In this document: one piece after another, positions 1-45,283 of the stretch
How positions within the stretch are numbered: the first letter of the stretch is position 1
Layout of the letters: every line of letters starts with the position of its first letter
From: a virus
Reading direction: 5' to 3' (one strand)
Virus record (IMG/VR): IMGVR_UViG_3300047335_000108
Location: 1-45,283 of that record
DNA length: 45,283 nucleotides
Position numbers and translations under genes: made by a program
The notes under the pieces: model-generated
Told to the model about the DNA's origin: nothing
Databases searched by the model: none
Seen by the model: only the letters and a program-made list of their open reading frames with translations

Positions 1-127
1 CGGTGTCTCGTGACCCTCCCCACCGTGTGTCCACGAGCACGATTATGCGAAGTGCGGCGACGAGACGTATTGCGGGTGCACGCCACCCGGACAAGTCGAG
101 TCGTAGGAGATTCACGGTAATGCGCGC
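1..127. repeat. Terminal direct repeat, left copy (circular-contig overlap)
   Basis: Bases 1-127 are identical to 45157-45283. An exact 127-base end overlap is what a de Bruijn assembler with k=127 leaves on a circular contig, so this is most simply an assembly overlap on a 45,156-bp circle and not a biological terminal repeat. The segment holds the tail end of the gene that starts at 44903 (stop at 11-13), a Cys/His-rich in-frame stretch after that stop, and a Shine-Dalgarno-like AGGAG at 105-109. Confidence 0.9.
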
Positions 128-155
128 CTTTCGAGAGGGACGGGACGAACGATGA
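120..155 (+). CDS. Possible 11-residue leader peptide coupled to the next gene
   Basis: ATG at 120-122 opens an 11-codon frame (MRAFREGRDER) whose TGA overlaps the ATG of the following gene as ATGA. An AGGAG at 105-109 lies about ten bases upstream. The arrangement would couple translation of the next gene to this short peptide, as most genes in this genome are coupled to each other. It may only be a way for ribosomes to reach the start at 152. Nothing else supports it. Confidence 0.25.
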   Translation: MRAFREGRDER

Positions 156-373
156 GTAGACCTGGCGAAGAAGACTACGACCGCGCCCACCGACGGCGTG
201 AAGACGAGGCAGTGCGTACCAAAGCGATAGCGGATGTCGCTGAGTGGATTACGTCGTCGATGGCGTCTGGGATGTTCGGCTCTGACACCCACGGGTTGCG
301 ATGTAGGCTAGCGGAGGTGATTTGGTCACGAGAGTGGGAAACCGCCCTCAAGGAACAGACGCTACGGCCTTGA
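152..373 (+). CDS. Hypothetical protein, 73 aa
   Basis: A small charged protein with no family I recognise. The N-terminal 25 residues are rich in Arg, Asp and Glu. The rest reads as a helical segment (AIADVAEWITSSM, then RCRLAEVIWSREWETAL). It lies at the end of the rightward early operon, downstream of the recombination genes across the circular junction, and before the terminator at 683-721. The start is the ATG overlapping the stop of an 11-codon leader frame. No membrane segment or catalytic motif is visible. Confidence 0.55.
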   Translation: MSRPGEEDYDRAHRRREDEAVRTKAIADVAEWITSSMASGMFGSDTHGLRCRLAEVIWSREWETALKEQTLRP

Positions 374-406
374 GTCGTGCGCGCGATGCGAGAGGATTAA
401 CAGGCG

Positions 407-610
407 ATGTGTCGAATACCGGACAGAGATGAGCGTATCCCCTTCTGCGTCGCCTGTATGGGCCAAGGGTGGCGGGACGGCGTCGAGCCTCCGATGACGG
501 ACCACCCGTTGCACGCTCACGGGGAGTGCAAGTGCTTCGGGGAGATGAGCCCGGAGTGTCCGTTCTGCAAACACATCTGCCCCGTCTGTCTTGGTGACGG
601 CGGTGCGTGA
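407..610 (+). CDS. Small Cys-rich zinc-binding protein, 67 aa
   Basis: This 67-residue protein carries CVACMGQGW near residues 14-22 and CPFCKHICPVCLGDGG near the C-terminus. These are CxxCxGxG-type knuckles like those of the DnaJ central zinc domain, so it probably binds one or two zinc ions. It is the last gene of the rightward early operon, with the terminator about 75 bases downstream. GAGAGGA precedes the ATG at a suitable distance. Two similar mini-proteins are encoded on the other arm at 35386-35595 and 35885-36118. Its role is unknown; binding nucleic acid or a host protein is only a guess. Confidence 0.7.
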   Translation: MCRIPDRDERIPFCVACMGQGWRDGVEPPMTDHPLHAHGECKCFGEMSPECPFCKHICPVCLGDGGA

Positions 611-682
611 ACTGCGCGCGAAGCCTCGCCACCCTCCCACATAGGAGTCTCCCCGAGTCGAGCGATTCCGTCGCGGGGGTCA

Positions 683-721
683 CGGCGTCCCCGGGTGGTC
701 CGGGGCGCCGGTTTTTATTTT
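683..721 (+). terminator. Rho-independent terminator ending the rightward early operon
   Basis: CGGCG-T-CCCCGG, loop GTGGT, then CCGGGG-CGCCG gives an 11-bp GC stem with one bulged T, followed by GTTTTTATTTTC. This is a textbook intrinsic terminator for + strand transcripts. It closes the operon that starts at the promoter near 40479 and runs through the circular junction. Confidence 0.9.
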
Positions 722-732
722 CACTTTCCTCT

Positions 733-783
733 TGCATTATGGCTCGACACGAGCCATATTCATCTTGTCAGCACGGAGCTGAC
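733..783 (+). promoter_or_regulatory. Candidate promoter/operator and leader hairpins upstream of the 798 cluster
   Basis: TATGGCTCG-ACA-CGAGCCATA at 738-758 is a perfect 9-bp inverted repeat with a 3-base centre. It lies between TTGCAT (733-738, -35-like) and CATATT (755-760, -10-like), the same palindrome-in-spacer layout as the immunity promoters but with a different sequence. A second inverted repeat, GTCAGC-ACGGA-GCTGAC (767-783), sits just before the Shine-Dalgarno GGGAGGA. With the terminator directly upstream, this implies an independently controlled transcript. The promoter hexamers are weak matches. Confidence 0.5.
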
Positions 784-797
784 GGGAGGATGCGGAG

Positions 798-1094
798 ATG
801 ATGATGACGTACGCAGTGCAGGACGGGATCGTGACGGAGCTGGACCTCGGAATGCCGGGTACGTACTCGGCGCAGTGGAGCGGCTACGGGACTGACTGGG
901 TGGTCGTCATGGCCGAGTCGAGCGACGCTGCCAAGATCGCGTCGCTGGAATACGACGCCGGCCGACGGCTGACCACGGACGAGCTCATCGCACTTGACTC
1001 GATGCTCGACGTCCACGCGGGCCGCGGCATCGTGCAGGACAGCGCCGTGGCGCATGCGGAGCTCGATCGTATCGGCGTGGAGGTGACGTCGTGA
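798..1094 (+). CDS. Hypothetical protein, 98 aa
   Basis: A 98-residue acidic protein beginning with three consecutive ATG codons after GGGAGGATGCGGAG; I use the first. The N-terminal half (residues 1-45) has a strand-rich pattern with GMPGTYSAQWSGYGTDWVVV. The C-terminal half is helical (LTTDELIALDSMLDVHAG). I recognise no family. It is the first gene of a short four-gene cluster isolated between two terminators. Its stop overlaps the GTG of the next gene. Confidence 0.6.
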   Translation: MMMTYAVQDGIVTELDLGMPGTYSAQWSGYGTDWVVVMAESSDAAKIASLEYDAGRRLTTDELIALDSMLDVHAGRGIVQDSAVAHAELDRIGVEVTS

Positions 1095-1309
1095 GCCGTG
1101 GTCATCGTCACGCGGCCGAGTCCACTGGTGCGATCTACGGATATTCGGCGTCGATCCCGGGTGCGATCGAGGACCGTCGGGCTCACGGGGCCGTCACATA
1201 CACTGAGACATGTTCGTGTGGCGCAACACGTCGCGTCAATTCGAACGGTCGCCATAGAGAGGAAGGGCCGTGGTCGGCGCCGGAAGATGCGGCATTGGAG
1301 GCCGAGTGA
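1091..1309 (+). CDS. Hypothetical protein with CxCG motif, 72 aa
   Basis: It starts at a GTG that overlaps the previous stop (GTGA) and ends at a TGA overlapping the next GTG. The centre reads TETCSCGATRRVNSNGRHRE (residues 38-57), a short pattern that looks like a conserved cysteine turn followed by an Arg/Asn/Gly loop. This suggests a small structural or metal-binding unit. There is no signal peptide or membrane segment. Only the tight coupling and the codon pattern support it as a gene. Confidence 0.5.
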   Translation: MSRGHRHAAESTGAIYGYSASIPGAIEDRRAHGAVTYTETCSCGATRRVNSNGRHREEGPWSAPEDAALEAE

Positions 1310-1515
1310 CCCGACCCGGCAAACCGACGACGCTCACGGGCGCCTGGCTCGCGATGGCCGAGCGCGCGGGGGGCGTCGTCGCGCTGGCTCGCGAGCTCCA
1401 GATCGGCCGCGAGACGCTTCGAAGGTGGGCGGCGGGCGGCCAGGAGCCGGGCGGTCCAGCAAGGGCGCTCATCGCTACGTGGTGCCGGCGGCGGGGGCTC
1501 GCAACGCCCTGGTAG
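1306..1515 (+). CDS. Small helix-turn-helix DNA-binding protein, 69 aa
   Basis: The GTG at 1306 overlaps the previous stop; an in-frame ATG at 1270 is less likely because it would overlap the upstream gene by 40 bases. Residues 11-50 hold a Cro/HTH-type helix-turn-helix: AWLAMAERAGGVVALARELQ, then IGRETLRRWAAGGQEPG, followed by a helix RALIATWCRRRGL. It could regulate its own cluster through the palindrome at 738-758. That pairing is an inference from position only. Confidence 0.6.
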   Translation: MTRPGKPTTLTGAWLAMAERAGGVVALARELQIGRETLRRWAAGGQEPGGPARALIATWCRRRGLATPW

Positions 1516-1618
1516 GCGCAAGAATCCTTGCAGGTCAACCGTGACCCGGTGGGCGGAGGGGCGAGGGAAGTGGGGCCAGGGGCTCGCGGGGACATCCGAG
1601 AGGTGGGAGGGTAGGGGG

Positions 1619-1849
1619 ATGGGGAAATGGGTCGGGATTGCGCTGCTACTCGCGGGGTGCGGACGAGGCGAGACAGCGGCACCGCCGTGCGTCCAGGCGT
1701 GCGAAGTTCGAGTGCGCACGGAGGACTGGATCCACGAGCACTACGCGGTCGAGATGGCCTGCTGCGAGGCGCCCCAGTTCGACGCGGCCTCGTACACCCT
1801 GCTCGAGCTCCAGGGCTACTGTTTCGCGCCCGTCGACGGCGGCTGCTGA
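1619..1849 (+). CDS. Small Cys-rich lipoprotein, 76 aa
   Basis: A typical lipoprotein signal: MGKW, a hydrophobic run VGIALL, then lipobox LLAGC with the lipidated Cys near residue 15. The mature part has seven or more further cysteines (PPCVQACEV, ACCEAPQ, GYCFAPVDGGC), suggesting a disulfide-linked periplasmic domain. I prefer the ATG at 1619 (after GGGAGGGTAGGGG) over the in-frame ATG at 1541 because the signal peptide then begins correctly. It lies just beyond the lysis genes on the opposite strand, so an outer-membrane spanin is possible. A moron-type lipoprotein involved in superinfection exclusion is equally possible. Confidence 0.65.
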   Translation: MGKWVGIALLLAGCGRGETAAPPCVQACEVRVRTEDWIHEHYAVEMACCEAPQFDAASYTLLELQGYCFAPVDGGC

Positions 1850-1852
1850 CCG

Positions 1853-1886
1853 AAAAAAGGCCCGACCGCCTTTCGACGATCGGGCC
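1853..1886 (-). terminator. Rho-independent terminator ending the leftward late operon
   Basis: On the minus strand GGCCCGA (1886-1880), a loop, TCGGGCC (1865-1859) and TTTTTT (1858-1853) form a 7-bp GC hairpin with a U-tract. It lies 45 bases past the lysozyme stop. Six A bases on the + strand side also end the convergent cluster, but the U-tract serves the late leftward transcript. Confidence 0.85.
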
Positions 1887-1930
1887 CAGGGGGGATGAGG
1901 AGATCAGGCTACGCCACGGCGACGAGTCGG

Positions 1931-2464
1931 TCAAACGGCGATTTGCGCGCAGCTCGCGAGCAGATCGCGACGGGCGGCGTTACGGAGAAGTGACCCGCCC
2001 TTTTCGATGGAGGTCGCGCTCTCGGCGGCGGCAGTCGTCCAGTCGCCTGCGAGGATCGCGGAGCGCATGTGCGGCCATCCCGTGAGGTCCGGGCCATCCT
2101 GCCATGCGAGATCAATGAGTGCGATTTGCGCCTCGGCTCGATAGGTGTCCCACGCGGGAAGTTGCGCGCGCAGAGCAGCTTCGTCGCTCGCGATCTTCTG
2201 CTCGAACAGGTGCTTGAGCAACGTCGGATCGGCGCGCCACGAGCATGCAATCGCGTACTGCGCGAGCGACATGTCCGGGCGCATCGGAATGATGAGCTCC
2301 CATGCATCGACGGCACCGGGCCCGAAACGCGCCGCGTCCTGTTTCGTGAACGCGTCGAGTCCGACGCCGATCGAGCATCCCTCCCGGTCTCGGTACCAGT
2401 AGTTCGGGTTCCCCTCCCATCGGAGGAGAGCCGCCTCGCATCGCGCTTGGACCTCGGGGGTCAT
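1931..2464 (-). CDS. Endolysin, GH24 T4-type lysozyme, 177 aa
   Basis: The enzyme is a glycoside hydrolase of the T4/lambdoid R lysozyme type that cleaves peptidoglycan for lysis. The N-terminus shows the family signature with E17 in LLRWEG, D26 in YWYRDREG and then SIGVG. E17-x8-D26 matches the spacing of the catalytic Glu and Asp, and Ser31 stands where Thr is usual, one residue closer than in T4 lysozyme. The length fits the family. There is no N-terminal signal or SAR segment, so it should need the holin for release. It is the last gene of the late operon, and its ATG overlaps the stop of the upstream lysis-region gene. Confidence 0.8.
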   Translation of the reverse strand: MTPEVQARCEAALLRWEGNPNYWYRDREGCSIGVGLDAFTKQDAARFGPGAVDAWELIIPMRPDMSLAQYAIACSWRADPTLLKHLFEQKIASDEAALRAQLPAWDTYRAEAQIALIDLAWQDGPDLTGWPHMRSAILAGDWTTAAAESATSIEKGGSLLRNAARRDLLASCAQIAV

Positions 2465-2850
2465 CGCGACGCCGTCGTGCCGGCATCACCGAGAGCTCGG
2501 CGCGCGAGCACCCGCGCCTTGGCGGTCGCGCGGTGTTTCGCCGCGAGAGCCACGGCCTGATCCTCCGTGATGGTCGCACCGCCGTCGGGGAGCCTGAAAC
2601 ATCCGTAGACCCCGCCCGCGAGCGCGATGTCGTTGACCGGGCTCGTGATGTTGGGGTCCGCCTCGAGAGCTTCGATCACGCACGTCGCATCCGCGGCGAC
2701 TTCGGGGGCGAGCGCGAGGACGTCGTTCTCGGCTGTCTTGACGTCGCCGCCGAGCGTTCCGCCGCATGCGGGCGTGCACATCGCGGCGACGAGACCGCCG
2801 AGGATGAGCGCCGCAATCGCGCCCCCGATCGCAACCGTCGGGGCCTTCAC
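2461..2850 (-). CDS. Membrane-anchored or lipoprotein lysis-region protein, 129 aa
   Basis: The GTG start at 2850 overlaps the upstream stop (GTGAAGTGA). Residues 1-30 are a signal or anchor: MKAP, a hydrophobic stretch TVAIGGAIAALILGGLVAAM, then CTPACGG. The rest is a soluble helical domain with further cysteines (DATCVIEAL, VYGCFRLPDGG). Lying between holin and endolysin genes, it is a candidate spanin or lysis accessory. No recognisable Rz/Rz1 pair or proline-rich segment is present, so the role is open. Confidence 0.6.
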   Translation of the reverse strand: MKAPTVAIGGAIAALILGGLVAAMCTPACGGTLGGDVKTAENDVLALAPEVAADATCVIEALEADPNITSPVNDIALAGGVYGCFRLPDGGATITEDQAVALAAKHRATAKARVLARRALGDAGTTASR

Positions 2851-3029
2851 TTCACACCCCCGGCCGCCGCGACGACTTGCCCGGCATCCTGGTCCACGAC
2901 CGCCGCGAACTTCGCGAGTCGCGACGCCGGCCAGATGCGCTCGACGGCCTGGCAAATGCGGTGGACGGTCGGATACGCCGCGACTCCCGCGGCGAGAATG
3001 TCGGCGATGGTTTCGGTGTTGATGTTCAT
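2847..3029 (-). CDS. Hypothetical lysis-region protein, 60 aa
   Basis: A 60-residue protein starting MNINTETIADILAAGVAAYP, with ATG at 3029 overlapping the holin-like gene stop and its own stop overlapping the next start. It is moderately hydrophobic but has no clear transmembrane span. The tight coupling on both sides argues that it is translated. The function is not recognisable. Confidence 0.6.
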   Translation of the reverse strand: MNINTETIADILAAGVAAYPTVHRICQAVERIWPASRLAKFAAVVDQDAGQVVAAAGGVK

Positions 3030-3262
3030 GATTGAGAGTTCCTTTTCCTTTTTCTAAATTCACGCCATTCGGCACGAACAAGAGCGAGCGCCCATTGGAC
3101 TGCCCCTATTGCAAGCGCCGTCGTGACCCCCGAGAGCGCCTGCTTGAGGAGTGGGCCCATCGTGTGGAGTGCCTCCACCCAGCCGATTCCCACCGAAGTC
3201 ACGAGCGCATCGATCCATTTGGGGTGATGCTGGATCGACATGGCGTTGTGCTCCTCGCTCAC
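3026..3262 (-). CDS. Putative holin, 78 aa
   Basis: A small protein with one strong membrane segment around residues 41-61 (ALSGVTTALAIGAVQWALAL), a weaker hydrophobic helix around residues 20-35, and a highly basic tail REFRKRKRNS. Size, topology and position two genes before the lysozyme fit a phage holin that makes inner-membrane holes at the end of infection. I see no family-specific motif, so a general membrane protein is the alternative. Confidence 0.6.
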   Translation of the reverse strand: MSEEHNAMSIQHHPKWIDALVTSVGIGWVEALHTMGPLLKQALSGVTTALAIGAVQWALALVRAEWREFRKRKRNSQS

Positions 3263-3264
3263 GG

Positions 3265-3663
3265 TTACGCCTCCGGAGGCGGAGCAGGAATCGTGTCCAG
3301 CCTGGTATGCTCAAGCGCTTTCGGTTCGTCCGTGGTCGCGCCTTCGATGACGAGGGCAAACCGCGTGGCTCCATCGACGAAAGGAGGAGCAAAAATGTCA
3401 GCAAGTGCCTTGGTTTCTTGGAGAGCGATGCGCACACTTTCCCAAAGTGCGTCCTCGATGGCCGCTACTTGGCCGGGGGACTTCGAAAGCTCGTCGGTCA
3501 ACTTGATGAGCTGGTAGAGCCGGATCCCTGCTGTCTTTGCGACGATCATCGATAGCGCATGATCGGCGAAGTTTGAGAACTCGAACGATGCGACGGGCGG
3601 CGGATTCGCCACACCCGGGAATTTGGTGACGGCGATGGGAGGCGGGATTCGGAAATAACGCAT
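3265..3663 (-). CDS. Hypothetical protein between tail fibres and lysis genes, 132 aa
   Basis: A 132-residue protein with a proline-rich start (MRYFRIPPPIAVTKFPGVANPPP), a helical middle (residues 25-95) and a Pro-rich end. There is no signal or membrane segment. It stops two bases before the holin-like start. Position suggests a minor structural or lysis-timing protein, but no family is recognised. Confidence 0.55.
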   Translation of the reverse strand: MRYFRIPPPIAVTKFPGVANPPPVASFEFSNFADHALSMIVAKTAGIRLYQLIKLTDELSKSPGQVAAIEDALWESVRIALQETKALADIFAPPFVDGATRFALVIEGATTDEPKALEHTRLDTIPAPPPEA

Positions 3664-3670
3664 GGGGCTC

Positions 3671-4183
3671 CTATGCAGTGTTTACGACCGTGAAGGCCGC
3701 GGTTGTGATGCCGAGCGCGGATGCGACGCACTCAGCGAGCGCAGTGAGTAGCGTCGAGATGAGGCCGGAGATCGAGACGACCCACTCGTACGATTTGCCG
3801 CTCGTGCCCGCGTCGTCGATTCGGATCAGTGCTTGGCTCGCCGGCAGGTTGATCCCAGCCGCGACCCGGATCGCCGCGATCGTTTTTCCGTCGACAGAGA
3901 GGGGCGACTGAAGGGTGAGTAAGAACACCCCGTTCGCGGTGGATAATGTCGTGCTTCCCGCGGTCACCCCGAGCTTCGTCTCCACGGCCGATTTGAGCGC
4001 CGCCTGAATATTGGTGAGCACCGATCCGCCGATCGACTGCCCCGGAAATCCGGTTGGGTCTCCCGCGGGCGTGATGAGTGTAAGGTCCACTTCGCCCGTA
4101 GCCCAATTATGGGCGGTTAGGACGCGGTAGATCGCGTTCGTGCCACCGATAGATGAGATGGGAGCGTTGAGTGTAATTTGCAT
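3671..4183 (-). CDS. Hypothetical tail-associated protein, 170 aa
   Basis: I place the start at ATG 4183, two bases after the upstream stop; longer in-frame starts would run back into the fibre gene. The protein opens MQITLNAPISSIGGTNAIYR and has alternating strand-like segments. Residues near 50-80 read GQSIGGSVLTNIQAALKSAVE. It follows the fibre genes, so a fibre chaperone or accessory fibre component is plausible. No motif proves it. Confidence 0.55.
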   Translation of the reverse strand: MQITLNAPISSIGGTNAIYRVLTAHNWATGEVDLTLITPAGDPTGFPGQSIGGSVLTNIQAALKSAVETKLGVTAGSTTLSTANGVFLLTLQSPLSVDGKTIAAIRVAAGINLPASQALIRIDDAGTSGKSYEWVVSISGLISTLLTALAECVASALGITTAAFTVVNTA

Positions 4184-4185
4184 GA

Positions 4186-5232
4186 TTAGTAGAGTACACA
4201 TGAGTTGGCGGCGTTGCAGCACACGATCCACCCGAGCTTGACAGATGTAGCGGAGATCGTGGTGGCCGCGGTGCCCGTGCCGCATTTGATCGAGATCGTG
4301 AAGGCTCCGAACGTTACCGCGCTCAAATCAAGAAACCACGTCCCCGCTCCATTGCTCCCATTATTGCTAGGGAATGTAATTGTAACGTTTCCCGTGAGCG
4401 ATACCGCCGATACCGAAATAACGATATATTGATATGCGGTGCTGGCAAGTGTTGTATTCCCAGTGCTTGCGACCGATACGCTAGTCGCTTGACCAAGCTC
4501 GAGGCCTTCGCTCTCGAAAGCGATCATATGAAGACCTCCTTGCCGGAGGTATAGACTGGCTGCCGAATTGATAACAAGATTGTTGCCAGTGGGCGACTGA
4601 TACTGAGAGGAGACGATGGCCCCGCCTGTGCTCCATCCGAACGAACCAGATGTGAGCGTGAGCAGCGTCGATCCGGCGATCTGAAACGCCAGAGATCCCG
4701 ACGTGCTGTTGAGCGTGAGGTTTCCGGACGACGCCGTGATCGTAGTGGCGTTTACGAACGTGAGGGCGCTCGACGTGAGCGTCGCCCAGTTGGTCGACGC
4801 GCCGTTCGTGAACGCGAGCGTGTTCGCGCCACCGCTGGCGATACCGGCGGAAACCGCGTTCGAGCCGCCTTGGCCGACCGAGAGCCCGTTCGCCGTGAGC
4901 TGCGCGACGGGATTCGCCGCGGACGCAGCGGAATAAAGCGAGACCGCCGTCCCGACGATGAGGCTCGCGAGGCGCTTCGCCGTCGTGCCGATCGTCGTCG
5001 CAACATCCGTGCTCGGCGTGATGGTCGCGGCGGATAGGGCGGCGAGCTGGCTTTGCCCTGGCGCGCTTACCGAAAACGCGACGTCGCCCGACGCCGTGAC
5101 GGGGCCGTAGGTCCCCGCCGCGGTCCCGACGAAAAGCTGTCCCTCTGTGACGGCGCTCGCGCTTACCGCATTACCCTGAAGCTCGGTGGCGTTCGAGCCG
5201 CCGCCGCCTCCCTGGAATCCTACGATGAGCAT
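4186..5232 (-). CDS. Tail fibre/spike-like protein, 348 aa
   Basis: The protein starts with MLIVGFQGGGGGSNATELQGNAVSASAVTEGQ in effect: a Gly linker and a short motif (LQGNAVSASA) common at the start of fibre domains. It continues as Ser/Thr/Ala-rich repeats with periodic TLTSS/TITASSG segments typical of beta-prism or beta-helix fibres. The C-terminus is distinct and contains several cysteines (IVCCNAANSCVLY). It probably forms part of the receptor-binding fibre. There are no enzymatic motifs. Confidence 0.6.
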   Translation of the reverse strand: MLIVGFQGGGGGSNATELQGNAVSASAVTEGQLFVGTAAGTYGPVTASGDVAFSVSAPGQSQLAALSAATITPSTDVATTIGTTAKRLASLIVGTAVSLYSAASAANPVAQLTANGLSVGQGGSNAVSAGIASGGANTLAFTNGASTNWATLTSSALTFVNATTITASSGNLTLNSTSGSLAFQIAGSTLLTLTSGSFGWSTGGAIVSSQYQSPTGNNLVINSAASLYLRQGGLHMIAFESEGLELGQATSVSVASTGNTTLASTAYQYIVISVSAVSLTGNVTITFPSNNGSNGAGTWFLDLSAVTFGAFTISIKCGTGTAATTISATSVKLGWIVCCNAANSCVLY

Positions 5233-5233
5233 G

Positions 5234-5545
5234 TCAGTACCCCACGTCGACGTTGAGGGTCGCGCCGGTGGCGATCGTGAGGGTCGGCTGCGAAGAGCTC
5301 GCGACCCAATAGAACCCCTTTTGGATGGGCCTCTCCGGTTTTAGATCCCACGAGAAGGGTTCGCCTGCGGGCACCTCGATGATGGTGGCGATGTTCGGCG
5401 TCGCTCCGTTGACCGGAGTGGAGGCCGAGTCGAACATCATGACGTAAACGGTCGATGCGCCGTTGTTCGTTCCGGTGATCGAAACGACGTTGATCGGAGC
5501 CGCGATGCTGCCCGTGTAGCCGTTGGAGTTGAACGATTGCGACAT
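5234..5545 (-). CDS. Small virion structural protein, 103 aa
   Basis: A 103-residue, strand-rich protein (ASTVYVMMFDSAS, EVPAGEPFSWDL, GFYWVASSSQPTLTIA) of the kind found as single beta-sandwich decoration or fibre-tip proteins. It lies between two fibre genes and ends one base before the next start. No charged catalytic residues stand out. Structural identity is inferred from composition and position. Confidence 0.55.
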   Translation of the reverse strand: MSQSFNSNGYTGSIAAPINVVSITGTNNGASTVYVMMFDSASTPVNGATPNIATIIEVPAGEPFSWDLKPERPIQKGFYWVASSSQPTLTIATGATLNVDVGY

Positions 5546-5568
5546 GCGTCCTCTTCTTTTTTGCGCCG

Positions 5569-6549
5569 CTAACCGGCCTTGTATTCCACGAGCAAACGTT
5601 CAATCGTCCCGCTTGCCGCGCCGCCCACGTTCGGGTTGTACATCCCAAGGACGAGGTTCCATCCTGATGTTCCTCCTACCGCAGACCCGAGGTTGCCCTC
5701 TTGCGCCTGTCCCGTCGTATTTCCGAAGCAAGAGTACGAGCTCGCCGCGGGGAACCCGGAGGAATACGTCGAGCACATGAACGATGCGGCCCACGCCGCG
5801 AGCCCAGAAGGCGCGCAGATCTGGATGATGTCCGGCCCCGTCGAACTGGGCCATGTGGTCTGCGATGGCTGACCAGATCCATCGAGCACCGACGAAAACG
5901 AAACCTCCATCGCTCCGCCCGACGTGCTCTCGCGGTTGGCCAGCATGTAGGAGTACTGCGACGCCTTCGCGACTGCGATGAAGACGCACGATGCGTTTTG
6001 CGGGGTCCCCTGGAGCACCTGGGCCGAAATCCGGAACGGCATATTGAGGTGCCATCCGGGAATGATCGAGGTCATCGCAAAATTGACGCCCGGCGCATTG
6101 TACGCGACGGATCCCGCGGAGCCCGACGCGAACACGACGCTCTGCACGGGCTGAATGACCAGTCCGGCGCCGTTCGAGATCGCGAGTGTCGTGGCATCGT
6201 TCGCCGAGTTGACGCGAGTGCCTGAAAGGGTCCCGATGGTGACGGCGCCGTTCGTGCCGAGCGTTTGATTCGGAAGCAGCGTGAAGTCGGTGAGACTGGC
6301 GGTCTGCCACCCATAGTTCGGTGGCGATGCCGGCGTAGCCCATGCCGCGACTCCGCCAACGGTAGTCATGACGTCGCCATTATTTGCGCTTGGCGCAACG
6401 GTAACGTCGGTACTCCCGTTTGTCGGATTGTCGGTCGCGACGAGCGGCGGAATGACGTTGAGGATCGTCTCCGATGGAAGCTGAACGCCGTTATTGGCAA
6501 CGAGATTCAGTATCCAATCGATCCAGCCGGGGTTTTTCGGGAATGCCAT
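5569..6549 (-). CDS. Tail fibre/receptor-binding protein, 326 aa
   Basis: The N-terminus (MAFPKNPGWIDWILNLVANN) looks like a short virion-attachment helix. Then comes a Thr/Asn/Gly-rich region with NGDVMTTVGGVAAWATP (about residues 57-73), a pattern frequent in fibre proteins. The C-terminal 200 residues are a strand-rich domain with Trp and Cys but no recognisable enzyme signature. It follows the polyglycine fibre gene and belongs to the fibre cluster at the end of the structural operon. Confidence 0.6.
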   Translation of the reverse strand: MAFPKNPGWIDWILNLVANNGVQLPSETILNVIPPLVATDNPTNGSTDVTVAPSANNGDVMTTVGGVAAWATPASPPNYGWQTASLTDFTLLPNQTLGTNGAVTIGTLSGTRVNSANDATTLAISNGAGLVIQPVQSVVFASGSAGSVAYNAPGVNFAMTSIIPGWHLNMPFRISAQVLQGTPQNASCVFIAVAKASQYSYMLANRESTSGGAMEVSFSSVLDGSGQPSQTTWPSSTGPDIIQICAPSGLAAWAASFMCSTYSSGFPAASSYSCFGNTTGQAQEGNLGSAVGGTSGWNLVLGMYNPNVGGAASGTIERLLVEYKAG

Positions 6550-7836
6550 TTAGACCCCGCTCGTCGTCGTGAGGTAGAGAACGGAGATGTAGCCGGTACC
6601 GCCGTCCGCTCCGGCCGCTCCGGTTCCGCCTGTCGTCGGGCCCATGCCGCCCGCGCCTCCACCACCGCCTCCCGCACCGGTGTTCGCAGCAGGAGACCCG
6701 CCCGCGCCACCAGCCCCACCCTGATTCGAGACTACGCCTCCCGCACCTCCCGCAGTTCCCGCGGACGCGCCCGAACCGCCGGCGGCACCCGCTGCACCGC
6801 CAGTGGCCGTTCCGCCTCCGCCTCCGCCGCCGCCGCCTCCGCCCGGACCGTAGGGGCCTGCTCCACCACCACCGCCTCCGCCGCCACCAAGATCAGACGA
6901 CGTGGCCGCGCCCTGCGTCCCGCCGCCGCCGCCGGAGCCTCCGAGGCTGGGACATCCCGCGAACGACGCGGCCTGGCCGCCTCCGGTCGCCGTGACGGCC
7001 GTACCCCCGTTCCCGAGCCCAGTCGGGAGCCCGACGGGCGGACCTCCCGTAGTGAGGGCGGGGAGCGGCGCGTAGACCGAGCCCGTGACCGTTCCGCCGC
7101 CGGGGAGATAGCCCTCTTGGCTACTGCCGACAATCGTCGCGGAGCTCGGCCCCCCCATCCCTCCCGGGAATACGAGCGAACCAAACGAGGACGACGGGCC
7201 GCTCAGTCCAGCGGTCCCCGCGGCTCCTCCGTTGCCGCTCGAATTGCCCACGACGACCGTGACGGTCGCGCCAGGCGTGAGTGTCGCGTATTGGGTCTGC
7301 GCAATGGCTCCGGCGCCACCACCGCCGCCTAGCGACGTTTCCGCGGAAGTTGTGGGGCCAGTAGCGCCGCCTCCACCACCGCCTCCCGCTCCGCATCCCG
7401 TGACGTATGCCGGCCCGACCGCGCCCAAGGGTACAGTCCAGGTGTGCGACCCAGCGGTTGTGAAAATCTCTTGCGCCCACGTCTGTCCGGCGAGGTTGAG
7501 AAACCCTACCTGATTTGCGAGGGCCTGAAATGCCGCGATGACGGATGCCGCCGCATCCGGATCGCCGTCGCTCGGGACAGGGAACGACGCGGGGTATGTC
7601 GTGACGTATCCGGTCGCTCCCCCAACGCCGTTGCCCGTGGAGCCATTGAGCGTGAACGAGAACCCCGATGTGACGGTGATCGTCCACGTGCCGTTGGCCG
7701 CCGTGTTGATGAGATGCGCCGTGATGTTGACGGAGTTCCCCGTCGAGAGCTGATGGGGCTCCGCCGTCGTGATCGCGATCGGGCTCGCGTTCGTCGATGA
7801 GGCAATCGCGACGTTTCCGGTAATCGTTGTCGGCAT
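6550..7836 (-). CDS. Polyglycine-rich tail fibre/adhesin, 428 aa
   Basis: There are three parts. Residues about 1-75 form a small beta-domain (IAITTAEPHQLSTGNSVNIT, NGTWTITV) of a type common in phage fibres. Residues 75-130 are a helical linker (SVIAAFQALANQVG). Residues 130 to the end begin TAGSHTWTVPLGAVGPAYVT and then carry long Gly runs (up to about 11 in a row) broken by turns such as PGGMGGPSS and TGGTGAAGADGG. This resembles Gly-rich adhesins whose polyglycine-II helices pack into a sandwich with variable receptor-binding loops, as in the T-even-like phage S16 gp38. It probably determines host range. Confidence 0.75.
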   Translation of the reverse strand: MPTTITGNVAIASSTNASPIAITTAEPHQLSTGNSVNITAHLINTAANGTWTITVTSGFSFTLNGSTGNGVGGATGYVTTYPASFPVPSDGDPDAAASVIAAFQALANQVGFLNLAGQTWAQEIFTTAGSHTWTVPLGAVGPAYVTGCGAGGGGGGGATGPTTSAETSLGGGGGAGAIAQTQYATLTPGATVTVVVGNSSGNGGAAGTAGLSGPSSSFGSLVFPGGMGGPSSATIVGSSQEGYLPGGGTVTGSVYAPLPALTTGGPPVGLPTGLGNGGTAVTATGGGQAASFAGCPSLGGSGGGGGTQGAATSSDLGGGGGGGGGAGPYGPGGGGGGGGGGGTATGGAAGAAGGSGASAGTAGGAGGVVSNQGGAGGAGGSPAANTGAGGGGGGAGGMGPTTGGTGAAGADGGTGYISVLYLTTTSGV

Positions 7837-8640
7837 TCAGCGAACTCCATCCCAATACACGGCCGTCGAAAGACGGCTTGGCGCCTGGGTGCTTCCCGAG
7901 GCCTGATAGCTGGACTTTCCCCACAACCCGTCGGGAAGCCCTGTTCCGTCGCGCGCCGTGGCGGGATTGAAGCTCGTGTCATCGAACGCGAGAATGATGT
8001 TCACGCATCGTGTCCCCGCCGGCTTCCATTGCCGCACGATCTGTTGCACGGTCGAAACCTGGCCCGGCAATGCCGTAGACCCCCACGTGGTGTTCGGACC
8101 CCATACGGCTCCGGATCCCCATGTCGTCGGCTGCCAAAGGCCGTTGGGATAGATGATGACCCAGAAACGCGCCCACCGATTGAGCGGGGTCGTATCGCCG
8201 TCCCAATCCCAGTTGTTTGCGCGAACCACCGATCGCGCGCCATTCGTTGCGCGCGTGCACCACTTCCCGCGCACGTCCACCGTTCGAAGCAGCGGGAGAG
8301 GCCCGAGATAACCCGCGAGCTGGTCGAGCAACACAAATGGATTGCCGGCCGTCTTCCACGGAGTCCGGAAGCCCACGAGCCGAGCCGCGTAGGATTTCGA
8401 CGACTCCCCGATCCCACGAATGATCTGACGGTCGTGCCCCATCGCCGCGAGCGCGTCGTCGGGAGCGGGAGTCCCGCTCGGATCTTGTTGTGGGAGAGAC
8501 ACGAGCGCGCCACGTCGTACGCGCTCCATGAACGCGTCTTTGACGACGTCGAGCACAAATCCAACCTCGCCACCTTCGTCCGTCGTGAGCCACGTTGGCC
8601 CGATAAACTTGCGCGTGCTTCGAAAGGTCGGGAGCGCCAT
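7837..8640 (-). CDS. Baseplate-to-fibre connector, P2 gpI-position tail protein, 267 aa
   Basis: It lies directly after the baseplate J-like gene and before the fibres, the place of P2 gpI/Mu gp48-type proteins that link fibres to the baseplate. The N-terminal half is helical (LLDQLAGYLGPLPLLRTVDVRG) and the C-terminal half Trp-rich (NGLWQPTTWGSGAVWGPNTTWG), ending in a segment on the patient theme IILAFDDTSFNPA. No clear Pfam-type signature is visible, so the call rests on synteny. Its ATG overlaps the J-gene stop. Confidence 0.6.
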   Translation of the reverse strand: MALPTFRSTRKFIGPTWLTTDEGGEVGFVLDVVKDAFMERVRRGALVSLPQQDPSGTPAPDDALAAMGHDRQIIRGIGESSKSYAARLVGFRTPWKTAGNPFVLLDQLAGYLGPLPLLRTVDVRGKWCTRATNGARSVVRANNWDWDGDTTPLNRWARFWVIIYPNGLWQPTTWGSGAVWGPNTTWGSTALPGQVSTVQQIVRQWKPAGTRCVNIILAFDDTSFNPATARDGTGLPDGLWGKSSYQASGSTQAPSRLSTAVYWDGVR

Positions 8641-9806
8641 TACATGCCCGGCACAAGCGTAATGGTCCCCGTCACCGTACCGAGGACCGCAACCTCTCCA
8701 GCGCTCAAACTCAAGGCGACGGTCGGAACCGATAACGAAACTTCGATCCCTTGCGGATAGGTGGAGAGGATCGTCGAGATGATGAGGCTCAAGTCGATGA
8801 TGCCCGTCGTAGCGGGCGGAATGACGGCGCCGCCGATCAACTGCTCCGCGACCATGGCCTCAAGGGCTGCCTGAACCGACGCCTGAATGGTAGCCGAGGT
8901 CTGGTTGACGCTCGCGCCGATGGCAAGCGTATACGTGACATTCAAGGTAACGGGCGTCGCGGCGATGACCGTGCAATCGAAGCCGAGGGGCTGCGCCCAT
9001 TGATCGATCGCGGCTTGCACGGCCGCGATGTCGCCGGAGCCGATCGCCGCAGAGCCGGGACCGGCCACCGCGAGATTGAACGCGCCGTTATCTCCGGCCG
9101 ACGGATACGTGAGAGCCTTCGTTACTGTAAGGATCCCGGTGAGCGCGTTATTGAGCGCCACGTATTCGTAAATCTGAGCTGGGCCGTTGGGGCTCGCCGC
9201 AGCGACGGAGTTGCGACACTGCTCGACGATCGTTTGCGCGGACCACGTGTCGATTCCGATCGCGGCCGCAGGGTTGGTGACCGTGACACCCGGGTACCCC
9301 GAGACGAAATTCGTGATCTCGCCAGCGCCCGAAGTGGATGCGGATCCCGGCTGGTCGGCCTCGATATCCACCGTGATCGATCCGCCCGGCACGAGCGTCC
9401 CGCCTTGCGTGTTGTGATACGTGTAGCCGGTGGACGGATTCGAAAACGTAAAGTCGCCGGGTTCGAACTCGTAAAATCCTCCGCCGGTGTTGGTAAGCGT
9501 CTCCGTCGTCGTCGCATAACTCGCGGGGGGGACCGTGACCCCGTAGTCCTCAAGCGCCGCGATCGTAAGCCATTCGATGGCCGTCGTAGGCGCGTAATCG
9601 AGAAAGCGACATTGGATGTAGTTCGCGACGATCGGCTCGAGTTGCGCGAGCAGTTGCGCCTCGGCATTGAACAGAGAGATCGTCGGGTCGCCCGGAAGCC
9701 ACGCGGTTACAGGGAGCCCCGCGGCCGTCGCGATGCCCAAGAACCCATTCAGGATCTGCGCCTGCGTCTGCTGAACGAGGAGCGTCGCGAGGGAAGGGGT
9801 TGCCAT
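8640..9806 (-). CDS. Baseplate J-like protein, 388 aa
   Basis: A homologue of P2 gpJ/Mu gp47 and, more distantly, T4 gp6, which forms the wedge ring of the contractile baseplate. Visible family features are the N-terminal helical block, LNAEAQLL-type helices, the central WLTIAALEDYGVTVPPAS segment, TGGTLVPGGSITVDIEA (residues about 135-152), and the C-terminal ALEAMVAEQLIGGAVIPPA followed by SLIISTILSTYPQGIEVSL. The length is normal for the family. It is flanked by the gp25/W-like and I-position genes as in other myoviruses. Confidence 0.85.
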   Translation of the reverse strand: MATPSLATLLVQQTQAQILNGFLGIATAAGLPVTAWLPGDPTISLFNAEAQLLAQLEPIVANYIQCRFLDYAPTTAIEWLTIAALEDYGVTVPPASYATTTETLTNTGGGFYEFEPGDFTFSNPSTGYTYHNTQGGTLVPGGSITVDIEADQPGSASTSGAGEITNFVSGYPGVTVTNPAAAIGIDTWSAQTIVEQCRNSVAAASPNGPAQIYEYVALNNALTGILTVTKALTYPSAGDNGAFNLAVAGPGSAAIGSGDIAAVQAAIDQWAQPLGFDCTVIAATPVTLNVTYTLAIGASVNQTSATIQASVQAALEAMVAEQLIGGAVIPPATTGIIDLSLIISTILSTYPQGIEVSLSVPTVALSLSAGEVAVLGTVTGTITLVPGM

Positions 9807-9809
9807 GCT

Positions 9810-10223
9810 CTATGAAATTCCGAGGAGAGACGCGGTCACGCCCGAAACGCCGATGACGAGCGCGAACGGGCCGGCGCCCGTCTTCCCGTTGATTTGAATA
9901 TTCCAAGCCGTCGATGGTCCGGACGTCGTAGACGTGACGGTCGCAGTAGCCGAGATGACCCGCTCATCCTTGATGCATTCGGCCTCAATCTGCCCAGGGA
10001 GCGATGCGACGGCGCTCGGCGTCGAAACGGAACCGATGAGGTTCGCGAGATCGAGCCCGTAGTTTTGTTCGTCTTCGCCGCCTTGGAGCGATCCGCGCGG
10101 CGTAATGAATCGCCGGAAGATGGCCTCGGCGACTAGCCGCGGGCCCGTCGAATAGCGCGTCGTCAGAATCGACGTCGTGCACGAAAGGTCCCTGCCGAAA
10201 TCGACCGTCGTCGAGCTAGCCAC
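9810..10223 (-). CDS. Baseplate wedge protein, gpW/gp25-like, 137 aa
   Basis: A 137-residue protein in the gpW/gp25 slot between hub/spike and J. The pattern includes VAEAIFRRFITPRGSL and YGLDLANLIGS, matching the family motif in which the first helix is followed by TPRGS and a Tyr-Gly/Asp-Leu segment, and QIEAECIKDERVISA in place of the usual I...EPRI segment. It acts as a sheath-initiating wedge component. The start overlaps the upstream gene by eight bases. Confidence 0.8.
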   Translation of the reverse strand: MASSTTVDFGRDLSCTTSILTTRYSTGPRLVAEAIFRRFITPRGSLQGGEDEQNYGLDLANLIGSVSTPSAVASLPGQIEAECIKDERVISATATVTSTTSGPSTAWNIQINGKTGAGPFALVIGVSGVTASLLGIS

Positions 10224-11364
10224 TGGTCACCAAAGGAGAGCCCGAACCGATCGCGAACGCGGGGAGGAGAGGGTTGGCTGCGGTGACGGTGCAGGGTCCG
10301 CCCCCGCTCGGAGCCACGATCTTGGCATTCGAAAAACTCACGGAATCGCCAACGCGGCCCACGGCTGCGCCGCCACCCGCAAGCGCAAGAGACGTCGGTA
10401 CGAATCCGGCCGAGTCGGCGTCCTCGAATGCAAACACCGAGGGGCGGGACGGATCGCGATTGATGAATCCAACCACCACGCGCGAGCCGAGCGCGGGCTT
10501 TCCGAGCGCGCCCGGGATTCCGGGACGCATCGTGACCCGCTGAAGCCACGGCATTCCGGTCGAAGAGAGAACGGGCTGCAAATTGAGACGATTTCCCGTA
10601 AGAGAGACGACGCGATACTCCGTGAGGCCCGAAAACTTGAGGCTCGGATCGAGCTGCTCGAAAATCGCACGAAGGGCGGCGAGCCGCCGGGAGAGGCCCG
10701 ATCCCATCGCGCCCCAAAGGGTCGTGCGGAGGCCGTCTTGCGCGGATATTTCGTGCTCGACGTCCACGGCCGTGAGGCCGTACGCCTGGAGTCCGGGGAG
10801 GATCGTGGCGATCGAGTCGCTCGCGATTGTGACGGTCCCGCGCGCAAGGTCGATCTGAGAGATTTGAGTGGAAGTCGTTTGCGGCGTCGATGGCGCGCGC
10901 GAGCCGATTCGCGTCTTCCCGTCCTCCCCGACGTACCAGGCGCCCGGAAAGAGTAGCTCTAGGACGCGTGCCCCGATGTCCGCGGGGCGCGTCCACGCCG
11001 TTCCCACCGTCGCCGTTGCCGAGATCGTAGTCGCGTCGAACGTCTCGCCAGTGTCGTTCGCGAGGTCCGCGAGAACGAGCGAGAGTTTTACGCCAGCATC
11101 GTTCGCATAGCTGCGAGAGGCGAGCTCCTTGCCCCAACCTCCGGCACCCGAGCCGAGCCGATAGAACGACCGGCCGGCCGCTGGACCGCCCGAAAGGACC
11201 GTGCACGCGATTGTGAGATCGGCAATCGCGAGAGTGGCGCTTCCCGTGAGAGCGACTTCACCGTCCACATCCACTTCATGGAACGAGAGACCCCAGCCAG
11301 GAATGAAGCATCGCGCCGACGTTACGCGGTTGCCATTCAGCGTGGCAGATGCGATTACCCCCAT
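10216..11364 (-). CDS. Baseplate hub/spike protein with gpV-like OB-fold, 382 aa
   Basis: The N-terminal 200 residues resemble a hub domain (FIPGWGLSFHEVDVDG, ADLTIACTVLSGGPAAGR). The C-terminal part contains a gpV-type OB-fold: VTMRPGIPGALGKPALGSRV, then VVGFINRDPSRPSVFAFEDA near residues 295-320. This is the piercing spike that caps the tail tube, so one polypeptide appears to combine hub and spike functions. I use ATG 11364, which overlaps the upstream stop; ATG 11379 is possible and adds five residues. Confidence 0.7.
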   Translation of the reverse strand: MGVIASATLNGNRVTSARCFIPGWGLSFHEVDVDGEVALTGSATLAIADLTIACTVLSGGPAAGRSFYRLGSGAGGWGKELASRSYANDAGVKLSLVLADLANDTGETFDATTISATATVGTAWTRPADIGARVLELLFPGAWYVGEDGKTRIGSRAPSTPQTTSTQISQIDLARGTVTIASDSIATILPGLQAYGLTAVDVEHEISAQDGLRTTLWGAMGSGLSRRLAALRAIFEQLDPSLKFSGLTEYRVVSLTGNRLNLQPVLSSTGMPWLQRVTMRPGIPGALGKPALGSRVVVGFINRDPSRPSVFAFEDADSAGFVPTSLALAGGGAAVGRVGDSVSFSNAKIVAPSGGGPCTVTAANPLLPAFAIGSGSPLVTSG

Positions 11365-11897
11365 GGCGTCGCCTGCCACCTATTCGTCAATGCGTTGAGC
11401 TGCGTCTTGAGATCCGCGTTGGGGTCGACCGTCGTCTTTGGGGAGCCGACAATGGTGCCGCCCTTCTTCTTGGGGGGTCGATACTCCTGGAATTTCACGA
11501 CGACGGTTGCGCCGCCCTTGCCGTCGTAGACCATCCCGCCGATCGAAGAGACGACCACGGACGTGATTTTGTTTCGAGCGAGATCCGGGTGATAGATGGT
11601 CGGAGCCGTCGGAATCGCTTGGCCGATCGAAATCGATTCGAGCAGTTGGTGAAACGGTTCCCACGCGGTGAGGTCGTCGGTGCCCTGCGCAACGTCTTTG
11701 ACGAGATAGAACGACGCCGTGAACTCTCCGGGAGGGACGGCCTTTCGGGTAATGCTGGCGCCATCGAGGGATTGCCCGGCCTTGACGTCCCACGTGATCT
11801 TTCGATCGTGCCCCGAGAGCGTCACCTGTCCCGGCGACGGGGTGCCGAGAAGCACGATCGAAACGTAGAGCTCCGGGTCATCGATGATGTTCGGCAT
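11355..11897 (-). CDS. Baseplate/tail-end protein, 180 aa
   Basis: It lies between tape measure and hub, the usual place of a LysM/gp53-like or gpX-like tail-end protein. The protein starts MPNIIDDPELYVSIVLLGTPSPGQV, contains GHDRKITWDVKAGQSLDGAS (residues 27-46) and a strand-rich core KITSVVVSSIGGMVYDGKGG, and then a basic linker YRPPKKKGGT. I see no clear LysM. The function as adaptor between tube end and hub is inferred from gene order. Confidence 0.65.
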   Translation of the reverse strand: MPNIIDDPELYVSIVLLGTPSPGQVTLSGHDRKITWDVKAGQSLDGASITRKAVPPGEFTASFYLVKDVAQGTDDLTAWEPFHQLLESISIGQAIPTAPTIYHPDLARNKITSVVVSSIGGMVYDGKGGATVVVKFQEYRPPKKKGGTIVGSPKTTVDPNADLKTQLNALTNRWQATPWG

Positions 11898-11901
11898 GCT
11901 G

Positions 11902-13818
11902 TTAGGTCGCGGGAGCCATCGCTCCGAGTTGAGCGGCGTCGCCTTCGAGGACCATCGTCAATAGACCGCGGAAGCGCGACTCCGCTTGCTCGGCGCCCTC
12001 GACTCCGTAGAAATTGAACACGACGTTTTCGAGGCTCGCCGATCCTCGAGGCGTTGCCGCCGAGCCGACTTGGGGGGCGGATGGCGCGCGCGATTCCGGA
12101 GGCGCAAGCATCGTCTCGAGGGAATTCTGAACCCGGGCCGTCTTGTGATCGATGCCGAGCGCGGCACCCTCGCCCATGTTTTCCCCGACGTCCTGCTCGA
12201 GGAGCGTCGATGGCGAATGAATCCCGAGGAGTCCTTTGACGCCGTCGACGGCGCCCATGACCACGCCTTTGAGTGCATCAAACACAGCGCCGCCGGCATT
12301 CGCGATCCCGTTGGCCAACCCGTGGATCATGTCGAGCGCCATGCTTCCGACGTCGATCGACGCGAACCACGCTTTCAGTGCATCCCAGTGCGCGATCATC
12401 TCGTAGATGGCGACTCCGACCAGCGAGAACGCCGCGACCACTGCGAGGAATGGCCAGGTTGCCGCCAGTGCCGCGGTCGCCACTCCGTAGAGCGCCGGGA
12501 TGAGCAGGTAGAGCGCAACGACCACGATCCCCGTGATGACTCCAGCCGTCGCCGCGAGCGCAGCCTTGACGATTCCCTGGTGCTCTTTCAGGGCAATCAT
12601 CGCGGTGAGGGACCACACTTCAAGTTGGAGAAAGAACCGCTCCGCAATGGTAGAGAGAGCCGGAATTTCATCGATCAATGGCTGGAACAGCGACTCGAAC
12701 ACCGCCTTGATGGCTTTGCCGCTCGCGGTGTTTTCGTCGAACAGCGCGCCGAGCGTTTGGAGCCCTTCGAGCGCGGGCGCGATCTTTAGGCCACCAAAGA
12801 GCTCGGAGATGTGCGAATGAAAAACCTTCGACTGCTGATCGAGGCTCAGCATCTCTTGTTCGAACTCGGGACCGAACTTCAACTTTGCAGCGGCGATTGC
12901 CGTTCGGTTGAGGGCGTTCGTCAACGCGTCGCCACGAAGCCCCGAGTCCGCGAGTTGCTTTGCCGTATCGCTCAGTTCCTCGCGCGTGAGCGGAAGGACC
13001 TCGGTGAGGTGGGTCAATTGGTCGTCGAGCTTGTCGCCGCCACTCACCGATCTCGCAATGCCGGCCGCCAGCCTTGCCCTGGTATTTTCGGCGTCCGCGA
13101 GACCGATCGACCATTTCGCAATCGCGACAGTTGCGGCAACGACGCCAGCCGTAATTGCCGCAAATACAGCGACGAGCGCGGCCATCCCAAGCATGAGGGT
13201 GATTTTCGGACTCAGGCCCGAGAACACGTCCCCAAGCTTCGAGAAGCCCTCGGCCAGTTCGACGATAGGGCGACCGGCCGATTCGCCGATCGGGCCCAAT
13301 CGACCGAGCCCGCTGGCGAGCTTACGGAAATTGATCTCTCCCTCTTCCGCAGCCTTCTTCTGCTTATCGAGGTCGTCGGCCAGCTTCTTCGCGGCCTGTT
13401 CGGCATTCGAGGCGCTCACTTTGAGCTTGTCGAGCGCCGCGGCCTGCGCCTCCATCGCCAGCTTCGCATCCGTGGCTTTTTGAGCCGCGGACTCCTGTCT
13501 CTTTTCGAGACGAGCGAGCAGCGCCTCTGCCTTTGCTGCTCCCCCCGCATCGCCGACGGCAAGCGCTTCAGCGAGCTTTCCTCTCTGAGCGTCCGCTGCG
13601 ATCCCGATTTTCTCTACGCTCTTCGCTGCTCGATCGGCGGACGTTTCGGACTGCTTGAAAGCGATGGCCCCAGCCTGCATCGCCGCCGACGCGTCCAGGC
13701 TCGCTTTCTCCGCGGCAGTGAGCTGAGCGGCGAGCTTGTCGATCGCCGACGCCGCGGCATTGACGCCTGGCGTTCCCGTTACCGGGATATCGATCTCGAA
13801 GGTCGTTCCGTCGCCCAT
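11902..13818 (-). CDS. Tail tape measure protein, 638 aa
   Basis: A long helical protein that sets tail length and is ejected with DNA. Residues about 20-190 are Ala/Lys/Glu-rich coiled coil (KAEALLARLEKRQESAAQKA and similar). Hydrophobic spans follow near 205-240 (MLGMAALVAVFAAITAGVVA) and 430-490 (GVITGIVVVALYLLIPALYG). The C-terminal GLLGIHSPSTLLEQDVGENM is the classic tape-measure signature near residue 545. By the usual rule of about 0.15 nm per residue, 638 residues suggest a tail near 95 nm. It follows the frameshifted chaperone pair, as expected. Confidence 0.9.
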   Translation of the reverse strand: MGDGTTFEIDIPVTGTPGVNAAASAIDKLAAQLTAAEKASLDASAAMQAGAIAFKQSETSADRAAKSVEKIGIAADAQRGKLAEALAVGDAGGAAKAEALLARLEKRQESAAQKATDAKLAMEAQAAALDKLKVSASNAEQAAKKLADDLDKQKKAAEEGEINFRKLASGLGRLGPIGESAGRPIVELAEGFSKLGDVFSGLSPKITLMLGMAALVAVFAAITAGVVAATVAIAKWSIGLADAENTRARLAAGIARSVSGGDKLDDQLTHLTEVLPLTREELSDTAKQLADSGLRGDALTNALNRTAIAAAKLKFGPEFEQEMLSLDQQSKVFHSHISELFGGLKIAPALEGLQTLGALFDENTASGKAIKAVFESLFQPLIDEIPALSTIAERFFLQLEVWSLTAMIALKEHQGIVKAALAATAGVITGIVVVALYLLIPALYGVATAALAATWPFLAVVAAFSLVGVAIYEMIAHWDALKAWFASIDVGSMALDMIHGLANGIANAGGAVFDALKGVVMGAVDGVKGLLGIHSPSTLLEQDVGENMGEGAALGIDHKTARVQNSLETMLAPPESRAPSAPQVGSAATPRGSASLENVVFNFYGVEGAEQAESRFRGLLTMVLEGDAAQLGAMAPAT

Positions 13819-13820
13819 TG

Positions 13821-14410
13821 TCAGCCCTTCATGAAGAATCTGCGCGCGTAGAAGATCGTTTCGGCAACCACCGCGATTCCGGCGCTCGCATCCATCTCAT
13901 CGCCGCCGAGGGCCCACGCCTCGATGCACGCCGCCAGAACGCCGGGGTTCTTCTGGGCGGAATCGATGCGAGCTTTCAGCCTTTTCCCTCTTCGTCTCGG
14001 CGCGCCTCGACGGCCTTGGCGCATTCGCTACCGCCTGAGATGATGGTGCCGGCCGCGTGCTCCAACACTTGCGCGCGCAACTCGGTATCTGGTTCGGGGT
14101 ACACGAGGCACACAGTGGCCAACTGCTCGTGCGCGCTCTTCAGGGCGCCGGCCGGATCGTTACTTTTCTGTGCCTTGAATATTTGATCCGAATATCGCTT
14201 ATATTCCACTTTCGCCGGGTTTCGAAATGCCACGCGCACCGGAAGCCCAGTCCTAAACGTGTTCACCGTCATCGTGATGAGCAGTTCACCCCGCGCCTCC
14301 TCGAGCGCGTCGATTGCCGCAAGGTCGATCAGTTCCTGTTCGGCGCGCGCCTTGTCGTACGTCGCGCGTCGGTTTGCCATGCGCTTCTGAACTTCTTCGA
14401 TGGTAGCCAT
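13821..14410 (-). CDS. Tail assembly chaperone, -1 frameshift product, about 196 aa
   Basis: This entry is the fusion made when ribosomes slip -1 on GGGAAAA at 13988-13982. The first 143 residues are those of the zero-frame chaperone; then 53 more follow in the -1 frame, beginning RLKARIDSAQ and ending FYARRFFMKG at 13821. This is the E/E', G/GT arrangement conserved in tailed phages, where both products help assemble the tube around the tape measure protein. The second frame lacks a convincing independent start. It ends two bases before the tape measure gene. Confidence 0.85.
13976..14410 (-). CDS. Tail assembly chaperone, zero-frame product, 144 aa
   Basis: A 144-residue protein located between the tail tube and tape measure genes. 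It is mainly helical and charged (MATIEEVQKRMANRRATYDK, KSAHEQLATVCLVYPEPDTE), and ends DEEGKG just after the slippery heptamer. Size and location match the shorter partner of the frameshifted chaperone pair. Its ATG overlaps the tube-gene stop as TAATG. Confidence 0.85.
   Translation of the reverse strand: MATIEEVQKRMANRRATYDKARAEQELIDLAAIDALEEARGELLITMTVNTFRTGLPVRVAFRNPAKVEYKRYSDQIFKAQKSNDPAGALKSAHEQLATVCLVYPEPDTELRAQVLEHAAGTIISGGSECAKAVEARRDEEGKG
13982..13988 (-). promoter_or_regulatory. -1 programmed frameshift slippery heptamer GGGAAAA
   Basis: In the zero frame the codons are GAG GGA AAA GGC TGA, so G-GGA-AAA has the exact X-XXY-YYZ form. The zero-frame stop follows two codons later. 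The -1 frame is open upstream across the site and downstream to 13821. A stimulatory downstream structure was not worked out. Confidence 0.85.
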
Positions 14411-14907
14411 TAGAGCAACACCACTTCCTGGCCGTTGATGAAGTTCGCGATCTCGATTGGGTTGAGGGTGATGTCGATCTTGTCGGGATCGGATCCCTCC
14501 TTCATGTCATCGGCATCGCTGAGGTATCGGCAACCCTTGAGTGTGACCTGGTAGATGTTGGGATCGCCCGGTGGCGTGTGTTGGATCACGATGTTGAACG
14601 CGACGACCGAAATCACCGCTTGGGTGCCGCGCATGGGCGCGATCGTCATGAGGTTCGAGATGAGCCTTCGCATGCCCGATCGATAGAGCGTCGCGCTTGC
14701 GTCTTGGCTCCCCTGTCCGGTGGTTCGCGCCGTGACTCGACCACCGCTTGCGCCGCGCTTCTCTCCGACCTCCACCTTGCGGGACCATTTGATTGCGGCG
14801 ATGTCCGCGATTGACAGAAGAGACGCGCCAGTGATGTCCGCGGTCACGTTGATGTCGGCCCACGAAGGCTCAACGGAGTTGAGCGACGGGTACGCTTGAT
14901 TTGTCAT
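14410..14907 (-). CDS. Tail tube protein, 165 aa
   Basis: A 165-residue protein directly after the sheath gene, as expected for the tube. Recognisable features are a N-terminal WADINVTADITGASLLSI, the strand IAAIKWSRKVEVGEKRGASG, and a C-terminal YQVTLKGCRYLSDADDMKEG followed by IDITLNPIEI, which matches the pattern of Mu-like/FluMu tube proteins. It forms the inner tube through which DNA passes. Confidence 0.8.
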   Translation of the reverse strand: MTNQAYPSLNSVEPSWADINVTADITGASLLSIADIAAIKWSRKVEVGEKRGASGGRVTARTTGQGSQDASATLYRSGMRRLISNLMTIAPMRGTQAVISVVAFNIVIQHTPPGDPNIYQVTLKGCRYLSDADDMKEGSDPDKIDITLNPIEIANFINGQEVVLL

Positions 14908-14919
14908 TGCAGTGGCTCC

Positions 14920-16875
14920 TTACGAGACCGTCGTGAGCGTTGAGAGCTGCTCGAGCGTGCCGTTCAGATTGATCGCGAGCGTCCCCGGCAGGGTCGCGCC
15001 CGTCGTGTTGAGGATGGCGGTCGCGGACGGCGTCCAATTGACCGACGAGCACCGCGGCCCCTCCGTGAGCGACGAGGAGAGCAACGCTTGCTGGAGGAGC
15101 TTATTGACCTTCTGCTGAAGGAGTCCGAGCGATGCCGTCGTCGCGGTTCCGTCCGAGTTGAGGATGAGGACCGTCCCGACGGCGCCTTCCGTCGCCGCCT
15201 GCACCGTCGTCATGGCGACGTCCACGACCGCGAGGTTGTGGGTGCGCGAGAGAAGGGAGCCGTCACTGTCGCGGGTCAGCGAGAGCGCAACAAACGCCCC
15301 GAGCGGACCATTGGCCCACGTTCGAAGCGTAGTGAACCCGGCTTCGAGGAGACCGCCGTCCGCGCGCTCATCGTATTCGATGACGTTGCCGATTCCGTCC
15401 GTGAGGTCCCACCCGACGAGAGGTCCATCGTCCTTGCGCCAGCACGGGATCTGGACGTCGTGCTGGTACTCACGAAGGGAGGCCGCCCACGACGCTGGGC
15501 GCCGATGATTCCAGCCGGTGATCGGCGAAAGCTTGCGCGCGCGGCCCGCGGCGATATCGATGCGAGGATCGGCCGCGATCGTCACGAACGACGCGACCAC
15601 CTCGTTCTCCCACGCCGCGAGGCTGACCGTCTTGGTGATCGAAATTCCGACCGACGGGTCCGGACCCTCATTGACAAGCACACCGGATGCGACCGTGAGG
15701 ACGGTCGATGTCACTGCGGTCAAGGGCCCGATCGTTCCGTTGTTCGACGTCGAGCCGGCGATCGTGACCATGTCGCCGACAAGGAAGCCCTCGGTGACGA
15801 ACGAGTTCGAACTGCCGGCGCGAGTGATCGTGCCGGCGGATGCGAACGCGAGGGTTTCGGAGCCGCTGATCAACGGGATCGTCATGGTGTCGGTCTCGGC
15901 GACAAACGACGCACCGGACGCCGTGAGAACCGTCGCCGACACTCCGGTAAGGACGGCGGTGCTCCCATTGTTCGAGGTCGAGCCGGCGATCGTTAGGATT
16001 TGACCTACCGCGAACCCGTCGGTCACGAATGACCCGGACGTGCGCGTGATGGTCTCGCCCGATGATGCGAACACGACTTGCGTCGCTCCGTTCATCGCGT
16101 ATTTGAGCTGCGCTTTTTTGGCCGAAGGGACGTCGTACGCCTGCGTGCGAGCGTAAACGAAGCGCTCGTCTTCGCTCGCGTAGTTGTTCATCTCCGTGAC
16201 GATGGTCGACGCGGGACTCGACGTGGCCATGTCGCCGACGACGAGGACCGAGCGCGCGAGCTGCAACTGATTCGCGAGATTTTCGCGAGCCGTCGTGATC
16301 GCGGAGTTCTGCCACATCGGCGCAGTCGTCCGGAACTTGAAGACGTCGCCCTCGTTCAGGGTTCCGCCCGACGCGAACGTTAGGACGACGCCTACGTAAG
16401 GAATCGTATAGCTGAGGCTCGATCCCAATCGTGTCGCCTGCGTGGTATTGCCGCCGTCGGCCGAGATCGATAGGACCGGCGTCGGTCCGCTCGTGCTTCC
16501 CACGGTCCCGCTCGAAGTGCAGGTGATAACAAAGTGGAGTTCGTCCATGATGCCGCTCGGAGCGGCGGACGGCGTGATCGCGGCGGTGCCGGTCACAAGC
16601 GAATTGTCGATCGAGTAGATGGCGCCCGCCGTCGTGATCGGAAGTCCAACGAAGATGACGGGCAGATCGGTCTCGTCGAAGTGCATCGAGCAGTAGTCGA
16701 TGCCGGGGCAGTAGTTGTAGAAGCTGAGGAGATCTTGGGTGCTCGCGTAGACACGCGGGATCATGTCCGCATTCGTATTTACACACGAGAACACCGCGAT
16801 ATATCCCGCGACGCCGACGGCGTAGACGCCCGCCGAATTCTGCAAGGTTACGTTTGCAGACGGAAGAGTTGCCAT
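14920..16875 (-). CDS. Tail sheath protein with tandem inserted domains, 651 aa
   Basis: The contractile sheath subunit. The N-terminus (MATLPSANVTLQNSAGVYAV) and C-terminal half (RARKLSPITGWNHRRPASWA, LLQQKVNKLLQQALLSSSLT) fit Mu gpL/T4 gp18-type organisation. Residues about 265-413 contain two tandem copies of a roughly 70-residue unit: the first around FVTDGFAVGQILTIAGSTSN, the second around FVTEGFLVGDMVTIAGSTSN. They are probably surface-exposed insertions, and they make the protein longer than the usual 350-500 residues. The gene is followed by tube and chaperone genes. Confidence 0.85.
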   Translation of the reverse strand: MATLPSANVTLQNSAGVYAVGVAGYIAVFSCVNTNADMIPRVYASTQDLLSFYNYCPGIDYCSMHFDETDLPVIFVGLPITTAGAIYSIDNSLVTGTAAITPSAAPSGIMDELHFVITCTSSGTVGSTSGPTPVLSISADGGNTTQATRLGSSLSYTIPYVGVVLTFASGGTLNEGDVFKFRTTAPMWQNSAITTARENLANQLQLARSVLVVGDMATSSPASTIVTEMNNYASEDERFVYARTQAYDVPSAKKAQLKYAMNGATQVVFASSGETITRTSGSFVTDGFAVGQILTIAGSTSNNGSTAVLTGVSATVLTASGASFVAETDTMTIPLISGSETLAFASAGTITRAGSSNSFVTEGFLVGDMVTIAGSTSNNGTIGPLTAVTSTVLTVASGVLVNEGPDPSVGISITKTVSLAAWENEVVASFVTIAADPRIDIAAGRARKLSPITGWNHRRPASWAASLREYQHDVQIPCWRKDDGPLVGWDLTDGIGNVIEYDERADGGLLEAGFTTLRTWANGPLGAFVALSLTRDSDGSLLSRTHNLAVVDVAMTTVQAATEGAVGTVLILNSDGTATTASLGLLQQKVNKLLQQALLSSSLTEGPRCSSVNWTPSATAILNTTGATLPGTLAINLNGTLEQLSTLTTVS

Positions 16876-16884
16876 TGTGGATCC

Positions 16885-17478
16885 TCAGATGTCTTCGGTT
16901 GAGCTGCCGCCGTCCTGGGTGAACCCCGAGACGGTTGTGATCGCGGTGATGTAGGGGCCGCCCGACGCGTAGGGGGCGACGATGGTTGCGGAGGCGTGGG
17001 GCGGCGCGTCGTTCCACATGCGATCCGCGACGCCGCGATCGATCGTGCAGTACATGACGTAGACGGCACCGCCGGGGGTCTCGCCGTCCTTCAAGTCAGG
17101 AGGAAACTCAAACTTGCTCGAGCGAAACTGAATGATGTTCTGGCGAGCCTTGACGATGCGGTCGAGTCCGACCTGCACCATGTCCATGACTTTCTCGGCC
17201 CGTTGCTTGTGCTCCCAATAGATCGCGCCCTTGCGCGGATATTGGGCATAGACCGTGACCTTGTAGCCAACGTCTCGCGTGAGTCGCGTACGCGGGTTGT
17301 GGTCCGCGCGAAGCCGTGAACCGTACGTGTCGCCGCCTTCCATGTCGTGCTCGAGAACGACGCGTTCGCGCGAATACGTGGATGTCCCGCGGATCTCCGG
17401 CCCATCAATGACAGGAAACCCGCCCGCTCCGCGAGATACGAAGAAGGCCTGAAGTTCGACGCCGATCTCGTGGATCAC
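16885..17478 (-). CDS. Head-tail/tail terminator-region protein, 197 aa
   Basis: A 197-residue protein between the virion-morphogenesis protein and the sheath, where Mu gp37/gp38-like or tail-terminator proteins sit. It opens MIHEIGVELQAFFVSRGAGG, has a strand VGYKVTVYAQYPRKGAIYWE near residues 70-90 and a helix AEKVMDMVQVGLDRIVKARQ. It likely completes or caps the tail, but the family is not certain. Confidence 0.6.
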   Translation of the reverse strand: MIHEIGVELQAFFVSRGAGGFPVIDGPEIRGTSTYSRERVVLEHDMEGGDTYGSRLRADHNPRTRLTRDVGYKVTVYAQYPRKGAIYWEHKQRAEKVMDMVQVGLDRIVKARQNIIQFRSSKFEFPPDLKDGETPGGAVYVMYCTIDRGVADRMWNDAPPHASATIVAPYASGGPYITAITTVSGFTQDGGSSTEDI

Positions 17479-17864
17479 TTGCGGGACATTTCGGCCTTGA
17501 CGACGTCGGCCGCGGTTCGCTCGATGACGGCGCGATAGTCGTCGGGGAGCGCTGCATCTTGGCGTGGGAACACAGGGCGCTTACCGATTTGGTATTTCGC
17601 GTAACGTGTCCCGAGCGCGACCCGCAATTTCGTGCCAATCGCGACGTATCGAATCTGCTTTGCGAGTACGCCGGTCTTTCGCAGGGTAACGGTTTGGCCC
17701 TCCGCCCCAGGAGCCCACGGGACACCGTATGGCGTCTCTGACTGCTCAAACGATTTGCTCGCGAGCTCGGTAATGCGCGGCGCACACGCCTCCGCGATCT
17801 TCAGGGCGACGACGCGCGGAAGACGGCGAAGATCCTGGGAGAGCTGCGCGAGCGATTTCGGCAT
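17475..17864 (-). CDS. Virion morphogenesis protein, Mu gpG / P2 gpS-like, 129 aa
   Basis: A 129-residue basic protein with the hallmark end of this family: a segment TLRKTGVLAKQIRYVAIGTK followed by LGTRYAKYQIGKRPVFPR (about residues 60-100), where P-x-R-x-F/P motifs bind in the neck. The N-terminal helix IAEACAPRITELASKSFEQS is typical. It acts in joining head and tail. It overlaps the next gene by four bases (ATGA). Confidence 0.75.
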   Translation of the reverse strand: MPKSLAQLSQDLRRLPRVVALKIAEACAPRITELASKSFEQSETPYGVPWAPGAEGQTVTLRKTGVLAKQIRYVAIGTKLRVALGTRYAKYQIGKRPVFPRQDAALPDDYRAVIERTAADVVKAEMSRK

Positions 17865-17867
17865 TCG

Positions 17868-18512
17868 TCAGAGCCCGTAGTGACCTCGAATCGGTCGACC
17901 GATCCATGCGTCGCCCGGGTTGTGCGACGTCACCGAGAGATTCGCGGCGATATTCTGGGGAGCGTCGCGAACGGGGAGCCCAGCCGCCCATCGCTCGAGC
18001 TGGTATTTCGCGCTCTTTTCGACCTCGTCCATCGATTCGGAGGTCATGCCCGATAGGATTTGCATCCGCTTCGCCATGAGCTGCGCGACGATCCCCACGA
18101 TCGTCACGGGGTACGGCGTGGGAAGAGGAACCATGTGCGCAGGAATGAACCCGTCGACGAACCGCGAGTAGAATTCGCCCACGCCGGCCCATGGGAGATC
18201 CTGCATCACGACGACCGACACCCCATCGGTCGTGAGGGTGATCGGAGAGCCGTTGGGAGTCGCCGACACCTGAAATGTGGAGTCGGTGATCGGCAACGCG
18301 TAATAGACCGTCCCGGCCACGAGCGGCGCCGAGAGCGTCCCCCCGTCGGCCGCGCGGAACGAGATCGGTGAGCCCGCGGAGAATCCCGACTCAATCAGCT
18401 CGACCGTGCTGTTCGAAGCGAGCATCGACGCCACGAGTCGCCCCGGGTTGCCGAGCGCTCCCCGGGGCAGCGCGTACGTGTAGACATCCGCTTCTGTCGC
18501 GTAGGCGACCAT
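17868..18512 (-). CDS. Mu gp36-like head-tail connector with inserted beta domain, 214 aa
   Basis: The ends fit a DUF1320/gp36-like connector: MVAYATEADVYTYALPRGAL at the start and helices PVTIVGIVAQLMAKRMQILS, EVEKSAKYQLERWAAG in the C-terminal half. Between them, residues about 35-100 form a separate small beta unit (TVELIESGFSAGSPISFRAA, LVAGTVYYALPITDSTFQVS, PITLTTDG) of a kind seen in phage fibres and scaffolds. A normal family member is about 140 residues, so the insertion explains the extra length. Confidence 0.7.
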   Translation of the reverse strand: MVAYATEADVYTYALPRGALGNPGRLVASMLASNSTVELIESGFSAGSPISFRAADGGTLSAPLVAGTVYYALPITDSTFQVSATPNGSPITLTTDGVSVVVMQDLPWAGVGEFYSRFVDGFIPAHMVPLPTPYPVTIVGIVAQLMAKRMQILSGMTSESMDEVEKSAKYQLERWAAGLPVRDAPQNIAANLSVTSHNPGDAWIGRPIRGHYGL

Positions 18513-18516
18513 GGGA

Positions 18517-19596
18517 TTAGCGGGTCGGGCCCGTGATACGCCGGATCGCGTGCGGGAGAGCGAGCGAGAAGCCGTACCAGATGTGGCTGGACAACTTGAT
18601 GTTGCCCGAGTCCTTGAAGTAGTCGCTCGCCTCGTCGTACACGCGAAGTGCTAGCGATGTCGGGACGGTCTGACGGAGCGACACCCAAGGCATGATCCCC
18701 GCCTTGAGCATCTTGGAATCGATAAGATACCAGTCCGCCGTGGTGCCCGTAGCGAGCGAGAACTCCTTCACGGACTGGACGTTGAATCGTCCTTTGTACG
18801 TGTTGTCGAGCGCTCCACCCGCGGTCACCGAGCCGGAAGGCGCAGTGTTGAACTGCATCATCCGGTTGTTTGCGAGACCGATCGTCAACGCTTCGGCATA
18901 ATCCTCCGGAACAAGGATCGTGTCCGGGTTGGCCCCCAGGAGAACACCGTTCTCGTCGGGCACTCCCACGCGCATCGCGGATACCTGCTGCTCGAGCGAG
19001 TCGATGGTGAATGGGCCAGCGTTCCCAACGGCACCTGAGCCCAACACGTTCGTGGTGGCAGAAACGTAGTTGCTCCACGTCTTGACGGTCGTGGAGCCCT
19101 GAAACCCTACCGCCGGGTTGGTCATGTTGACCGGATGGGTGGTCCCAAAGAAGTTCGTGCCATCGACGCACGTGGCAGACGTTCCCCCTGTAAGAAGCGC
19201 CGCGACCTGAAGGTGACGGAATTGCTCCTCGGCCTTCACGAGGCGCTCGGGTGCCTGCTGCCACTGACGGTATGCGAACACCTGAAGATACAGATCGATC
19301 AGGCGAGCCTCGTATCCATCGTCGTATTCTGCGGTGAAGACGTCGAAACTCTTTTCGCGAAGTTTCTTGAACCGAGACCCACCCTCGGTGGACTGGTAAA
19401 ACGTCCGCATCATACTGACCGGAAAGGTCACCATGGGTCGATCGGTAGGAACCAAATCTCCCAACGTGTCGGCCCAACCAGTCGGCATCGAGGCGCCGAG
19501 CACGGCGAGATAACGATCGTTGAACTCGCGAATCGCCGCCTGCGATGTCGTCGGTAGCGTGGTCTGGACAAAGAGCGGATTCAATGCGGTAGGCAT
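18517..19596 (-). CDS. Major capsid protein, Mu gpT-like, 359 aa
   Basis: The head subunit in the Mu order (protease/scaffold, decoration, capsid). It begins MPTALNPLFVQTTLPTTSQA and carries EARLIDLYLQVFAYRQWQQA, NFFGTTHPVNMTN and the C-terminal WYLIDSKMLKAGIMPWVSLR, all in the pattern of Mu-like major heads with an HK97 fold. It ends SLALPHAIRRI. About 33 bases separate it from the decoration gene. Confidence 0.85.
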   Translation of the reverse strand: MPTALNPLFVQTTLPTTSQAAIREFNDRYLAVLGASMPTGWADTLGDLVPTDRPMVTFPVSMMRTFYQSTEGGSRFKKLREKSFDVFTAEYDDGYEARLIDLYLQVFAYRQWQQAPERLVKAEEQFRHLQVAALLTGGTSATCVDGTNFFGTTHPVNMTNPAVGFQGSTTVKTWSNYVSATTNVLGSGAVGNAGPFTIDSLEQQVSAMRVGVPDENGVLLGANPDTILVPEDYAEALTIGLANNRMMQFNTAPSGSVTAGGALDNTYKGRFNVQSVKEFSLATGTTADWYLIDSKMLKAGIMPWVSLRQTVPTSLALRVYDEASDYFKDSGNIKLSSHIWYGFSLALPHAIRRITGPTR

Positions 19597-19629
19597 CTTG
19601 AAAACCTTTCAGCGCTGGGTGTCGGGCGG

Positions 19630-20064
19630 TTACCAGCCCTGAATGAAGACTCGGAAGTGCACGCCGTCGGGCTCCATGCCCGTGAAGTGCCCCATGATGG
19701 GCAGAGCGGATCCGGTATTGACGGTGCCCCCGGAGTTGTCGGAGTCGCAATAAAGGGTCGTCCCGTACGGCGTTGCGTCGGTCGGAGGAGTGTTGCCGCC
19801 CGGATTCGGAACGACGAACTCTCGCCCATTGAGCACGGACCCTCGGACCGCACCGTTCGTGGCTCCGCCCTGAATGTCGTACTCGCTTACGCCGATGACC
19901 TGCGTGGAGGTGTCTCCAGCGGTCGTAGCCACTACCAGCGCGCCGCTGCCTTGCACGAGGAACGAGCTCTCATAGAGCTGCGCGGACGCCGCGATTGGGA
20001 GATAGGTGCGCCGCTGGTAGTTTCCAAACGGCTGGAGGGGGACGCCCGCTGTGAGATTCGCCAT
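19630..20064 (-). CDS. Head decoration/stabilisation protein, 144 aa
   Basis: A 144-residue protein between protease/scaffold and capsid, as in other Mu-like heads. It starts MANLTAGVPLQPFGNYQRRT and contains AQLYESSFLVQGSGALVVAT, QVIGVSEYDIQGGATNGAVR, a beta-tulip-like strand arrangement. It probably binds the outside of the capsid to stabilise it. Function is inferred from position and size. Confidence 0.65.
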   Translation of the reverse strand: MANLTAGVPLQPFGNYQRRTYLPIAASAQLYESSFLVQGSGALVVATTAGDTSTQVIGVSEYDIQGGATNGAVRGSVLNGREFVVPNPGGNTPPTDATPYGTTLYCDSDNSGGTVNTGSALPIMGHFTGMEPDGVHFRVFIQGW

Positions 20065-20065
20065 T

Positions 20066-21490
20066 TTAGGCTCGCTTTCCGTTGGTGAGTGCCCCGTCGC
20101 GCAGCGACTTCATGCGCGCGTAGCTGAGGAGAGTTGCGTTGGGAGTCGTGCGAAGGATCGACCAATCCATCGCGTCGAACTTCTCGACGGCCATACGGTC
20201 GACTGCGGAGAGCTTGGCGATCTCCTTTTGCTCGTCGTCGGTTAGATCGACGCCATCAGGGGCGGCAACTCCCGTTGGGGCACGAAGCGCAGTCGCCGAC
20301 ATTGACCTCTTTGCGCCTCGCGCACTTCTTTGCTCGCCGACGTGGGAGCGAAGCTCTGCGATCGGCATCCCCTCCCATCGGCTCTTGAGCTTAGACGGCT
20401 TTGCAACCGTCGGGTCGGCCCACACGGTTCCGGGGAACTCGGCCCCTAGCGTGATGAGTTCAACGCAAAGCTTGCGCCGCTCCGCGCTCTCAAGGACCGC
20501 CCGGTCCTTCGCGAGCTTCTGTCGCTCCGTTTCGAGCGTGAGGTGCGACGCCTTGAAGTCCTTCACGGCGTTGAGGCATTCGGCCATCGTCGATGTGCCG
20601 GTTTCGCGGAAGAGCAGTCGGCGCATCGCCTTGCGCTCCTTCTTTTTCTTCGGATCGTCGTCGTCCTCATCATCGGGATCGATCGGTTCGGCGCTGCTCG
20701 CGACGACCTTCGGGTCCTCGACCCCCATCTCCGTTGCCTCATCGGGCTGCGTAACGCCTTCGGCGCCATCGCCTTGACCTCCGTCGCCCTCGCCGGGATC
20801 CGGATCCGCGCCGGCCGCACTCGCGATGAGCCCTTTTAGGATGTCGAGCGCCGCCGCCGAATCGCCTTTTTCGATGGCCTCGAGTGCCTGCTTTACGACG
20901 GCTGGGTCGAGCCCAGCATCCGCCGACAGTTTCACAGCGGCCTTTGCGAGATAGGCGTCGCCCCCCATCGAGATCGCCAGCGCGACCATGCTGCGGAGTT
21001 TCTTGATCATTGGACCGGTCCTTGTTCGAGATGCCGCCACCAAGGCGGGCGTGTGATGCGTCGCCGGCAAAGCCGTGATCGCGATGTTCATGATTTGGAC
21101 GATGCGCTTCGTCTTCGGATCCGCATCGAACGCGGGCGACACGTAGCGCTGTCGCTTCTCACGGAGACGCTGCGCGCCGTCGGGCGTCCAACGAGCATTC
21201 GTGGCCCATAGTTCGCCGTTACGCAGTTCGAGCCCGCACCATCCGCGCGCGTCGCGCGCCGTCGGGTCGGACGCTCCCGGATCGACGTCGAGCATCTGGT
21301 GCTCGAGATCAATTGCCACGTCGATCCCCCAATTGCGATATGCCGACATGACGGCAGTCGCAGCTTGGGCGTCAAACAGATACCGGCCATTTTCCGTTTC
21401 GTTCCACCCGCTCACGAAGAGCCGAAACTCTGTTGGGAGCTGGTCACCGCTAACGGCGAGCGCGATTGGCTTTCGGAGCTTGAGTTTCAT
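20066..21490 (-). CDS. Mu I-like prohead protease/scaffold, 474 aa
   Basis: The N-terminal 170 residues match Mu I-type proteases: RLFVSGWNETENGRYLFDAQ, NWGIDVAIDLEHQMLDVDPG, ARDARGWCGLELRNGELWAT, VSPAFDADPKTKRIVQIMNI, ITALPATHHTP. The C-terminal 300 residues have a very acidic linker (DPDDEDDDDPKKKKERK) and coiled-coil scaffold-like helices (TLETERQKLAKDRAVLESAE). I place the start at ATG 21490, the first Met before the conserved domain, overlapping the portal gene by 41 bases. Confidence 0.8.
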   Translation of the reverse strand: MKLKLRKPIALAVSGDQLPTEFRLFVSGWNETENGRYLFDAQAATAVMSAYRNWGIDVAIDLEHQMLDVDPGASDPTARDARGWCGLELRNGELWATNARWTPDGAQRLREKRQRYVSPAFDADPKTKRIVQIMNIAITALPATHHTPALVAASRTRTGPMIKKLRSMVALAISMGGDAYLAKAAVKLSADAGLDPAVVKQALEAIEKGDSAAALDILKGLIASAAGADPDPGEGDGGQGDGAEGVTQPDEATEMGVEDPKVVASSAEPIDPDDEDDDDPKKKKERKAMRRLLFRETGTSTMAECLNAVKDFKASHLTLETERQKLAKDRAVLESAERRKLCVELITLGAEFPGTVWADPTVAKPSKLKSRWEGMPIAELRSHVGEQRSARGAKRSMSATALRAPTGVAAPDGVDLTDDEQKEIAKLSAVDRMAVEKFDAMDWSILRTTPNATLLSYARMKSLRDGALTNGKRA

Positions 21491-22868
21491 TCGTAGCAAT
21501 CGATATCGGTGCTGCAGTCGGCATCGGCGACCGGACTCGATAGTCGTCGGCGAGCTTCGAGATGTATTCGGCGGTAAGTTCGAGGCCAGCTTGCTTGGCG
21601 GCGACGAGCGCAGCGAAGAATGCTGCGTTTCGATCCGAGTAATTCTTTGCGACCTTCTCGCGGTCGTCGTTGGGGAGGATGTATCGGCGCTTTGGAGCGA
21701 GCTCGCTCGTCCCAAAGTTGATGGCCGTCCACGGAGCAATCACGCCGGTGTTGATGCCGCGCGAGATCGTCTTGAGATCGGCATTGACGAGCTTTGACGC
21801 GACGCCGAAGAGAGCCGTGATGTCCACCCCGGGCGCTCCGCCTTGCGCGCCGAGCGTTCCGTCGGTGCCGAGGTATACGCGCGCCGCCGCTCGCTCTTCG
21901 CCGAGCACCAACTCCGACCATACTTGCCAAGCCGTCGAGTTGTTCGTGAGAAAGTCCGTTTTGCTGCCGGCCGGTCGGATGCCCGCGGGGGCATCGGCCG
22001 TCGCGATCGATCGTAGAAGCTCGATGAACGCTGACGCTTCCTCCGTCAGCTTGCCGCCACCGCCGGGCGCCTGGAGGGGAACCCCCGCGGGAAGCTCACC
22101 AACGACTTTCGCCGAACCGTGGGCTCTCGACCCCTTCGCCCAATCCGCTTTCCCGAATGCGTGTCGCGCCCAAACGAGCGACGCCGGAAGGATCGCCGCG
22201 TTCTGTCGAAACGGCTCGATCTCGTGGTCCTTGAAGATGACCCACCGGCCATCGCCGTGTACGACTGGGATCCAATAGCCACCGACGAAGCCGTATTCGT
22301 TGTAAGGGCTATTTGGGATATCTCCCGGCTCAACCGTGTTCGGATCGGCGCGGGCCTTGAACACCCGGAATACCGGATCCCATCGTATGTATTCGATGGG
22401 CCAGTAGTGCATTTCGGCATCGACGCGCGACCCGTCTTCGCGAGGGGTCATCGTGCAGGCCCCAAATGCAACCCCGTGATTGACAAGGCATCCGTGGATA
22501 TCCTGAATCGTCTCCGCCGAAATCGCGACCCCGTTGGGGCCAAAACTCGCATCGGACTCGTCTGCGATCGACGCCCCGCGAGCTCCGTGTGCGGCCTCCA
22601 TCTCGACGGGGACGAGCGATTGCGGCGCCAACCTCGATCGGTACGCAACGAACAACGCGTCGTCCGTGCGCATCTGCTCGACCATCCGGGAAGGGCGGAC
22701 GAATTGCCCCAGCATCTGCTCATCGCGAGCAGCGAAAATCATGTCGAGATTCCACGCGTCGATCGTGTTGCGGCCGTCGCGCGGCAGCATGAGCCGCTGA
22801 GAGAGCCGCGCGACGTCGAAGTCCTCCGCGACCTTCGAGATCCGTTGCCGCTTCGATCGCGCTCCCAC
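21450..22868 (-). CDS. Portal protein, Mu gp29/DUF935-like, 472 aa
   Basis: A 472-residue protein between large terminase and protease genes. Motifs of DUF935 portals include RDEQMLGQFVRPSRMVEQMR, WPIEYIRWDPVFRVF, GDGRWVIFKDHEIEPFRQNA, SLVWARHAFGKADWAKGSRA and a late TALFGVASKLVNADLKTISR followed by TAINFGTSELAPKRRYILPN. It forms the dodecameric DNA entry channel of the head. The length is normal. Confidence 0.85.
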   Translation of the reverse strand: MGARSKRQRISKVAEDFDVARLSQRLMLPRDGRNTIDAWNLDMIFAARDEQMLGQFVRPSRMVEQMRTDDALFVAYRSRLAPQSLVPVEMEAAHGARGASIADESDASFGPNGVAISAETIQDIHGCLVNHGVAFGACTMTPREDGSRVDAEMHYWPIEYIRWDPVFRVFKARADPNTVEPGDIPNSPYNEYGFVGGYWIPVVHGDGRWVIFKDHEIEPFRQNAAILPASLVWARHAFGKADWAKGSRAHGSAKVVGELPAGVPLQAPGGGGKLTEEASAFIELLRSIATADAPAGIRPAGSKTDFLTNNSTAWQVWSELVLGEERAAARVYLGTDGTLGAQGGAPGVDITALFGVASKLVNADLKTISRGINTGVIAPWTAINFGTSELAPKRRYILPNDDREKVAKNYSDRNAAFFAALVAAKQAGLELTAEYISKLADDYRVRSPMPTAAPISIATNETQAPKANRARR

Positions 22869-24410
22869 TCAGATCCTCGAAGGCCGGCTATGCCCCGCGA
22901 GGGACGACGCAACGATGGAGGTCAGCGACGTCGCGGCCATGGGAGCTTGGATCTCTTTCGAAACTTGGATGATTCCGGCGAATGCCCGCGCGGGATCGAC
23001 GACGTTCTTGGACAAGTCGAGGAGCTCGACGATCGCGTGGACGAGAGCATCGAGATCGCCGGGGGAGTCGGCGGACGGAGAGGGCTCCCACGTCGTGAGC
23101 GTGTCTTCGAGCGACGCGAGATCGACATTTCGGACATGGGACACGCGCCGCTTTTCGTAGGCGGTGGCGACAGGCTCCGCGCGATCCTCTTTCGAGCCGC
23201 GGGCGAAAACCTCTTTTACGAAAACCTTGCCGGGGATCTTGTATGGCCGCTCATCCTTGTCGATGACGATGACCTCGAGGCCGCGCTCCTTCGCTGCCGC
23301 GCGAAGGTTCTGCGCGATGAGGGCGCCGCCCTTGTTCGTCTCCGCGAGGATCAGATCGATGTCACGCTGCACATACCAGTCGAGCGCGATCTCTGCCCAT
23401 TTGCCGACGTCCACTTTCCCGGACGCATCGCCGAGTACGTAGGCTTGGCCGTCGGGCCCGAGTCCCACGTCCACGATCCCGGTGTTGTCGGATCCCTTCC
23501 GCGAAGTGACCGCAGGGTCCAGCGAGAGAACCCGTCTCGCGAGCGCCGTCGGAGCTCCCCGACGTGACCGCTCGATCCATTCCTGCTTTACCAGCGCGTT
23601 CTCGGAATCCTCGAGCATCTCGCCGAGCAATTCTTCTTTTCCGCGCGCCGTTCCGCCGTACTTGATCTCGAGCTCTTCCACGTATCCGTCGCCGAGGTTC
23701 GCGGCGTTCTCGTGAGTCGTGCCGCGCACCACTCGGTGAAGCAAGGGCCGCTCTTCGGCCGCCTTCAGAAGCTGCTTGAGCAGAGGGTGGCGTCGTTTCG
23801 GTGTCGCGTCCCAAACGACCCGCGCATAGCCGAGCCGTGTCGAGAGGAAAACGTTGTCGAGCGCCTCTTGCCGGTGCGCGATCGGCCACGACTGGAGTTC
23901 CGACGCCCACGTGAGTTGGTATTCGAGGCCTCGAATCTTCCCGGGTACTTCAGGCGTCCGCACGTATGCACGGGCACCGTTCGGCCACACGAGTTGGAGG
24001 TCGCTCGCTTGCCAGTTGGGGCGATTCCACGGGGGGGCCGTCGCGATGAGACCGGATGGCCCGAGAACCTGAATGTCGACGGCGCTTTGCTCATCTTGCG
24101 CGAGCAGGCAAATCAGCGTCGCTCGAGCCGCTTCGACCTCGCCGTTGATATGGTTGGAGACCGCGATCGTCTTGCCGAATCCTCGACCCGTCAGAAAGCC
24201 CCACGTCTTCCACGAGGTAGGGGGGGGAAGTTGCTTCGGTCGCGCCCAGAATGCCCAGCGCGCCGCCAGGGCCGCCCGCTCCACCACCGAGAGTCGCGCA
24301 AGGGCCGCCCGTATCATCCGGCGCGCTCCATCGCGCCCAAGTGGCCGTAGGCGCTCGACGAGCGTCGCCGCTTGGGACCTATCGGGCTCCTGTTGGGCGA
24401 AGGGCGTCAT
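22869..24410 (-). CDS. terL: Terminase large subunit, 513 aa
   Basis: The packaging ATPase and nuclease. Walker A is GRGFGKT at residues 75-81. The Walker B position reads LTWASELQSW (166-175), so Ser170 replaces the usual Asp while catalytic Glu171 is kept. The C-terminal RNase H-type nuclease carries D298 in LSLDPAVTS, E357 in ILAETNKGG and D454 in GDLDALVHAI. It overlaps terS by 32 bases and the portal gene follows at once. This is a non-transposing packaging terminase beside Mu-like head genes. Confidence 0.9.
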   Translation of the reverse strand: MTPFAQQEPDRSQAATLVERLRPLGRDGARRMIRAALARLSVVERAALAARWAFWARPKQLPPPTSWKTWGFLTGRGFGKTIAVSNHINGEVEAARATLICLLAQDEQSAVDIQVLGPSGLIATAPPWNRPNWQASDLQLVWPNGARAYVRTPEVPGKIRGLEYQLTWASELQSWPIAHRQEALDNVFLSTRLGYARVVWDATPKRRHPLLKQLLKAAEERPLLHRVVRGTTHENAANLGDGYVEELEIKYGGTARGKEELLGEMLEDSENALVKQEWIERSRRGAPTALARRVLSLDPAVTSRKGSDNTGIVDVGLGPDGQAYVLGDASGKVDVGKWAEIALDWYVQRDIDLILAETNKGGALIAQNLRAAAKERGLEVIVIDKDERPYKIPGKVFVKEVFARGSKEDRAEPVATAYEKRRVSHVRNVDLASLEDTLTTWEPSPSADSPGDLDALVHAIVELLDLSKNVVDPARAFAGIIQVSKEIQAPMAATSLTSIVASSLAGHSRPSRI

Positions 24411-24900
24411 CGATGAGCTGGAAAAGCCGCTTTTCGGCGAGCGCCCCCATCTCGATCATGTCGGGGTCGTCGTTCGGGTCGGGTTTCGGAAGAGGCATCG
24501 CCTTGCGGCGCGCCTCCGTCAGCGATGCGGCCCGCATCGATAGCGAGGAGATCGCCTGGAGGTTGCCGGTCTTCTCAGCCTGCGTGGCCGCGAGCTCGAC
24601 TCGGGCGAGCCACCGGTCGATCGTCTCAAGAGGCGTTCCATCGGGAGGGTTGACGGGGATGTCTTCCGCGTCAACGGAGTCAGGCTTGGGGGTGGGAGGA
24701 GCGGCGGGAATACCACCCGGTCGTCGACTCCGCTTCTGAGGCGTCCCGGCCTTGAGCTCGCGCACCCTACGGTCGATCGTCGCGCGGCTAACCCGGCCGG
24801 CGAGGGCTGACTCGATGGTCCGGACGGATTCGCTACGAGCCGATCGAGTCGCGATTTCGGCCTCGTCTGCCGATGAAAGTTCGACTCGTTTCCGTCCCAT
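24379..24900 (-). CDS. terS: Terminase small subunit, 173 aa
   Basis: A basic N-terminal region with a helix-turn-helix-like stretch (ATRSARSESVRTIESALAGR, VSRATIDRRVRELKAG, residues 17-50), a Pro-rich linker (RRPGGIPAAPPTPKPD) and a helical C-terminal oligomerisation part (RWLARVELAATQAEKTGNLQ). It directly precedes and overlaps terL. It would recognise the packaging site. No cos-like site was identified near it. Confidence 0.75.
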   Translation of the reverse strand: MGRKRVELSSADEAEIATRSARSESVRTIESALAGRVSRATIDRRVRELKAGTPQKRSRRPGGIPAAPPTPKPDSVDAEDIPVNPPDGTPLETIDRWLARVELAATQAEKTGNLQAISSLSMRAASLTEARRKAMPLPKPDPNDDPDMIEMGALAEKRLFQLIDDALRPTGAR

Positions 24901-24944
24901 CGTGGTCGTGCGTCAGTTCGTTTTGATGCCGTTGCGGTCCGTTG

Positions 24945-24968
24945 TGAGACATGTCCCAAAACGTCTCA
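24945..24968. promoter_or_regulatory. Inverted repeat TGAGAC-N12-GTCTCA ahead of the late operon
   Basis: A 6-bp inverted repeat spaced by 12 bases lies 45 bases before the terS start. On the minus strand TTGAGA, its outer arm, could serve as a -35, with the second arm inside the spacer. No good -10 follows. The surrounding gap 24901-25167 holds no gene I can support. A direct repeat ATGGCAACGA occurs twice at its right end (25142-25161). Confidence 0.35.
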
Positions 24969-25167
24969 ATTCGTGAATCGAGCGCACTTCTTCACACTGC
25001 GTCATCCCCCCATATACCCGGTTGTCGCACATGTGCGCCTCGGTGGGGTCGTGAGGTACTGGAGAATGGCTCTCGCGCTCGCCGTGCTCGCGCATCGGGC
25101 TGGTCGCCACCCCCTCTCGCTCTCCCCCTATTGCTTCACGCCATGGCAACGAATGGCAACGAACGGG

Positions 25168-25434
25168 TCAGCGGGGAGGGTGCGCGACGTGCGCGTCGAA
25201 GCGCTGCTCGAGGTCAGCCACGCGGCTTTCCAAGTCGGACATGCGACCCTCGACGCGGTCACGCTCTCCGCACAAAAAAGCGTATCGATGGGAGTCGATG
25301 ACAACCAGTCTTCCCCGGCGCCGAAGCCATCGCGCGCCGTTGCGGAGTAGCCAGCGATACGCGGCTACGCGGCCCACCCCGCGCAGGCGGGCGACGTCGG
25401 CGACCGACAGCGTGAGGGTGCGCTGAGTGGCCAT
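25168..25434 (-). CDS. Small HTH DNA-binding protein with coiled coil, 88 aa
   Basis: Residues 8-50 form an excisionase/MerR-like winged helix start: LSVADVARLRGVGRVAAYRW, then LRNGARWLRRRGRLVVIDSH. The C-terminal 30 residues are a short coiled coil (RVEGRMSDLESRVADLEQRF) that would make dimers. It is the last gene before the late operon, so a role in late-promoter control is plausible. Its ATG overlaps the preceding stop. Confidence 0.65.
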   Translation of the reverse strand: MATQRTLTLSVADVARLRGVGRVAAYRWLLRNGARWLRRRGRLVVIDSHRYAFLCGERDRVEGRMSDLESRVADLEQRFDAHVAHPPR

Positions 25435-25604
25435 CAGGACGCCGCCTCGTCGTCCTCTTGCTCGAGCCGGAAAGCTTCATCGGAGAGCTCCTGAAGCTCC
25501 AGCTCGGCCGTGACGCAGAAGGGGCAGCGGTCGATCTGGGATGCGATTCCTCCGCACCCACGGCAGCGCCGAAAGATTCCGCTCTGTTCCTTGCGATCGT
25601 TCAT
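25434..25604 (-). CDS. Zinc-ribbon mini-protein, 56 aa
   Basis: The frame reads MNDRKEQSGIFRRCRGCGGI and then DRCPFCVTAELELQELSDE, so two CxxC pairs about ten residues apart form a zinc ribbon, followed by an acidic helix. It is joined to both neighbours: its ATG lies just inside the end of the upstream regulator gene and its TGA overlaps the next ATG. AAGGAGGTGAATC precedes the start. Such ribbons in phage often bind nucleic acid or RNA polymerase; none is proved here. Confidence 0.7.
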   Translation of the reverse strand: MNDRKEQSGIFRRCRGCGGIASQIDRCPFCVTAELELQELSDEAFRLEQEDDEAAS

Positions 25605-26383
25605 GATTCACCTCCTTTCGCACGCGCGACTCGATAGGCGGCGCAGGCTTGGTCGATGCTCGCAATCGCCCTCGGCTTGCTCCCCCCCACCATGGCACGC
25701 ACGGCGTCGACGACGGCCGTTTCGTTCGCCCAATGTCCGCCGTAGACCTGTTCGAGCACCCGAACTTCGAACGGCGTCAGCTTCCGAAGGGCTGCCCGTG
25801 CCCGTTCGACCGATTGCCGCTGTTTCGCGCCGAGCAGTTCGTCCCGCGTCGCCCCCTTCGAGCCCGGCGTATCGTGCACCGCAAGCTCGTGTAACTGTCG
25901 CTCGAGCGCTTCGTCATGAGCCAGCCAAGCGCGGGCTTGCGCTTCCTGCTTGGTGGCGCGCGGAATCGGCCGACGAACTTCGCCGGCGATGAGCCGCAGC
26001 TCGAAACCCGTCCATTCGCACGAAGCGCACGGATGGGAGCATGTTCGGCCAGTATTTCGCACTGCGCACGTCGAGTGGGGCTCGGGGCGCTCGGTTGCGC
26101 ATCGCTCGGCACGACGATCAGCGATGAGTCGCGCGATGGCCTGGACGACCTCCCGGCGAGTCCCCCACCGCTCGAGCGTCACGATCCGTACGATCCGCGT
26201 CTCGGTCGATCGTCCTCCAGCACGCTCGAGCTCCTCGACGACAGGGCGGCGAAGATCCCGCGGGGGCGATCGAAGGAGCAGTGCGCGCTCGACGGCGCCG
26301 TGCACACTGCGGATGCCGAGGTCCGCCGCGTAGCTCATCCACAGGTAACGGAGGTCCTCTGCTTCGAGATCGGTTAGGCGCAT
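25601..26383 (-). CDS. Putative late-gene regulator, Q-like antiterminator or sigma-like, 260 aa
   Basis: A central cysteine cluster (TCAVRNTGRTCSHPCASCEW, about residues 104-123) is followed by a C-terminal helix-turn-helix: ALRKLTPFEVRVLEQVYGGH, then VVDAVRAMVGGSKPRAIASI. That reads like sigma region 4 or the DNA-binding part of Q-type antiterminators. It is encoded immediately before the terminase/structural operon, the place of Q in lambdoid phages. The exact family is uncertain, but control of late transcription is the most economical job. Confidence 0.5.
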   Translation of the reverse strand: MRLTDLEAEDLRYLWMSYAADLGIRSVHGAVERALLLRSPPRDLRRPVVEELERAGGRSTETRIVRIVTLERWGTRREVVQAIARLIADRRAERCATERPEPHSTCAVRNTGRTCSHPCASCEWTGFELRLIAGEVRRPIPRATKQEAQARAWLAHDEALERQLHELAVHDTPGSKGATRDELLGAKQRQSVERARAALRKLTPFEVRVLEQVYGGHWANETAVVDAVRAMVGGSKPRAIASIDQACAAYRVARAKGGES

Positions 26384-26634
26384 CGTTCAACCCTCACTCC
26401 GTCCGACATTCCGTATCCGCCGCTTTCGCCTGGATACCATTGTACCGTGAGCGGATCGACGCGTCGCCATCGGTCATCCACGAGTTTCGCGAAGGAGACG
26501 CCGAACAACATGCGATCGAGCTCCATTTGCTGCTCGTCCTCGTGCGACATGGGCCTTGCGAGAGAATCTCGTGCTACCGCGCGCAGCAGCTCAATGAATC
26601 GCGTCTGCTCAAGAGTGAGACTGTCATTGCCCAT
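26374..26634 (-). CDS. Hypothetical protein, 86 aa
   Basis: An 86-residue acidic protein (MGNDSLTLEQTRFIELLRAV, then EDEQQMELDRMLFGVSFAKL) with a tail GESGGYGMSDGVRVERCA. The N-terminal 50 residues are helical. It overlaps the following regulator start by ten bases. I do not recognise it. Confidence 0.6.
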   Translation of the reverse strand: MGNDSLTLEQTRFIELLRAVARDSLARPMSHEDEQQMELDRMLFGVSFAKLVDDRWRRVDPLTVQWYPGESGGYGMSDGVRVERCA

Positions 26635-26644
26635 CTCAGCCTCC

Positions 26645-26947
26645 TCAAATGCCCTTAGCGCGCATCTCTTCTCTAAACGCGCGATAAGTCGCAGCCATTG
26701 AAGTCGGGTCGGCTAGAGCCCTTTCGAAGGCTATCTCCGCCTCCATTCGTGTCTCTTTGAGCGCGAGATACGCAGCCTCGAACGATGGCCAATCGATAAC
26801 AAACCCGCCTCGCTCATCATCCAAATAGGCCCCGATCCCATTCTCAATCTCTCCGCATTGATGGAGATGACCCTCAAGAATGAGATTCGCCTTACCGCGC
26901 GCGCCCGCAACAAGGACGACAAGATTCGTGTTGGTTTCATCGTTCAT
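26645..26947 (-). CDS. Hypothetical protein, 100 aa
   Basis: The start is placed at ATG 26947, just after the upstream stop, giving MNDETNTNLVVLVAGARGKA. A C-terminal helix (ALKETRMEAEIAFERALADP) ends FREEMRAKGI. Composition is mixed alpha/beta with strands at residues 8-17 and 40-52. Codon use is somewhat less GC-rich than the neighbours (runs such as AATCTTGTCGTCCTT), which may indicate separate origin. The function is unknown. Confidence 0.6.
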   Translation of the reverse strand: MNDETNTNLVVLVAGARGKANLILEGHLHQCGEIENGIGAYLDDERGGFVIDWPSFEAAYLALKETRMEAEIAFERALADPTSMAATYRAFREEMRAKGI

Positions 26948-26949
26948 GC

Positions 26950-27837
26950 TCACGTCCCCTGAAACATCCACCGCGCGATGTGCGGCGGGGGCTTATCGCT
27001 TGCGGCTCGCGCGTGCTTGGCGTCATCGAACGAGGTGACGAGCCGTCGTGCTTCCCCGTGGGTGTCACCGTACTGCATTCCGAGGTGCGGGACGTGCGAG
27101 CCCGGCCGCCAGAATTCCGGACGTATCAGATCCTCGAAAGCCCATCCCCCGACGTCGCCGTCCGGCCACGCGACCGAAACATCGCGGAACGGTTGTTTCG
27201 CGTGCTCGATCTGCCCAGGCTTCAAGGCATTGGTCGACGCGGCCGAGGTGTCGTGTCGCGCGATTGCGGGCACGGGATGCCAAGCGCGCCGGCCCGTGTC
27301 GAGCAGGAAGCAGTTGACGAGACCGTCCTCGGTGATGCGAGTCGCGGCCCCGCGCACGAGGTTGTTGATGCGCCACGCGCAGAATTCTCGCATAACCGGG
27401 CCTGGGAAAACGTATTGGGGGCCCGTCAGTCCGTCCGACGTCGTCATCCACCGGTAGCCGCGGCGCGCGCATTCGCGGGCGAATGGGTGAGTTGTTTGGA
27501 GCGCGATTACGTGGTCGGGCACCGCCGTGACCATCGCGAGGAGCGCGGGACCGAACATCGGGCCCGGCACGACGTCGTCTTGCATGACGAGGCAATGGGA
27601 CGCGCCGGTTTCGGCCTGCCAATCCCAAAGCTCGGCAGACCATTCGGAGTGATGACACTTCCGATCGAAGATACGGAAGCCTCCAGCCTCGACGGCCTTG
27701 GGCAGAATGGCGACTCCGTTCACGCCCGGGGGCGGCAGTCGAACGCCGAGCCCGTCGAGCAAACGCGCGAGCGTCGCGACACGTTCCGGTCGATGTGCGG
27801 CGTGGGGAATCCCGAGGGCGATCGTGATGGGGCTCAT
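26950..27837 (-). CDS. Putative glycosyltransferase, 295 aa
   Basis: The start is ATG 27837, overlapping the DUF707-like gene stop; longer frames run into that gene. Residues 78-92 read GASHCLVMQDDVVPG, an acidic strand end like the DxD/EDD motif of GT25-type sugar transferases, followed by MVTAVPDHVIALQTTHP and an acceptor-region-like YRWMTTSDGLTGPQYVFPGP. With its two upstream neighbours it forms a possible sugar-modification cassette. The target could be phage DNA, capsid or cell envelope; sequence alone does not decide. Confidence 0.5.
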   Translation of the reverse strand: MSPITIALGIPHAAHRPERVATLARLLDGLGVRLPPPGVNGVAILPKAVEAGGFRIFDRKCHHSEWSAELWDWQAETGASHCLVMQDDVVPGPMFGPALLAMVTAVPDHVIALQTTHPFARECARRGYRWMTTSDGLTGPQYVFPGPVMREFCAWRINNLVRGAATRITEDGLVNCFLLDTGRRAWHPVPAIARHDTSAASTNALKPGQIEHAKQPFRDVSVAWPDGDVGGWAFEDLIRPEFWRPGSHVPHLGMQYGDTHGEARRLVTSFDDAKHARAASDKPPPHIARWMFQGT

Positions 27838-28568
27838 TCGCTGGTCCTTTCGTAGCGCGCTTGTGGCCGCGGAATGCGTCGGAGCGTTCGACCCGGCCAT
27901 AGAGTGTTTTGATGCTGGAGACCGTGCCGAGTTCGGAACTCAGTCGCGAGCTGCTCGGCCGGCATTCCGTCGCTCAAGCTGTCGGCCGAACCGACGGGCC
28001 GCGTGTGGACGATAGGCGTCGCATCGAGGACCCCGATCGGGGCGATCTTCGTAGACCAATACGCCTCGAGCCCCCAGCCATTCGGCTCTTCAAGGAAGAG
28101 AGGGATCATCTCTTCGATCACGTCGCGCCGGAAGATCGGCGCCATCACTTCGACGAAATTCGTCTCTCGCCAAAGCGATTGTGGATCCTCGTGGGTCACT
28201 CCCCACACGCGCGTCGATTCGAACGTGAGGGCTGGCTGGGCGATCACGAGCCCCGACTGCTCAAACAGCTCGAACGTCGCGGACCACCCATGCACGGGCG
28301 TGAGATCGTCGTCGAGAATCGCGTATGCAGCGGCATCGCGCGGGATCTGTCCCGTTTGCCACGCTTCCCCGAAGCAGACGAACTTTCGCTTGTTCCGCGT
28401 CGTATCAATGAGGACACGGCCCAGATGATGGCGCGTCCGGCCCTCGTGCGCAGCGATCTCTCTCGGATGCCAAAGAAGCTCCACGAGCTCCCAATTTCGA
28501 CCGGGCTCCTCGCGAAACGGGACGACGCCCGAGCCCGAGCCCATCGATGCAAAGATGAAGTTCTTCAT
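27834..28568 (-). CDS. DUF707-like putative sugar-transfer protein, 244 aa
   Basis: ATG 28568 follows AGGAGG and overlaps the methyltransferase stop. Residues 82-120 carry the DUF707 pattern YAILDDDLTP, FELFEQSGLVIAQPAL, then ESTRVWGVTHEDPQSLWRET, VEVMAPIFRRDVIEEMIPLF and EEPNGWGLEAYWSTKI. In that family an acidic DDDL motif and QPAL are conserved and the fold is glycosyltransferase-A-like. Enzymatic substrate is unknown. It is coupled to the methyltransferase upstream and the glycosyltransferase-like gene downstream. Confidence 0.65.
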   Translation of the reverse strand: MKNFIFASMGSGSGVVPFREEPGRNWELVELLWHPREIAAHEGRTRHHLGRVLIDTTRNKRKFVCFGEAWQTGQIPRDAAAYAILDDDLTPVHGWSATFELFEQSGLVIAQPALTFESTRVWGVTHEDPQSLWRETNFVEVMAPIFRRDVIEEMIPLFLEEPNGWGLEAYWSTKIAPIGVLDATPIVHTRPVGSADSLSDGMPAEQLATEFRTRHGLQHQNTLWPGRTLRRIPRPQARYERTSE

Positions 28569-29062
28569 GCTTGACCTCCTCCTCCCCACGCCAATACGTC
28601 GACGATGAGGATCGTGCCCTTCGGGTTGGCCGTCTTCCACGCTCTGACGCGCTCCGCGACCACGAATAGGATCCTCACGTTCGCGATACGGATCACTTGG
28701 TAGTCCCGGAATGGGTCCTCGGGCGTCGCCGCGAGGATGGCATCGAGGCTCATGAGTGCGGTACCGAGCGGACGATTTTCGGCGAACGCATCCTGTTTGA
28801 CGGGGTCGAGCTCGACCGCATCGACCCAACACCGCGGCCAACGCGACTGCGCCCAGATCGCGAACTCCCCGCATCCCGCGCCGAGGTCGAGCACGCGCCG
28901 AATTTGGCGATCGATCGCTCTCGGCTGGTGACCGTACCGCCCTTCGAGGATGACGCGAATCCACTCGGCGTCGTCGGGCGTCATGGCGAGTTCCAGCGGG
29001 CCAACCACGCATCTCTGTAGATACGGCTTCGTCGGCACCATCGCGTTCTCCTGATCCATCAC
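28565..29062 (-). CDS. SAM-dependent methyltransferase, 165 aa
   Basis: Residues 57-68 are VLDLGAGCGEFA, a class I SAM-binding motif I. AVELDPVK near 87-93 provides the acidic end of strand 2. No DPPY or PC nucleotide-methylation motif is seen, so DNA base methylation is not indicated; a small molecule or sugar target is more likely. It is the first member of a three-gene cassette with DUF707 and glycosyltransferase-like proteins. Confidence 0.75.
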   Translation of the reverse strand: MMDQENAMVPTKPYLQRCVVGPLELAMTPDDAEWIRVILEGRYGHQPRAIDRQIRRVLDLGAGCGEFAIWAQSRWPRCWVDAVELDPVKQDAFAENRPLGTALMSLDAILAATPEDPFRDYQVIRIANVRILFVVAERVRAWKTANPKGTILIVDVLAWGGGGQA

Positions 29063-29445
29063 TCGTCACCTCCCAAAATCCAAACCCGCACTTCGACGCG
29101 CGGCTCGCTCCCATCTGCGTGCAAGCGAGTCCGTAAATCCTCGACGTATCTATCATCGGCCCATACGCCCGCCTTGCTCATCCCGTCGAGCACGCCCTTC
29201 GCGAAGTTGTCCGCATCGCCTTGGCGCGCGCGGCGGTAAACCTGAAGGTCCACGCCGAATGGACCGACGCCCCCGCGGATCCACCCCGCGGCGTTCATCG
29301 CGCGGATCGCGAACCAGGCGACGCGCTCTTCGTAGATGCGTGTCTTCGATGGCGTGACGACGCGAAGGCGCGTGCCTTCGAGCGTCGCTCGCGCACGCTG
29401 GCAGGGGACGGGGGTCGCAAGGACTGTGAAGGCTAGTCCGATCAT
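29059..29445 (-). CDS. rusA: Holliday junction resolvase, RusA family, 128 aa
   Basis: A dimeric endonuclease that resolves four-way junctions before packaging. The family signature is present: GDADNFAKGVLDGMSKAGVW with D77 and D79, and D98 in WADDRYVEDL. The spacing D79 to D98 equals that of the E. coli active-site pair D72 and D91. The length (128) is normal. It works with the recombination genes encoded on the other arm. Confidence 0.85.
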   Translation of the reverse strand: MIGLAFTVLATPVPCQRARATLEGTRLRVVTPSKTRIYEERVAWFAIRAMNAAGWIRGGVGPFGVDLQVYRRARQGDADNFAKGVLDGMSKAGVWADDRYVEDLRTRLHADGSEPRVEVRVWILGGDE

Positions 29446-29451
29446 CGCAGT

Positions 29452-30144
29452 TCACACCGTCACAAAGAGAGAGATTTGCCGTCCGTCGGGCGGCCGAGGG
29501 AGCACGATTCGATGAACGATCGGCTGAGGGGCCGGAAGAGAGCGCCGCCCGCACCGCAGGTCCTCGAGATCCTCGCGGAGCTGCGCGATAAATAGGCGAG
29601 ACATGAAGTAGATGCTCGACGTCTTCCACTCGCGACGAAGCCACCCGTGCACGCGCTGAATCGACCACCCGAACTGAATCGCGAACTGCTCGATGGTGGC
29701 GCGGAGCTCGTATACGAGCCGCGGGGAGTCGCAGATGCGCGGACCGTTGAGGATCTCGGGGCGAAGATCCACCGTTTCGACATGCTGGCGAAGCTGCTGA
29801 CGTGCCTGCACGATGACCTCGGCGAACTGCGCACGGAAGCGCTTCGCCTTGGGCGTCTTCGCGGCCATCGTCGCGATGATGACCTCGCGCTCCGTGAGGT
29901 GAAATTCTTCGACGACGCGATCTTCGAAGCCTCCCTTGGGTTTTGATATGCGCGCCGTGGTGGCGCGCATATGAATCCCCGGCAATTCTCCTTCCTCGAC
30001 AAGGCGACGGATCATGCGACGGAAATCCCGATCCCGCCGATACCCCAGCCGCTTCGCCACCTCTGAATCCACGATCCTCGGCTCATCATTAGGATTTTCG
30101 GCGGTCAATATATAATCGCCGATTCGCAACACGATCTCTTTCAT
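29452..30144 (-). CDS. Antirepressor / Rha-like regulator, 230 aa
   Basis: Residues 20-70 resemble the Ant/BRO N-terminal DNA-binding fold: PRIVDSEVAKRLGYRRDRDF, MIRRLVEEGELPGI. Then EEFHLTEREVIIATMAAKTP and KAKRFRAQFAEVIVQARQQL match the phage regulatory (Rha/antirepressor) core. A C-terminal basic domain includes RLVYELRATIEQFAIQFGWS. It probably antagonises the repressor or another regulator during induction. The family assignment is good, the target is inferred. Confidence 0.65.
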   Translation of the reverse strand: MKEIVLRIGDYILTAENPNDEPRIVDSEVAKRLGYRRDRDFRRMIRRLVEEGELPGIHMRATTARISKPKGGFEDRVVEEFHLTEREVIIATMAAKTPKAKRFRAQFAEVIVQARQQLRQHVETVDLRPEILNGPRICDSPRLVYELRATIEQFAIQFGWSIQRVHGWLRREWKTSSIYFMSRLFIAQLREDLEDLRCGRRSLPAPQPIVHRIVLPRPPDGRQISLFVTV

Positions 30145-30284
30145 CGCCTCTCCCCTTTCAAACTCTCAATCACGCCCCGCCCGTCGAGCATGGCCTCGCG
30201 GTACTCCTGGCGCCGCGGCGCGCGCCCGAGCAGCCACCAGCGCAGCGAGAGTCCGGCGAGGATCCAGAAGGCGAGGGCGTTCAT
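30141..30284 (-). CDS. Small membrane protein, 47 aa (paralogue of the 30551 gene)
   Basis: The protein starts MNALAFWILAGLSLRWWLLG, a single membrane helix, then RAPRRQEYREAMLDGRG, a basic cytoplasmic tail. Its DNA (30190-30284) is nearly identical to 30696-30790, which encodes the same N-terminus in a second gene. Its ATG overlaps the upstream stop. Size and topology suggest a membrane-active accessory. No family is known to me. Confidence 0.6.
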   Translation of the reverse strand: MNALAFWILAGLSLRWWLLGRAPRRQEYREAMLDGRGVIESLKGERR

Positions 30285-30541
30285 CGGCTCGACCCCGCCG
30301 TCAAATCGACACCTCTCGCTGACAGATGAGCCGTCAGCAGTTCGTGCAGTTGGACCGCGCACGCTTCGGTGAGCGAGATCCAACCTCCATGCTCTCGCCA
30401 GCTCCCATCGATGTTTGGCGCGAGCTCCGTCCCATCAAGCGCGATGCATACGCGGTACTCGTCGCGATCGTTGCGACCACTGCCCATGCCGACACGCGCC
30501 GGATCGATCACGTCGATGCCGGAGATTTCGAAATAGTTCAC
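30281..30541 (-). CDS. Hypothetical protein, 86 aa
   Basis: An 86-residue protein lying between the two near-identical membrane mini-genes. It reads MNYFEISGIDVIDPARVGMG, then DEYRVCIALDGTELAPNIDG, GGWISLTEACAVQLHELLTA. It appears to be a small alpha/beta fold. The stop overlaps the next ATG. It may be the cargo of the duplicated segment. Confidence 0.6.
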   Translation of the reverse strand: MNYFEISGIDVIDPARVGMGSGRNDRDEYRVCIALDGTELAPNIDGSWREHGGWISLTEACAVQLHELLTAHLSARGVDLTAGSSR

Positions 30542-30550
30542 GGCGCCCTC

Positions 30551-30790
30551 CTACTCCCCCTCGCGCAGCTTGTCGCGCACGGACCGAATCCCGTCGGGCT
30601 TGCGAATCCCCTCGGCGATCGACGCCGGGAGATCCACCGTCCCGGACGCTCCCGGGGTATCGACCCAGCGCGCGACGCGCACGCGCCCATCGAGCATGGC
30701 CTCGCGGTACTCCTGGCGCCGCGGGGCACGCCCGAGCGGCCACCAGCGCAGTGTGAGACCGGCGAGGATCCAAAAGGCGAGGGCGTTCAT
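30551..30790 (-). CDS. Small membrane protein, 79 aa (paralogue of the 30141 gene)
   Basis: Same start as the 30141 gene (MNALAFWILAGLTLRWWPLG, RAPRRQEYREAMLDGR) but with a longer, soluble C-terminal part (TPGASGTVDLPASIAEGIRK). The two genes thus share an N-terminal membrane module and diverge afterward, as after a local duplication with about 506 bases between the copies. The ATG at 30790 overlaps the upstream stop. Confidence 0.6.
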   Translation of the reverse strand: MNALAFWILAGLTLRWWPLGRAPRRQEYREAMLDGRVRVARWVDTPGASGTVDLPASIAEGIRKPDGIRSVRDKLREGE

Positions 30791-31014
30791 CGGTCGCGGT
30801 CTCCCATCACGTAATTCGCAATCGTTCGTATTCCCCACTGCACGCCATCGTGGAATTGCGTCGCGGCTCGCGGAGCTTTCGCGATCTCCTCGGCGCTGAG
30901 TTCGCACCGGCAACCCATCCACGCGCACTGGCCCTCGCGGAATGGCCCGCATCCCGGCTTCACGTGGTCGCATAGCGCGTGACCGCACCGATGGCACTTC
31001 CTCTGGTCGCTCAC
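30787..31014 (-). CDS. Zinc-binding small protein, 75 aa
   Basis: GTG 31014 overlaps the upstream TGA (GTGA). The protein reads MSDQRKCHRCGHALCDHVKP, GCGPFREGQCAWMGCRCELS, giving eight Cys/His ligands within 35 residues, probably two zinc sites. The rest is helical. It is one of several small Cys-rich proteins on the leftward early operon. The role is not recognised. Confidence 0.65.
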   Translation of the reverse strand: MSDQRKCHRCGHALCDHVKPGCGPFREGQCAWMGCRCELSAEEIAKAPRAATQFHDGVQWGIRTIANYVMGDRDR

Positions 31015-31514
31015 GGCGCCCTCCACGGCTTGCCCGAGGAGCCGTCGTAGCTACGGGCAGAACTTCGGAGTTGAGACCACCACTCCCAAGTCCCGGTACA
31101 GTCAAAGACGATTTGAAGTTCCTCGAAGCTGCCCCGCCACATCTTTGCATCCCGGGATGCGTTGTCCGCAGTCGTCGCCATCTGCGCGGTGGCCTCGGTT
31201 TGTACGAGCAATTTCTTTTCCAGGTCCTTCACGCGCGCTTCGGCCTGCTCCAGACGCCCCTCGAACGCATCGGCCCGCCCGCGTTGCTGGTTCGATTCGG
31301 CGACGTACGACTCCACATTCGCCGTTTGCGCCTCTCGCAGCGTCGCGATGTGCTGTTTCAGCTCCGCGATCTCGGCGTCCTTCGCGGCGAGTTGGGCGTC
31401 GAGATCGTCTTCGACTGACACGTGATTCCAGCCTCCGGATTTGCACGCGGCAGGCTTGTGTGACTCGAAATCCACGTATCGATGACCCTCGTATTTTCCG
31501 CACGCGCATTTCAT
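31011..31514 (-). CDS. Zinc-motif coiled-coil protein, 167 aa
   Basis: The start is ATG 31514, overlapping the helicase-loader stop. Residues 1-28 (MKCACGKYEGHRYVDFESHK, then PAACKSGGWN) carry Cys/His ligands. Residues 35-130 are a long coiled coil (LDAQLAAKDAEIAELKQHIA, LEQAEARVKDLEKKLLVQTE). The C-terminus contains TGTWEWWSQL. It follows the replication genes; a scaffolding role is only a guess. Confidence 0.6.
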   Translation of the reverse strand: MKCACGKYEGHRYVDFESHKPAACKSGGWNHVSVEDDLDAQLAAKDAEIAELKQHIATLREAQTANVESYVAESNQQRGRADAFEGRLEQAEARVKDLEKKLLVQTEATAQMATTADNASRDAKMWRGSFEELQIVFDCTGTWEWWSQLRSSARSYDGSSGKPWRAP

Positions 31515-32500
31515 CCCGCACCTCCCATGTCGATCCACGTGTCCACGTGTCCTGAGTCTGTCCAAACCCTGGACACCTTCCGCTCGATGTTGCCGCCATA
31601 GCGACCCGCGAACACCGAACGGCCGAGCCCCGTCGTAACCCACGTGGGCCGCTTTTCGTACCGCTCCGTCAGCAGCGACCGAACGATCTCGACCCCCACG
31701 TCTCCCTCGTTCCCGACGTCATCGAGCACGAGCAACGTCGCGCGTCGGGCCTCCGCGACTTCGGGGCACTCCCCTTTGCCAAGCGCCCACGCACGGGCTT
31801 TCCGCTCGAGCGTTTGGATCGCGACGAACACGATGCCCTTCGCCCGAGCCAAATCTTCCACCGGGGCCGCGAGCGACCGTCCCTTCGCGAGCACCACGCG
31901 GGCCATGTACGAGGCGAGCGTGGACTTGTACGCCCCGGTTTGTCCGGAGAGCACGCATGCCCATTGCTTGCGCACAACGGTACCCAGAAGGGTTCGGCGC
32001 GGGTCGGACGCCCGGTAGGCCAAACAGACCCTCGAAAGCCGTCCAGCGGCGTCGTTTCGCGCCGGGTCGGCCCATGCGTACGGCGAGGCGGTGCCCGCGG
32101 CATTCTCGTCGCCCATCGTGTCGAGCCACCAAGCGGAGCGAGCGAGCTCCATCTCGCGGTCGCGCTTTCGTCCGCACGGCTCGCAAAGCGCGGGTCGGAC
32201 CGTCCCATCCCGAAGGTCCTCGGGAATTTCCGTGTCCGCCCCGCAACCAGCGCAGATCCAGATCTTGCAGGTCTCGCATCCCCGGCGAGGCTCCCGCCGG
32301 CGGATGCATGCGGCGCGATGATCCGCGAGCACCTGGACGCCCTGCCGAATCGACGCTTCGAGCTCGGCGAACATATCGGCAAGCTCAAAACGTGCGTCGT
32401 CGCGGACACCCGCAGCGGCGCGAGCCTGGTCCCTGGCGCGGACCCACTCGGGCGACTCCGGGTCCAGGTCGTTCGTATTTTCGGCTGCTGTTCCCATCAC
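31511..32500 (-). CDS. Helicase loader, DnaC-like AAA+ ATPase, 329 aa
   Basis: Loads the replicative helicase. The N-terminal 115 residues have Cys pairs C75/C78, C83/C86 and C106/C109, a zinc region as in DnaC/DnaT-like phage loaders. Walker A is GQTGAYKS (186-193) and Walker B LLVLDD (256-261), followed by GNEGDVGVEIVRSLLTERYE and TWVTTGLGRS as sensor region. It sits directly after the initiator gene and overlaps it by four bases, the classic O-P order of lambdoid phages. Confidence 0.8.
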   Translation of the reverse strand: MMGTAAENTNDLDPESPEWVRARDQARAAAGVRDDARFELADMFAELEASIRQGVQVLADHRAACIRRREPRRGCETCKIWICAGCGADTEIPEDLRDGTVRPALCEPCGRKRDREMELARSAWWLDTMGDENAAGTASPYAWADPARNDAAGRLSRVCLAYRASDPRRTLLGTVVRKQWACVLSGQTGAYKSTLASYMARVVLAKGRSLAAPVEDLARAKGIVFVAIQTLERKARAWALGKGECPEVAEARRATLLVLDDVGNEGDVGVEIVRSLLTERYEKRPTWVTTGLGRSVFAGRYGGNIERKVSRVWTDSGHVDTWIDMGGAG

Positions 32501-33390
32501 CAGTTCTCCTCGCCCGGCGGCAATTTCGACAAGTCATTCGGCGGCGGCGGCGGCAACGCGGCTTGCAGGGGAGCCGCCCCGCGTCGGCCCCCCGAGGCCG
32601 CGAGGGGAATCTTTTCGCGCATCTTCCGCGTTTGCTCATGGCGTGTTTTGTTGGACATCCACCGGATCAGAGCGTCGCGTGGCGAGGGGATCGGCTTGCA
32701 ATTTGCGCGGTGCCAGTCCTCGCATTCGACGGCATCCAGGTCCGTGGGCTCCGCGTAAAAACGCATCCGGCAGGCCTCGACCACGTCGGGCGTCGCAAAC
32801 ACCACGCGAGCCGACGGCGCGGCAACGGGCTGGGTCCCCGATTCGGCGAGGTCCGGCGAAGGGGATGGGGGCTCTGGACCCCGCTCCGCCCCCCCTGCAC
32901 CCCCCAGAGATCCAGAAATCAGATCCAGATCAGAGCCAGAGCCAGAGCCAGGGAATCCTTTCGGATTCCCATTGGCTTCCTCGCGGATTCCGTTTGGATT
33001 CCGATCGGAATCCGGAGGGGAGCTATCTGGATTCCGCTTGGAATCCTTCCGGAGTTTAGCCTCGGCTTTCCGGAGGCGATCCGCTTCTTGCCGAGCCGCG
33101 ACGTCCGCTTTGAGTTCATTCCCCTGCTCGCGATATTTGAGGAGTTCGTATCCGTCTTCACGGAGCGCGAAGAGCCCGACCTCGACGAGGCGCTTGCAAT
33201 GCCGTTCCCCTCGCTCCTTGCCGACGTTGAGGGGCTTCCCGACGTTGCGAAAGGCGATGACCGGGGTGTCCTGCTCTTGATCACGAATGTACGTGAGGAC
33301 GCCGAGCCAGTAGCCCGACGCGGCCTCTCCCGCCTCCTCGAAGCGCTCGTGCCGCCAAATATGGGTGCTCGCCTTGGCGAAGAGTGTCAT
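32497..33390 (-). CDS. Replication initiator, gpO/DnaD-like, 297 aa
   Basis: I use ATG 33390, just after the methyltransferase stop. Residues 1-105 are a winged-helix domain: MTLFAKASTHIWRHERFEEA, YWLGVLTYIRDQEQDTPVIA, GERHCKRLVEVGLFALREDG, with a wing YELLKYREQG. Residues 115-180 are a low-complexity linker encoded by the iteron array (RNPDSSPPDSDRNPNGI and similar). The C-terminal 110 residues include CRMRFYAEPTDLDAVECEDW and a basic helix before a Pro-rich tail. As in lambda O, the origin is probably inside the gene. Confidence 0.75.
   Translation of the reverse strand: MTLFAKASTHIWRHERFEEAGEAASGYWLGVLTYIRDQEQDTPVIAFRNVGKPLNVGKERGERHCKRLVEVGLFALREDGYELLKYREQGNELKADVAARQEADRLRKAEAKLRKDSKRNPDSSPPDSDRNPNGIREEANGNPKGFPGSGSGSDLDLISGSLGGAGGAERGPEPPSPSPDLAESGTQPVAAPSARVVFATPDVVEACRMRFYAEPTDLDAVECEDWHRANCKPIPSPRDALIRWMSNKTRHEQTRKMREKIPLAASGGRRGAAPLQAALPPPPPNDLSKLPPGEENW
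32952..33046. repeat. Iteron array: GGATTCC/GGAATCC half-sites every 11 bp, candidate replication origin
   Basis: Half-sites start at 32952 (GGAATCC), 32963, 32985, 32996 (GGATTCC), 33007 (GGAATCC), 33029 (GGATTCC) and 33040 (GGAATCC), with one-mismatch GGCTTCC at 32974. All positions differ by multiples of 11. The pairs at 32997-33012 and 33030-33045 read GATTCC-N4-GGAATC, the immunity-operator form. A less GC-rich stretch with AGATCCAG/AGAGCC repeats lies next to it (32911-32950). The array lies within the initiator gene, so it is the best origin candidate and may also bind the repressor. Confidence 0.75.
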
Positions 33391-33392
33391 CT

Positions 33393-34238
33393 CTACCGTC
33401 CCTCCGGAAGCGCTGCGAAAAGGGAAGTTTGGCCAGCGCGCACGTCCTTGAGGAGGAGCCCCTCGTCCTCGGCCTCGAGTCGCTGGCGAGCCGTCTCGTA
33501 CTGCTCGGGACGCAGCTCGCACCCGATGAACCGTCGGCCGAGCCGAAGGCACGCGATGCCCGTAGTGGCGCCCCCCGCGAACGCATCGAGCACGATGTCG
33601 TCGGGATCCGTGAACGATTCTACCAGATCGACCATGAGCTTCATGGGCTTCTGCGTCGTGTTGATCCGCTCATCGTGCTCGCCGTACTGAAGGCGCTCGA
33701 CGGGGTAGGTGAAGACGCCGAGCTTACCGCCGCCGTGCCATCGCTTCTTCCCCTTGGGATGCACGAGACAGATGGCCTCTGCGCCCGTGCCGGGCCGATC
33801 GCCGCTGTATTGGGGGGCCGCGCCTTCCTTGACCCAAGTCATCGTGCGAACAAATTCGAGCTTCGCGTCGACGAGATCCCGGAACCATTCGAACGTCCCC
33901 TCCAGATCCGAGAAACACATCACCCAGCGCTTCGTGACTCGTCCGAAGAGCTCAGCCGCGCCCGCACGGAGCTCAGGCGTTAGATGTTCGAACTCGAGCC
34001 CCTTCGCTCGGGCGAACGCACATCGCGTTAGGCGACCGTTCCCATCGCGCAGAGCGACTTTCCGAGACCCGGCCCACGACTTCGAGTGGACATGCTCCGA
34101 GTACGGCGGGTCGGTGATGACGTGATCGACGGACTTTGGCGGCAGCCCCGCGAGCACTTCGCGACAGTCGCCATGAACGAGCGCCCAACGCCGCGTGCCG
34201 TCGAGCACCGCTTGGATCTCGGGGTGAAGATCGCTCAC
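33393..34238 (-). CDS. DNA methyltransferase (N6-adenine/N4-cytosine, beta class), 281 aa
   Basis: GTG 34238 overlaps the previous stop (GTGA). Catalytic motif IV DPPY is at 43-46 (HVITDPPYSEH) and comes before SAM-binding motif I (VLDAFAGGATTG, 216-227), the order of beta-class enzymes. TQKPMKLMVDLVESFTDPDD precedes motif I as usual. It probably protects phage DNA or alters host-range by modification; no restriction enzyme is nearby. Confidence 0.85.
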   Translation of the reverse strand: MSDLHPEIQAVLDGTRRWALVHGDCREVLAGLPPKSVDHVITDPPYSEHVHSKSWAGSRKVALRDGNGRLTRCAFARAKGLEFEHLTPELRAGAAELFGRVTKRWVMCFSDLEGTFEWFRDLVDAKLEFVRTMTWVKEGAAPQYSGDRPGTGAEAICLVHPKGKKRWHGGGKLGVFTYPVERLQYGEHDERINTTQKPMKLMVDLVESFTDPDDIVLDAFAGGATTGIACLRLGRRFIGCELRPEQYETARQRLEAEDEGLLLKDVRAGQTSLFAALPEGR

Positions 34239-34672
34239 GTGGCCTCCAAAGCAGCCATCTCGTCGTCCCACGATCCCGGCGTGCCGCGTAGACGTAGCCA
34301 CTCCAGCGCGTGGTCATGGTGGTTGAATCGCGCATGCAACTGGGATGTGAAGATGCTCGATCGCCAATCGCCGGAAGCGATGACATGCCCCGTGCCGCTC
34401 CCCAGCGCGAACCCTGCCTCGAATGCCGCTCCGAAGCTTGGGACGATCGGCAGGATCAGCCAAACGACCGATGCGTCCTCTAAGCCAGAAATATCCTCGC
34501 GCGACCATCTGGTTCGCTGTTTTTCTGTCGCCTCACGCGGATTCGCCTCGCCTACTTCGCGGATCCTCGCGACCCAATCATGCGTGATGGTGTGGCCCAT
34601 CGCGCGGAGCCTGGCCATGTACCCGGCGACGAGATCGAGCTCCGTGGAGCCCCCGCAGACGTAGATGTTCAT
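34235..34672 (-). CDS. Nucleoside 2-deoxyribosyltransferase-like protein, 145 aa
   Basis: The start is ATG 34672 (MNIYVCGGSTELDLVAGYMA). The fold pattern fits: strand 1 IYVCGG, THDWVARIREVGEANPREAT, VVWLILPIVPSFGAAFEAGF, ALGSGTGHVIASG. FEAGFALG corresponds to the Glu nucleophile region of N-deoxyribosyltransferases. The substrate (nucleotide salvage or NAD-type) is not visible. It overlaps the methyltransferase gene by four bases. Confidence 0.6.
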   Translation of the reverse strand: MNIYVCGGSTELDLVAGYMARLRAMGHTITHDWVARIREVGEANPREATEKQRTRWSREDISGLEDASVVWLILPIVPSFGAAFEAGFALGSGTGHVIASGDWRSSIFTSQLHARFNHHDHALEWLRLRGTPGSWDDEMAALEAT

Positions 34673-35043
34673 GGCTTCGGCTCCGTGCGATCGAGGAGTT
34701 CGAACAGCGCGCAAGCTCGGCCTGCCGAGACCTCGCGTAGGATCGTGTTGGCAGCGCCTCGAAACGCCTCGCGCAGCTCCGCGATGGTCGCCTTCGCCGC
34801 AGTGATCTCCGCCTCCGCCTTGGCGCGCTCCTCTTCGTAGAGGTCAGAAGCAAGTTCTTCGGCGCCTCTCTGTTCCCCGTTTTGGCGGTTCATCCGCTCG
34901 ACGATGTCAATCATCGAACCATAGAGGCTCGACCCCGGTGGAAATAACGAAGGTACGTCATCGGCAGGCAACTTCCACACGCGCGAAGTCTCCGAACGAA
35001 TGCGCGATTTTAGCTCGAGCCCAAATTCATCGCGCGTCTTCAT
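34669..35043 (-). CDS. Hypothetical coiled-coil protein, 124 aa
   Basis: A 124-residue charged protein with a long helix ERAKAEAEITAAKATIAELR near residues 70-95. No conserved domain is recognised. It overlaps both neighbours by four bases. The middle has a Ser/Pro-rich loop (ADDVPSLFPPGSSLYGSMID). Confidence 0.6.
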   Translation of the reverse strand: MKTRDEFGLELKSRIRSETSRVWKLPADDVPSLFPPGSSLYGSMIDIVERMNRQNGEQRGAEELASDLYEEERAKAEAEITAAKATIAELREAFRGAANTILREVSAGRACALFELLDRTEPKP

Positions 35044-35357
35044 GCTCCCTCCGAGCAGCCGACGAGGCCCGCGGTGGGGAGGTCCGGAGTGCTCGATGGG
35101 GACTCGGGATTGAGAGCACGATGGCGACGAAGGCCAGCCAGAACCGTTGTGTTATCGTGGCCCGTAAGTCGGCCAATCTCGGCGTTCGAATAGCGGCGCC
35201 CCTGGAGCGAGGACCATTCCGCCGCGATGGCCCAATACGCGTGACGAGCGCGCACAATGGTAGGGGATCCCTCCTTGCTGTGAATCTCAGCGCGGGTCAC
35301 TCCATAGCGACGCATCACGTCGGCGAGCAGTTGGTTTAGTTCATCGGGAGCGTTCAT
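35040..35357 (-). CDS. Stand-alone DnaA domain IV-like DNA-binding protein, 105 aa
   Basis: I use ATG 35357 (MNAPDELNQLLADVMRRYGV). Residues 34-80 match the DNA-binding domain IV of DnaA: RARHAYWAIAAEWSSLQGRR, YSNAEIGRLTGHDNTTVLAG, with the signature GHDNTTV at 66-72 (RDHTTV in DnaA). There is no AAA+ ATPase domain. It could bind DnaA boxes in the phage or host origin and thereby assist or block initiation. It lies six genes from the phage initiator. Confidence 0.75.
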   Translation of the reverse strand: MNAPDELNQLLADVMRRYGVTRAEIHSKEGSPTIVRARHAYWAIAAEWSSLQGRRYSNAEIGRLTGHDNTTVLAGLRRHRALNPESPSSTPDLPTAGLVGCSEGA

Positions 35358-35385
35358 TTTCCATCCCTTTCCCGTCGTTGTGCAC

Positions 35386-35595
35386 TCACGTCCGGAGCCT
35401 CGATCCCGTGCCCATGCAGGACGGACACACCATCTCCTCGCCGCGCACTGGCAGGTTGCCGATTCCAAGACAGACGCGGCACCTCACGACTTCGGCGTAG
35501 AGCTCTGCGGCCCGCTCGGTCACTGCGTCGAAGCCGTACGCCGGTTTCTCGTCGCAGCGCTTGCGGAGCTCCGCCTTGAACTGCTTGGAAGTCAC
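35386..35595 (-). CDS. CxxCxGxG zinc mini-protein, 69 aa
   Basis: A helical start (MTSKQFKAELRKRCDEKPAY) leads to CRVCLGIGNLPVRGEEMVCP and SCMGTGSRLRT, giving two CxxCxGxG knuckles as in DnaJ zinc domains. It is 69 residues long and coupled to the upstream gene by an ATGA overlap. Probably one zinc site. Its role is unknown. Confidence 0.7.
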   Translation of the reverse strand: MTSKQFKAELRKRCDEKPAYGFDAVTERAAELYAEVVRCRVCLGIGNLPVRGEEMVCPSCMGTGSRLRT

Positions 35596-35888
35596 GAGCG
35601 CACTTCATGCACGGGCTTGTCGCCGAGCGTGAGGAGCCATAGTGCGGCGCGGACGTGGAGCTCATCGCCAGCGGCTACGACGCCGTCGCCGCCACCGGTT
35701 GGGTACATTCTCATGGCGCAGGGCTTGGATCCGATCTTCACGACGACGGCCTCTTGGATCTCGTAGCGATCCCCCACTTGAAACGAAAAAAGTTCAGTCT
35801 TCACGCTTCTCCTTTCGCTTCCCGGTGGGCAAACACAGTCTCGACCGAACTCCCCACAGGTGACACAGCACACGATTCCAGTGTTCAT
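35592..35888 (-). CDS. Hypothetical protein with N-terminal Cys cluster, 98 aa
   Basis: ATG 35888 follows GGAGAGGACG. The N-terminus MNTGIVCCVTCGEFGRDCVC holds five Cys; an internal GTG would skip it. The rest is a strand-rich domain (VKTELFSFQVGDRYEIQEAV, GGGDGVVAAGDELHVRAALW). It is coupled to both neighbours. I do not know its function. Confidence 0.6.
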   Translation of the reverse strand: MNTGIVCCVTCGEFGRDCVCPPGSERRSVKTELFSFQVGDRYEIQEAVVVKIGSKPCAMRMYPTGGGDGVVAAGDELHVRAALWLLTLGDKPVHEVRS

Positions 35889-36118
35889 CGTCCTCTCCTC
35901 CCCGGCGCGCCCGTCCCGCGGCATGCGTTGCAGCGAACAACTGGCGTGCATAGACCACCTGGATACGGGCTATATGTGCGTCCGCAGTCACGCCACCCGC
36001 ACCCGTCGCACTTCGGGCACGTCATCCTCCGCCGCCTCTGCGCGAGCCGGCGCAGCACGGTGCGCGTGCGGGAGCTCGGCCGGAGGATGCGAAAGTTCGT
36101 CGGGTAGATGAGGGTCAT
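35885..36118 (-). CDS. CxxCxGxG zinc mini-protein, 77 aa
   Basis: The start is ATG 36118, overlapping the previous stop. A basic helix (NFRILRPSSRTRTVLRRLAQ) precedes MTCPKCDGCGWRDCGRTY and RCNACRGTGAPG, a DnaJ-type pair of knuckles. The strong basic N-terminus suggests nucleic-acid binding. This is the third protein of this kind in the genome. Confidence 0.65.
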   Translation of the reverse strand: MTLIYPTNFRILRPSSRTRTVLRRLAQRRRRMTCPKCDGCGWRDCGRTYSPYPGGLCTPVVRCNACRGTGAPGRRGR

Positions 36119-36384
36119 TCCACCCTCCAATCCGGACGAGGTGCGCGCGTCTCGCCGAGCGACACTTCGAAACGCAATATCGCGCCCGGCATGTCGAACC
36201 AGAGCCGGAACGAGATCCAAGCCGGGATGATGGCGGTGAGCCGTTCGCGATACACGTCGAACCGAGCGTTCTCTTGGGCCGTGAGAGTCCGGTCCGGAGT
36301 GAGCATTACGCCGCGGGCATCGACGTCACGCCGCATGTCGAAGAGCACGTCATTGAGCGCGGTGATCGAGTCCTGGGTGATCAT
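36115..36384 (-). CDS. Hypothetical protein, 89 aa
   Basis: ATG 36384 overlaps the XF1762-like stop; longer frames would overlap that gene entirely. The protein is MITQDSITALNDVLFDMRRD, helical to residue 50, then a strand-rich end (ISFRLWFDMPGAILRFEVSL). It is short and conserved only in context. Function unknown. Confidence 0.55.
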   Translation of the reverse strand: MITQDSITALNDVLFDMRRDVDARGVMLTPDRTLTAQENARFDVYRERLTAIIPAWISFRLWFDMPGAILRFEVSLGETRAPRPDWRVE

Positions 36385-36887
36385 CGCTCGCCCCCGCCGG
36401 CTGGTCGCGGGGCGATAACTGAGGACCACGGCGCCCACCAGCGGCGTTTCGGTGCCACATCGAGAGCGAGTTCCCGCTGTCGGGATGGTCGACCCCACTC
36501 GCCACCGGCCGTAATAAGGTCGGTTCGCCACCCCGCGGCCCGAAGCGACACGCCGGTCTCGTCGAGATGCGTGTACGTCAGCATTCCGTCGAGCCCCATG
36601 CCGCGACCCGCACGCGCGCACGCTCCGTACAGCATCGAGCAGCCGTTCGGTGTCCCCTCCGCGACGGCGACTCGGGTCACTTCGACCACTCCGATTCGAG
36701 TGCGCGCCGGGACGTCGAGTAGACGCGCACCAGGACGCCCGACTACCGCGACTCCGCGCAGTTCGTCGCCGCACCAAAGTCCAAGGGACCACATCGCGCC
36801 GCGGACCGAAGGCAGGCGCCGGTGAACTCGCGCCACCCATTCGGCGGCATACTTGACCGGGTAGAGGCCCGTTCGGAGCTTACTCAC
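36381..36887 (-). CDS. XF1762-family (GNAT-like) protein, 168 aa
   Basis: GTG 36887 overlaps the integrase stop (GTGA). The protein shows the XF1762 pattern: AAEWVARVHRRLPSVRGAMW, ELRGVAVVGRPGARLLD, VVEVTRVAVAEGTPNGCSML, YGACARAGRGMGLDGMLTYT and DETGVSLRAAGWR. It is an acetyltransferase-like fold common in phages with unknown substrate. Its translation is coupled to the integrase C-terminal tail that integration removes. Confidence 0.8.
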   Translation of the reverse strand: MSKLRTGLYPVKYAAEWVARVHRRLPSVRGAMWSLGLWCGDELRGVAVVGRPGARLLDVPARTRIGVVEVTRVAVAEGTPNGCSMLYGACARAGRGMGLDGMLTYTHLDETGVSLRAAGWRTDLITAGGEWGRPSRQRELALDVAPKRRWWAPWSSVIAPRPAGGGER

Positions 36888-38326
36888 AACAACCCTCCGA
36901 CCGCCTCGACCCGGCACGACGTGAGAGCCGACGCCGCCGCGATGTGCCAGCCAGGGGGGAGGGGGAGGCCGTGAAGGGGGCCGAGCTCCAGGTCCGCGGG
37001 GACGCCGGGCTGGCGGATGGGAGACACGTGGTGGATCGAAATCTCGGCCGAATTTCGATGATCGGCGCCGTACAAATTCGGCACACGTTCGGCACGTCTC
37101 TTGCGGGCATGAGCGAGCTTATTGCCTTGAGATCGCGGACTTACACGCTGTACTAGGCGACCATCGACACCCGGCCTTCGAAGCCGAATGTCGCAGGTTC
37201 GACTCCTGCCGGGCGTACCACTTTCCGGCGAATTTGACGGGTCATCGGTGCCGCCTTGGGTCTCCAAGGCAATCCCGGCGTACAGATCCGGCACAGCTCC
37301 ACTGAGCTGCTGTTCGACGAGCTTCCCGACCTTGCGGCCCCGGAGCTTCGCGTAGGTGGTCTCGAGCAGGCGAGTCGTCGTGTGGCCCATCATCGGGGCG
37401 ATGTTCGCGAGCTCTACGCCCGCCTCCGCATGCCACGTCGCGAAGGCGCGACGGAAGTCGTTGGGGGAGTACCGGGGGATTCTCGCCCGTACGCACGCCG
37501 CCGCGATGTCCCGGATGTAGTTGCCGCTTCCCCACGGACGGAAGAGGAGATCCTTCCCGGGCGCGCACGCGAGGCACGCCTCCACGATCGGCCGCATTAG
37601 CTTCGTGATGGGGATCTCGCGAGCCGACGCATCCGTCTTGGTGCCGCGCAAATAGACGAGCCCCTCGTCGAGTCGCACGTCACCGCGTCGCGCGCGCACC
37701 GATTCGCTCCAGCGCGCTGACGTCGAGATCATGAAGAGGAAGTGGCCGAGGCGAATCTTCGGGAAGTGCGCGACGAGCGCTCGGAACTCGTCGGGCGTCG
37801 GGCACCTTTCCACCGGCGTATACGAGCCCTCCAAGTCCGGGGGCACGAGCGCCGCGATCTGCACATCGCGCGGAAACCGCTTGAGGTACTGACAAAGTCG
37901 GAGCACGCGAGCGAGATGCCGCCACTCCTTTTTGACCGTATATGCGCCCGCGCCTTCGCCCCGCCGCTGCTCGATGAACGCAAGCACGAGCGATTCCGTG
38001 ACCTTCACGAGAGGAAAAGACTCGCCCCAGACCCGCACGAAATGTCCGAGCTTCCCCTTCGCGGCCTCGATGGTCGGGACTGCATTCCCCCGGCGCTCCA
38101 TGTCCGCGATGAGAAGCGTCACCCCGTCGCCGAGGGACGTCGCGCACGCGGCTGCGTAATCCGGATCGGCGTATTGGCGCTCAAATTCGTTCGCCCTCGC
38201 GCTCGCGGCTTTTTCGTCCGTGCATCCGGTGGACTTCCGCTCGATGTACCCGTCGGCTCCGGGGACCCGGCACCAGATCGTGTTTCCCCGCCAATAGAGC
38301 CGCTTGTCGATGAGGGGCCTTCGCAT
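36884..38326 (-). CDS. int: Tyrosine-recombinase integrase with attP inside its frame, 480 aa
   Basis: ATG 38326 is chosen because GCGGAGGA lies six bases upstream and the conserved region starts at MRRPLIDKRLYWRGNTIWCR. Catalytic residues are R205 in STSARWSE, K230 in GTKTDA, R292 in NDFRR (Asn289 replaces the usual His), H315 in MGHTTT and nucleophile Y325 in ETTYAKL. Residues 370-386 are encoded by the tRNA-like attP core, and 94 residues follow. After integration at the matching host tRNA, everything past residue 370-386 is replaced by host sequence, as described for Myxococcus phage Mx8 IntP. The XF1762-like gene is coupled to the stop. Confidence 0.9.
   Translation of the reverse strand: MRRPLIDKRLYWRGNTIWCRVPGADGYIERKSTGCTDEKAASARANEFERQYADPDYAAACATSLGDGVTLLIADMERRGNAVPTIEAAKGKLGHFVRVWGESFPLVKVTESLVLAFIEQRRGEGAGAYTVKKEWRHLARVLRLCQYLKRFPRDVQIAALVPPDLEGSYTPVERCPTPDEFRALVAHFPKIRLGHFLFMISTSARWSESVRARRGDVRLDEGLVYLRGTKTDASAREIPITKLMRPIVEACLACAPGKDLLFRPWGSGNYIRDIAAACVRARIPRYSPNDFRRAFATWHAEAGVELANIAPMMGHTTTRLLETTYAKLRGRKVGKLVEQQLSGAVPDLYAGIALETQGGTDDPSNSPESGTPGRSRTCDIRLRRPGVDGRLVQRVSPRSQGNKLAHARKRRAERVPNLYGADHRNSAEISIHHVSPIRQPGVPADLELGPLHGLPLPPGWHIAAASALTSCRVEAVGGLL
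37077..37095. repeat. Direct repeats TTCGGCAC, candidate integrase arm sites
   Basis: TTCGGCAC at 37077-37084 is repeated at 37088-37095, 11 bp apart, about 75 bp from the attP core. Two copies one helical turn apart are a common form of arm-type integrase or accessory-factor site. A related TCCGGCAC lies on the other side near 37280. This is only suggestive. Confidence 0.3.
37171..37220 (+). other. attP core: 3' half of a tRNA (likely tRNA-Arg, UCG)
   Basis: On the + strand the region folds as an anticodon arm (loop CTTCGAA, anticodon TCG), a 5-base variable loop, a T arm GCAGG-TTCGACT-CCTGC, acceptor CGGGCGT, A and CCA. No matching 5' half (ACGCCCG acceptor strand) lies upstream within 80 bases. 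This is therefore the restored tRNA end of an attP site, not a working tRNA. It lies antisense inside the integrase gene, codons 370-386. Confidence 0.85.
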
Positions 38327-38481
38327 TCCGTCCTCCGCAAATATGCCTGCAACGCCTGTTCCGTGACCCGCAACTGAGACCCGATGAAATGATGCACCAT
38401 GCAATGCATGAGGCGCCGCGCCGTCCGCACTGAGACGGAGAGCCTCTCCGCCACTTCCGCCGGACCGAGGAGAGGAGTCAT
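38119..38481 (-). CDS. Excisionase-like HTH protein, 120 aa
   Basis: Residues 1-52 are an excisionase-type winged HTH: MTPLLGPAEVAERLSVSVRT, ARRLMHCMVHHFIGSQLRVT, EQALQAYLRRTECEG. The remaining 68 residues overlap the integrase frame and are low-complexity Ser/Gly/Arg, so the useful protein may be just the N-terminal part. It directs Int toward excision. Its Ser/Arg tail is unusual, and a lost early stop or sequence error is possible. Confidence 0.65.
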   Translation of the reverse strand: MTPLLGPAEVAERLSVSVRTARRLMHCMVHHFIGSQLRVTEQALQAYLRRTECEGPSSTSGSIGGETRSGAGSPEPTGTSSGSPPDARTKKPRARGRTNLSANTPIRITQPRARRPSATG

Positions 38482-39284
38482 AGCGCCGTCACGTCATCCC
38501 TCATCGCGCAGACCTTGCGCAGGATCGACTGCGTTTCAGCTGCCCAGTCGAAGACCACTTCCGAGCATTCCTTTTCGGAATATTTTTTCTGTTTTGCCGC
38601 CGCCTCCGCCTCCGCCGCCGCCGCCTCCGCCTCCGCCGCCGCCGCCGCCGCCGCCGCCTCCGCCTCCGCCGCCGCCTCCGCCTCCGCCGCCGCCGCCGCC
38701 GCCGCCGCCGCCCACCGCGCCGCCTCCGCCTCCGCCGCCGCCGCCGCCGCCTCCGCCTCCGCCGCCGCCCACCGCGCCGCCGCCGCCGCCTCCGCCGCCG
38801 CCGCCGCCGCCCACCGCGCCGCCGCCAAGCGATCGGCTGCATCCTTTAGCCCAGCCGCGCGGAGCGCAGCGACCGCGCACACCCGAACCGCCCAATCCGC
38901 GAACGCGAACGACCGTCGTCGGCGGAGTTGTTGAGACCCCGCCGTGTCAAGGAGGAGATTCTGGATCTCCTCGGGGAATGCGCGCGTGCGCATCTCATCG
39001 TTGGGCATCCGATCGTTGGTCGTCCGGACGAACCGCCCGATTACGGGACAGATGCACGGATGAGCGTCGGTCCAATTCGCGACGATCTCTTGATGGGGGC
39101 GACCGTCGCGCAGCATCTTGCGCACGTACGCCGCCTCCATGGCGCACGTCCCCTTGATCTGCCCGGTCCCCCCGGGACTATGCCCGCCGTGCCGGATCGT
39201 CTTCAAGAGCTCCGCATAGTCGACCCCCGGATCGACCGGCGCGCTCTCCTCGACGCTTACCTTTTCGCTCAACGACTCGTTCAT
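38478..39284 (-). CDS. Conserved phage protein with long alanine-repeat tail, 268 aa
   Basis: Residues 45-150 match a family widespread in phages and actinobacteria: GTCAMEAAYVRKMLRDGRPH, DAHPCICPVIGRFVRTTNDR, MPNDEMRTRAFPEEIQNLLL, ADWAVRVCAVAALRAAGL. After residue 152 the protein becomes an Ala/Glu helix with RWAAA blocks for about 78 residues, encoded by GCN triplets. A final part (KKYSEKECSEVVFDWAAETQ) follows. The role is unknown; the Ala segment may expand or contract by slippage. Confidence 0.7.
   Translation of the reverse strand: MNESLSEKVSVEESAPVDPGVDYAELLKTIRHGGHSPGGTGQIKGTCAMEAAYVRKMLRDGRPHQEIVANWTDAHPCICPVIGRFVRTTNDRMPNDEMRTRAFPEEIQNLLLDTAGSQQLRRRRSFAFADWAVRVCAVAALRAAGLKDAADRLAAARWAAAAAAEAAAAARWAAAEAEAAAAAAEAEAARWAAAAAAAAAEAEAAAEAEAAAAAAAAEAEAAAAEAEAAAKQKKYSEKECSEVVFDWAAETQSILRKVCAMRDDVTAL
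38598..38825. repeat. GCC/TCC trinucleotide repeat tract
   Basis: About 230 bp of nearly uninterrupted triplets (GCC, TCC, ACC on the + strand; GGC, GGA, GCG read as Ala and Glu codons on the minus strand) with three CCCACCGCGCC interruptions that encode Arg-Trp. It can slip in replication, altering protein length in steps of one residue. Several other frames across it read as poly-Pro or poly-Gly and are not genes. Confidence 0.85.
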
Positions 39285-39315
39285 CGCCTTCTCCTTATCT
39301 TTGCAAACTACACAC

Positions 39316-39534
39316 TCACTTCGCTCGCACGACGCAGAGGCATTCCGCGTCGTCCCATCGCCAGTACGTCGCGTCGGTGCGGACCAACGCGGGGCGCATG
39401 CCGTCGGGACACGAGCGGCGATAGCAGCCGGCTACGGCGCGGCGTTGATGCCATTCGACCGCGACGCTCGGGAGGCCGATGACGAGCGCGATCCACGCAG
39501 CGAGAAGGATGGCGATTTTTGCTTTCGAGGTCAT
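39316..39534 (-). CDS. Small membrane/secreted Cys-rich protein, 72 aa
   Basis: An N-terminal hydrophobic helix (KIAILLAAWIALVIGLPSVA, residues 5-24) is followed by a short Cys-rich outside domain: GCYRRSCPDGMRPALVRTD, then WRWDDAECLCVVRAK. This looks like a periplasmic or membrane-tethered mini-protein with two disulfides. It is the second leftward gene after the Cro-like gene, so it is expressed early or in the lysogen. Superinfection exclusion is a plausible but unproved role. Confidence 0.65.
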   Translation of the reverse strand: MTSKAKIAILLAAWIALVIGLPSVAVEWHQRRAVAGCYRRSCPDGMRPALVRTDATYWRWDDAECLCVVRAK

Positions 39535-39617
39535 GCCGCACCTTTAGCTGATAACTACACGTTTGCCACTGGTCGCCCGTCTACCCTTGCGCTTGACCGA
39601 TAGGCGGTCATGCTGCG

Positions 39618-39893
39618 CTATGCCGCGCGCGCTGCTGGTGGAACAAATCTCCTCTTCGGCGGAAGAGCCCACATCTGTTGCTGGATCCCAAACACCGCCG
39701 CAAATCGCGATGCCAGTTCGCGACCCGCCTTTCGATCCCCATACAGGATCCTCCAGATCGCGGACGGTTGGACTCCGACCCGAATCGCCGCCGAGGGAAC
39801 CGAGAGGTCGTTGCGATCAAGAAACAGCCAAAGCAGTCGCGATGCTTCGCAGAACTTTGGGCCTAGAACCAAACGATGCGACCGGTCACCCAT
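39618..39893 (-). CDS. Cro-like HTH regulator, 91 aa
   Basis: Starting at ATG 39893, residues 18-62 form a Cro/CI HTH: LWLFLDRNDLSVPSAAIRVG, VQPSAIWRILYGDRKAGREL, ASRFAAVFGIQQ. The gene begins at the leftward operator-promoter (39900-39928), just six bases from the -10-like CACCAT, so the mRNA may be leaderless. Position and size fit Cro, opposing the divergent repressor. The C-terminal QMWALPPKRRFVPPAARAA is basic. Confidence 0.7.
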   Translation of the reverse strand: MGDRSHRLVLGPKFCEASRLLWLFLDRNDLSVPSAAIRVGVQPSAIWRILYGDRKAGRELASRFAAVFGIQQQMWALPPKRRFVPPAARAA

Positions 39894-39899
39894 GGCGCG

Positions 39900-39928
39900 A
39901 TGGTGATTCCGTTTGGAATCGGTGTCAA
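39900..39928 (-). promoter_or_regulatory. Leftward early promoter with operator in spacer
   Basis: On the minus strand TTGACA (39928-39923) and CACCAT (39905-39900) are 17 bases apart. The spacer contains the palindrome GATTCC-N4-GGAATC (39905-39920). The arrangement equals that of the rightward promoter near 40479. Repressor bound here would block transcription toward the Cro-like gene, integrase and replication genes. A variant palindrome GTTCC-TTTC-GGAAC lies at 39951-39964 near the repressor start. Confidence 0.75.
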
Positions 39929-39973
39929 CACGAATCTGTAGCGCCGGGCAGTTCCTTTCGGAACCATGTAGGT

Positions 39974-40450
39974 ATGGCCGAAAAGGTTGAGATGACGGTG
40001 GGCGATCGGATCGCCTACGCACGGAGCGTCGCCAAGATTTCCACCAACGAGCTTCAGCGTCGAATTAGCGCCAAGCCGCGACGAAACGACAAGAAGCCCG
40101 GATCGAGTGGCAGTGTCAGTAAATACGAGAGCGGATTCATGAACCCGAAGCCGAAGGCCCTCGAAAGGCTTGCTGCTGCGCTGGGTGTAGAAAAGGCATG
40201 GCTTACGTACGGATCTGGGCCAATGACGCCTAACGGCGATCCGGGTCCGTCGCCCTGCACCGACGACGATCTTGCGACGACTCTCCGTTACTTCCCGCAC
40301 CGGTGGAAGAAGGACATCCGTCACCAGGCGGAAACGTGGGGCACAACGTCCCGCGTCGATAAGTCGATGCCCGTGGGCGGATGGAAGCGCGCGCTCGACG
40401 AGCTGACGGTGGTGTTTCACTCGAAGAAGCCCCCCAAAACGGAACCGTAG
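39974..40450 (+). CDS. Phage repressor, Xre-type HTH, 158 aa
   Basis: The ATG at 39974 opens MAEKVEMTVGDRIAYARSVA. An HTH follows (KISTNELQRRISAKP, SVSKYESGFMNPKPKALERL, AAALGVEKAWLTYGSGP), the Xre/CI pattern, with an unusual basic loop (RRNDKKPGSSG) between the helices. The C-terminal 75 residues (ATTLRYFPHRWKKDIRHQAE, KRALDELTVVF) contain no Ser-Lys LexA/CI peptidase dyad that I can see. The gene lies between two outward promoters whose operators it probably binds. ATG 39989 is an alternative start. Confidence 0.75.
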   Translation: MAEKVEMTVGDRIAYARSVAKISTNELQRRISAKPRRNDKKPGSSGSVSKYESGFMNPKPKALERLAAALGVEKAWLTYGSGPMTPNGDPGPSPCTDDDLATTLRYFPHRWKKDIRHQAETWGTTSRVDKSMPVGGWKRALDELTVVFHSKKPPKTEP

Positions 40451-40478
40451 ACCAGACAAGCTCGCTTAGCGATTCTAT

Positions 40479-40507
40479 TTGACACCGATTCCAATTGGAA
40501 TCACTAT
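40479..40507 (+). promoter_or_regulatory. Rightward early promoter with operator in spacer
   Basis: TTGACA (40479-40484) and CACTAT (40502-40507) are 17 bases apart with GATTCC-AATT-GGAATC (40487-40502) inside. The segment TTGACACCGATTCCAA is identical in the leftward promoter. A strong AAGGAGG follows before the ATG at 40528. It would start the recombination operon. Confidence 0.8.
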
Positions 40508-40527
40508 AGGTGCCAAGGAGGTCGCGC

Positions 40528-40698
40528 ATGGGCACGAACAGGCGAGTCTCGATTGAGGAGACGCTCGGCTTAGCCAGCGAGGAGATGGGGCTTTCGAGAG
40601 ATGCATGGCGCCGCTTGAGTGCCATGCAATGGGCGCTCTTGCGTACTGCAAGAATTCTTGCAGTTGACGCGGAGTCGCGCGTGGGAGGTGGGCGGTGA
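40528..40698 (+). CDS. Hypothetical first gene of the rightward operon, 56 aa
   Basis: The ATG at 40528 lies behind AAGGAGGTCGCGC and about 15 bases from the expected transcript start. The protein is helical (IEETLGLASEEMGLSRDAWR, AMQWALLRTARILAVDAESR), 56 residues. In lambdoid phages this first slot often holds a regulator or antiterminator; no motif shows that here. The TGA overlaps the next GTG. Confidence 0.6.
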   Translation: MGTNRRVSIEETLGLASEEMGLSRDAWRRLSAMQWALLRTARILAVDAESRVGGGR

Positions 40699-40793
40699 GC
40701 GACGCGATCTGCTTCGTGCTGGTCGGCGACTGCATTGTGCTGTCCATCGTGATCCTCGTTTGGCTGATGGACGGCGGAGGGCGACGCCGATGA
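40695..40793 (+). CDS. Single-pass membrane mini-protein, 32 aa
   Basis: GTG 40695 overlaps the previous stop, and the TGA overlaps the next ATG. The sequence MSDAICFVLVGDCIVLSIVI, LVWLMDGGGRRR is one hydrophobic span followed by Gly-Arg, a typical inner-membrane micro-protein. Perfect coupling on both sides supports translation. The function is unknown. Confidence 0.55.
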   Translation: MSDAICFVLVGDCIVLSIVILVWLMDGGGRRR

Positions 40794-41167
40794 GCGCCCA
40801 CTGGAAGCTCATTACGAGCGACGGCCGCGATCTCGGGACCTTCGAGGGAGCGAGCCCGCGCGAGGCGATCCGGGCGATGCTGACCGCGATAAGCGAGCAG
40901 TCCTACGTGGACGACGACACGACCGCACAGTTCATCGAACGCCTGGTCGCCGTGTGGGGAGGCCGCGTCGTCGGGCTAGGCTCGGTGCCGCCGCCTCCCG
41001 AGGACATCCGCGATCGAGACACGATGCCGATTCCGCCTCGCAGCTCGCGGTCGATGCGGGTCGCCGCGGAGTGCGGGGCTGCGACTCGCGCCGCAGAGCG
41101 AACCATCCGGCATGCGCGAGAGATCGCTGGCGACTCGGTCCGCGAGATCAAGGCGGAGGGGACGTGA
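40790..41167 (+). CDS. Hypothetical protein, 125 aa
   Basis: A 125-residue protein starting MSAHWKLITSDGRDLGTFEG with ATGA overlap. The first 65 residues look like a small alpha/beta unit (SPREAIRAMLTAISEQSYVD, AQFIERLVAVWGG). A Pro-rich linker and a basic helix (RAAERTIRHAREIAGDSVRE) follow. I do not recognise it. Position is early, ahead of recombination genes. Confidence 0.6.
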   Translation: MSAHWKLITSDGRDLGTFEGASPREAIRAMLTAISEQSYVDDDTTAQFIERLVAVWGGRVVGLGSVPPPPEDIRDRDTMPIPPRSSRSMRVAAECGAATRAAERTIRHAREIAGDSVREIKAEGT

Positions 41168-41349
41168 TGTCTCTGTTGGATGACGTGAGGGAGGCGATTC
41201 GCATGGCGAACGTCCTGGAGCGAATCCTCGTGCTCTACCGCATCCACGCCGCCACGCGTCGTGGAGCAAGGGATGCTGACGAGATCGCGTTCGCGCGCGC
41301 GGTAGCGAAAGAGCTCGAGACCTACGAGCCGAGCGGGAGGGGGACGTGA
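41167..41349 (+). CDS. Hypothetical protein, 60 aa (paralogue of the next gene)
   Basis: It starts at ATG 41167 (TGATG overlap). The protein is helical (LLDDVREAIRMANVLERILV) and ends EIAFARAVAKELETYEPSGR. Its C-terminal half is clearly similar to the next gene's (AADVFAALEAYEPSGR), so the pair arose by tandem duplication. Function unknown. Confidence 0.6.
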   Translation: MSLLDDVREAIRMANVLERILVLYRIHAATRRGARDADEIAFARAVAKELETYEPSGRGT

Positions 41350-41558
41350 TGGCGGACTATTTTGACGTCCCGGCATCGCAAATGGTGGTGGATCGCGAGA
41401 CGCACGAGCAGAGCGTCCGTAAGGCCGCGGTATTCGATCGCATCTTTGCTCGTTATCGAAGCGAGGTCGATGATTACGGGGATAGTCCGAGCTTACAGTT
41501 TGCGGCTGACGTCTTTGCGGCGCTCGAGGCCTACGAGCCGAGCGGGAGGTCAGGATGA
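41349..41558 (+). CDS. Hypothetical protein, 69 aa (paralogue of the previous gene)
   Basis: I use ATG 41349, overlapping the previous stop; GTG 41346 would add one residue. It reads MADYFDVPASQMVVDRETHE, then AAVFDRIFARYRSEVDDYGD, FAADVFAALEAYEPSGRSG. The pattern (V-F/L-x-R-I-x-x-x-Y-R ... YEPSGR) is shared with the upstream 60-residue protein. Its TGA overlaps the next ATG. Confidence 0.6.
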   Translation: MADYFDVPASQMVVDRETHEQSVRKAAVFDRIFARYRSEVDDYGDSPSLQFAADVFAALEAYEPSGRSG

Positions 41559-41785
41559 CCGCCCGGTACTCGCAGATCCCGGCCGCGCTGGTAACGGACC
41601 CGGACGAGGTGGACGAGATCCCCGTCGATGCGCTCGACGATCTCGTGGAGTGCGAGGTCTGCGCGGGCCCGTGCGTCGAGGACGACGGATGGTGGGAGTG
41701 CCCCGAGTGCTCGCGCATGGTCCGCGACGGCGACGAATGCCGGTGTTCGGGGGCAATGAGTTGGTTTGAGGAGTACGCATCATGA
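41555..41785 (+). CDS. Zinc-ribbon protein, 76 aa
   Basis: The sequence holds ECEVCAGPCVEDDGWWECPE, CSRMVRDGDECRCSG: two or three Cys pairs in a zinc-ribbon arrangement, with an acidic N-terminus (DPDEVDEIPVDALDDLV). It immediately precedes the exonuclease gene and overlaps it by four bases. A possible partner of the recombination proteins; unproved. Confidence 0.65.
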   Translation: MTARYSQIPAALVTDPDEVDEIPVDALDDLVECEVCAGPCVEDDGWWECPECSRMVRDGDECRCSGAMSWFEEYAS

Positions 41786-42711
41786 GCAATCTCGCGGAAG
41801 TTTTGGATCTCGACGACTTTGGTGCTGACGAGCTGCCCAGCGCAAAGATTATGCGCGGCCTCTCCGAGGCGAACTACCACGCCGACCAACTCGGCGACGG
41901 AGGTGGCCCCTCGCTGTCCTCCAGCCTCGCGAAAGTCCTCGTGACGAAGACGCCGGAGCACGCGCGCCTTTCTCATCCCCGGCTTCTCCGAGAGGGCGAG
42001 CCTGGCTTGAAGCGCGAGAACACCACGAGCCTTTCCGAAGGCACGATCCTGCATCGCCTCATCCTTGGAGCGGGCGGGGACCTCGTGCTCATCGAGGCCG
42101 ACGACTTCCGCACGAAGGCGGCGCAAGCGGCGCGCGATCTCGCGCTGTCCGAGGCGAAGATCCCGGTCTTGCGTGGGGACTTCGAGACGTACCAGAAGGC
42201 CGCGAGCGCGATTCGACGACGCCTTTTAGCCGACTGGGGAATTGAGCTCGACGGTGAGAGCGAAGTCGTGGTCGTGTGGTACGAGCGGGCCTTCGATGGG
42301 ACGCCAGTGCGTTGCCGCGCGCGCATCGACCACCTGTGGATCGACAAGGCCATCGCGATCGATCTCAAGACGAGCACGGATGTTTCGGCGGACGACTGCT
42401 CGCGCGCGATCTCGACGTACGAGTACCAGGTTCAGGATGCCGCATACCGGAGCGCGATTCGCGCGCTCTGCCCCGATGCTCGCAAGATCGACATGTCCTT
42501 CGCGTTCGCCGAGAAGGCCCCGCCAAACGTCGTAACGTGGGCGGAGCTCGACGGGGTATATCGCGATCTCGGGGAACAGCAGTGGCGCTACGCGGTCGAT
42601 ACCTGGGCCCGGTGCATCGAGAGCGGCGTGTGGCCCGCGACATACGCGAACGAGCGCGTCCGCGTCGCGCCGAAGCCGTGGGTGCTTGCCGCGTGGGAAG
42701 AGGAGGTCTGA
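41782..42711 (+). CDS. RecE/DUF3799-like PD-(D/E)XK exonuclease, 309 aa
   Basis: A phage recombination nuclease. Visible parts are an N-terminal ISEANYHAD-like segment, LSSSLAKVLVTKTPEHARLS (residues 45-65), TTSLSEGTILHRLILG (76-92, nuclease helix with His), VVVWYERAFDGTPVRCRARI and IDHLWIDKAIAIDLKTSTDV, where D and D-x-K form the PD-(D/E)XK core; then YEYQVQDAAYRSAIRAL. It produces 3' single strands for the ATPase/annealing partner encoded next. The length fits DUF3799. Confidence 0.8.
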   Translation: MSNLAEVLDLDDFGADELPSAKIMRGLSEANYHADQLGDGGGPSLSSSLAKVLVTKTPEHARLSHPRLLREGEPGLKRENTTSLSEGTILHRLILGAGGDLVLIEADDFRTKAAQAARDLALSEAKIPVLRGDFETYQKAASAIRRRLLADWGIELDGESEVVVVWYERAFDGTPVRCRARIDHLWIDKAIAIDLKTSTDVSADDCSRAISTYEYQVQDAAYRSAIRALCPDARKIDMSFAFAEKAPPNVVTWAELDGVYRDLGEQQWRYAVDTWARCIESGVWPATYANERVRVAPKPWVLAAWEEEV

Positions 42712-42713
42712 AG

Positions 42714-43757
42714 ATGGGAAGGACATTCGAGGACAAGGCCGCAACTCGGGAGCAGACCCCGTGCATGGTGGGGATCGTTGGGCCCAGCGGCACCGGCAAG
42801 ACATTCTCGGCTCTTCGCCTCGCCACCGGCATGCAGCGCGTGACCGGAGGAGACATCGGCTTCATCGACACGGAAGCGCGGCGCGCACTCCACTACGCCG
42901 ATCGCTTCAAATTCCGCCACCTGGAGTTTGGTGCGCCGTTCGGATCGCTCGACTACTTGGCGGCGATCGATCACTTTGTGCGGAAGGGCGTCAAAACCAT
43001 CATCGTGGACTCGATGTCCCACGAGCACGAGGGGCCAGGGGGCCTACTCGAGCAGCATGCGGAAGAGACGGAGCGGCTCGCCAAAAAGTTCAACACGAGC
43101 GAGGCGAAGGTTCAGCTCTCCGCGTGGGGTCCGTGCAAGGCGAACCGACGACGGATGATCAACTCGATCCTCCAGTTGCCCATCAACACGATCTTTTGTT
43201 TCCGCGCGAAAGAAAAGCTCAAGGTCGTAAAGGGGAAGGACCCGGAGAATCGGGGCTATCAGCCGATCGCTGGCGAGGAGTTTCTCTTCGAGATGCTCCT
43301 CAACGTCATGCTGCTCCCGGGATCGAACGGGCATCCCGCTTGGAAGAGCGACATCGAGGACGAGCGCGCGATGATGAAGTGCCCGGTCCAGTTTCATGGC
43401 ATGTTCGCGAACGACGTTCAGCTTTCGGAGGACATCGGGCAACAGCTCGTCGAGTGGTCGTCCGGCGTGAGCTCGAAGCCGACGAAGACAGCGCGAGAGC
43501 GGATCGTCGAGAACTGGACGAAGCTTGGTGTCACCGAAGAGCAGCTCGTCGCGAAGATTGGGCACTCGCTCGAGTCGGTGACCGACGACGAACGGAAGAT
43601 GTTGTCTGCGCTCGGAGCGGCCATCAAGTCGGGCGCCGTTACGCGCGAAGTCGCATTCCCGCAACCGAAGGTCGAGCTCTCCCCCGACGGAGAGCCCGTG
43701 CCGCCGCACGTTGGGCGTGAACCTGGAGAGGACGACGATAAGGAGATCAGCGAATGA
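42714..43757 (+). CDS. RecA-like/AAA ATPase of the recombination module, 347 aa
   Basis: Walker A is GPSGTGKT at 23-30, Walker B TIIVDSM at 95-101, and FIDTEARRALHYAD near 50-63 follows the pattern of Sak4-like phage nucleotide-binding proteins. INTIFCFRAKEKLK forms a later core strand. The C-terminal 90 residues (ARERIVENWTKLGVTEEQLV) are an extra helical unit absent from small Sak4 proteins. It pairs with the upstream exonuclease. Start ATG 42714 follows GAGGAGGTC. Confidence 0.75.
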   Translation: MGRTFEDKAATREQTPCMVGIVGPSGTGKTFSALRLATGMQRVTGGDIGFIDTEARRALHYADRFKFRHLEFGAPFGSLDYLAAIDHFVRKGVKTIIVDSMSHEHEGPGGLLEQHAEETERLAKKFNTSEAKVQLSAWGPCKANRRRMINSILQLPINTIFCFRAKEKLKVVKGKDPENRGYQPIAGEEFLFEMLLNVMLLPGSNGHPAWKSDIEDERAMMKCPVQFHGMFANDVQLSEDIGQQLVEWSSGVSSKPTKTARERIVENWTKLGVTEEQLVAKIGHSLESVTDDERKMLSALGAAIKSGAVTREVAFPQPKVELSPDGEPVPPHVGREPGEDDDKEISE

Positions 43758-44902
43758 ACACGGCCGAACAATTGGACGATCCGACGACTGCGCTCGCGAC
43801 AATCATTCAACCGCTGGAATCATCGAAAGCGACGATCGTTCGAGAGGCGTTCGCCTCCATGATCGCTCAGGTCGAAGCGTGGCAGACGGAGGCCCGCGGC
43901 TTGGTGGTCACGAGCGAGGACCAGATCCCCAAGATGAAGCGTGCCCGCCTACTTCGCCTCGAGGTGAAGGAGGCCCGGGTCAAGCTCGAGAAGAAGCGCA
44001 AGGCGATGAAGGAGGGGATCGTCCTTGAAGGCCGTGCGATCGATGGTGCATTCGCGATCTTCGAGAGTTTCGCCAAGCCCATAGAGACGCATCTGCTCGA
44101 GCAAGAGCGGTTCGCTGAGCGCGCGGAATCCGCCCGAAAGGATGCGCTTCGTTCCGCTCGCACCGAAGCGCTCCTCGCGCTCGACGTCATCCCCGCAGCA
44201 ATGCCTGGCGCCATTGGGGAGATGAGCGAAGAGGCGTGGGCATCTGTACTTGATGATGCAAAGGCTGCTCGCGCCGCACGACTTGAAGAGGCCCGAATCG
44301 CCGAAGAGGCTCACGTTGAGGCGCTCCGCATCGTCGCCGAGAAGGAAGCGGCCCGAAAGGCGGAAGCCGCCAAGGCTGAAGGGGAGCGTCGAGCGCGCGA
44401 GGAGGCGCAGCGAATCGAGAATGAGCGCCTCAAGGCGGAAGCCGCCGCACGCGAAGCCGAGCTGTCGAAGGAGCGTGCCGCGCGTGAAGCTTCCGAGAAG
44501 GCAGCCATGGAGCGAGAAGTGGCCGCAAAACGAGAGGCCCATGAAGCCGACCAAAGGCAACGCGCCGAGCAACGGGCCGAACTCGACGCCGTCCGAGCAG
44601 AAGCGGCAGCCCGGGAGAAAGCCGCGCAACTCGCTAAGGCCGAGGCAGAGGCCCGCGCTGAAGAGCTACAGCAGAAAGAGGCGATGCGCGTCGCCGCGCA
44701 GGCAGAATCGAAGAAGCCCACGAAGGCGAAGTACATCGCGATGATTCAGGCCCTCACCGAGATATCGCAATGGGATAGAGGGTCGCTCGATCAGTTCGGC
44801 GATGAAGAGGACGTGCATTCCGTAAGCATCGCCCGCACGTGCCTGACTGCGATTGGTGAGGCACCTTCCGTCGGCGACTGCAAGCTCGAGGGGGCGGCGT
44901 AG
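43754..44902 (+). CDS. Coiled-coil protein downstream of the recombination genes, 382 aa
   Basis: Residues 1-115 are helical with KRARLLRLEVKEARVKLEKK, a region also found in phage DUF1351-type proteins next to recombinases. Residues 165-315 are a continuous Ala/Glu/Arg/Lys coiled coil (EEARIAEEAHVEALRIVAEK, EKAAMEREVAAKREAHEADQ). The C-terminal 60 residues (YIAMIQALTEISQWDRGSLD) are globular. It overlaps the ATPase gene by four bases. It may be a recombination accessory; function unproved. Confidence 0.65.
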   Translation: MNTAEQLDDPTTALATIIQPLESSKATIVREAFASMIAQVEAWQTEARGLVVTSEDQIPKMKRARLLRLEVKEARVKLEKKRKAMKEGIVLEGRAIDGAFAIFESFAKPIETHLLEQERFAERAESARKDALRSARTEALLALDVIPAAMPGAIGEMSEEAWASVLDDAKAARAARLEEARIAEEAHVEALRIVAEKEAARKAEAAKAEGERRAREEAQRIENERLKAEAAAREAELSKERAAREASEKAAMEREVAAKREAHEADQRQRAEQRAELDAVRAEAAAREKAAQLAKAEAEARAEELQQKEAMRVAAQAESKKPTKAKYIAMIQALTEISQWDRGSLDQFGDEEDVHSVSIARTCLTAIGEAPSVGDCKLEGAA

Positions 44903-45169
44903 ATGGGTCTATTTTGGCTGTCGTTTTGCGACACTGAGCGACCGGAGGGACAGCAATTTCTCGGGGCGTGCATGGTACATGGCGAGACGCTGGAGGATGC
45001 GATCCTCACGGCGTGGATGCTGAGAGTCAATCCGGGCGGCGAAGTGGCTAGCCTGGAGGTCCCGCCGACCGTGGAGACCCATGTGGCGAGCAAATGGATC
45101 GGTCGCCTGCTCACGCGAGAAGAAGCCGAGCAGTTCGACCGCGAGATCGCGCCACACGGTGTCTCGTGA
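44903..45169 (+). CDS. Conserved hypothetical phage protein, 88 aa
   Basis: MGLFWLSFCDTERPEGQQFL, GACMVHGETLEDAILTAWML and RVNPGGEVASLEVPPTVETH follow a pattern I recognise from small proteins in many phages and prophages (WLSF-D-x-ERP-x-G-x-QFLG ... NPGGEV), with no known role. It ends at TGA 45167-45169, inside the terminal repeat. The same frame stays open for 30 more codons after the stop and encodes a Cys/His-rich stretch. Confidence 0.75.
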   Translation: MGLFWLSFCDTERPEGQQFLGACMVHGETLEDAILTAWMLRVNPGGEVASLEVPPTVETHVASKWIGRLLTREEAEQFDREIAPHGVS

Positions 45170-45283
45170 CCCTCCCCACCGTGTGTCCACGAGCACGATT
45201 ATGCGAAGTGCGGCGACGAGACGTATTGCGGGTGCACGCCACCCGGACAAGTCGAGTCGTAGGAGATTCACGGTAATGCGCGC
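45157..45283. repeat. Terminal direct repeat, right copy
   Basis: Identical to bases 1-127; see the left copy. Genes crossing this end continue at base 1, so the rightward operon is unbroken from 40528 to the terminator at 683-721. Confidence 0.9.

Follow-up and report, generated by a model that had tools for sequence, protein, structure and literature searches.

The locus considered here raises the question of why a phased series of short repeats, located inside a replication initiator gene, should share its half-site with the candidate operators of an immunity region in the same phage genome. In bacteriophage lambda the operators and the origin iterons are unrelated sequences, and the gene of the helicase loader lies adjacent to the O gene. 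The window, that is the whole stretch of DNA that was analysed, is an entire IMG/VR virus record of 45,283 bases, and the following features are found at the repeat locus:

32952..33046, no strand assigned: iteron array of GGAWTCC units phased at 11 bp (seven exact units, one near-match and one empty slot; the homologous genes of 32 other contigs have the same array)
32997..33012, no strand assigned: perfect operator-like palindrome in the array, GATTCCGATCGGAATC (exact-motif scan)
33030..33045, no strand assigned: perfect operator-like palindrome in the array, GATTCCGCTTGGAATC (exact-motif scan)
32904..32951, minus strand: 6-bp tandem tract adjoining the array (CTGGCT CTGGCT CTGGCT CTGATC TGG... 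on the coding strand; best 24-position match at lag 6, 19/24)
32497..33390, minus strand: replication initiator gene, 297 amino acids from the ATG at 33390, with an N-terminal winged-helix domain, an array-encoded linker and a C-terminal part (PHROG 2447, AlphaFold and family alignment)
31511..32500, minus strand: gene of a DnaC-like helicase loader, which immediately follows the initiator gene downstream (PHROG 50, E 7.6e-9; AAA_25 just under the Pfam cut-off)

The seven exact units and one near-match reported in a preliminary description of this DNA were recovered at 32952-33046. Exact GGATTCC or GGAATCC units start at 32952, 32963, 32985, 32996, 33007, 33029 and 33040; position 32974 reads GGCTTCC, with one mismatch, and no unit occupies the slot at 33018. 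Seven units in nine slots make this the best 11-bp lattice of the window, where every other period yields one unit, with the exception of 22 bp (four units, a harmonic), and one unit was also the maximum in all 60 first-order Markov simulations. GGATTCC by itself is not enriched (12 seen, about 10 expected), and the signal of the array is its phasing and not the count of the word. The 7-mer GGA-W-TCC is nearly its own complement, hence the "orientation" of a unit hangs on a single A/T base, and among neighbouring pairs of units just two make a perfect dyad. As the units rotate through reading frames 0, 1 and 2, the constraint acts on the DNA and not on the protein, which rules out a repeat at the protein level; the array belongs to the DNA, and the protein accommodates it within a linker.

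The initiator gene is recognized by profile search, in which residues 11-260 match PHROG 2447, "replication initiation protein", at E 8e-10, and two of its relatives match the same family at 1e-29 and 2e-26. No Pfam family was found for it at E 1, and among nine relatives tested none matched RepA_N (seven had no Pfam match, one a weak DUF and one DnaB_2). Close relatives of the window protein are lacking or very weak in IMG/VR, GTDB and phage records, and a search by sequence found no relative with a solved structure. Residues 1-112 are modelled by AlphaFold as a winged helix with a pLDDT of 95.4, and in a structural comparison the top four rows for this domain are RepA_N initiator domains, one of them in a Rep-DNA complex. 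These rows have Z values of 6.3-6.8, which alone are below the conclusive level, and an rmsd of about 3 A over 82-85 residues; a kinship of the predicted fold with RepA_N initiators is suggested by this and not proven. Viral matches include several replisome organizers along with helix-turn-helix proteins.

Which protein goes with the array was addressed by a scan of IMG/VR for GGAWTCC repeated three times in a row in 11-bp steps, a pattern that holds no protein information. The scan returned 69 other viral contigs, and in 32 of these the array lies inside a homologue of the window initiator, as judged with the array-encoded residues masked; with the same masking, 42 array loci encode such a homologue. 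Several of the remaining 11-bp arrays sit in other phage initiator families or in DnaD-like families. The corresponding 10-bp pattern gave 15 contigs and not one initiator homologue, and a 12-bp pattern placed 5 of 45 matches in initiator homologues, one of these loci having an 11-bp array as well, which suggests that 12-bp versions of the array exist. The 12-bp pattern was rejected as a clean null, for a 12-bp period stays in frame and picks up coding repeats, and it also catches initiators phased at 12 bp; the 10-bp pattern served as the control in its place. A larger count, 59 of the 69 contigs, was obtained by iterating on unmasked reading frames and was discarded because array-encoded peptides inflate it. 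Initiator homologues with GGAWTCC units spaced at 12 bp and not at 11 bp were seen at four loci.

In GTDB the array pattern falls within an initiator homologue in 6 of 80 matches, and the matches consist largely of an intergenic repeat of Nocardia. In many Nocardia genomes (more than 20 matches), intergenic-looking GTGGATTCCTCGAGGAATCC repeats recur at 11 bp, often adjoining TGTGCACA-like words and sometimes occurring twice about 165 bp apart; they lie outside initiator homologues and have the look of an extragenic repeat family. On three Candidatus Competibacter phosphatis contigs, long arrays of GGAWTCC phased at 11 bp, some reaching ten or more units, overlap no initiator homologue.

A second sample was blind to the array, its members being collected by the N-terminal domain of the initiator alone (79 usable loci). 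GGAWTCC lattices scoring at least 3 were found at 11 bp in eight of these loci and at the 22-bp harmonic in four, with zero or one at other periods; strong lattices of any unit were found at 11 bp in 17 of the 79, at 12 bp in six, and at other periods in none or one. By these scans a clear array is present in a minority of the relatives, and GGAWTCC itself in only about 10 of the 79. The unit word varies by subfamily and includes GGAWTCC, CACGACG, GCGACAC, GAAGCAA and GAAGTTC. Among named phages, Streptomyces phage Darolandstone has CGAWTCG at 11 bp, Streptococcus phage Javan291 has TGGCAACC at 11 bp and Gordonia phage UmaThurman has GAACGTTC at about 12 bp, and the same scan detected no clear array in Microbacterium phage Appa or in phage M102. 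A family that keeps the phase and changes the word is as expected if its own DNA-binding domain reads the array. Phased iterons just after the N-terminal domain of PHROG 2447 members are a feature proposed here, outside the definition given by the library, and the window protein has them. Overall, the follow-up analysis supports reading the locus as iterons arrayed within an initiator gene, comparable to those in lambda O, and these iterons most likely belong to the initiator that the gene encodes.

The tandem tract that adjoins the array has counterparts in most relatives, in which tandem repeats of 5 or 6 bp, such as AACCAA, CCCAT, GACAA or GTCTGT, come immediately after the array when the coding strand is read. 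In the array-blind sample a strong 5- or 6-bp tract is found downstream in 37% of loci and upstream in none. This tract is a candidate element for unwinding or helicase loading, and its role may be comparable, by analogy, to that of DnaA-trio repeats. At about 40 loci, across unrelated unit sequences, a 5- or 6-bp tract follows the iterons.

The second region that contains the half-site is arranged as follows:

39618..39893, minus strand: small divergent helix-turn-helix gene, 91 amino acids, a Cro-like candidate and first gene after the OL promoter (weak HTH matches)
39905..39920, no strand assigned: candidate operator OL, GATTCCGTTTGGAATC, lying between the -35 and -10 elements of a promoter-like site that points leftward (TTGACA-N17-CACCAT on the minus strand; motif scan)
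39949..39966, no strand assigned: a third operator-like dyad, CAGTTCCTTTCGGAACCA, weaker than the other two, a short way upstream of the repressor gene and missing from the preliminary description (TTCC-N4-GGAA core)
39974..40450, plus strand: XRE-type helix-turn-helix gene, 158 amino acids, candidate immunity repressor (PHROG 4 / 2328 "transcriptional repressor", E 3e-9; HTH_3 above cut-off)
40487..40502, no strand assigned: candidate operator OR, GATTCCAATTGGAATC, likewise between the -35 and -10 elements, here of a promoter-like site that points rightward (TTGACA-N17-CACTAT; motif scan)

The XRE gene is thus placed between OL and OR, each of which is located within a -35/-10 spacer, in a layout of the lambda type, and the third dyad is 45 bp from OL. 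OL lies upstream of the minus-strand run of genes that holds the initiator gene, placing an inverted repeat of the iteron half-site at the promoter of that run, and the initiator gene would belong to one transcript from the OL promoter. Looking for this operator within promoters gave no match at the exact 2-bp spacing, and 17 unrelated places when the spacing was relaxed. No repressor relative with known operators was found in IMG/VR, GTDB or phage records, where close relatives are lacking or very weak, and the repressor, modelled without an alignment, reached a pLDDT of 37, too low for the model to be usable.

The sharing of the half-site between the two regions is non-random. Four copies of the palindrome GATTCC-N4-GGAATC are present in the window (32997, 33030, 39905 and 40487) against 0.02 expected: the first two lie in the array, the last two in the immunity promoters, and the rest of the 45 kb has none. 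Its core, TTCC-N4-GGAA, occurs five times against 0.77 expected, all five in the array or the immunity region, and the GATTCC dyad is the only dyad common to both promoter regions. From the four sites and the confinement of all five cores to two regions it follows that the sharing is real, and a reading that might have failed had the motif been equally frequent elsewhere stands. The preliminary description had called the array pairs exactly of the operator form, which holds for the inner 6 bp and fails for the 7-mer: the outer base is G in 8 of 8 array units and in none of 6 operator half-sites, where it is Y in all six, a contrast with an effective n of about 4 (p 0.002), as OL and OR share their flanks. 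This contrast may reflect promoter context. Operator half-sites are always inverted, unlike the units of the array.

With respect to conservation, the array recurs across the family and its sharing with operators does not. Among the matches listed for relatives with GGAWTCC arrays, GATTCC-N4-GGAATC is found in or near the arrays and none clearly outside the initiator region, and in named relatives with other units the iteron units are not repeated in the immunity regions. The link between operators and iterons is therefore private to the window phage, as far as the searched collections show, and exceeds chance; a coupling of the array to immunity would be a credible property of this one phage.

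The explanation that we favour, with a little over an even chance of being right, is that the array comprises origin iterons inside the gene of their own initiator, and that OL and OR are operators of the XRE repressor and/or the Cro-like protein, the specificities of which would overlap with that of the initiator. In one alternative the array would be bound chiefly by the repressor or the Cro-like protein, as a filament, which the preliminary description had put forward, or as a replication silencer, and would not be an initiator site; its appeal lies in the two perfect array palindromes that match OL and OR. A close relative of the window repressor is nearly absent from array-bearing relatives (one weak match in 50), and arrays of the same kind, in the same gene family, are present in dozens of phages without it, which indicates that the repressor is not the primary ligand and that the initiator is the likely reader. 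Given in addition that a perfect dyad is restricted to two adjacent unit pairs, and that the 11-bp phase persists in other initiator subfamilies whose units differ in sequence, binding chiefly by repressor or Cro-like protein is highly improbable. It is also rather unlikely that the match between operators and iterons is a coincidence involving no cross-binding by any protein: its absence from every relative examined, so that no conservation supports a function, and the difference in the outer base speak for coincidence, but the number of exact 16-mers and the confinement of all core sites to the same two regions speak against it.

The identity of the protein at OL and OR is the harder choice. 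The initiator itself might bind there, shutting off early genes and autoregulating the leftward operon that apparently holds its own gene, and this is the most parsimonious account, as the array motif goes with this family of initiators and its half-site recurs, with unchanged spacing, in the promoters; the F plasmid RepE provides a precedent (PMC13028717). By comparison, two proteins converging on one 6-bp half-site and its spacing, as the favoured explanation demands, is less parsimonious. However, promoter control would be no trait of the family, since among the matches listed no relative with GGAWTCC arrays has the palindrome clearly outside its initiator region and named relatives with other units do not have these in their immunity regions, the repressor would be left with no obvious operator at the lytic promoters, and the outer base differs between operators and iterons. 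A regulator distinct from the initiator is somewhat favoured because OL and OR stand on either side of the XRE gene, as is usual for operators, and because the outer G of the iterons is missing from their half-sites; initiator binding at OL and OR is thus considered a tentative, minority alternative.

In the favoured explanation, for which we infer every binding event, the array would be the iteron cluster of a replication origin, lying within the gene of its own binding protein, the initiator. The N-terminal winged helix of the initiator would probably dock on one GGAWTCC unit after another, in steps of about one helical turn, and the initiator would then open the DNA, or load, at the adjacent 6-bp tandem tract and recruit the DnaC-like loader encoded next door. 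At the promoters, OL and OR, as dyads of the iteron half-site between -35 and -10, would serve as operators of the XRE repressor and/or the Cro-like protein. Such overlap could also let the repressor of a lysogen sit on both perfect palindromes of the origin, and let the initiator bind at OL and OR when infection is well advanced. A stronger proposal, that one half-site serves replication and lysogeny together, with the repressor silencing the origin at the array palindromes and the accumulating initiator shutting OL and OR, is conceivable yet doubtful; if true, the lysis-lysogeny decision and the firing of the origin would be competing occupancies of one set of sites. If either form of cross-binding is true, a lysogeny switch and a replication origin that are separate in lambda would be wired to the same DNA word.

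Several known systems resemble parts of this arrangement. Ori-lambda has four longer iterons, each an inverted repeat, inside the O gene and beside an AT-rich region (PMC7466680). The window iterons are likewise inside the initiator gene, with a unit that is an inverted repeat and a loader gene adjacent, but they are 7-bp units spaced at one turn next to a 6-bp tandem tract. The F plasmid RepE binds the iterons of oriS and, as a dimer, inverted repeats before repE (PMC13028717); as in the window, origin repeats and promoter inverted repeats are related by one half-site, whereas in F a single protein has been shown at both sites and the window has two separate regulator genes beside its operators. 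In the staphylococcal plasmid pSK41 the origin lies inside rep, the N-terminal winged helix of Rep binds the boxes and the origin-encoded linker is dispensable, and RepA_N initiators of this type are structurally related to DnaD (PMC5703833). Here the repeats are also central in the initiator gene and the array DNA encodes a linker between N- and C-terminal parts, and by analogy the window system appears to work as pSK41 Rep does. In contrast, the window initiator is not RepA_N by Pfam, its units are short (7 bp at 11 bp), and the window is a phage with an immunity switch and not a plasmid. Closest by protein family are the PHROG 2447 phages (Gordonia phages UmaThurman and Dardanus, Microbacterium phage Appa and Streptomyces phage Darolandstone), several of which show units phased at one turn at the same position of the gene; these differ in that the units vary, Appa is without a clear array and the immunity regions are without iteron units.

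The origin-type iteron array is a widespread pattern for which no description was found in the open literature searched, and no earlier report of the 11-bp array was found there either, most subscription journals being outside its coverage. Its DNA signature, 7-bp units at 11 bp in a winged-helix initiator gene followed by a 5- to 6-bp tandem tract, points to candidate origins in many phages where the initiator has no annotation beyond hypothetical or HTH protein. Elsewhere in the window, a gene for a DnaA domain IV protein (PF08299; 35040-35468, minus strand) lies upstream of the initiator gene in the same direction and might encode a second origin-binding protein. A long low-complexity stretch at 38501-38842 has several frames open as poly-Ala/Glu, poly-Pro or poly-Gly.

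Follow-up and report, generated by a model that had tools for sequence, protein, structure and literature searches.

A tRNA 3′ half lying antisense within the integrase frame of a circular phage genome is the probable attP core, and its placement recurs across an integrase clade

The locus described here raises the question of what integration does to a phage integrase when the attachment site lies inside the integrase reading frame. The window, by which we mean the whole stretch of 45,283 nucleotides that was analyzed, encodes on its minus strand a lambda-type tyrosine integrase (int, ORF 36884-38404), and this frame runs antisense through the 3′ half of a tRNA gene (37171-37220, plus strand). 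A preliminary description of this DNA took the tRNA half for attP, and proposed that integration must change the integrase C terminus, that the difference between the phage and prophage forms could make integration one-way, and that the leftward operon is cut from its promoter in the prophage. The architecture itself is already known: att sites within the element's own integrase gene are described, in the section of PMC4701971 that deals with them, as a feature of very few elements, with Myxococcus phage Mx8 as the example, and the relevant part of the Islander paper (PMC4383910) allows for integrases extending across attP, naming Mx8 and SSV.

Read directly, the plus strand at 37171-37220 (CCGGCC...GGGCGTACCA) comprises an anticodon loop with the anticodon TCG, a T arm, the acceptor strand and CCA, corresponding to the 3′ half of tRNA-Arg(UCG). 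These 50 bases match a real tRNA-Arg(TCG) of an Acidobacteria MAG (L003) at 48 positions, a resemblance far beyond chance. The segment is present in one copy in the whole record, and ARAGORN found no whole tRNA in the window. In the int frame the core reads SGTPGRSRTCDIRLRRP and occupies approximately codons 370-386, numbered from the ATG at 38326; it begins ~44 codons after the catalytic tyrosine and is followed by 95 codons to the TGA at 36884. The preliminary description had placed it correctly, with 94 codons to follow where we count 95. The first 127 bases of the record (1-127) are identical to the last 127 (45157-45283), giving a circular map of ~45.2 kb, and these identical ends, together with the single core, indicate a circular attP-form genome rather than a prophage end. 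Among five relatives that were fetched whole, terminal repeats were found in L035 (120 bp), L036 (19 bp) and L037 (127 bp) and were absent from L038 and L040, so that L035 and L037 are likewise circular, and each of the five contains one full core copy.

The int ORF matched PF00589 at 6.7e-11 and phrog_1 at 1.3e-30, and the best solved structures retrieved with Foldseek were lambda integrase chains. It can start at a TTG (38404) or, likelier, at the ATG at 38326, which yields a protein of 480 residues. Of the catalytic residues of the Phage_integrase domain (R..HxxR..Y), R205, R292, H315 and Y325 are present and invariant in the alignment. In box II (window 37460-37480) the first histidine is replaced by Asn289, which is invariant in 11 aligned sequences; an asparagine at this position, where tyrosine recombinases have the first histidine of box II, is seen clade-wide (NDLRRT/NDFRRA). 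An AlphaFold2 model built from 11 sequences places a beta sheet near the N terminus (residues 10-35) and is confident to approximately residue 342, and the pLDDT is ~30 over residues 343-480, a stretch that takes in the core, the tail and the greater part of the linker. The linker from the tyrosine to the core (~44 codons, 37221-37355, minus strand) has coding-like codon usage, with pLDDT below 50 from residue 343. With order predicted to about residue 342 and the core starting from about residue 370, the catalytic protein is, according to the model, complete ahead of the core.

The integrase belongs to a clade with the motif PNDLRRT, for which we found no description in the literature searched, the coverage of which was partial. 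Clade members were collected by a profile search of viral_contigs combined with the motif [TS]PNDLRRT, which yielded 44 loci; removal of two 60-residue matches (L169 and L170) and addition of L035 and the window again gave 44 loci, in which the tRNA half was located by a T-arm search. The half lies inside the int ORF in 25 loci and at or after the stop in 12, and the search returned none in the remaining 7 (L129, L138, L140, L147, L149, L163 and L164). When inside the ORF it is antisense in 24 cases (the window, L035, L127, L128, L130-L133, L139, L141-L143, L145, L146, L150-L157, L161 and L167) and sense in one, L144, where a tRNA-Leu-like 3′ half is followed by ~95 codons. When after the stop it is antisense in six (L134, L136, L162, L165, L166 and L168) and sense in five (L135, L137 and L158-L160); L148 has the half lying across the stop. 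The preliminary description had named relatives with int ending before the tRNA-like segment as evidence that would count against it; such relatives do exist (12 of the 44, with the half straddling the stop in L148), set against the 25 with the half inside. By anticodon, the tRNAs of the clade include Arg, Lys, Phe, His, Thr, Val and Leu. In an earlier, broader set of 80 loci, the T arm was inside the ORF in 5 of the 10 closest, while among the other 70, which include many near-copies of one another, it began inside the ORF in only one, at the very end (L048). The 44 loci also contain a near-identical pair, L130 and L132 (97% body identity). In the tests described below, L130, L132, L133, L144, L155 and L158 were left out of the run-on and arm-repeat analyses (tyrosine not parsed automatically), L148 was left out of the arm-repeat analysis (short flank), and L035 was left out of the pair comparison (motif FNDLRRT).

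The core is flanked by a direct repeat, both copies of which read on the minus strand. The first copy, TGTGCCGGATCTGTAC at 37276-37295, lies within the linker coding sequence and precedes the core by 75 bases on the int strand; the second, TGTGCCGAATTTGTAC at 37066-37085, lies within the tail coding sequence and follows the core by 86. The two match at 17 of 20 positions, and a weaker copy at 37083-37093 abuts the second. Given these positions at -75 and +86, the whole candidate attP (~37066-37295) lies inside the int ORF. Compared with shuffled sequence, the repeat in the window gave P 0.01 with 150-nt flanks and P 0.086, which is not significant, with 250-nt flanks. We scored the best 15-mer direct match between the left and right flanks in the 30 clade loci with enough flank: 25 beat shuffles at P<=0.05, and 13/15 matches were reached in 27 of the 30 loci, compared to 8% of mismatched left/right flank pairs. 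The first repeat was inside the int ORF in 28 of these loci and the second in 13. The arm motif of the window is also present in the repeats that flank the core in L034/L135 and L036/L150, of which L135 and L150 target other tRNAs. By comparison with lambda-type systems, where binding of this kind occurs, these repeats are candidate integrase-binding arm sites. The circular attP-form record and the flanking candidate arm repeats together suggest that the tRNA half almost certainly serves as the attP core, in agreement with the preliminary description. That it could instead be a chance or relic fragment, with the real att site of int elsewhere, is scarcely credible: although exact-core searches gave no prophage junction for this phage, the segment is 48/50 identical to a tRNA 3′ half with the CCA included, it is placed just behind int with direct repeats on both sides, and relatives show the same placement with other tRNAs.

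With the tRNA half taken as the attP core, the tail of int beyond it (~95 codons, 36887-37170, minus strand) may be either a functional part of the protein or a run-on of the frame. Its predicted structure is of low confidence (pLDDT ~30) and the coding score of the whole tail is ambiguous. The first 29 codons are noncoding-like and the last 66 are more coding-like; for the latter, 3.0% of noncoding-frame windows score as high and 12.7% of coding windows score as low, and one opposite-strand frame in the same region scores equal to the int frame. The chance probability of 94 or more consecutive open codons in this phage's DNA is ~0.18-0.19, and an open post-core run of such length is thus not unusual. 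Across 20 loci in which the frame crosses the core, tail lengths compared with a Markov run-on model gave P values from 0.02 to 0.80 with a mean of 0.47, so that selection on tail length was rejected in favor of chance run-on; among 26 antisense loci the frame crossed the core in 20, versus 15.2 expected (sd 2.3), a modest excess over chance. In 32 pairs of relatives whose bodies are at least 50% identical, similarity at P<=0.01 was found for the linker in 14 and for the tail in 3 (L127/L141, L130/L132 and L142/L146), one of these pairs being near-identical overall. Between L143 and L146, identity is 90% for the body and 88% for the linker but drops to 43% for the tail, where the two diverge right after the core as though the attP sequence beyond it had been swapped. 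In L038 and L040 the tail is not conserved, and a conserved DNA island of ~34 bases lies directly past the int stop and resembles the T arm of the core in inverted orientation.

The same architecture is found in Mx8 (NC_003085). In both phages the att core lies in frame within int, past the catalytic tyrosine, as an antisense tRNA 3′ half followed by a long open stretch (~114 codons in Mx8 and 95 in the window), and in both an HTH gene (uoi in Mx8) overlaps the 5′ end of int. The passages on Mx8 in two reviews describe replacement of a 112-residue C terminus by 13 residues on integration (PMC4701971, PMC6070905), and portray the prophage-form integrase as less active (PMC4701971) or altered in specificity (PMC6070905). 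For the window, the corresponding replacement is expected from topology, and among the loci compared an arrangement of this kind is seen only in the prophage-like relative L155. The two systems differ in that the tRNA is read in another frame, and in that the prophage-form integrase of Mx8 has been assayed by others while the window is known from sequence alone. Common descent with Mx8 Int was rejected, since BLASTP gave an E of 0.13 over the N-terminal part and 6.5 for the tails. The Mx8 analogy drawn in the preliminary description was thus apt as far as the architecture is concerned.

Chance tail lengths, rare conservation, predicted disorder and the absence of a tail in 12 relatives indicate that the tail is probably dispensable, and in our reading it is translated but largely unconstrained. 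The same observations bear on the possibility of a switch like that of Mx8, in which the 95-residue tail would be functional (in activity, site preference or partner binding) and its loss on integration would help to prevent reversal of integration until excision factors come into play. We consider a switch of this kind quite unlikely, because int stops before or at the core in 12 of the 44 clade loci, tail lengths match chance run-on, the tails of relatives are rarely conserved, and there is no confident fold past residue 342, a helix at residues 460-479 being drawn at a pLDDT of ~35 only; these points are set against the shared architecture with Mx8, whose prophage-form integrase reviews call changed or less active, the more coding-like last 66 codons, and the overlap of the int end with the start of the next gene (GTGA), a hint that the end of the frame might be maintained. 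The proposal that a difference between phage and prophage integrase makes integration one-way is therefore not supported by the tails. The ordinary candidate for directionality would be an excisionase-like HTH_17 gene (38119-38481, minus strand; PF12728 at 1.5e-6, and phrog_66, excisionase and transcriptional regulator, at 7.1e-5), which overlaps the 5′ end of int in another frame.

Other systems with att sites in integrase genes resemble the window less closely. The part of an archaeal review that deals with suicidal integrases (PMC8371274) describes the SSV type, in which att also lies within the integrase gene and integration alters the gene; in that type the gene is cut on integration into int(N) and int(C) and the catalytic part is divided from the rest, whereas in the window the catalytic part would remain intact, with the change confined to the tail. 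Membership in the suicidal type was rejected, as both arginines, the histidine and the tyrosine all precede the core. Streptococcal ICEs in rumA, as far as the accounts available describe them, likewise have att in the integrase gene and C termini that differ between the excised and integrated states, but they use a serine integrase and their target is not a tRNA. With lambda-type tyrosine integrases that use tRNA genes the window shares the fold, the candidate arm-core-arm sites and the HTH excisionase-like neighbor; the difference is that in the other integrases compared here the stop usually precedes the tRNA, the T arm being inside the ORF in one of the 70 more distant loci (L048).

Downstream of int on the minus strand lie genes for a Mom-like DNA modification protein, a DNA methyltransferase, a replication initiator, a DnaC-like loader and a terminase, and large minus-strand ORFs run on to the left end of the window. 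The Mom-like gene (36381-36887, minus strand; phrog_1384 at 5.2e-23) is the one whose start the preliminary description had noted, under the name XF1762-like, as coupled to int, and it can indeed start at a GTG at 36887 that overlaps the int TGA as GTGA and is closely preceded by GGAGGG. Its product matched 25 phage records at up to 43% identity, and its E of 0.0045 against Pfam Mom did not reach the cut-off. On the other side of int, a long GCC/TCC-rich repeat at 38600-38830 encodes Ala/Glu-rich tracts in a minus-strand ORF (38478-39284) that has no PHROG match. The gene order and the GTGA coupling would be compatible with a transcriptional consequence, namely that after integration a promoter on the int side no longer serves the leftward genes (Mom-like, methyltransferase, replication, terminase and structure), leaving them off in the prophage. 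We regard this as unlikely, given that a sigma-70 consensus scan of 36300-39700 on both strands returned no promoter-like site, that a Mom-like neighbor is rare in relatives' records (1/10 and 2/23 in two surveys) and lies upstream of int in L040, and that an inverted repeat read by eye past the int stop of L037 is a possible terminator. By topology, int would be split from the leftward genes, and to this extent the operon claim of the preliminary description stands; its promoter part drew no support from the scan or from the relatives.

The searches for hosts and lysogens covered viral_contigs and genome_contigs. The exact 49-base core had no match in either, and searches with the core identified no lysogen, prophage junction or host of this phage in these collections; exact short peptides of int and of terminase retrieved no close relatives from viral_contigs. 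With three variable-loop positions left free, the core had a single match in genome_contigs, in L003, at an empty tRNA-Arg site of a genome that need not be the host. In 396 genomes of the phylum of L003, int had weak matches in 97 (best 34% over ~140 aa), and none of 20 loci inspected from these Acidobacteria-phylum matches encoded a clade-member integrase; plasmids gave two weak matches. At a surrogate junction made with the upstream DNA of L003, the frame was open through all 300 bases used, which leaves the tail length undefined.

A possible view of the integrated state is offered by L155, in which the int ORF continues antisense across the whole of a tRNA-Leu(TAA) gene and stays open for 32 more codons, in a record that begins at ATG and ends exactly at the int stop, like a trimmed provirus. 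A second core copy was not found in this record, so its other end is unconfirmed. L155 thus looks like a prophage form, with a phage-borne tRNA gene as the alternative, and its read-through indicates that the int frame can stay open across a restored tRNA into flanking DNA.

On the explanation that we favor, recombination by the lambda-type tyrosine integrase would take place between the attP core and the 3′ half of a tRNA-Arg(UCG) gene in the host. The arm-core-arm region (~37066-37295) would overlap the 3′ end of int, whose frame merely has no stop across it, so that the tyrosine would be followed by a coding linker with one arm, the antisense tRNA, and a run-on tail with the other arm. After integration, int would adjoin the restored tRNA gene and point into it, its new tail being the antisense tRNA 5′ half plus host sequence to the first stop, and the remaining leftward gene series would move to the other end of the prophage. 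By this topology all sequence past the core would be replaced, consistent with L155, and to that extent the claim of the preliminary description that integration must change the int C terminus holds. The tail swap would be a by-product that cannot be avoided when att DNA is packed within int, and directionality, as elsewhere among lambda-type systems, would most likely be set by the excisionase-like HTH protein together with the arm sites. Taken as a whole, this explanation, in which the window represents a temperate tailed phage in its circular (attP) form, attP is packed into int, the tail swap is a by-product and the tail is probably dispensable, is in our judgment likely to be correct.

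The new part of these findings is the clade-wide recurrence of att within int. The presence of the tRNA half in the int ORF in 25 of 44 loci of one clade suggests that this arrangement is a recurrent by-product of compact int-att modules. A more far-reaching idea, which we consider rather improbable, is that the PNDLRRT clade represents a portable one-gene att-in-frame module that moved among at least seven tRNA types (Arg, Lys, Phe, His, Thr, Val and Leu), with the swapped tail acting as a sensor of the lysogenic state in some members. For annotators there is a caution, in that the C-terminal parts of these integrases are encoded by att DNA and, in the case of prophages, by host DNA; the clade also provides a natural set of phages for asking whether the swapped tail matters.
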